Virus record (IMG/VR): IMGVR_UViG_3300017962_000148
Location: 1 to 21,551 of that record
Reading direction: 5' to 3' (one strand)
From: a virus
DNA length: 21,551 nucleotides
Position numbers and translations under genes: made by a program. The notes beneath the pieces were generated by a model, which searched no databases, was not told the origin of the DNA, and saw nothing but the letters and a program-made list of their open reading frames with translations. Each line of letters opens with the position of its first letter. Position 1 is the first letter of the stretch. Below are positions 1-21,551 of the stretch, piece by piece.

Positions 1-117
1 GTTATCGGTGCCCTGCTCTGGACTAACAACGATGCCCGTAATTTCACTGCTGATAGACTCAACGATGCTGCTGAGTTTATCCGCCCTGAAGGTAACAAAT
101 TCACCATCCAATTCTGA
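1..117 (+). CDS. C-terminal end of an unidentified phage protein (5' truncated)
   Basis: Frame 1 is open from the window edge to a TGA at 115-117 and gives 38 residues ending in FIRPEGNKFTIQF. The tail is hydrophobic, then polar, then a beta-strand-like end. I do not recognise the family; a structural or baseplate protein would fit the neighbourhood, but that is only context. The stop codon overlaps the start of the next small ORF (TGATG), which indicates translational coupling. A terminator at 248-273 closes this transcription unit. Confidence 0.6.
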   Translation, partial: VIGALLWTNNDARNFTADRLNDAAEFIRPEGNKFTIQF

Positions 118-239
118 TGTCTCGTCAACAACGCCAGACCAACGCTATTCGTTACAACACCCGCCCAATTCGTAATCACCTTGTCAACAATCACCCATCA
201 AATAAGATGATTAAGGTGTTGACAATTCCAGCAAAATAA
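117..239 (+). CDS. Small basic hypothetical protein, 40 aa
   Basis: The ATG at 117 overlaps the TGA of the upstream gene (ATGA-type junction), and the frame stays open to TAA at 237-239. The product is MSRQQRQTNAIRYNTRPIRN followed by HLVNNHPSNKMIKVLTIPAK: R/N/Q-rich, basic, with no acidic residue and no cysteine. It has no recognisable domain. The overlap and the position just ahead of a terminator support a real last gene of the unit. A fortuitous ORF is possible because it also carries the inverted TTGTCAACA repeat. Function unknown. Confidence 0.45.
   Translation: MSRQQRQTNAIRYNTRPIRNHLVNNHPSNKMIKVLTIPAK
181..225 (+). repeat. 9-bp inverted repeat TTGTCAACA / TGTTGACAA
   Basis: TTGTCAACA at 181-189 and its exact reverse complement TGTTGACAA at 217-225 are separated by 27 nt, inside the 3' part of the 40-aa ORF. 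The same 9-mer occurs again in direct orientation at 1414-1422 in the non-coding region. It could be an operator-like pair or a weak long-loop hairpin. There is no functional evidence. Confidence 0.4.
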
Positions 240-247
240 TACATAAT

Positions 248-273
248 GGAGGGAATCAAATCCCTCCTTTTTT
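248..273 (+). terminator. Intrinsic (rho-independent) terminator
   Basis: A perfect 7-bp stem GGAGGGA (248-254) / TCCCTCC (261-267) with a 6-nt loop is followed directly by six T residues (268-273). It lies just past the stop of the 40-aa ORF and 19 nt before the next start codon, so it separates the upstream unit from the oxygenase gene. Confidence 0.88.
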
Positions 274-292
274 ATACCATAAAATATCACTG

Positions 293-928
293 ATGACGAC
301 TAATCTTTCTGATAGTTTTGAGAACATTGCTGACTCAACTGTGTATGGGTTGTTTATGTCCCCAGTTGGTAGATACACCAATAAGCAACACGAAGAACAC
401 AAAACTATCATCCTTGAGTATATCCAATCTCTCTCTGAAGTAAAGAACGAACCACGCCCATTCATCTCTCGTGGTATCACTCAAATGGGTCCAGATAATG
501 TCCTAGAGGTACCACAACTAGCACCAATTAAGGAGATGATTATTGATGCTGTCACTAAGACAAATGCATCCGCTTTCCAATACAATCTCCCAGAAATTGT
601 CATCGCTGATTCATACCTAGAATTAGCAGATAAACAATCAATGTATGCACCACACGAACACTCCAATGTAATATACAGTGGCACATACTTCATCAATTTC
701 GATATAACAAAACACGCCCTACTTAAGTTCAGACGTAACACAGCATCGCCACATTATCCAATCTTTCAACTAACTCACACAGCACAAAATGCCTTCAATC
801 AATTAGACTGTGAAGTCCCATATAATGAAGGTGATGTTATCATTCACCCGCCTAACTTGCAACACGGTTATGAACAAAACTTAAACCCAAATAGAATATC
901 CCTATCCTTCAACATTGCCCCTTTCTAA
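293..928 (+). CDS. 2OG-Fe(II) oxygenase-like protein (2OG-FeII_Oxy_5 type)
   Basis: The 211-aa product resembles the small phage and bacterial 2OG-Fe(II) oxygenases whose core reads H-x-H-x-N...SGxYY...EGD...HxxP...RxSxSFNI. Visible here are PHEHSN (H121, H123), SGTYFINF (129-136), EGDVIIHPP (179-187), a distal His in LQHGYE (H191) and RISLSFNIAPF at the C terminus, where R201 would bind the 2-oxoglutarate carboxylate. By family it would couple 2-oxoglutarate decarboxylation to substrate hydroxylation; the substrate is unknown. Such genes are common in marine T4-like phages. No convincing Shine-Dalgarno precedes the ATG. The first gene after the terminator, it is followed 1 nt after its stop by the HNH gene. 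Confidence 0.72.
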   Translation: MTTNLSDSFENIADSTVYGLFMSPVGRYTNKQHEEHKTIILEYIQSLSEVKNEPRPFISRGITQMGPDNVLEVPQLAPIKEMIIDAVTKTNASAFQYNLPEIVIADSYLELADKQSMYAPHEHSNVIYSGTYFINFDITKHALLKFRRNTASPHYPIFQLTHTAQNAFNQLDCEVPYNEGDVIIHPPNLQHGYEQNLNPNRISLSFNIAPF

Positions 929-929
929 T

Positions 930-1271
930 ATGATCTATCAATTCACTAAAGTAGACGAAACTACCTACAAAGATCAAGATGGTACACTATACAAACCCAT
1001 CCCTAATTACGATGAGTATTACATCACTGAACACGGCAATGTGTTTTCCACAAAGTATGGTAAGTGGAGACAATTAAATACTCACCTCAATGAAAATGGT
1101 TATAGAAGGGTAACACTCAGACAAGAAGGTAAGACAGTTGTTAGAAGAATTGCGCGTCTAGTTGCGGAAGCATTTCTATCAACTAAAACCCCTACTACGA
1201 CTCAGGTTAGACACATCGATGGAGACAAACTTAATGACCATTTCTCTAACTTACGGTGGTTTAATCCGTAA
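930..1271 (+). CDS. HNH endonuclease with NUMOD4-like N-terminal motif
   Basis: The 113-aa product has two parts. Residues about 22-45 (IPNYDEYYITEHGNVFSTK) match the NUMOD4 motif found at the N terminus of many phage HNH homing endonucleases. The C terminus (RHIDGDKLNDHFSNLRW) matches the HNH_3 pattern H-x-D-G-x-x-x-N-[ND]-x-x-x-N-L-x-W. RLVAEAFLS upstream of it is the usual helix of this family. By family it is a sequence- or site-specific DNA nickase/endonuclease, often a free-standing homing gene. I chose ATG 930 because the upstream extension would need a TTG start inside the oxygenase gene. The protein is short and ends right after the HNH motif, as stand-alone members often do. Confidence 0.85.
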   Translation: MIYQFTKVDETTYKDQDGTLYKPIPNYDEYYITEHGNVFSTKYGKWRQLNTHLNENGYRRVTLRQEGKTVVRRIARLVAEAFLSTKTPTTTQVRHIDGDKLNDHFSNLRWFNP

Positions 1272-1277
1272 TAAATA
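1270..1277 (+). promoter_or_regulatory. Late-promoter motif AATAAATA (copy 1 of a tandem pair)
   Basis: AATAAATA fits the NATAAATA late promoter described for T4-like cyanophages (the T4 consensus is TATAAATA, read by a gp55-type sigma factor). It overlaps the stop of the HNH gene and is followed 16 bp later by an identical copy. Transcription would start near 1283. Confidence 0.5.
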
Positions 1278-1285
1278 AAGGGTTA

Positions 1286-1293
1286 AATAAATA
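1286..1293 (+). promoter_or_regulatory. Late-promoter motif AATAAATA (copy 2 of a tandem pair)
   Basis: This second exact AATAAATA has its start 16 bp after the first. Transcription would begin near 1299, just ahead of the TTTTCCACA hairpin, giving a leader of about 220 nt before the first clear gene. Confidence 0.5.
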
Positions 1294-1310
1294 TACTTGA
1301 GTATTTTATC

Positions 1311-1333
1311 TTTTCCACAATACCTGTGGAAAA
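1311..1333 (+). repeat. Perfect 9-bp hairpin of two inverted TTTTCCACA boxes
   Basis: TTTTCCACA (1311-1319), loop ATACC, then TGTGGAAAA (1325-1333). Each arm equals the TTTTCCACA DnaA-box form known from cyanobacterial origins. No T-run follows the stem (the next bases are CTATACTT), so it is not a standard terminator. It could be a DnaA-binding pair, an RNA hairpin at the 5' end of a late transcript, or an unrelated palindrome. Confidence 0.65.
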
Positions 1334-1452
1334 CTATACTTAAACCTGTTGAGAAACTATCATTAATCCACGGAGGATTAGCAACCTTAGGACGTTAGCA
1401 CACGAACGAACGGTTGTCAACACATAGGGACGAAACAGATTCTGACACACTC

Positions 1453-1481
1453 TTGACATATCGGAGAAAATCCTATACATT
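1453..1481 (+). promoter_or_regulatory. Sigma70-like promoter (TTGACA, then TACATT or TATACA)
   Basis: A perfect -35 hexamer TTGACA (1453-1458) is followed at 17 bp by TACATT (1476-1481), or at 15 bp by TATACA (1474-1479). It would start transcription near 1488 and read into the small-gene cluster from 1522 on. This suggests early, host-polymerase-driven expression alongside the late motifs upstream. Confidence 0.5.
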
Positions 1482-1529
1482 ATGAGAGTCCTCAAAGGAA
1501 CACTAATCACCACACAATTCAATGGGTAG
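1482..1529 (+). CDS. Possible 15-aa leader ORF
   Basis: ATG at 1482 opens MRVLKGTLITTQFNG with a stop at 1527-1529 that overlaps the ATG (1522) of the next gene by 8 nt. Eight-nt overlaps are used by genes further down this cluster (2600/2607 and 2754/2761), so coupling is plausible. It has no visible Shine-Dalgarno, and if transcription starts near 1488 it would not be in the mRNA. Treat it as tentative. Confidence 0.15.
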   Translation: MRVLKGTLITTQFNG

Positions 1530-1716
1530 AACATACAAGCGTAACGACGTTTATAGATCAAACCGTCCTAAGAGTTTGAGAGAGAAACGTGCATACGGTT
1601 CGCGTAAACAATCGACGTACTCTGATGGTAACAATTCAGAGCAATTCGATCAAGATCGCAACATCAACCGAAACGGTAAAAACTATCAAATTGACTCGGA
1701 GGATTACTATCAATGA
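1522..1716 (+). CDS. Small hypothetical protein, basic N-terminal half (64 aa)
   Basis: The product has 11 Lys/Arg within its first 30 residues and then a polar N/Q/D-rich tail ending DSEDYYQ. There are no hydrophobic core segments, so it is likely disordered and could bind nucleic acid. It is the first gene of a tightly overlapping cluster downstream of the TTGACA promoter, and its TGA overlaps the start of the next gene (ATGA). The nearest purine-rich Shine-Dalgarno candidate (AAAGGA) is about 22 nt upstream, which is too far, so initiation may be weak or coupled. I do not recognise the family. Confidence 0.65.
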   Translation: MGRTYKRNDVYRSNRPKSLREKRAYGSRKQSTYSDGNNSEQFDQDRNINRNGKNYQIDSEDYYQ

Positions 1717-1862
1717 ATGACGAAGAGTTTCTAACAACAATCACAGCAGACGATTGGATTGAACAAATGCTCGAAGATTCTCTCGACGATATATTTGAAG
1801 ACTTGGAGTTTGATGATCAATCCTATGGGGATATTGACCTCGATTATACTACACAATCGTGA
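1713..1862 (+). CDS. Extremely acidic small protein (49 aa)
   Basis: ATG 1713 overlaps the upstream TGA and has a good Shine-Dalgarno, GGAGG, at 1698-1702. The product begins MNDEEFLTTITADDWIEQML and contains 12 Asp and 6 Glu but no Lys, Arg or His. The middle (about residues 12-32) can form an amphipathic acidic helix (DDWIEQMLEDSLDDIFEDLE). Such composition is typical of DNA-mimic or polymerase-binding phage proteins, but no family is recognised. The basic protein just upstream could be a partner. The gene ends in a GTGA overlap with the next one. Confidence 0.65.
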   Translation: MNDEEFLTTITADDWIEQMLEDSLDDIFEDLEFDDQSYGDIDLDYTTQS

Positions 1863-2047
1863 GCACATTTAGTCTGTATTCGACACTCTATGAGGAGGGA
1901 TCATTGCCCCCTCAAGAGTGTATCGAATGGGTGCAGTATTTGATTGACACTGAACAAGAACCGTGGTACACTGAGTATAAACAACTCAGAGAATATTACG
2001 TTGCCGAAGGGCTATGCTACTCAGTGAATGTTGGGGACGATTTGTGA
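1859..2047 (+). CDS. Small hypothetical protein (62 aa, GTG start)
   Basis: GTG 1859 overlaps the preceding TGA (GTGA). The product contains LYEEGSLPPQECIEWVQYLIDT (split here as LYEEGSLPPQEC and IEWVQYLIDT) and ends YVAEGLCYSVNVGDDL. It resembles small phage proteins with an 'EGxL..EE...YxQxLIDTG' helical core, so I keep the longer start, although a TTG at 1904 has the better ribosome site (GAGGAGG, 1892-1898). Its C terminus is followed by a 119-bp gap with the 30-bp repeats. Function unknown. Confidence 0.55.
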   Translation: MSTFSLYSTLYEEGSLPPQECIEWVQYLIDTEQEPWYTEYKQLREYYVAEGLCYSVNVGDDL

Positions 2048-2067
2048 TAGTTTCGACATATTAAAAA

Positions 2068-2141
2068 GGGTCCCCTATGCTAACCTACAAAAGTATAGGG
2101 TCGCCTATATTATCGAAAACGCAGATTGGGTCCCCCCATAT
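2068..2141 (+). repeat. Three copies of GGGTC[CG]CC with exact 30-bp period
   Basis: GGGTCCCCTAT begins at 2068, GGGTCGCCTAT at 2098 and GGGTCCCCCCATAT at 2128. The starts are exactly 30 bp apart, about three helical turns, so the copies lie on nearly the same DNA face. The units diverge outside the core. They sit in the gap directly upstream of the NlpC/P60-like gene (start 2167). A regulator-binding array is the simplest reading. A partial stem CCCTAT/ATAGGG joins copies 1 and 2 but has no T-run. Confidence 0.5.
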
Positions 2142-2166
2142 ACAAAAAATTTTTCCCAGGTAAATT

Positions 2167-2607
2167 ATGTCTGACAAGTTGATGCAAAAATACTCGGAGG
2201 AGTATGCTGAGTTTCTCGGGAGAGAATGGGGCGGTCAGAGAGGGGGAGGATGTTTCAACCTCCTCTTTGAGTTTGGGAGGAAGACAGGGTACCACGAGTG
2301 CGCTGAGGACTACTCCCTGAACTTCAAAGACTTTCTCAGGAACATCTGGGAACTGGAAGGGTGGACATCTGTCCTGGAATCAGAGGAAGGAGAGGACTTT
2401 GACAAAACAATTATTGAAAAATATGATGTTTTGGTAATGTCATTTGATAACCTCGAACCGAATCGGAGGGCAGGTCGTCTGAAGCATAGTGCTATCTACC
2501 TCGGAGATAGTATTCTATTGCATCAGAAGGCATACGATGTATCACGATTGGAGTATGTGGACTCCTATATACCGTATATTAGACATATACTTCGGAAGAA
2601 TGAGTAA
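2167..2607 (+). CDS. NlpC/P60-like (C40) cysteine hydrolase
   Basis: The 146-aa product follows the layout of small tail-type NlpC/P60 proteins. An N-terminal helix ends in EFLGREWGGQRGGGCFNLL, with C29 as the likely nucleophile at the start of a helix. Then come KYDVLVMSF (the usual 'GDLVLM' strand), H107 in KHSAIYLGD (the usual HVGIYLGD, general base) and H119 in ILLHQ (third catalytic position, usual LHA). The C terminus YIRHIL matches the family's 'yyRh' end. By family it would cut peptide bonds in peptidoglycan; in phage such enzymes sit in tails or act in lysis. The Asp that usually precedes the Cys is Gly here. ATG 2167 has AGG 6 nt upstream. The 3' end overlaps the next gene by 8 nt. 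Confidence 0.68.
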   Translation: MSDKLMQKYSEEYAEFLGREWGGQRGGGCFNLLFEFGRKTGYHECAEDYSLNFKDFLRNIWELEGWTSVLESEEGEDFDKTIIEKYDVLVMSFDNLEPNRRAGRLKHSAIYLGDSILLHQKAYDVSRLEYVDSYIPYIRHILRKNE

Positions 2608-2761
2608 ACGTTTTACAGTCCACATAGAAGAGGATGAACACGGGGAACTCTACTTCACTATACCTGACGAGATCTGTGAGGAACTTGGGTGGGATGTAGG
2701 CAATGAAGTAGAGTATAATATTGTCGATGATTACTTTGAGATCAGGAGAGTCAATGAGTGA
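2600..2761 (+). CDS. SpoVT/AbrB-fold (MazE-like) small DNA-binding protein, 53 aa
   Basis: ATG 2600 lies 8 nt inside the upstream gene, with CGGAAG as a plausible ribosome site. The product is MSKRFTVHIEEDEHGELYFT followed by IPDEICEELGWDVGNEVEYN and IVDDYFEIRRVNE. This is the swapped-hairpin AbrB pattern: 'xFTIPxEIxEELGxxxGxEVEyxxxDxxxxIRRV' at residues 18-51. The family forms dimers that bind DNA through the N-terminal beta layer and acts as transition-state regulators or antitoxins. No toxin-like partner (MazF, PIN) is adjacent, so a regulator role is more likely. The N terminus is acidic (EEDEHGE), which is unusual for a DNA-binding face. Confidence 0.75.
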   Translation: MSKRFTVHIEEDEHGELYFTIPDEICEELGWDVGNEVEYNIVDDYFEIRRVNE

Positions 2762-2927
2762 CCCGTTAACCAGCACTGAGATGAAGATTGTGTACGATGC
2801 AATTCGTTACTATCAATCGAATAACATTGGACCTTTCAAAAAAGATCGCTATGATGAATGCGATGCAATATTGCAAAAGATCGCAAACAGGGTGAATCGT
2901 TATGGAACCTACAGAGCAACAGACTGA
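2754..2927 (+). CDS. Small helical hypothetical protein (57 aa), paralogue A
   Basis: ATG 2754 overlaps the AbrB-like gene by 8 nt and has AGGAG (2743-2747) upstream; an in-frame ATG at 2721 lies deep in the previous gene and is less likely. The product, starting MSDPLTSTEMKIVYDAIRYY, is all-helical with the pattern LTSTEMKIVYDAIRYY...YDECDAILQKIANRV. The next gene shows a related pattern (LTDAERKLLCNSAQWC...QKLWRSIQTKL), which suggests an old duplication. It probably folds as a helical hairpin. Function unknown. Confidence 0.65.
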   Translation: MSDPLTSTEMKIVYDAIRYYQSNNIGPFKKDRYDECDAILQKIANRVNRYGTYRATD

Positions 2928-3090
2928 GTGGACTATCACACTCACTGATGCGGAACGCAAACTACTGTGCAATTCAGCTCAGTGGTGTCTCATATACAAA
3001 GCAGACGTTTGCGGTGGCAAGGAGTTATTGAAGACTCAGAAACTATGGCGAAGTATCCAGACCAAACTGGGTGCTTCAAGTTTTATTTGA
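2902..3090 (+). CDS. Small helical hypothetical protein (62 aa), paralogue B
   Basis: Starts 26 nt inside the previous gene, with GGGTG about 8 nt upstream of the ATG. After an MEPTEQQTEW N terminus it reads TITLTDAERKLLCNSAQWCL and then KELLKTQKLWRSIQTKLG, giving two predicted helices. It contains three Cys. The layout matches paralogue A (LT-x-E-x-K-hydrophobic helix, spacer, second amphipathic helix). Its TGA at 3088-3090 is followed at once by a GTG that could start the longer form of the next gene. Function unknown. Confidence 0.6.
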   Translation: MEPTEQQTEWTITLTDAERKLLCNSAQWCLIYKADVCGGKELLKTQKLWRSIQTKLGASSFI

Positions 3091-3138
3091 GTGATTCAGA
3101 ACCGTTACCCCCGCGAACGTCGTAACTATTCTAATACT

Positions 3139-3669
3139 ATGGAAATCATTGACAATTTTTTACCTGAAGAGGTGTTTCAGGAAATACGTAGCGTGTTTGC
3201 GGGACAGGACTTCCCTTGGTACGTTAATGAAGCAAAGGTAATGCACGTTGCTCGTATGTTCGATCCAGAACTACAGGCAAAGGAGATTTACAACTGGCAA
3301 ATGGTTAATTACGTTTATTTGGGTGGACAACCCAGAAACGAGTTTTACAACGTCCTCCTGCCCCTTGTAGATGCCTTACAACCGCGTGCGCTGATCAGGA
3401 TCAAGGCAAACCTGAATCACCATACAGATGAATTACAGGAGTATGCATTTCATACCGACTGTGGTGAGTATGGTACCGATGAATTTGCTGGAGCGACCAC
3501 TGCAATCTACTATCTGAATGATAACGATGGGTACACTAGGTTTGAAGATGGTACCAAGGTAGAATCTAAAGCAAACCGTCTAGTACGTTTCCCTGTGAAT
3601 ACACCTCACGCTGGTACATCTACTACTGATCAAAAGTATCGTATTGTCCTTAACCTGAATTATTTCTGA
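3139..3669 (+). CDS. 2OG-Fe(II) oxygenase (HxD...H...R)
   Basis: The 176-aa product begins MEIIDNFLPEEVFQEIRSVF, a common N terminus for phage 2OG-Fe(II) oxygenases. The complete cofactor set is visible: FHTDC with H105 and D107, the distal ligand in TPHAG (H157), and R168 in KYRIVLNLNYF for 2-oxoglutarate. It should bind Fe(II) and hydroxylate or otherwise oxidise an unknown substrate, possibly protein or nucleic acid. An in-frame GTG at 3091, directly after the previous stop, would add 16 residues (MIQNRYPRERRNYSNT); neither start has a clear ribosome site, and I prefer ATG 3139 because it matches the family start. The TGA overlaps the next ATG (TGATG). This is the second oxygenase in 3.4 kb, and it is clearly different from the first. 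Confidence 0.82.
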   Translation: MEIIDNFLPEEVFQEIRSVFAGQDFPWYVNEAKVMHVARMFDPELQAKEIYNWQMVNYVYLGGQPRNEFYNVLLPLVDALQPRALIRIKANLNHHTDELQEYAFHTDCGEYGTDEFAGATTAIYYLNDNDGYTRFEDGTKVESKANRLVRFPVNTPHAGTSTTDQKYRIVLNLNYF

Positions 3670-3932
3670 TGACACAAGACTTTGAAATCCCACAGGATAT
3701 TGAGATTCCCAACTTTGCTAACAAAGAGGAAGAGAATGAATGGCGATTTGAAATGATTGCCAAGACAGCAACTAACCTTGCTGGACGCCTTGCACGAGTG
3801 GAGCAGATGCTTTCCCGTGGTGCTGATATGATTCAGTATAAGATTCCTGGTGATGAGCACTACACCAACCTGACTGGTCTCTTTGATAATATCTTTGAGC
3901 GACTAAATAAGATCGAAGAGAAACTCTCGTAA
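3669..3932 (+). CDS. Coiled-coil hypothetical protein (87 aa)
   Basis: ATG 3669 overlaps the oxygenase stop by one base. The acidic, IP-rich N terminus (EIPQDIEIPNF) is followed by a helical segment, EEENEWRFEMIAKTATNLAG RLARVEQML, and a C-terminal heptad-like stretch LTGLFDNIFERLNKIEEKLS, which suggests oligomerisation. It has no cysteine and no transmembrane segment. It lies just ahead of the large structural gene, so it may be a virion or chaperone-like assembly protein, but only the position says so. Confidence 0.65.
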   Translation: MTQDFEIPQDIEIPNFANKEEENEWRFEMIAKTATNLAGRLARVEQMLSRGADMIQYKIPGDEHYTNLTGLFDNIFERLNKIEEKLS

Positions 3933-3936
3933 TGTA

Positions 3937-6900
3937 GTGGCAATTTACCTGCAGGAGACTGGGCGCTCTTACGAGAACCCAGTCGATTCTGAAGATTACA
4001 ATAAAACCTGGAACGGTGTAGAGAACGTACCCAACGGTTACCAGATCACCTATGAGGATGAGGGACCTGGTGGGTACAAATTTGGGCGTGATGAAGTATT
4101 CTATATTGGTGATAGACAAAAAACGTGTGTAGCGTTCTGCGATAGTGAAAGAAATACTATCTACAGATGGTACTCTGGTAAGCAAAGAGACCACTTATAC
4201 ACAAAGAAGCAAGAACTAGACAGCGGTTACACCGATTTCCGTTCGTACAATAGGGAACCGAGACAAAGAAGCGCAAAATACTTCACCCTGATGAAGTCTA
4301 GTGTCTCTGGTACCACAGCATTATACCGTGCCTACGACTCGGGTCAGAATGATTCCAGACTACAGACTGGAAGTGGATCTGAATTACTTGGATATATTTG
4401 GTCTTCACAATCTGCTGCAACCTCTTCTGGTCTACTGACATCGGGAGAGAGCATCTTAGCACTCCACGAATACATTGCTCCTAGCAATGGAAGGGGTACA
4501 GATCACTTTTATACTATAAACCCTGCGGCAGAAGTTAATTTACAAACAGGGGTACCTGGAGTACCTGACTGTAAGGAACCTGGTTCTGAGGACTATCAGT
4601 ATGTTGGTGTTGTTGGTTATGTTACCTTAACACCTGGTCCTAAGAGTGTTGCACAGTATCTTGATATTGGTGGACCCCAGAGTACAGGTCTAGTAAACCG
4701 TAGTGGTTGGTATTCTTGGGATACGACACCACCAACAACCTACACAGAGATTAATTACCTTAAGGATAAGGATGGTGTACCTGCTACATCAAACTACGGT
4801 TGGGGATTCAATGTTGGTATATTAAGCACCGATGCATACTTTGAGTGGTATTACGGCAAGAACGCTGCTGTGAAGGCATCTGTGCCCCGCTCATTGAACT
4901 TTCACGATGCCTTTGAGGGTCAGTTTGTATTCTATCTTTATGATACAACTAATCCCTGGAATGGACCGATCTATGGTATCAACTTCTTTGAGACTGATGC
5001 ACCGTGTCTTCCTACCACGTATCAGCAAGGCACTCCTCCTCCAGAACCGACTCTAACGTACCACACGTACAATTATGAGATCGATCCTGACGTTTGGAGA
5101 ACCCAGAAGACTCATATCTTTGTAGATGCACCCTCAGGTGAACTTGGTGCCAATGAATCATTCTGGACTGCTGGTACCGATGATCACCGTATCTTCTTTA
5201 GGTACACCACTTCTAGTGGATTCTTCCTCGTTGGTGAGCGCATTAACGGTTGGATGATCACTGCTTGTCGCTATTTTGGCGATGAGATGAACTGTGGTTA
5301 TATGGAATTGACGCAAATTAACCAAGAAGGTACGGGAAATACGTTCTCATATGGTCAAACATTCACTTCCGATAACGGTGGAGGCATAACAGTCCTTGCT
5401 GGATACGGAATTAAGAACAAAGCAGCGTTCTGGGGAGTGTATGAGTTCCCCAAACAGGTAACATATACCCGTGTAGAGATCGATAAGAACGCTCTGATCC
5501 CTCAAAGATCCATTGATTCCGCAGTTATTCAGTGTAAAATCAACAAACAAGGTCAAGTTACATCAGTCAATATCGTAAATAGCGGTAAAGACTATGTAAA
5601 TCCACAACTTTCTGTAGAATTTCCAGAGACAATCCGCGATCAGGGGTTTGTTGACCCCGCTCAAAACACTCCTGAGTTCTTTGAAGACGATTCTACTACT
5701 AAAGTTCAACTGGATGTTGAAGATGAGACAGATTTTGCCCGCACCGACAAGCAATTTAGAAAGTCTGCTGCGGATTTGAGTAAGAAAAAGTACGTCAACA
5801 AGTCAGATTTCACGGGTACCCTGGAAGAAGCAGAGTTTACTGCGGTTCTTGATGAGAGAGGATCCATCATTGACGTAATTATTACCAATCCTGGGCGCGG
5901 ATATGCACCTGGAAGGAACTGTCCTATCATTGTAGTAGACAGGGAACAAGGAAAACGCACAGATACTTACGTTGGTGAGGGTATGTCTCCCGTGGAAAGT
6001 GAGATCAATAACTCACTTTCTGGGTTTGGTGTATCAGATGCAGCGGCAAACGCGCAACTTCAAGCAGATAGAGACGTTATTCTTAACCTATCACAAGAGT
6101 TTAATAAAACTAAAGAGATATCATACAACCGTGGTTACATCAAAATGGGTGATGTTAACATAGAACAACCAGAAAAGTTCTGTAACAGCATCATTCCTGG
6201 CAGTTGTTTCTCACCAAATTCTGGTGGAGACTGGGCAGATTTCGGATCTAGATTTGATCAGAGCACGATTTTCAACAATTTGCGCTCTATGGATCCAAAC
6301 TTTAACGCCAACAACCCTATGTTGGACAGTTTGTGGTCCCAATCCAAACCAACATCCAACCTTATCAAGGAAAGAATGAGTTCTGGGATGCCTGGAATCT
6401 TCCCAGGCGGGTGTATTGAGGTTGCTACCGCTAATTTATACAGTACCAGACGCTTTTTTGACATTCCTTGCCCCTATGTTTCTTATAATGCTGACGGTGA
6501 TGAGATTGTTTACGGTTATATGCCGTTCAAATACTGTGCTTCTAAGCAAGATACCGCGAAAATTAGCGTCAGTATTCAAGTAGAGGGTGATGTTAGTGGT
6601 GCAGGCGCGGCAGTAAACACCAGATTTATGAACTGGTTGAAGTCTTTGAACAGACCACAACTCACAAGACCGCGTAAATTCCCTGGAAGTGGTGGTAACC
6701 TCTTCCAAAAGACGCATCCCTGCAGTAATGGTGCAGCAAAAGGCAGATGTTTTGAGTCAAGTAACGGACAATACACGTTCGTTCCGATTGGTGGAGATGA
6801 AAATACGTTCGATTACGGACTAAACCAGGGTATGACAGAGCTTGATCAGTTGGAAACTTGGATTTCTGACAACTATAGTGCGTACACTCCATTGTTCTGG

Positions 6901-7380
6901 TTCTCGTATGAGCAGGCTACTACTACAACGGAGACTACAGACCCAGAAACAGGTGAAACAACTACAACCACAACTACAGGTCCAACTGGTAACTCCGTGA
7001 GTGCTCCGTACAATTCGATTGTTCTAGACTCTTGTAGTGGTGGTCAGTTCCCTAGTGACTGCTGGCATAACTTTGTAGATGAAGGAGTTCTGACAGTTAA
7101 CTCTGGATATACTGCCAATGGTAGTGAGATTAGTGCGGTAGACATATGTTCTAGTCCACCATTTGCGGGATGTCTAGCACTAGATGAGGTTGTTCACGCA
7201 GCGATTGCCATTGACCCCAAACGTATCAACCAAAACAACTGGATTGAGATGGGACCATATGAAGGGACAATGCTTTGGAGAAATTTCTCTACAGGTGCTG
7301 CGCGATTGCTTGATCAAACGTTAAATAACTTTGGTAACCCGTACTTTGACGAGTGCGATATTACATTCGATCCACTGTAA
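3937..7380 (+). CDS. Large virion structural protein with DUF5648-like repeats (1147 aa)
   Basis: Starts at GTG 3937 (VAIYLQETGR), four bases after the upstream stop, and runs without interruption. Residues about 70-235 contain Tyr/Trp repeats, YRWYSGKQRDHLYT, LYRAYDSG and LHEYIAPSNGRGTDHFYT, matching the DUF5648 pattern 'YRxYNxxxxDHFYT' seen in secreted and adhesive proteins. Two G-x-G-Y beta units lie at about 540-563 (NSGKDY) and 643-665 (NPGRGY), the same repeat as in the giant gene downstream. A Thr/Glu linker (about 994-1022) separates a Cys-rich C-terminal domain. The protein has many cysteines for a phage structural protein. No lysozyme or OB-fold hub signature is visible, so I do not call it gp5. 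Position between accessory genes and the baseplate wedge genes suggests a tail or baseplate appendage. Confidence 0.75.
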   Translation: MAIYLQETGRSYENPVDSEDYNKTWNGVENVPNGYQITYEDEGPGGYKFGRDEVFYIGDRQKTCVAFCDSERNTIYRWYSGKQRDHLYTKKQELDSGYTDFRSYNREPRQRSAKYFTLMKSSVSGTTALYRAYDSGQNDSRLQTGSGSELLGYIWSSQSAATSSGLLTSGESILALHEYIAPSNGRGTDHFYTINPAAEVNLQTGVPGVPDCKEPGSEDYQYVGVVGYVTLTPGPKSVAQYLDIGGPQSTGLVNRSGWYSWDTTPPTTYTEINYLKDKDGVPATSNYGWGFNVGILSTDAYFEWYYGKNAAVKASVPRSLNFHDAFEGQFVFYLYDTTNPWNGPIYGINFFETDAPCLPTTYQQGTPPPEPTLTYHTYNYEIDPDVWRTQKTHIFVDAPSGELGANESFWTAGTDDHRIFFRYTTSSGFFLVGERINGWMITACRYFGDEMNCGYMELTQINQEGTGNTFSYGQTFTSDNGGGITVLAGYGIKNKAAFWGVYEFPKQVTYTRVEIDKNALIPQRSIDSAVIQCKINKQGQVTSVNIVNSGKDYVNPQLSVEFPETIRDQGFVDPAQNTPEFFEDDSTTKVQLDVEDETDFARTDKQFRKSAADLSKKKYVNKSDFTGTLEEAEFTAVLDERGSIIDVIITNPGRGYAPGRNCPIIVVDREQGKRTDTYVGEGMSPVESEINNSLSGFGVSDAAANAQLQADRDVILNLSQEFNKTKEISYNRGYIKMGDVNIEQPEKFCNSIIPGSCFSPNSGGDWADFGSRFDQSTIFNNLRSMDPNFNANNPMLDSLWSQSKPTSNLIKERMSSGMPGIFPGGCIEVATANLYSTRRFFDIPCPYVSYNADGDEIVYGYMPFKYCASKQDTAKISVSIQVEGDVSGAGAAVNTRFMNWLKSLNRPQLTRPRKFPGSGGNLFQKTHPCSNGAAKGRCFESSNGQYTFVPIGGDENTFDYGLNQGMTELDQLETWISDNYSAYTPLFWFSYEQATTTTETTDPETGETTTTTTTGPTGNSVSAPYNSIVLDSCSGGQFPSDCWHNFVDEGVLTVNSGYTANGSEISAVDICSSPPFAGCLALDEVVHAAIAIDPKRINQNNWIEMGPYEGTMLWRNFSTGAARLLDQTLNNFGNPYFDECDITFDPL

Positions 7381-7914
7381 ATGGCAATAGGAATTCTAAA
7401 ACCACTTGCATCACTCAACGGTCTTCCGTGTTCTGGACACGGATTACCTGTGCCTGCGACTATTCACAATTCTCAAGTCTGTGGTACTCCCCCAATCCCC
7501 TTTGGCATCGTCCTAAAGGATCTTACCTGTTGGTGGGCACCTCAACCACTAATTCCCCTTGAAGCGGTCAATCCTCTTAGGGCAACTGTGCTTGTAAACG
7601 GATTGCCTGTGATGTTATTTGGTGATGTTTTTACACCGCACACATCAACTACAGCAAATATCATCAACTATGTTTGTCCTTGCGGTAAGGGTACCTGTCT
7701 TATTCCAACACCAACTACTTGCGGGATGTTGACTGTTGAGGATATGGGTGGTGTTGGTCACTTCCGTATGTGTGAAGCAACAACATTTACAGTCTACGCT
7801 CTGAAGAGACCTGTTGGTAGAATGTTGGACCCGCTTGGCATTGGTAAACCATTTGTTTCTTGGCCGTGTAAATCTGTGGTTGCATATGGATCACCCACTG
7901 TACTTGCAGGATAG
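7381..7914 (+). CDS. PAAR-like tail spike tip protein candidate (177 aa)
   Basis: Starts directly after the TAA of the large structural gene. The sequence is rich in Gly/Pro/Cys. VLVNGLPVMLFGDVFTPH (70-87) resembles the PAAR unit 'VFVNGKPAARVGD...H', and the C-terminal GSPTVLAG resembles the closing PAAR strand. CPCGKGTC (99-106), C17, H20, H87 and C163 could bind a metal. By family, PAAR proteins cap the membrane-piercing spike (T4 gp5.4), and the location next to gp25 and gp6 fits a baseplate role. It is longer than T4 gp5.4 (about 97 aa) and the PAAR match is partial, so an unrelated Cys-rich baseplate protein is possible. Confidence 0.6.
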   Translation: MAIGILKPLASLNGLPCSGHGLPVPATIHNSQVCGTPPIPFGIVLKDLTCWWAPQPLIPLEAVNPLRATVLVNGLPVMLFGDVFTPHTSTTANIINYVCPCGKGTCLIPTPTTCGMLTVEDMGGVGHFRMCEATTFTVYALKRPVGRMLDPLGIGKPFVSWPCKSVVAYGSPTVLAG

Positions 7915-7918
7915 ATAG

Positions 7919-7927
7919 TGCTATAAT
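7919..7927 (+). promoter_or_regulatory. Extended -10 promoter TGCTATAAT
   Basis: TG-C-TATAAT is a perfect extended -10 element of host sigma70-type polymerase. It sits 5 nt after the PAAR-like stop and 23 nt before the next ATG, and would start transcription near 7934. The matching -35 window (7899-7904, TGTACT) is weak, as is usual for extended -10 promoters; TTGCAG at 7904-7909 is only 12 bp away. It differs from the late motif used elsewhere in the structural module. Confidence 0.45.
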
Positions 7928-7950
7928 TTCAGAGTTCTACACACAAGATT

Positions 7951-8100
7951 ATGGCACGAGCAAAAGTTGGTCTTTCTGGCAAAAAGATTATTGTATCTAC
8001 TCCAAAGTGTACTCGTCAGGGTAACAGTAAGAATACAAAGTATGCTGCCACGAGTCGTAACAAAGCGAAGAAGAAGTATCGCGGTCAAGGCAAGCGATAA
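7951..8100 (+). CDS. Highly basic small protein (49 aa)
   Basis: ATG 7951 to TAA 8098-8100 encodes MARAKVGLSGKKIIVSTPKC followed by a K/R/N-rich tail ending KKKYRGQGKR. It has 16 Lys/Arg and no acidic residue. The composition suggests binding to nucleic acid or to an acidic virion surface. A short conserved basic protein near gene 25 is, to my recollection, usual in cyanophages, but I do not know a function. It is preceded by the TGCTATAAT promoter, and its stop codon lies within a GATAAATA late motif. Confidence 0.7.
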   Translation: MARAKVGLSGKKIIVSTPKCTRQGNSKNTKYAATSRNKAKKKYRGQGKR

Positions 8101-8103
8101 ATA
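8096..8103 (+). promoter_or_regulatory. Late-promoter motif GATAAATA
   Basis: GATAAATA matches the NATAAATA late-promoter motif of T4-like cyanophages. It overlaps the stop of the 49-aa gene. Transcription would start near 8109, leaving a leader of about 49 nt before the 61-aa gene and then gp25-gp6. Confidence 0.6.
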
Positions 8104-8130
8104 ACCACAGCGATAGTAACCGCTATAAAA

Positions 8131-8154
8131 GTTCTACTACTTAGTAGGGAGAAC
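8131..8154 (+). promoter_or_regulatory. Hairpin that sequesters the ribosome site of the 61-aa gene
   Basis: GTTCT (8131-8135) pairs with AGAAC (8150-8154), and CTAC (8137-8140) pairs with GTAG (8144-8147), with a TTA loop and small bulges. The likely Shine-Dalgarno AGGGAG (8146-8151) lies in the 3' arm, 6 nt before ATG 8158. Folding would reduce initiation, so the late leader may be under translational control. Confidence 0.4.
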
Positions 8155-8157
8155 GAA

Positions 8158-8343
8158 ATGGCGAACCATCCAATTCCAGATCAATCTCAAGAGTTCATTG
8201 AGTCAGGTATGGTACTCATAACTGATCCAAGAGCTGATAAATACTTAAACCGAACGAAACCCAACGATCCCCCTAAGGATCGCTATTCTAGACAATGTGG
8301 AGGTGCAGGTGGTTTCGATGATTACGTCGAACGCTGGCATTAA
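8158..8343 (+). CDS. Hypothetical protein (61 aa) upstream of gene 25
   Basis: Has the best ribosome site in this area (AGGGAG, 6 nt before the ATG). The product begins MANHPIPDQSQEFIESGMVL and ends in a Gly/aromatic tail, GGAGGFDDYVERWH. It is hydrophilic, with one cysteine and no recognised domain. Its TAA overlaps the ATG of gene 25 by one base, so the two are probably co-translated; a minor baseplate component is possible. A second GATAAATA motif lies inside it. Confidence 0.65.
   Translation: MANHPIPDQSQEFIESGMVLITDPRADKYLNRTKPNDPPKDRYSRQCGGAGGFDDYVERWH
8236..8243 (+). promoter_or_regulatory. Internal late-promoter motif GATAAATA
   Basis: This exact repeat of the motif at 8096 lies within the 61-aa gene, with its 3' end 99 nt upstream of the gene 25 start. 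It could give gene 25 and gene 6 extra late transcription. It encodes Asp-Lys-Tyr in frame, so chance occurrence is possible. Confidence 0.35.
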
Positions 8344-8753
8344 TGGCATACAAATTTAGAGCAGAGAGGACGCTCAGTAGAGCGTTCAAAGACTTCAGTA
8401 TTGGATTCAGACCGAACCCCAATACTGAAGATTTTTCTGTAGTTAAAAATGAGAATGCTATTAAGCAGTCTGTGAGAAACCTTGTTCTCACTGGATTTTA
8501 TGAGAGACCTTTCCAACCCCGTAAAGGTTCTCGCTTGAGAGAAATGCTCTTTGAACCATTTGATGTATTTCTTGCTGAGGACATCAGAGAAGAGATTTCC
8601 AACGTAGTCAAAAGATTTGAACCCAGAGTCGTACTCAATAGTGTACGGGTCAAGGAGGGTGAAGAAACTAATACTATTGAAGTTGAACTTGATTACACTA
8701 TCGTTGGTGAAACTCTTATACAAACAGTTGATTTCCTCTTAGAGAGAACCTAA
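8343..8753 (+). CDS. 25: Baseplate wedge protein gp25
   Basis: The 136-aa product is close to the T4 gp25 length (132 aa). It shows the gp25/TssE family hallmarks: IKQSVRNLVLTGFYERPFQP (40-59), GSRLREMLFEPFD (62-74) and the conserved EPR triad at 93-95 (RFEPRVVLNSV), followed by the C-terminal strands. gp25 sits in the inner baseplate with gp6 and gp53 and helps start sheath assembly around the tube. The start overlaps the stop of the 61-aa gene, and gene 6 follows 3 nt after its TAA, the conserved 25-6 order of T4-like phages. Confidence 0.93.
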   Translation: MAYKFRAERTLSRAFKDFSIGFRPNPNTEDFSVVKNENAIKQSVRNLVLTGFYERPFQPRKGSRLREMLFEPFDVFLAEDIREEISNVVKRFEPRVVLNSVRVKEGEETNTIEVELDYTIVGETLIQTVDFLLERT

Positions 8754-8756
8754 CAA

Positions 8757-10850
8757 ATGGCAGCAATTCCTTCCAATTTAACCTCTCTGGATTTTACAGA
8801 GATTAAGGAGTCTATCAGATCTTATCTAAGAACTCGTGAAGAGTTTACGGATTATGATTTTGATGGTTCTGCTGCGTCTTATCTGCTAGACGTACTGTCA
8901 TATAACACTTACTACGCTTCGTTCAATGCCAATATGGCAATGAATGAAGCATTCTTAGAATCTGCAACGATTAGAGACAACGTTGTTAAGATTGCGAAGC
9001 AACTTAATTATACACCAAGATCCATCAAAGCGTCAAAGGCGTGTCTGAACTTCTCTGTGCAGACTTCTTTGGTGGGTAGTAGCAATGCATATCCCGCTAC
9101 GGTAACCCTTCCTCAGGGTGATGTATTTGTTTCTTCTGTAGACGGTCAATCATTCCTGTTTACTCTCCCTGTTGCAATTACAACCGCAGTAGATCAACAG
9201 ACAGGTATTGCGTCATTCCCCAAAACTGTTGCATATCAGGGTAACCTGCTGAACTACACATACACCGTGCAGGACGTTAAGAAGCGCGGGTATGAGATTC
9301 CTGTAGACAATGTTGATACAGATCTTCTGTACGTTTCTATTTCACCTAACGCTCAATCTGAGGAGATTGACACATACAATCGTATTAATGACATTGTAGG
9401 TGTTGATGGTACCACTCGTGGATACTTCTTGGAAGAAACTGATGACCTGAGGTATAAGATCATCTTTGGTGACGGTATCATTGGTAGAGAATTGATTGCT
9501 GGTGAGATCATCAGACTCAAGTATGTACGTACTGACGGTCCTCTTGCTAACGGTTGTAAGAAGTTTACCTTTATTGGTCGTGCGATTGATAACCTAAACC
9601 GTGTTATCCCTTCCTCACAGATCACTATAGCGACCGTAGACGCCTCTCAGGACGGCGAAGAGGGTGAAGACATCGTTAGCATCAAATTCAACGCTCCTAG
9701 GGCATTCTCAGCGCAGAATAGAGCGGTTACTGAGACTGACTATGAGTACATTACCAAATATGTGTACCCTCAGGCACGTTCTGTGACTGCATATGGTGGT
9801 GAAAGACTTTCTCCTCCCATTTACGGCAAGGTTTTCATTGCAGTTAAGACCAAGAGTGGTTCTGCACTGAACGAAACTACCAAAAAGCGCATCAAAGCGG
9901 ATCTTCTGAAGTATTCGATGGCAGCAATCGAACCTGTCATCATCGATCCTGTCTCTATGTACATCCGTCCCAAGTCTTACGTCTTCTTTGATGGTAGATC
10001 TACGAATCTTTCCAACAATGAGCTGGCATCGAAGGTCTTAGGCGCTATTGATCAGTACAATACTCAAGGTTCTGCCAACAGATTTAACGGAAGAATTGAT
10101 ACATCGGCATTTATGACGATGGTTGACTCTTCTGACAACGCTATTGTTGGTAACCAGACATCAATGACCCTTGGTTTGAACATTGAAGGGTTCCCATTTG
10201 GGTCAACGTTCACTCAATGTGTCGATTTTGACAATGAGATCGTAAATCCTGGTGATATTTCTGGTGGAACGACTGGATCTGGTGAAGGCGCTGGTACTTG
10301 TGACCCAAAATTCTCTTCTGTTAAGAGTGGTACCTTCTATTCGACAGGATATACGGAAAATCTGCTCGACCTTGCCGTACAATCACAACAACTGACTGCA
10401 AATTCAGTTCTGAGCACCAGTACATTTATTGATGGTGACACTTCAGCACTTCTTCCCGTAAATGTCCGAGATGACGGACGTGGTGAATTGATTATGGTCA
10501 CAAAATTGGATGAAAAAGAAGTTATTCTCAAAAAAGGTGTCGGAACAGTCAACTATAAGAGTGGCGAAGTTTGTCTTGGACCTGTAAATGTTGCTAGCAC
10601 TCCAGATGGTACCTCACGCATCCCGATTACGGTTCTAGTCGCTTCTGGAGCGGTCACAATCGGCACTGGAGTAGACCCTGTGATCTTCAATCCACAGGTT
10701 ATTACCATCGACTACACAATCGATGGAACCGTAGTCCCCAACTTCGATCCGTTCGACTTTACGCCAATTAACTTCGACGGAACCTCGATAAATATCATTG
10801 ATTATCCGACGACAGTGTTCGAGTTCCCCGAGTTCGACGCTTGCTTCTAA
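8757..10850 (+). CDS. 6: Baseplate wedge protein gp6
   Basis: The 697-aa product matches T4 gp6 (660 aa) in length and position. The N terminus, MAAIPSNLTSLDFTEIKESI, then YDFDGSAASYLLDVLSYNTYY and NEAFLESATIRDNVVKIAKQ, is the conserved cyanophage gp6 start. DLRYKIIFGDGIIGREL (about 225-242) and the 'NRAVTETDYEYITKYVYPQA' block (about 320-340) are typical of gp6/J-type baseplate proteins. gp6 forms the dimeric ring of the inner baseplate that holds the wedges together. The C-terminal third (from about 480) has Gly/Thr-rich loops and may be a cyanophage-specific extension. It is followed by the giant structural gene with only 23 nt between. Confidence 0.92.
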   Translation: MAAIPSNLTSLDFTEIKESIRSYLRTREEFTDYDFDGSAASYLLDVLSYNTYYASFNANMAMNEAFLESATIRDNVVKIAKQLNYTPRSIKASKACLNFSVQTSLVGSSNAYPATVTLPQGDVFVSSVDGQSFLFTLPVAITTAVDQQTGIASFPKTVAYQGNLLNYTYTVQDVKKRGYEIPVDNVDTDLLYVSISPNAQSEEIDTYNRINDIVGVDGTTRGYFLEETDDLRYKIIFGDGIIGRELIAGEIIRLKYVRTDGPLANGCKKFTFIGRAIDNLNRVIPSSQITIATVDASQDGEEGEDIVSIKFNAPRAFSAQNRAVTETDYEYITKYVYPQARSVTAYGGERLSPPIYGKVFIAVKTKSGSALNETTKKRIKADLLKYSMAAIEPVIIDPVSMYIRPKSYVFFDGRSTNLSNNELASKVLGAIDQYNTQGSANRFNGRIDTSAFMTMVDSSDNAIVGNQTSMTLGLNIEGFPFGSTFTQCVDFDNEIVNPGDISGGTTGSGEGAGTCDPKFSSVKSGTFYSTGYTENLLDLAVQSQQLTANSVLSTSTFIDGDTSALLPVNVRDDGRGELIMVTKLDEKEVILKKGVGTVNYKSGEVCLGPVNVASTPDGTSRIPITVLVASGAVTIGTGVDPVIFNPQVITIDYTIDGTVVPNFDPFDFTPINFDGTSINIIDYPTTVFEFPEFDACF
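10787..10794 (+). promoter_or_regulatory. Late-promoter motif GATAAATA before the giant gene
   Basis: GATAAATA in the last codons of gene 6, 80 nt before ATG 10874. It is the third copy of the identical octamer in the structural module, and its distance suits a promoter for the giant gene. Transcription would start near 10800. Confidence 0.5.
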
Positions 10851-10873
10851 CTTAGACAGAAGAATAACAAAAA

Positions 10874-13800
10874 ATGAAGTCAGTTAAGGTATCCCAAAGG
10901 TTACAAGACCAAATTCCTGCCTTTATCAGGGAGGAAGATCAGGCTTTTGTAGATTTGCTAGTTCAATACTACAAATCTCAGGAAAAGTATGGCAAGCCTT
11001 ACGATATTCTCAATAATATTCTGTCTTATACAGATATTAGTTCGGATGAGTATGATCCCAACTTCCTGGCATCATCTTCTGTCGTTCTGAACCGTGTTTC
11101 ACCGTATGATAACAACATTACGGTAGAAAACATTGATTACTTCCTCGAAAAGGACGGTACTATCAAAATTGATGATGAAATCATCTTCTACGAGAGTATC
11201 ACCAAGTCTCCTGAGGTAGTTTTCACTCCTGGAGTCAATCTTCTTGAGTTTAACAAAAAAATTCAAGAACTTGAGAACATCAAAACTCTTTTTGATGGTA
11301 CCAGAACACAATTCCCTCTTACACTCGGTGGAACGCCCGTTACACCTGAGGCACCAGAGTATCTGCGTGTTGTTGTCAATGGTATTCAACTGAAACCGAA
11401 TGTAGATTACTTTTTGGAAGGAGCGCAGATTCGTTTCCAGACTCCTCCAACGATTATTCAAGGATCTACGGAAATTACTCGTCTTGAGTATCTTATTGGT
11501 TACACAAGTGTACCTGTAAGAGAACTGGATGCAATTACAGTTGCAAACGCTAACGAAGAGAGAGCAGAATACAATCTGACTCTAAATGGTAGTAGATATA
11601 TTCCACTTTCGACAGTTTCTTGTCTTGTAGCAATTAATGGTAGGGTAAAAACGCCATTTGTGGATTATACGATCTATCAGGATAATATTATCCTCAAATC
11701 TTCTCTTAGTGTCAATGATGAACTTACAGTTCGTGCTGTTGAGCTTATTGCACCAGAATTTGGCAAAAATGCAGAAGCAATCAGTAAAATTGAGAATGGA
11801 CAACTGATTGACCTCATCGTAAAGAATGGTGGTAGCGGATATCAAATTAATTTCACACCAAAAGTTACCGTTCTGACTCCAGATGATACGACTGGTGAAA
11901 ACGCAACTGCGGAAGCACTTGTCAATGGTATCAAGGATATTCAACTGATTGATGGTGGTCAAGGTTATACTTCCGCAAATCCCCCTCTAATTGAGTTCGA
12001 TACACCCGCAGATCCTTCTGGCATTCCTGCTAGAGCGACAGTAACTGTTGATGATACTACTGGTCAAGTATCTGGTATCAATGTTCAGTCTTCTGGTTCT
12101 GGATATGACTCCATTCCCTCTATCAGATTCCTCAATCCTGGTGGAGCAAAGATTAGTGATTCTCAGATTGATGCGGAAGGTTCCGTGGTTGATGGTTCTA
12201 TCACCGTACTCGAAGGTGGTCTGAGATACACAACTGCACCTCAAGTTTATATCGATCCGCCTTCTGAGAATGCGGTAAATGCAATTTCTGCGTCTGCATA
12301 TGCAACTTTGAATGCCGAAGGGCAAGTAGACGGGATTGTTATGATTTCCCGTGGTAGAGGGTACCTTACTGCGCCTAGATGCCGTATTATTGATCCTATT
12401 GGCGCACAAATCCTCGATGTTCAAGTAACTGGTGGCAAACTAACAAATATCGAACTGCTTACTGGCGGTCAAGGTTACACTGATGCTCCCTCTGTTTATA
12501 TCGTAGATAATCGTAAGAATCTTTCTGGAGATAACATCGGTGGTACAGGAGCAACTGCTGTAGCAACTATCTTCAATGGTGAGATTACTGATATCAATAT
12601 CACCAGTTTTGGTGATGGATATTCTGAAGATAATCCTCCTACTGTCTTCATTGCAGAACCTAAAGCGGCTGCAGCATCCTGTAACGTTGGTTTTGGTGAA
12701 GTTACTGGATTTACTATTCATTCCCAAGGTAGAGACTATCAACCCTCACAGTTCCGTAACTGTAAGCGTGGTGTGTCGTCCACAACCTCGTATGATATTA
12801 GAGCAAACCAGGTTTATACTAAAGAATCTGATAGCATCGTTTCTTCTCACGAAGCAGGCACAGTAATCGAGAATCTGGATACACTATTCGTAAAAACTCT
12901 ATACAATCGTTTTGTAAACCAGTTCTTGCCTAATGCGCCTATTGACTACACCAAAGTCAATGCTCCGCAGATTATCAAGACAATTAAAGACTTCTATCTG
13001 TCTAAAGGTACCAAGAGAGCAACAGAATATCTCTTCAAGGTCCTCTTCTCGGAACAGATTGATGTTTCTTATCCTAAAGATGAACTAATCAAACCGTCTT
13101 CTGCAACTTGGAGTGTAGAGACGATTATTCGTGCAGAAATTATTTCTGGCAACCCACTTGACATCCAAGATTCTCAGTTGTTCCAGTATGCGGATCCAGT
13201 TGATATTAATGTTGGAAATGCAACCTGTCTGGTTGAAAACGTTATTGCTATCAATACTGGTGTTGGTACTATCTACGAACTTTCAATTTCAGAAGAAACC
13301 CTTTCTGGTAAGTTCACTATTCCCTACAAGACCACTCTTGTAGAACCTCTGAACACAACCGATTCTATTATTACGGTTGACTCTACTATTGGTTGGCCAG
13401 AAAGAAATGGTTTGATTATTCTTGGTGATAATGAGTATGTTCAATATAAAGAGAAGTCTCTGAACCAGTTTATCGAATGTACTCGTTCTAAGAACGGTAT
13501 TGTAGAGGATTGGGACGCAGGTACAGAAATTTACTCTGACATCTTCTGCTATATCAACAAAGGTCTTGATAACGAAGTTAAACTCCGTATTCTTGGTATT
13601 GCAGAAGCAAATGGTACCGTATTGAATGATACTGGTTCCTACTATCTGGCAGGTGACAAACTGAACGTTGCATCGCTGGGTTCTTCTTCCATTAATAAGA
13701 AAATCACTTCTTGGTTGTATAACGTCAAGAAACTGATTCAGGTCAACAATATTGAACCTGGTGGTCTTAATAATCAGACTGCAACTGTCTATACAACTAA

Positions 13801-16800
13801 TAAGCACGGTCTGCTGGTTGGAGACTCGGTAACCATTTACGGTGCAAACCCAACAGTCTTTAACGGCACATTCGCTGTCACTTCTCGTATCAGTGACACT
13901 ATCTTCTCGTATCAGATTAGTGCACCTGCTCCGAATGCACCTCAGGGTAACATCCTGATGTCGGTTGACCTTAATAAAGGTAAGTCCGACGTTGATAGTA
14001 TCAATGATTCCATTGAAGACTATACAACTAACGTACAAAACACTTTCTTCGATAATACTCACGCATATATTGCTACAACTGGTATTCCCAACTATAAGGT
14101 TGGTCCTTTCATTGGATCTGCACTTCTTCCTGGTAACCAGCGCAAACTATCTCGTTTCCCACTGAATGTTGAGACAGTTTCTCGTCGAGAGAACATTTCG
14201 TTTGGTCCTATTGGTGCTTGGGTTAATGGTGTTGCTGCTTGGTCCTATAAATCTGAGAACAAGATTCAGTTTGGTGGCATCACTGGTATCGATATTACCA
14301 ATTCTGGTAAAGGTTATGACGCTGCAAACAAACCCGCTATTGAAATTAATGGTGGTGGAGGATCAGGTGCCGAAGCAAATGTAACTGTTAATGGATCCCT
14401 CTTCAGCGTTGAAGTTACTGCTGGTGGTACTGGATACACATCTTCACCCCTGGTTTCTATTGTTGGTGGCGGTGGTTTCGGTGCAACAGCAACTGCTGTT
14501 ATCACGAATGGTACTGTAAGTAAGATCCTGGTAGAAACTCCTGGTGAACAGTACACCTCTGCTCCTACTGTATCAATTTCTGGTGGCGGGGGATCTGGCG
14601 CAACAGCAACTGCCGAAGTTAGAGGTCCGATCAAATCTATTGCTCTGACTTCATCTGGTTCTGGTTACACATCTTCTCCTGAAATTAAATTGAATTCTGG
14701 TGAGGGTGCTGTTGCACAACCGATTATTATCAACGGTCGTATCGTCTCTATCGCTATTATTGCATCTGGTAGAGGATATACATCTCCACCGAGAGTCGTC
14801 ATCAATGGCGATGGTTATGGTGCTGTTGGTAAAGCAATTATCGGTACCATTGGTGAAGATAAGGGCAAAGTTCTTGGTGTTACCGTAGAAAACCGTGGTA
14901 TTGGATACAGCACTGGAACCACTACAATTCGCCTGGAAGCGATTGGCGAACTTGCGACATTCAAAGCAAATGTATTTGAGTGGACTCGTAACCTGGAAAA
15001 TGAACTTGATGGTCTCCTTGATCCTTCTCGTGGATATGTTTTTGCTGGATATAACACTCAGTATGGTGGCGAGTATGCTCACCTGTCTGATCCTAAGCAA
15101 CTGAGATATGTTCTCGGTGACAATGTATTCCGTGAGGCTTCTACAGGACAGTTGAAAGAACTTTCATCTGGTCTGAGACACTCCCCGATCATTGGTTGGG
15201 CATTTGATGGTAACCCAATCTACGGTCCTTACGGTTATATTGATGCCGCAGACCAGTCTTCTGGTATTAAGAGGGTCACTTCTTCTTACAGAATCAAACC
15301 AGTTCTTCTATATGATGAGGATACAAACCCGAACCCTGTTCGCGCTGATGGTCCTGTCCTGGCATCTTATCCTGCAGGTTCCTTTATTGAAGACTATGAG
15401 TATGTCTTCCAACAGGGTGATCTGGACCAATATAACGGTAGATATTGTAAGACACCCGACTATCCCGAAGGTGTATATGCGTATTTCGTTTCTATTGACG
15501 CATCTGAAGCAGGTCTTCCAGTATTCCCTTATATTGCTGGTCCTCAACTGTACTCCACACCTGATAAGTGGAATTACAATCAAGATGCTGTTCAGACGAA
15601 CATTCCTCAGGGTGTTGTCCGTTATAGAGATCCTTATGAAGATGTTGATATCGACATTGATCGTCAACCCAACGCTGATACCGATCAACTGGTAACAGAA
15701 TTTGGTGATACCTTTGTCTTTGAGATTGAAGATATCAACCGTGATGGTGTTCTGCAGCAGTCTGAAATTGAAACTCTTCTGGAAATCTCCGAAGAACCTG
15801 TGCTGCAACTCTTCGATTACTACCCTCGTGTCTCCACCAGATCTCAAGTTGACATCGAAATTGAGACCACTACTAAGTTTGAGGATGCTCAAATTAGTGG
15901 TTTTGTGGTTGAGAATCCAGGTGTATCGTATAAGGTTAACGATAAACTGTACTTTGACAATGAAGGTACTGGTGGTTATGGTGCATCTGCAAAGGTCAAT
16001 TCGGTTAAGGGTATTGACATTGCTGCATACACATCCTTTGTTGAGGATGATATTCCTTATGGTCGTATTACAACAACTGGTGAGCACGATCTCAGAGCAG
16101 GCGATGGTATTATCGTTGACAGTATTCCCATCATCGATCAAACCAACAAGACATACCGTGTCAAGGTCGTATCTGGTGTTGAGCGCGTAACTGTTACCCA
16201 ACAGGGTCTCGGTTATTCTGAAGATATTCCTCCCACCTACGAAGTTGTTAGTGGATCTGGTCAAGACTTTGCCCTGTCAATTACCAGAGAAGAGTCTGGT
16301 GCTGTTAACACAGTTAAGATCATTAACTCTGGATCTGAGTATGATAAGGACAATCCCCCAGAAATCAGAGTATCTCACCCCCAGAGATTCAAGAAAGCAG
16401 CATATGCACTATCTGTCCTGAAAGAAAATAGCAGTGGTTTTGATAGGATCTGTAAGATCTCTGATGTTGCTATTGCGGAAGATCGCACTTTCTATGTTGT
16501 TGGTCAGACAGATGATCTTACTGGAGACTCTGCTGGTCTGATTGCTAAGTTCAACAGTGACGGTCGTCTTCTGTGGACTCGTACAATGCTGCCTTTGCAA
16601 CCTGCAACGGGAGATAAGGATTGTGTATTCACTAGAATTTACGTTGAGAACACTTCTCCCCATTCCATCTATGTTGTTGGTGAAACAAAACCCCACACAT
16701 CCAACCCGAACTATAACCCCGACCTGGTAGTTGCTAAGTTCATCTCTGGATTTGATGGTTTTAATAACCCAACTGCAGTTATTCAGTGGCAGAGAGAAAT

Positions 16801-19800
16801 TGCTGGTATCTCTGGTGGTACCCGTCGTGATTATATGAGTGGTGTTGCACTGGATGATGACGGTCAACTGTATATCGCTGGTTACACAGATACCAACTCA
16901 CTCAATCCCAACGATATGTGGATTGCTTTGATGGATCTTGATGGTACAATCAAAGAAAAGCGTAAGATCTGTTCCACAAGTAGTGATGAAACACTGAATG
17001 ATCTTCATTACATTGGCAATAACAGCACACTGTTTGTTGGTATTAGTGATCCTACTGGTGTTGGCAACATCATCGTGGGTGAAACTTACTACGATACCGC
17101 AACTATTGAAGTAACCTGGAGCAGACAGTTTGGCAACACTGCATTCAGATTCTCCGAACCTAAGATTACTATTGACGAATATGGCAGCAGATTCCTGACT
17201 GCTACAGCAACTCAAATTGCCACTGGCAATAAGGTTGGCGTTCTGTATATGAAGTTTACCCCAGATGACTATAAAACACCTGCGGTAACAAAGATGTTTG
17301 CTCCCACAGGAAACTTTGAGGAGATTCGCTCTACAGGTGTCAAGTTTGATGTCTTTGGTAACATTGACGTTGGTGCATATGTCAAGTATGCATTCAATGA
17401 TCATCGTGCAATTATGTTCAAGGTATCTTGGAACACCAACAATGTTCTTACTGCAGCATACCTGAAGCAAGATTCTGGTATCGGTTTCAGACCTACCAAT
17501 GTAACCAATGATAGTTCTGGTGATACCATCATCGTTGGTAACAAGATTGAATCGAACGAAGTTGCTCTCTTCGACTTTGATACCGCAGTTGATGAAGACC
17601 AGACATTCAATTCTGCTCTGACTGCTACTTGGACATCTGCACCTTCTCTGGATAATACTAAGTTCCAGTATGGTACTCAGTCTGTGTACACAGGTGCTGC
17701 TGCTACGTCTCTGCACTTAGATTATGGTGCTGATGTTGCGACATCATTTACTTGTGAAGCGTTTATGGCGCTGGAAACAGCTCAATATAATGCCCAAGCA
17801 TCTAATCCTATCCTGTTCAAAGTCATTCCTAATACAGGATCTAATGCAATCGTAAGTATTGTTGGTACTTCTGGAGATGCAAACTTCGGTAAAGTAAAAC
17901 TGGAGTTGGGTGCAAATACTTATTATTCCACAAGCACAACTAACTGGACTGCATTTAACAACCAAGGATTTGTTCACGTTGCTTTTGTCAAGTCTTCTCC
18001 TGGTGTTGGTAACTATCAGTATGAGATCTTCCTCAATGGTACATCTGTTCTGAGTGTTACCAGTACGACCGTTGACACTAACCTTGCTGAAGTTTATGTT
18101 GGCGGTGATGCAACCCCTGCTGCTGCCACATCTGTTGATGGTTGGATTGATAACCTGTCTATCTCGACATTGGTTAAGTATGATGACACCTTTACTCCTA
18201 CACAGGCAGTTGGTAGTAATAGGGAAACTGATGCATTCACCTTCAAACTGGATCGTGAGCAGACCAAGACTGGTACCTATGCACTGACTACTATTGCAGC
18301 GGATATGTCGATTGAGATCGGCACAGCTATCAATAACTTCACATATAACACTCAGGCAATTACATCTAGCGATTGGGCACTTGGACCTGCAGGTTTGCAG
18401 ATTCTGGACTATGGTGATGTTGTTTCCAACAACGTTGAGGGTGTATATTCATTCGCATCCCACGACGAAACATACGAAACCAGAACGGCAACTATTCCCA
18501 CACCTCTAGGTAAGAAATTGCTGTTGTCCACAACAGTTATTCCTAAGTTTTATCTGCGTGATGCTCTGTACACAAGCATCGATGCTGTTAAGACTATTTC
18601 GTTCAATCAACCTGCAACCTTCACTAAGGGTTCGGTCTTGCAGCAATACACCACGATTGGTGGTCAGGATGTTGTAAGTGCTTACGGTACTATTGTTGAA
18701 GTCGGAACTAACTTCTGTAAAATTGGTAGAATTATCGGTAACTTCGATCAAACCAAGAAACTGAAGTCTACTGCAAATGATATCAACCTGATTGCGCGAG
18801 TATTTGAAGTTGAAACAACCACACCTCAGTGGACAGAGAACTTCACATATAATACTGGAGATGAAGTTTACAGTGACGGCAAGATCTACACCGCATCTAG
18901 CACTGGTATTTCTGGTCCCACTGCTCCCACACATCTTGTGGGTACAGTTTCTGATGGAAATGTCAACTGGGTTTATACATCCGTTGCGGGTACTTTCACC
19001 GAAGATCTTGCAAATACTGCATACAATGGCGGTATTCTTTCCCAGTATGCAACTTGGAGGCAGTTTAGTCCTACCGATTACATCATCAAGATTGATGAAA
19101 TCTATAGTGATGCTGGATTTATCAAAGGAGATACCATCGATGCTGAGGCAGTTGGCGTAACCCTTTCATTCGATAATACTGGAAAGATTGTTACCATTGG
19201 TGGTCTCGCTGGTGTTAAGAAGTTTACCTTGACTGCAAATCTTGACAAGGATGTTATCCCCAATGCTCCTCTGGCATATACGGATCTTGTTTATTGCTTG
19301 TCTTCTACCAAGAATAACTTTGAAGAAAATGAAATCGTCTTTATCGAAGGTTTTGCTACCAATGAGTACAACGGTTCATTCTTCATTGAAGAGGTATTCA
19401 ATAGCAGAGAGTTTACTTACAGACTGAGATCGACTGCTGTACAAGATCCGACATTCAACAGCAATACGATTGGTAGTGTAAACATTTACGCTAAGCATCC
19501 CAAACTGCTGTTTGTTCGTGGACACCAGTATGTATTTGACCTTGATGATACTTCCAACTTTGGATACTTTATCTCATTCTCCAAGGATAACCAGTACAAA
19601 CTGGAATATCCGTTCGTCAACATCGTTAGAGAAGGTATTCCTGGTCTGACCGACCAAACTTCACCCAAACCTCTGGTTAAGTTCATTGTTAACGATGATG
19701 TTACCAACATCTCTTACTACTTTGATCCTTCCAGAACTACTCCAGATACTTCTCCTGTAAGTGATACTTCGTTTATTGACGTTATCCAAACACCTTACAA

Positions 19801-21551
19801 GGGCACATTTAGAGTTGAAGAAATTATTAGTGACGCCGAGTTTAGCTTTGAGCTTCTGAACGAACCCGAGAAAGCAACTGCACCTCTGGGTACCACTGAG
19901 ACTGGTCTTGCCAGAGCGTCGTACTCTACGACTTCTACCAAGGCAATCGGACCTATCTCTGACATTAAACTTGTCAACCCAGGTGGTTTCTATCAGAAAC
20001 TACCTATTGTTACAGATATTGCATCTAATAGAGAGATTGAGAAAATTCGTATCACATCTGGTGGTACCGAATACGTAAATGGTATTTACTATAACGTTCC
20101 CATTGAAGGCGATGGGGAAGGTGCTTTGTGCAACATTACAGTTGCTGATGACGGTGAACTGACAGGTACTATCACCAATGTTGTTCTAACATCTGCTGGT
20201 AAGGGATATACCTTTGCGTCTGTTGATATTGACGCTATTCCTGGAATCCTTGGACCCCTGCTGGCAGGTTCTGGTGGTGATCTGGAAGTTGTGATTCCAG
20301 ATGAAGGTTCGGGTGCATCCGTCTTCCTGCAAGGTAGAAGCATCGGTAAGATTAAGAAACTGAAGAACAACGAATTTGGTTTCGGTTATTCACACGACTA
20401 CACTCTGAGACCCGAAATTACTTTCCCAGTAAACCTTCAGCTGTTTAATACCGCTATTCTGTCCGAAATTAAAGTTACTAATCCTGGTTCTGGTTATACC
20501 TCTGTTCCTAGAGTTGTGATCGAAGGTGGTGGCGGTACAGGTGCTGAAGCAGAGGCAATCGTCAAGAACAATAGACTTTCTGAAGTTATCATCAAGAACC
20601 CTGGTTCTGGTTACTCTTCCGAACCGTCTGTTACTCTGAAATCCGAATTTAACTATGTTGTTAACCTTGACTTGGGTTACCTGCAGTTTAACTTCCCGCA
20701 CGGCATCACCACTGGTGCAGAAATTCAGTTGAGAGCAGAAGATCTTGGTTCTACTGTTGGCGTTCTGCCAAAACCGAGTAGCGCAGGTCTGGTTAGCTTG
20801 AATGCAAACACTACTTACTTTGCAATCGCGGGTAATGCCAACTCCCTGGAACCCGACCAACTGAGAATTGCTCTGACAAAAGTTGATGCTGAGTCTGGTA
20901 ACTTTATTTCTTTCCTGACACAAGGTGATGGTCGTCAGATCCTTCTTACCGAAGTGTTCGGTGGTCAAGCAGAAGCAATCGTTGAAACTTCTCGCTTCCT
21001 GAAGGGTGAACTTGTTTATCAAGGCAGCACCATTGAGACTGCAACTGCAACAGGTTACGTTTCCAATAATGAGGGTTGGCAAATCGGTCCTCGCATCCTG
21101 AAACTTGAGAACTACAATGGTACTTGGGTAGAGGGCGAGAGAGTTACTGGTCAGGTGTCTCGTGCATCTGGTTTGATTGATAACCTCTCGATTGCTCGTG
21201 GTACCTTGAATATTGACTCGATGACTACCACAACTGGTCAGTTTATCGATGACGTGGGTAAACCTTCCGAAATTGTCCAGAAGATTCAAGACTCTTTCTT
21301 CTATCAGAACTTCTCTTACGTTATCAAGTCTCAGACTCCGATTAACGAATGGAGAAAGTCCATCCTGGAAACAAACCACCCCGTTGGTTTCAATATGTTC
21401 GGTGAACTTTCACTGAGCGCAGGTAAGGATATCTCTGGTCGTAAGGTTGTTTCGGACCTGATCAAAGAGGTCAACATCTTCAGTGCCACCGATGTTAATA
21501 AGATTACATCGTTTGCAAACTCGCAACCCATCTATACAGAGTTTAACAATA
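10874..21551 (+). CDS. Giant multidomain tail/baseplate-associated protein, VrlC-position (3' truncated, at least 3559 aa)
   Basis: Open from ATG 10874 to the window edge without a stop. The start MKSVKVSQRLQDQIPAFIRE and residues about 697-750 (IKTIKDFYLSKGTKRATEYL) are segments seen in large T4-like phage structural proteins. Domains follow in order: G-x-G-Y repeats about 309-627; a second array about 1132-1358; YHYH-type motif HSPIIGWAFDGNPIYGPYG at 1436-1454; EF-hand loop DINRDGVLQQSE at 1620-1631; SBBP-like propeller repeats about 1853-2230 (IYVVGET, LYIAGYTD); LamG/concanavalin-like domain 2231-2433; CBM5/12-like module 2653-2701 (W...YNTGDEVYSDGKIYTAS...VNW); VRGHQYVFDLDDTSNF segment near 2878; third repeat array about 3027-3260; conserved SYVIKSQTPINEWRKS near 3481. 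Placed directly after gene 6, it is probably a virion appendage that contacts the cell surface. Cyanophage genes at this position are often named VrlC-like. Confidence 0.85.
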   Translation, partial: MKSVKVSQRLQDQIPAFIREEDQAFVDLLVQYYKSQEKYGKPYDILNNILSYTDISSDEYDPNFLASSSVVLNRVSPYDNNITVENIDYFLEKDGTIKIDDEIIFYESITKSPEVVFTPGVNLLEFNKKIQELENIKTLFDGTRTQFPLTLGGTPVTPEAPEYLRVVVNGIQLKPNVDYFLEGAQIRFQTPPTIIQGSTEITRLEYLIGYTSVPVRELDAITVANANEERAEYNLTLNGSRYIPLSTVSCLVAINGRVKTPFVDYTIYQDNIILKSSLSVNDELTVRAVELIAPEFGKNAEAISKIENGQLIDLIVKNGGSGYQINFTPKVTVLTPDDTTGENATAEALVNGIKDIQLIDGGQGYTSANPPLIEFDTPADPSGIPARATVTVDDTTGQVSGINVQSSGSGYDSIPSIRFLNPGGAKISDSQIDAEGSVVDGSITVLEGGLRYTTAPQVYIDPPSENAVNAISASAYATLNAEGQVDGIVMISRGRGYLTAPRCRIIDPIGAQILDVQVTGGKLTNIELLTGGQGYTDAPSVYIVDNRKNLSGDNIGGTGATAVATIFNGEITDINITSFGDGYSEDNPPTVFIAEPKAAAASCNVGFGEVTGFTIHSQGRDYQPSQFRNCKRGVSSTTSYDIRANQVYTKESDSIVSSHEAGTVIENLDTLFVKTLYNRFVNQFLPNAPIDYTKVNAPQIIKTIKDFYLSKGTKRATEYLFKVLFSEQIDVSYPKDELIKPSSATWSVETIIRAEIISGNPLDIQDSQLFQYADPVDINVGNATCLVENVIAINTGVGTIYELSISEETLSGKFTIPYKTTLVEPLNTTDSIITVDSTIGWPERNGLIILGDNEYVQYKEKSLNQFIECTRSKNGIVEDWDAGTEIYSDIFCYINKGLDNEVKLRILGIAEANGTVLNDTGSYYLAGDKLNVASLGSSSINKKITSWLYNVKKLIQVNNIEPGGLNNQTATVYTTNKHGLLVGDSVTIYGANPTVFNGTFAVTSRISDTIFSYQISAPAPNAPQGNILMSVDLNKGKSDVDSINDSIEDYTTNVQNTFFDNTHAYIATTGIPNYKVGPFIGSALLPGNQRKLSRFPLNVETVSRRENISFGPIGAWVNGVAAWSYKSENKIQFGGITGIDITNSGKGYDAANKPAIEINGGGGSGAEANVTVNGSLFSVEVTAGGTGYTSSPLVSIVGGGGFGATATAVITNGTVSKILVETPGEQYTSAPTVSISGGGGSGATATAEVRGPIKSIALTSSGSGYTSSPEIKLNSGEGAVAQPIIINGRIVSIAIIASGRGYTSPPRVVINGDGYGAVGKAIIGTIGEDKGKVLGVTVENRGIGYSTGTTTIRLEAIGELATFKANVFEWTRNLENELDGLLDPSRGYVFAGYNTQYGGEYAHLSDPKQLRYVLGDNVFREASTGQLKELSSGLRHSPIIGWAFDGNPIYGPYGYIDAADQSSGIKRVTSSYRIKPVLLYDEDTNPNPVRADGPVLASYPAGSFIEDYEYVFQQGDLDQYNGRYCKTPDYPEGVYAYFVSIDASEAGLPVFPYIAGPQLYSTPDKWNYNQDAVQTNIPQGVVRYRDPYEDVDIDIDRQPNADTDQLVTEFGDTFVFEIEDINRDGVLQQSEIETLLEISEEPVLQLFDYYPRVSTRSQVDIEIETTTKFEDAQISGFVVENPGVSYKVNDKLYFDNEGTGGYGASAKVNSVKGIDIAAYTSFVEDDIPYGRITTTGEHDLRAGDGIIVDSIPIIDQTNKTYRVKVVSGVERVTVTQQGLGYSEDIPPTYEVVSGSGQDFALSITREESGAVNTVKIINSGSEYDKDNPPEIRVSHPQRFKKAAYALSVLKENSSGFDRICKISDVAIAEDRTFYVVGQTDDLTGDSAGLIAKFNSDGRLLWTRTMLPLQPATGDKDCVFTRIYVENTSPHSIYVVGETKPHTSNPNYNPDLVVAKFISGFDGFNNPTAVIQWQREIAGISGGTRRDYMSGVALDDDGQLYIAGYTDTNSLNPNDMWIALMDLDGTIKEKRKICSTSSDETLNDLHYIGNNSTLFVGISDPTGVGNIIVGETYYDTATIEVTWSRQFGNTAFRFSEPKITIDEYGSRFLTATATQIATGNKVGVLYMKFTPDDYKTPAVTKMFAPTGNFEEIRSTGVKFDVFGNIDVGAYVKYAFNDHRAIMFKVSWNTNNVLTAAYLKQDSGIGFRPTNVTNDSSGDTIIVGNKIESNEVALFDFDTAVDEDQTFNSALTATWTSAPSLDNTKFQYGTQSVYTGAAATSLHLDYGADVATSFTCEAFMALETAQYNAQASNPILFKVIPNTGSNAIVSIVGTSGDANFGKVKLELGANTYYSTSTTNWTAFNNQGFVHVAFVKSSPGVGNYQYEIFLNGTSVLSVTSTTVDTNLAEVYVGGDATPAAATSVDGWIDNLSISTLVKYDDTFTPTQAVGSNRETDAFTFKLDREQTKTGTYALTTIAADMSIEIGTAINNFTYNTQAITSSDWALGPAGLQILDYGDVVSNNVEGVYSFASHDETYETRTATIPTPLGKKLLLSTTVIPKFYLRDALYTSIDAVKTISFNQPATFTKGSVLQQYTTIGGQDVVSAYGTIVEVGTNFCKIGRIIGNFDQTKKLKSTANDINLIARVFEVETTTPQWTENFTYNTGDEVYSDGKIYTASSTGISGPTAPTHLVGTVSDGNVNWVYTSVAGTFTEDLANTAYNGGILSQYATWRQFSPTDYIIKIDEIYSDAGFIKGDTIDAEAVGVTLSFDNTGKIVTIGGLAGVKKFTLTANLDKDVIPNAPLAYTDLVYCLSSTKNNFEENEIVFIEGFATNEYNGSFFIEEVFNSREFTYRLRSTAVQDPTFNSNTIGSVNIYAKHPKLLFVRGHQYVFDLDDTSNFGYFISFSKDNQYKLEYPFVNIVREGIPGLTDQTSPKPLVKFIVNDDVTNISYYFDPSRTTPDTSPVSDTSFIDVIQTPYKGTFRVEEIISDAEFSFELLNEPEKATAPLGTTETGLARASYSTTSTKAIGPISDIKLVNPGGFYQKLPIVTDIASNREIEKIRITSGGTEYVNGIYYNVPIEGDGEGALCNITVADDGELTGTITNVVLTSAGKGYTFASVDIDAIPGILGPLLAGSGGDLEVVIPDEGSGASVFLQGRSIGKIKKLKNNEFGFGYSHDYTLRPEITFPVNLQLFNTAILSEIKVTNPGSGYTSVPRVVIEGGGGTGAEAEAIVKNNRLSEVIIKNPGSGYSSEPSVTLKSEFNYVVNLDLGYLQFNFPHGITTGAEIQLRAEDLGSTVGVLPKPSSAGLVSLNANTTYFAIAGNANSLEPDQLRIALTKVDAESGNFISFLTQGDGRQILLTEVFGGQAEAIVETSRFLKGELVYQGSTIETATATGYVSNNEGWQIGPRILKLENYNGTWVEGERVTGQVSRASGLIDNLSIARGTLNIDSMTTTTGQFIDDVGKPSEIVQKIQDSFFYQNFSYVIKSQTPINEWRKSILETNHPVGFNMFGELSLSAGKDISGRKVVSDLIKEVNIFSATDVNKITSFANSQPIYTEFNN
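11798..12753 (+). repeat. G-x-G-Y repeat array 1 (8 units)
   Basis: Eight units of about 35-45 aa share 'hydrophobic strand - x-G-G-x-G-Y-T-x-x-P - strand - G/A-rich A-x-A-x-V'. Anchors are NGGSGY, DGGQGY, SSGSGY, EGGLRY, SRGRGY, TGGQGY, SFGDGY and SQGRDY. Tyr is invariant and the Gly residues nearly so. A regular beta fold (helix or prism) is likely. Confidence 0.7.
14267..14947 (+). repeat. G-x-G-Y repeat array 2 (6 units, 37-40 aa period)
   Basis: The anchors are NSGKGY, AGGTGY, TPGEQY, SSGSGY, ASGRGY and NRGIGY. Tyr codons of the first five lie at 14315, 14435, 14552, 14666 and 14777, giving periods of 40, 39, 38 and 37 residues. Units 2 and 3 also share DNA: GCAACAGCAACTGC at 14483 and 14600, exactly 117 bp apart, which suggests recent duplication. 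Confidence 0.75.
19954..20655 (+). repeat. G-x-G-Y repeat array 3 (5 units)
   Basis: The anchors are NPGGFY, SGGTEY, SAGKGY, NPGSGYTSVP and NPGSGYSSEP, with the usual VxIxGGGGTGAEAEA strand between the last two. It is the same unit as in arrays 1 and 2, placed near the C-terminal part of the visible protein. Two stray units occur between arrays 2 and 3, near 16201 (QQGLGY) and 16327 (NSGSEY). Confidence 0.65.

Follow-up and report, generated by a model that had tools for sequence, protein, structure and literature searches.

A conserved element with host-type DnaA boxes upstream of gene 25 in T4-like cyanophages looks like a replication origin

Analysis of a 21,551-nt stretch of DNA from a marine T4-like cyanophage (positions 1 to 21,551 of IMG/VR record IMGVR_UViG_3300017962_000148, referred to here as the window) together with its relatives revealed a compact element composed of an AT-rich repeat, two to eight apparent DnaA boxes aligned along a single face of the helix, and two predicted promoters of the sigma70 type that diverge from each other. 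It is flanked by a gene for a UvsW-like helicase and by gene 25. Judged from its composition, the element looks like a phage origin that recruits, or sequesters, the host initiator. We assign roughly even odds (about 0.5) to the reading that it is a phage replication origin in the style of T4 oriF to which host DnaA boxes have been added.

In the window, two exact 9-bp arms face each other at 1311-1333: TTTTCCACA at 1311-1319 on the plus strand (box 1) and, beyond the spacer ATACC, TGTGGAAAA at 1325-1333 on the minus strand (box 2), convergent with box 1 at a start-to-start distance of 14 bp. A degenerate third box, TGTTGAGAA, follows on the minus strand at 1347-1355, 22 bp after box 2; relatives carry TGTGGAAAA or TGTGGAATA at the matching place, ~21 bp after box 2, and the copy in the window is probably a decayed box. 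A further exact box is found at 1044-1052, within the neighboring HNH gene. The preliminary description of the palindrome was accurate, with perfect arms and the motif AATAAATA at 1270 and 1286, while its placement of the site in the only sizeable non-coding gap was wrong, a gap of comparable size being present at 7915-8157 (243 bp). A perfect 9-bp palindrome with a short loop is ordinary by itself, and another such inverted repeat occurs in the window at 5995-6020; the unusual part is the presence of an exact box in both arms. The pattern TTTTCCACA-N5-TGTGGAAAA was recovered from 78 IMG/VR stretches, compared with a single stretch for a control palindrome of the same composition, ACACCTTTT-N5-AAAAGGTGT. 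A BLAST search of window positions 850-2200 against GenBank phages gave no match, and searches for Rfam families and tRNAs returned nothing.

The arms had been proposed to represent DnaA boxes of the cyanobacterial type, and host sequences support this assignment. In the Synechococcus/Prochlorococcus family, the region upstream of dnaN contains TTTTCCACA more often than any other box form, with 19 exact copies in 15.6 kb versus none in 25 kb of dnaN coding sequence, and the literature on cyanobacterial oriC agrees on the same box (PMC4674748). The second commonest form in these upstream regions (L440-L469) is TTTTCCCCA, with 16 copies versus the 19 of exact TTTTCCACA. Domain IV of DnaA was not detected in recognizable form in 12 phage genomes; host DnaA would therefore be the natural ligand, and it probably binds the phage boxes.

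The GenBank phages with box matches are myoviruses of Synechococcus and Prochlorococcus belonging to the Kyanoviridae. Almost all copies of TTTTCCACA in the 78 palindrome loci are grouped within a few hundred bases, and clusters of exact TTTTCCACA are located 2-8.5 kb upstream of gene 25 (median 4.1 kb) in 94 of the 94 IMG/VR loci that hold both. Because these 94 loci had been picked for their boxes, a further sample was drawn by gp25 alone, and this revealed 51 exact boxes in 250.7 kb upstream of the gene versus 2 in 244.8 kb downstream. Of the 30 loci sampled, 14 had a cluster; some of the 30 do not extend as far as the site. Whole-genome box scans covered 12 Kyanoviridae genomes, and a density scan of six of these, all complete, showed box density to peak, in every one, within a window lying a few kilobases upstream of gene 25. 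In Syn9, the element is found at 52.5-52.8 kb, between the helicase gene and gp25, and in S-PM2 it lies at ~19.2 kb.

The spacing of the boxes is helically phased. Direct repeats peak at 11-12, 21-22, 32-33, 42-43 and 54 bp and convergent boxes at 13-14, 23-25 and 35-36 bp, with an overall period of ~10.5 bp, in scans that required two boxes within 9-39 bp or a 14-bp pair. A small sample not selected by spacing (n = 13) gave direct spacings of 11, 12, 21, 22 and 24 bp, mostly 11-12 and 21-22 bp. Several loci harbor additional arrangements: two distinct box groups ~1 kb apart in L173 (2058-3105), a second box pair ~1 kb away in S-RIM32 and ACG-2014d, and, downstream of the boxes in L021, L057 and L072, iteron-like arrays of repeats containing AAATG(T/C), such as ATAAATGCTC repeated in L057.

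The left neighbor of the element is a 2OG-Fe(II) oxygenase gene (293-928, plus strand), as it is in S-RIM32, S-PM2, L025 and L038. An HNH/NUMOD4 homing endonuclease gene (915-1271, plus strand) sits between this gene and the element, adjoining the AT repeat and stopping just before it; the HNH gene is present in L470, L483 and L486 and missing from L025, L063, L038, L074, L013 and L041; in these, the 2OG gene directly borders the boxes. To the right lies a 64-aa ORF beginning MGRTYKRND (phrog_1464; 1522-1716, plus strand), whose coding sequence in L035, L037, L055, L025 and L494 itself holds exact boxes, sometimes the whole TTTTCCACA-N5-TGTGGAAAA. The right-hand anchor of the conserved position is the gp25 baseplate wedge gene (8343-8753, plus strand), identified by PF04965 and phrog_261. 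Because the helicase gene is absent from the 21.5-kb window, the helicase flank rests on relatives: the element is flanked by gp25 and a UvsW-like helicase (phrog_16, a family shared with T4 UvsW) in S-H38, S-SSM5, Syn9 and L009, with a distance and orientation of gene 25 unlike those of T4. Elsewhere in the window, at 3091-3669, a match to phrog_274 ("DNA endonuclease V") has the Pfam domain of a 2OG-Fe(II) oxygenase, and the PHROG name is doubtful.

The AT-rich repeat occupies 1270-1309 (plus strand, AATAAATAAAGGGTTAAATAAATATACTTGAGTATTTTAT), with AAATAA at 1273 and again at 1285, 12 bp apart, and is a candidate unwinding element. This segment aligns with AAATGTATTAAAAAATATAnnTGAGTG of the relatives, in which the AT-rich repeat reads AAATGTATTAAAAAATATA..TGAGTG. 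With up to three mismatches allowed, the 15-mer AAATGTATTAAAAAA occurs near 30 of 80 elements versus 14 of 337 control windows. An AT-rich stretch beside the boxes, as expected of an oriC-type origin, is conserved in the family, and its suggested role in unwinding is that of a candidate.

Past the boxes, a conserved block reads TTGACA-N17-TAnnnT on the minus strand, a predicted promoter aimed into the AT-rich stretch as would be expected of an oriF-type origin. In the window it corresponds to a putative antisense sigma70-type promoter at 1392-1420 (TTGACA at 1420-1415, a 17-bp spacer, TAACGT at 1397-1392) that points into the boxes and the AT repeat. TTGACA-like and TA hexamers separated by N17 in the antisense direction were found in 42 of 80 elements, compared with 9-18 of 80 for other spacer lengths and 3-24% of control windows; this test was used in place of an earlier strict regular expression for the block, which had matched 15 of 79 loci, some by chance. 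A putative sense promoter (1453-1481, plus strand; TTGACA at 1453-1458, 17 bp, TACATT at 1476-1481) diverges from the antisense one and would serve the 64-aa ORF; the nearest relatives have a CTTGACA-N17-TATAAT-like promoter at its place.

The origin reading thus draws on a conserved position, host-type boxes, helical phasing, an AT repeat, a predicted antisense promoter and the lack of a detectable phage DnaA. T4 oriF comprises a promoter and an AT-rich unwinding element, and its transcript primes replication (PMC3016281). We infer DnaA binding, transcription and origin activity at the cyanophage element. At early times of infection, leftward transcription by host RNA polymerase would start from 1392-1420 and cross the boxes and the AT repeat; DnaA of the host, once on the boxes, would assist in opening the AT stretch, or keep it open; the transcript would prime DNA synthesis as at oriF; and the phage gp59/gp41/gp43 machinery would load at the opened AT stretch, with later rounds of replication proceeding via recombination as in T4.

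The boxes themselves are not universal, an exact cluster at the locus upstream of gene 25 being absent from P-SSM2, ACG-2014f, S-B68 and S-RSM4. The AT repeat, the promoter block and the neighboring genes are retained without exact boxes in L483, L486 and L093 (S-RSM4); the DnaA boxes are therefore apparently not essential to the function of the element, and these lineages constitute natural variants informative on the role of the boxes. This distribution is consistent with a T4-like core origin in which DnaA boxes would be a common but dispensable addition. Counting against an origin or DnaA role is the decay of one arm in the nearest relative, L470: there the left arm reads CTCTCCACA, the right box is exact and a third box, TGTGGAATA, occupies the place of TGTTGAGAA in the window. 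L470 shares both the HNH gene and the element with the window. In six genomes, GC skew does not switch at the element; the test is a weak one in phages whose replication relies on recombination. In Syn9, the extremes of GC skew and hexamer bias are located elsewhere, and TA skew provides no support for an origin.

Alternatively, the boxes may serve as a sink, in which phage copies bind host DnaA, or promote its ATP hydrolysis in a datA-like manner, and thereby halt initiation on the host chromosome. The two to eight exact boxes per element and the extra boxes in the adjoining phrog_1464 coding sequence are consistent with this proposal. Exact boxes are also few in the host (8 in the 2.2 Mb of one marine host genome), and many phage copies could therefore outnumber them; titration of DnaA by extra-chromosomal boxes has been described in E. 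coli (PMC5835720). However, a sink could work without a fixed map position, an AT repeat or paired promoters, and the element in the window has just two exact boxes and a decayed third. We consider a role as a sink unlikely.

DnaA doubles as a transcription factor in bacteria, and box-bound host DnaA could act as a repressor or activator of the two diverging promoters, so that early phage transcription would follow the state of the host cell cycle. Promoter-like sites are indeed found mostly 60-200 bp from the boxes, on each strand in about half of the elements. Such a switch is nonetheless quite doubtful, since the boxes show no fixed-distance overlap with the promoters, and this reading accounts neither for the AT repeat nor for the choice of the locus upstream of gene 25.

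The preliminary description had offered a host-DnaA-responsive site, a replication element or a hairpin protecting the 5' end of a late leader RNA; the first two are supported as likely, while the RNA hairpin and the tandem late promoters also proposed there are not. The reading as an RNA hairpin, whether one protecting a leader RNA, terminating transcription or undergoing processing, can point to a stable predicted fold (-14.5 kcal/mol, z -4.95, with the additional arms TTGAGTAT/ATACTTAA). Against it, no T-run follows the palindrome, in agreement with the preliminary description, and an intrinsic terminator is rejected; neither compensatory changes nor an Rfam match were found. Among 48 elements not chosen for a hairpin, only six contain a box pair with a short loop, most elements having direct or more widely spaced boxes and the short hairpin being one of several layouts. 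In S-H38, three direct boxes follow one another at 12-bp intervals and no hairpin is present, and the boxes of ACG-2014d and P-SSM7 are direct as well: the box is kept and the pairing is not. Changes in the arms broke 11 pairs and compensated none, with both arms exact in six, and one arm drifts without the other. The comparison of relatives that had been suggested as a check thus shows that the box sequence is kept and that pairing across a 5-nt spacer generally is not, which favors DNA boxes and makes an RNA element very improbable.

The two AATAAATA motifs (1270-1277 and 1286-1293, starts 16 bp apart) fall inside the AT-rich repeat and had been taken for tandem late promoters, AATAAATA matching the cyanophage late consensus NATAAATA (PMC2984593). 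Two copies in the window are at chance level (1.06 expected; at least two in 31 of 100 shuffles), and the relatives retain the AT repeat with altered sequence, the second AATAAATA copy being lost in L470, L473 and L475. No late-promoter motif (TATAAATA/NATAAATA) was found conserved at a fixed position across the elements of relatives, and ATAAATA occurs in 15 of 80 elements versus 57 of 80 relatives within 200 bp upstream of gp25, the proper place for a late promoter. It is accordingly very improbable that the site consists of T4-type late promoters in tandem, beside a palindrome that is there by coincidence.

For the start of replication in the abundant T4-like cyanophages of marine waters, the literature we found offers one computational prediction for one phage, and a short, defined and conserved element bearing initiator sites of the host opens the question to experiment. 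Such an element would connect phage replication with the host cell cycle or reveal a means of stopping host replication. The combination of boxes, AT repeat and promoter pair upstream of gene 25 also provides a landmark in DNA, one that existing annotations overlay with small ORFs of doubtful reality, for example at the Syn9 element. We found no description of DnaA boxes or origins of this kind in cyanophages in the open-access literature, an absence that does not prove novelty; DnaA-box origins and T4 origins are each known, and no report of the two together at a single conserved position in a lytic phage family was found there. Our broadest proposal, which we hold tentatively and at somewhat less than even odds, is that the genomes of lytic T4-like cyanophages include, across the family, a mimic of the host chromosome origin, in which host DnaA would join a promoter-primed T4-style origin at the place equivalent to oriF, coupling phage replication to the host initiator and drawing that initiator off the host chromosome.

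Among the closest known systems is the single theta origin predicted for Syn9 (Weigele et al. 2007, as cited in PMC2984593). Syn9 belongs to the same phage family and has the element, but the computed skew extremes lie away from it. E. coli datA is similarly a compact group of DnaA boxes able in principle to bind many DnaA molecules, but is chromosomal, and the portion of PMC5835720 consulted describes no AT repeat with a promoter pair for it. In the T4 annotation, oriF (ori(uvsY)) lies beside gene 25 with uvsW nearby, and the cyanophage element resembles it in its proximity to gene 25 and a UvsW-type helicase gene and in having a putative promoter followed by an AT-rich stretch; this oriF-like neighborhood is suggestive and is not proof of an origin. 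In contrast to oriF, the cyanophage element is located kilobases (occupied by small ORFs) upstream of a differently oriented gene 25, its promoter looks like plain sigma70 rather than the MotA-dependent middle type, and it carries boxes, whereas DnaA is unmentioned in a review of T4 initiation (PMC3016281). Lastly, cyanobacterial oriC, located beside dnaN, shares the TTTTCCACA box and has several copies in a non-coding stretch (PMC4674748), while the phage element has neither dnaN nor dnaA beside it, arranges its boxes in tighter, helically phased pairs and is accompanied by diverging promoters of apparent sigma70 type in a lytic phage that carries replisome genes of its own.
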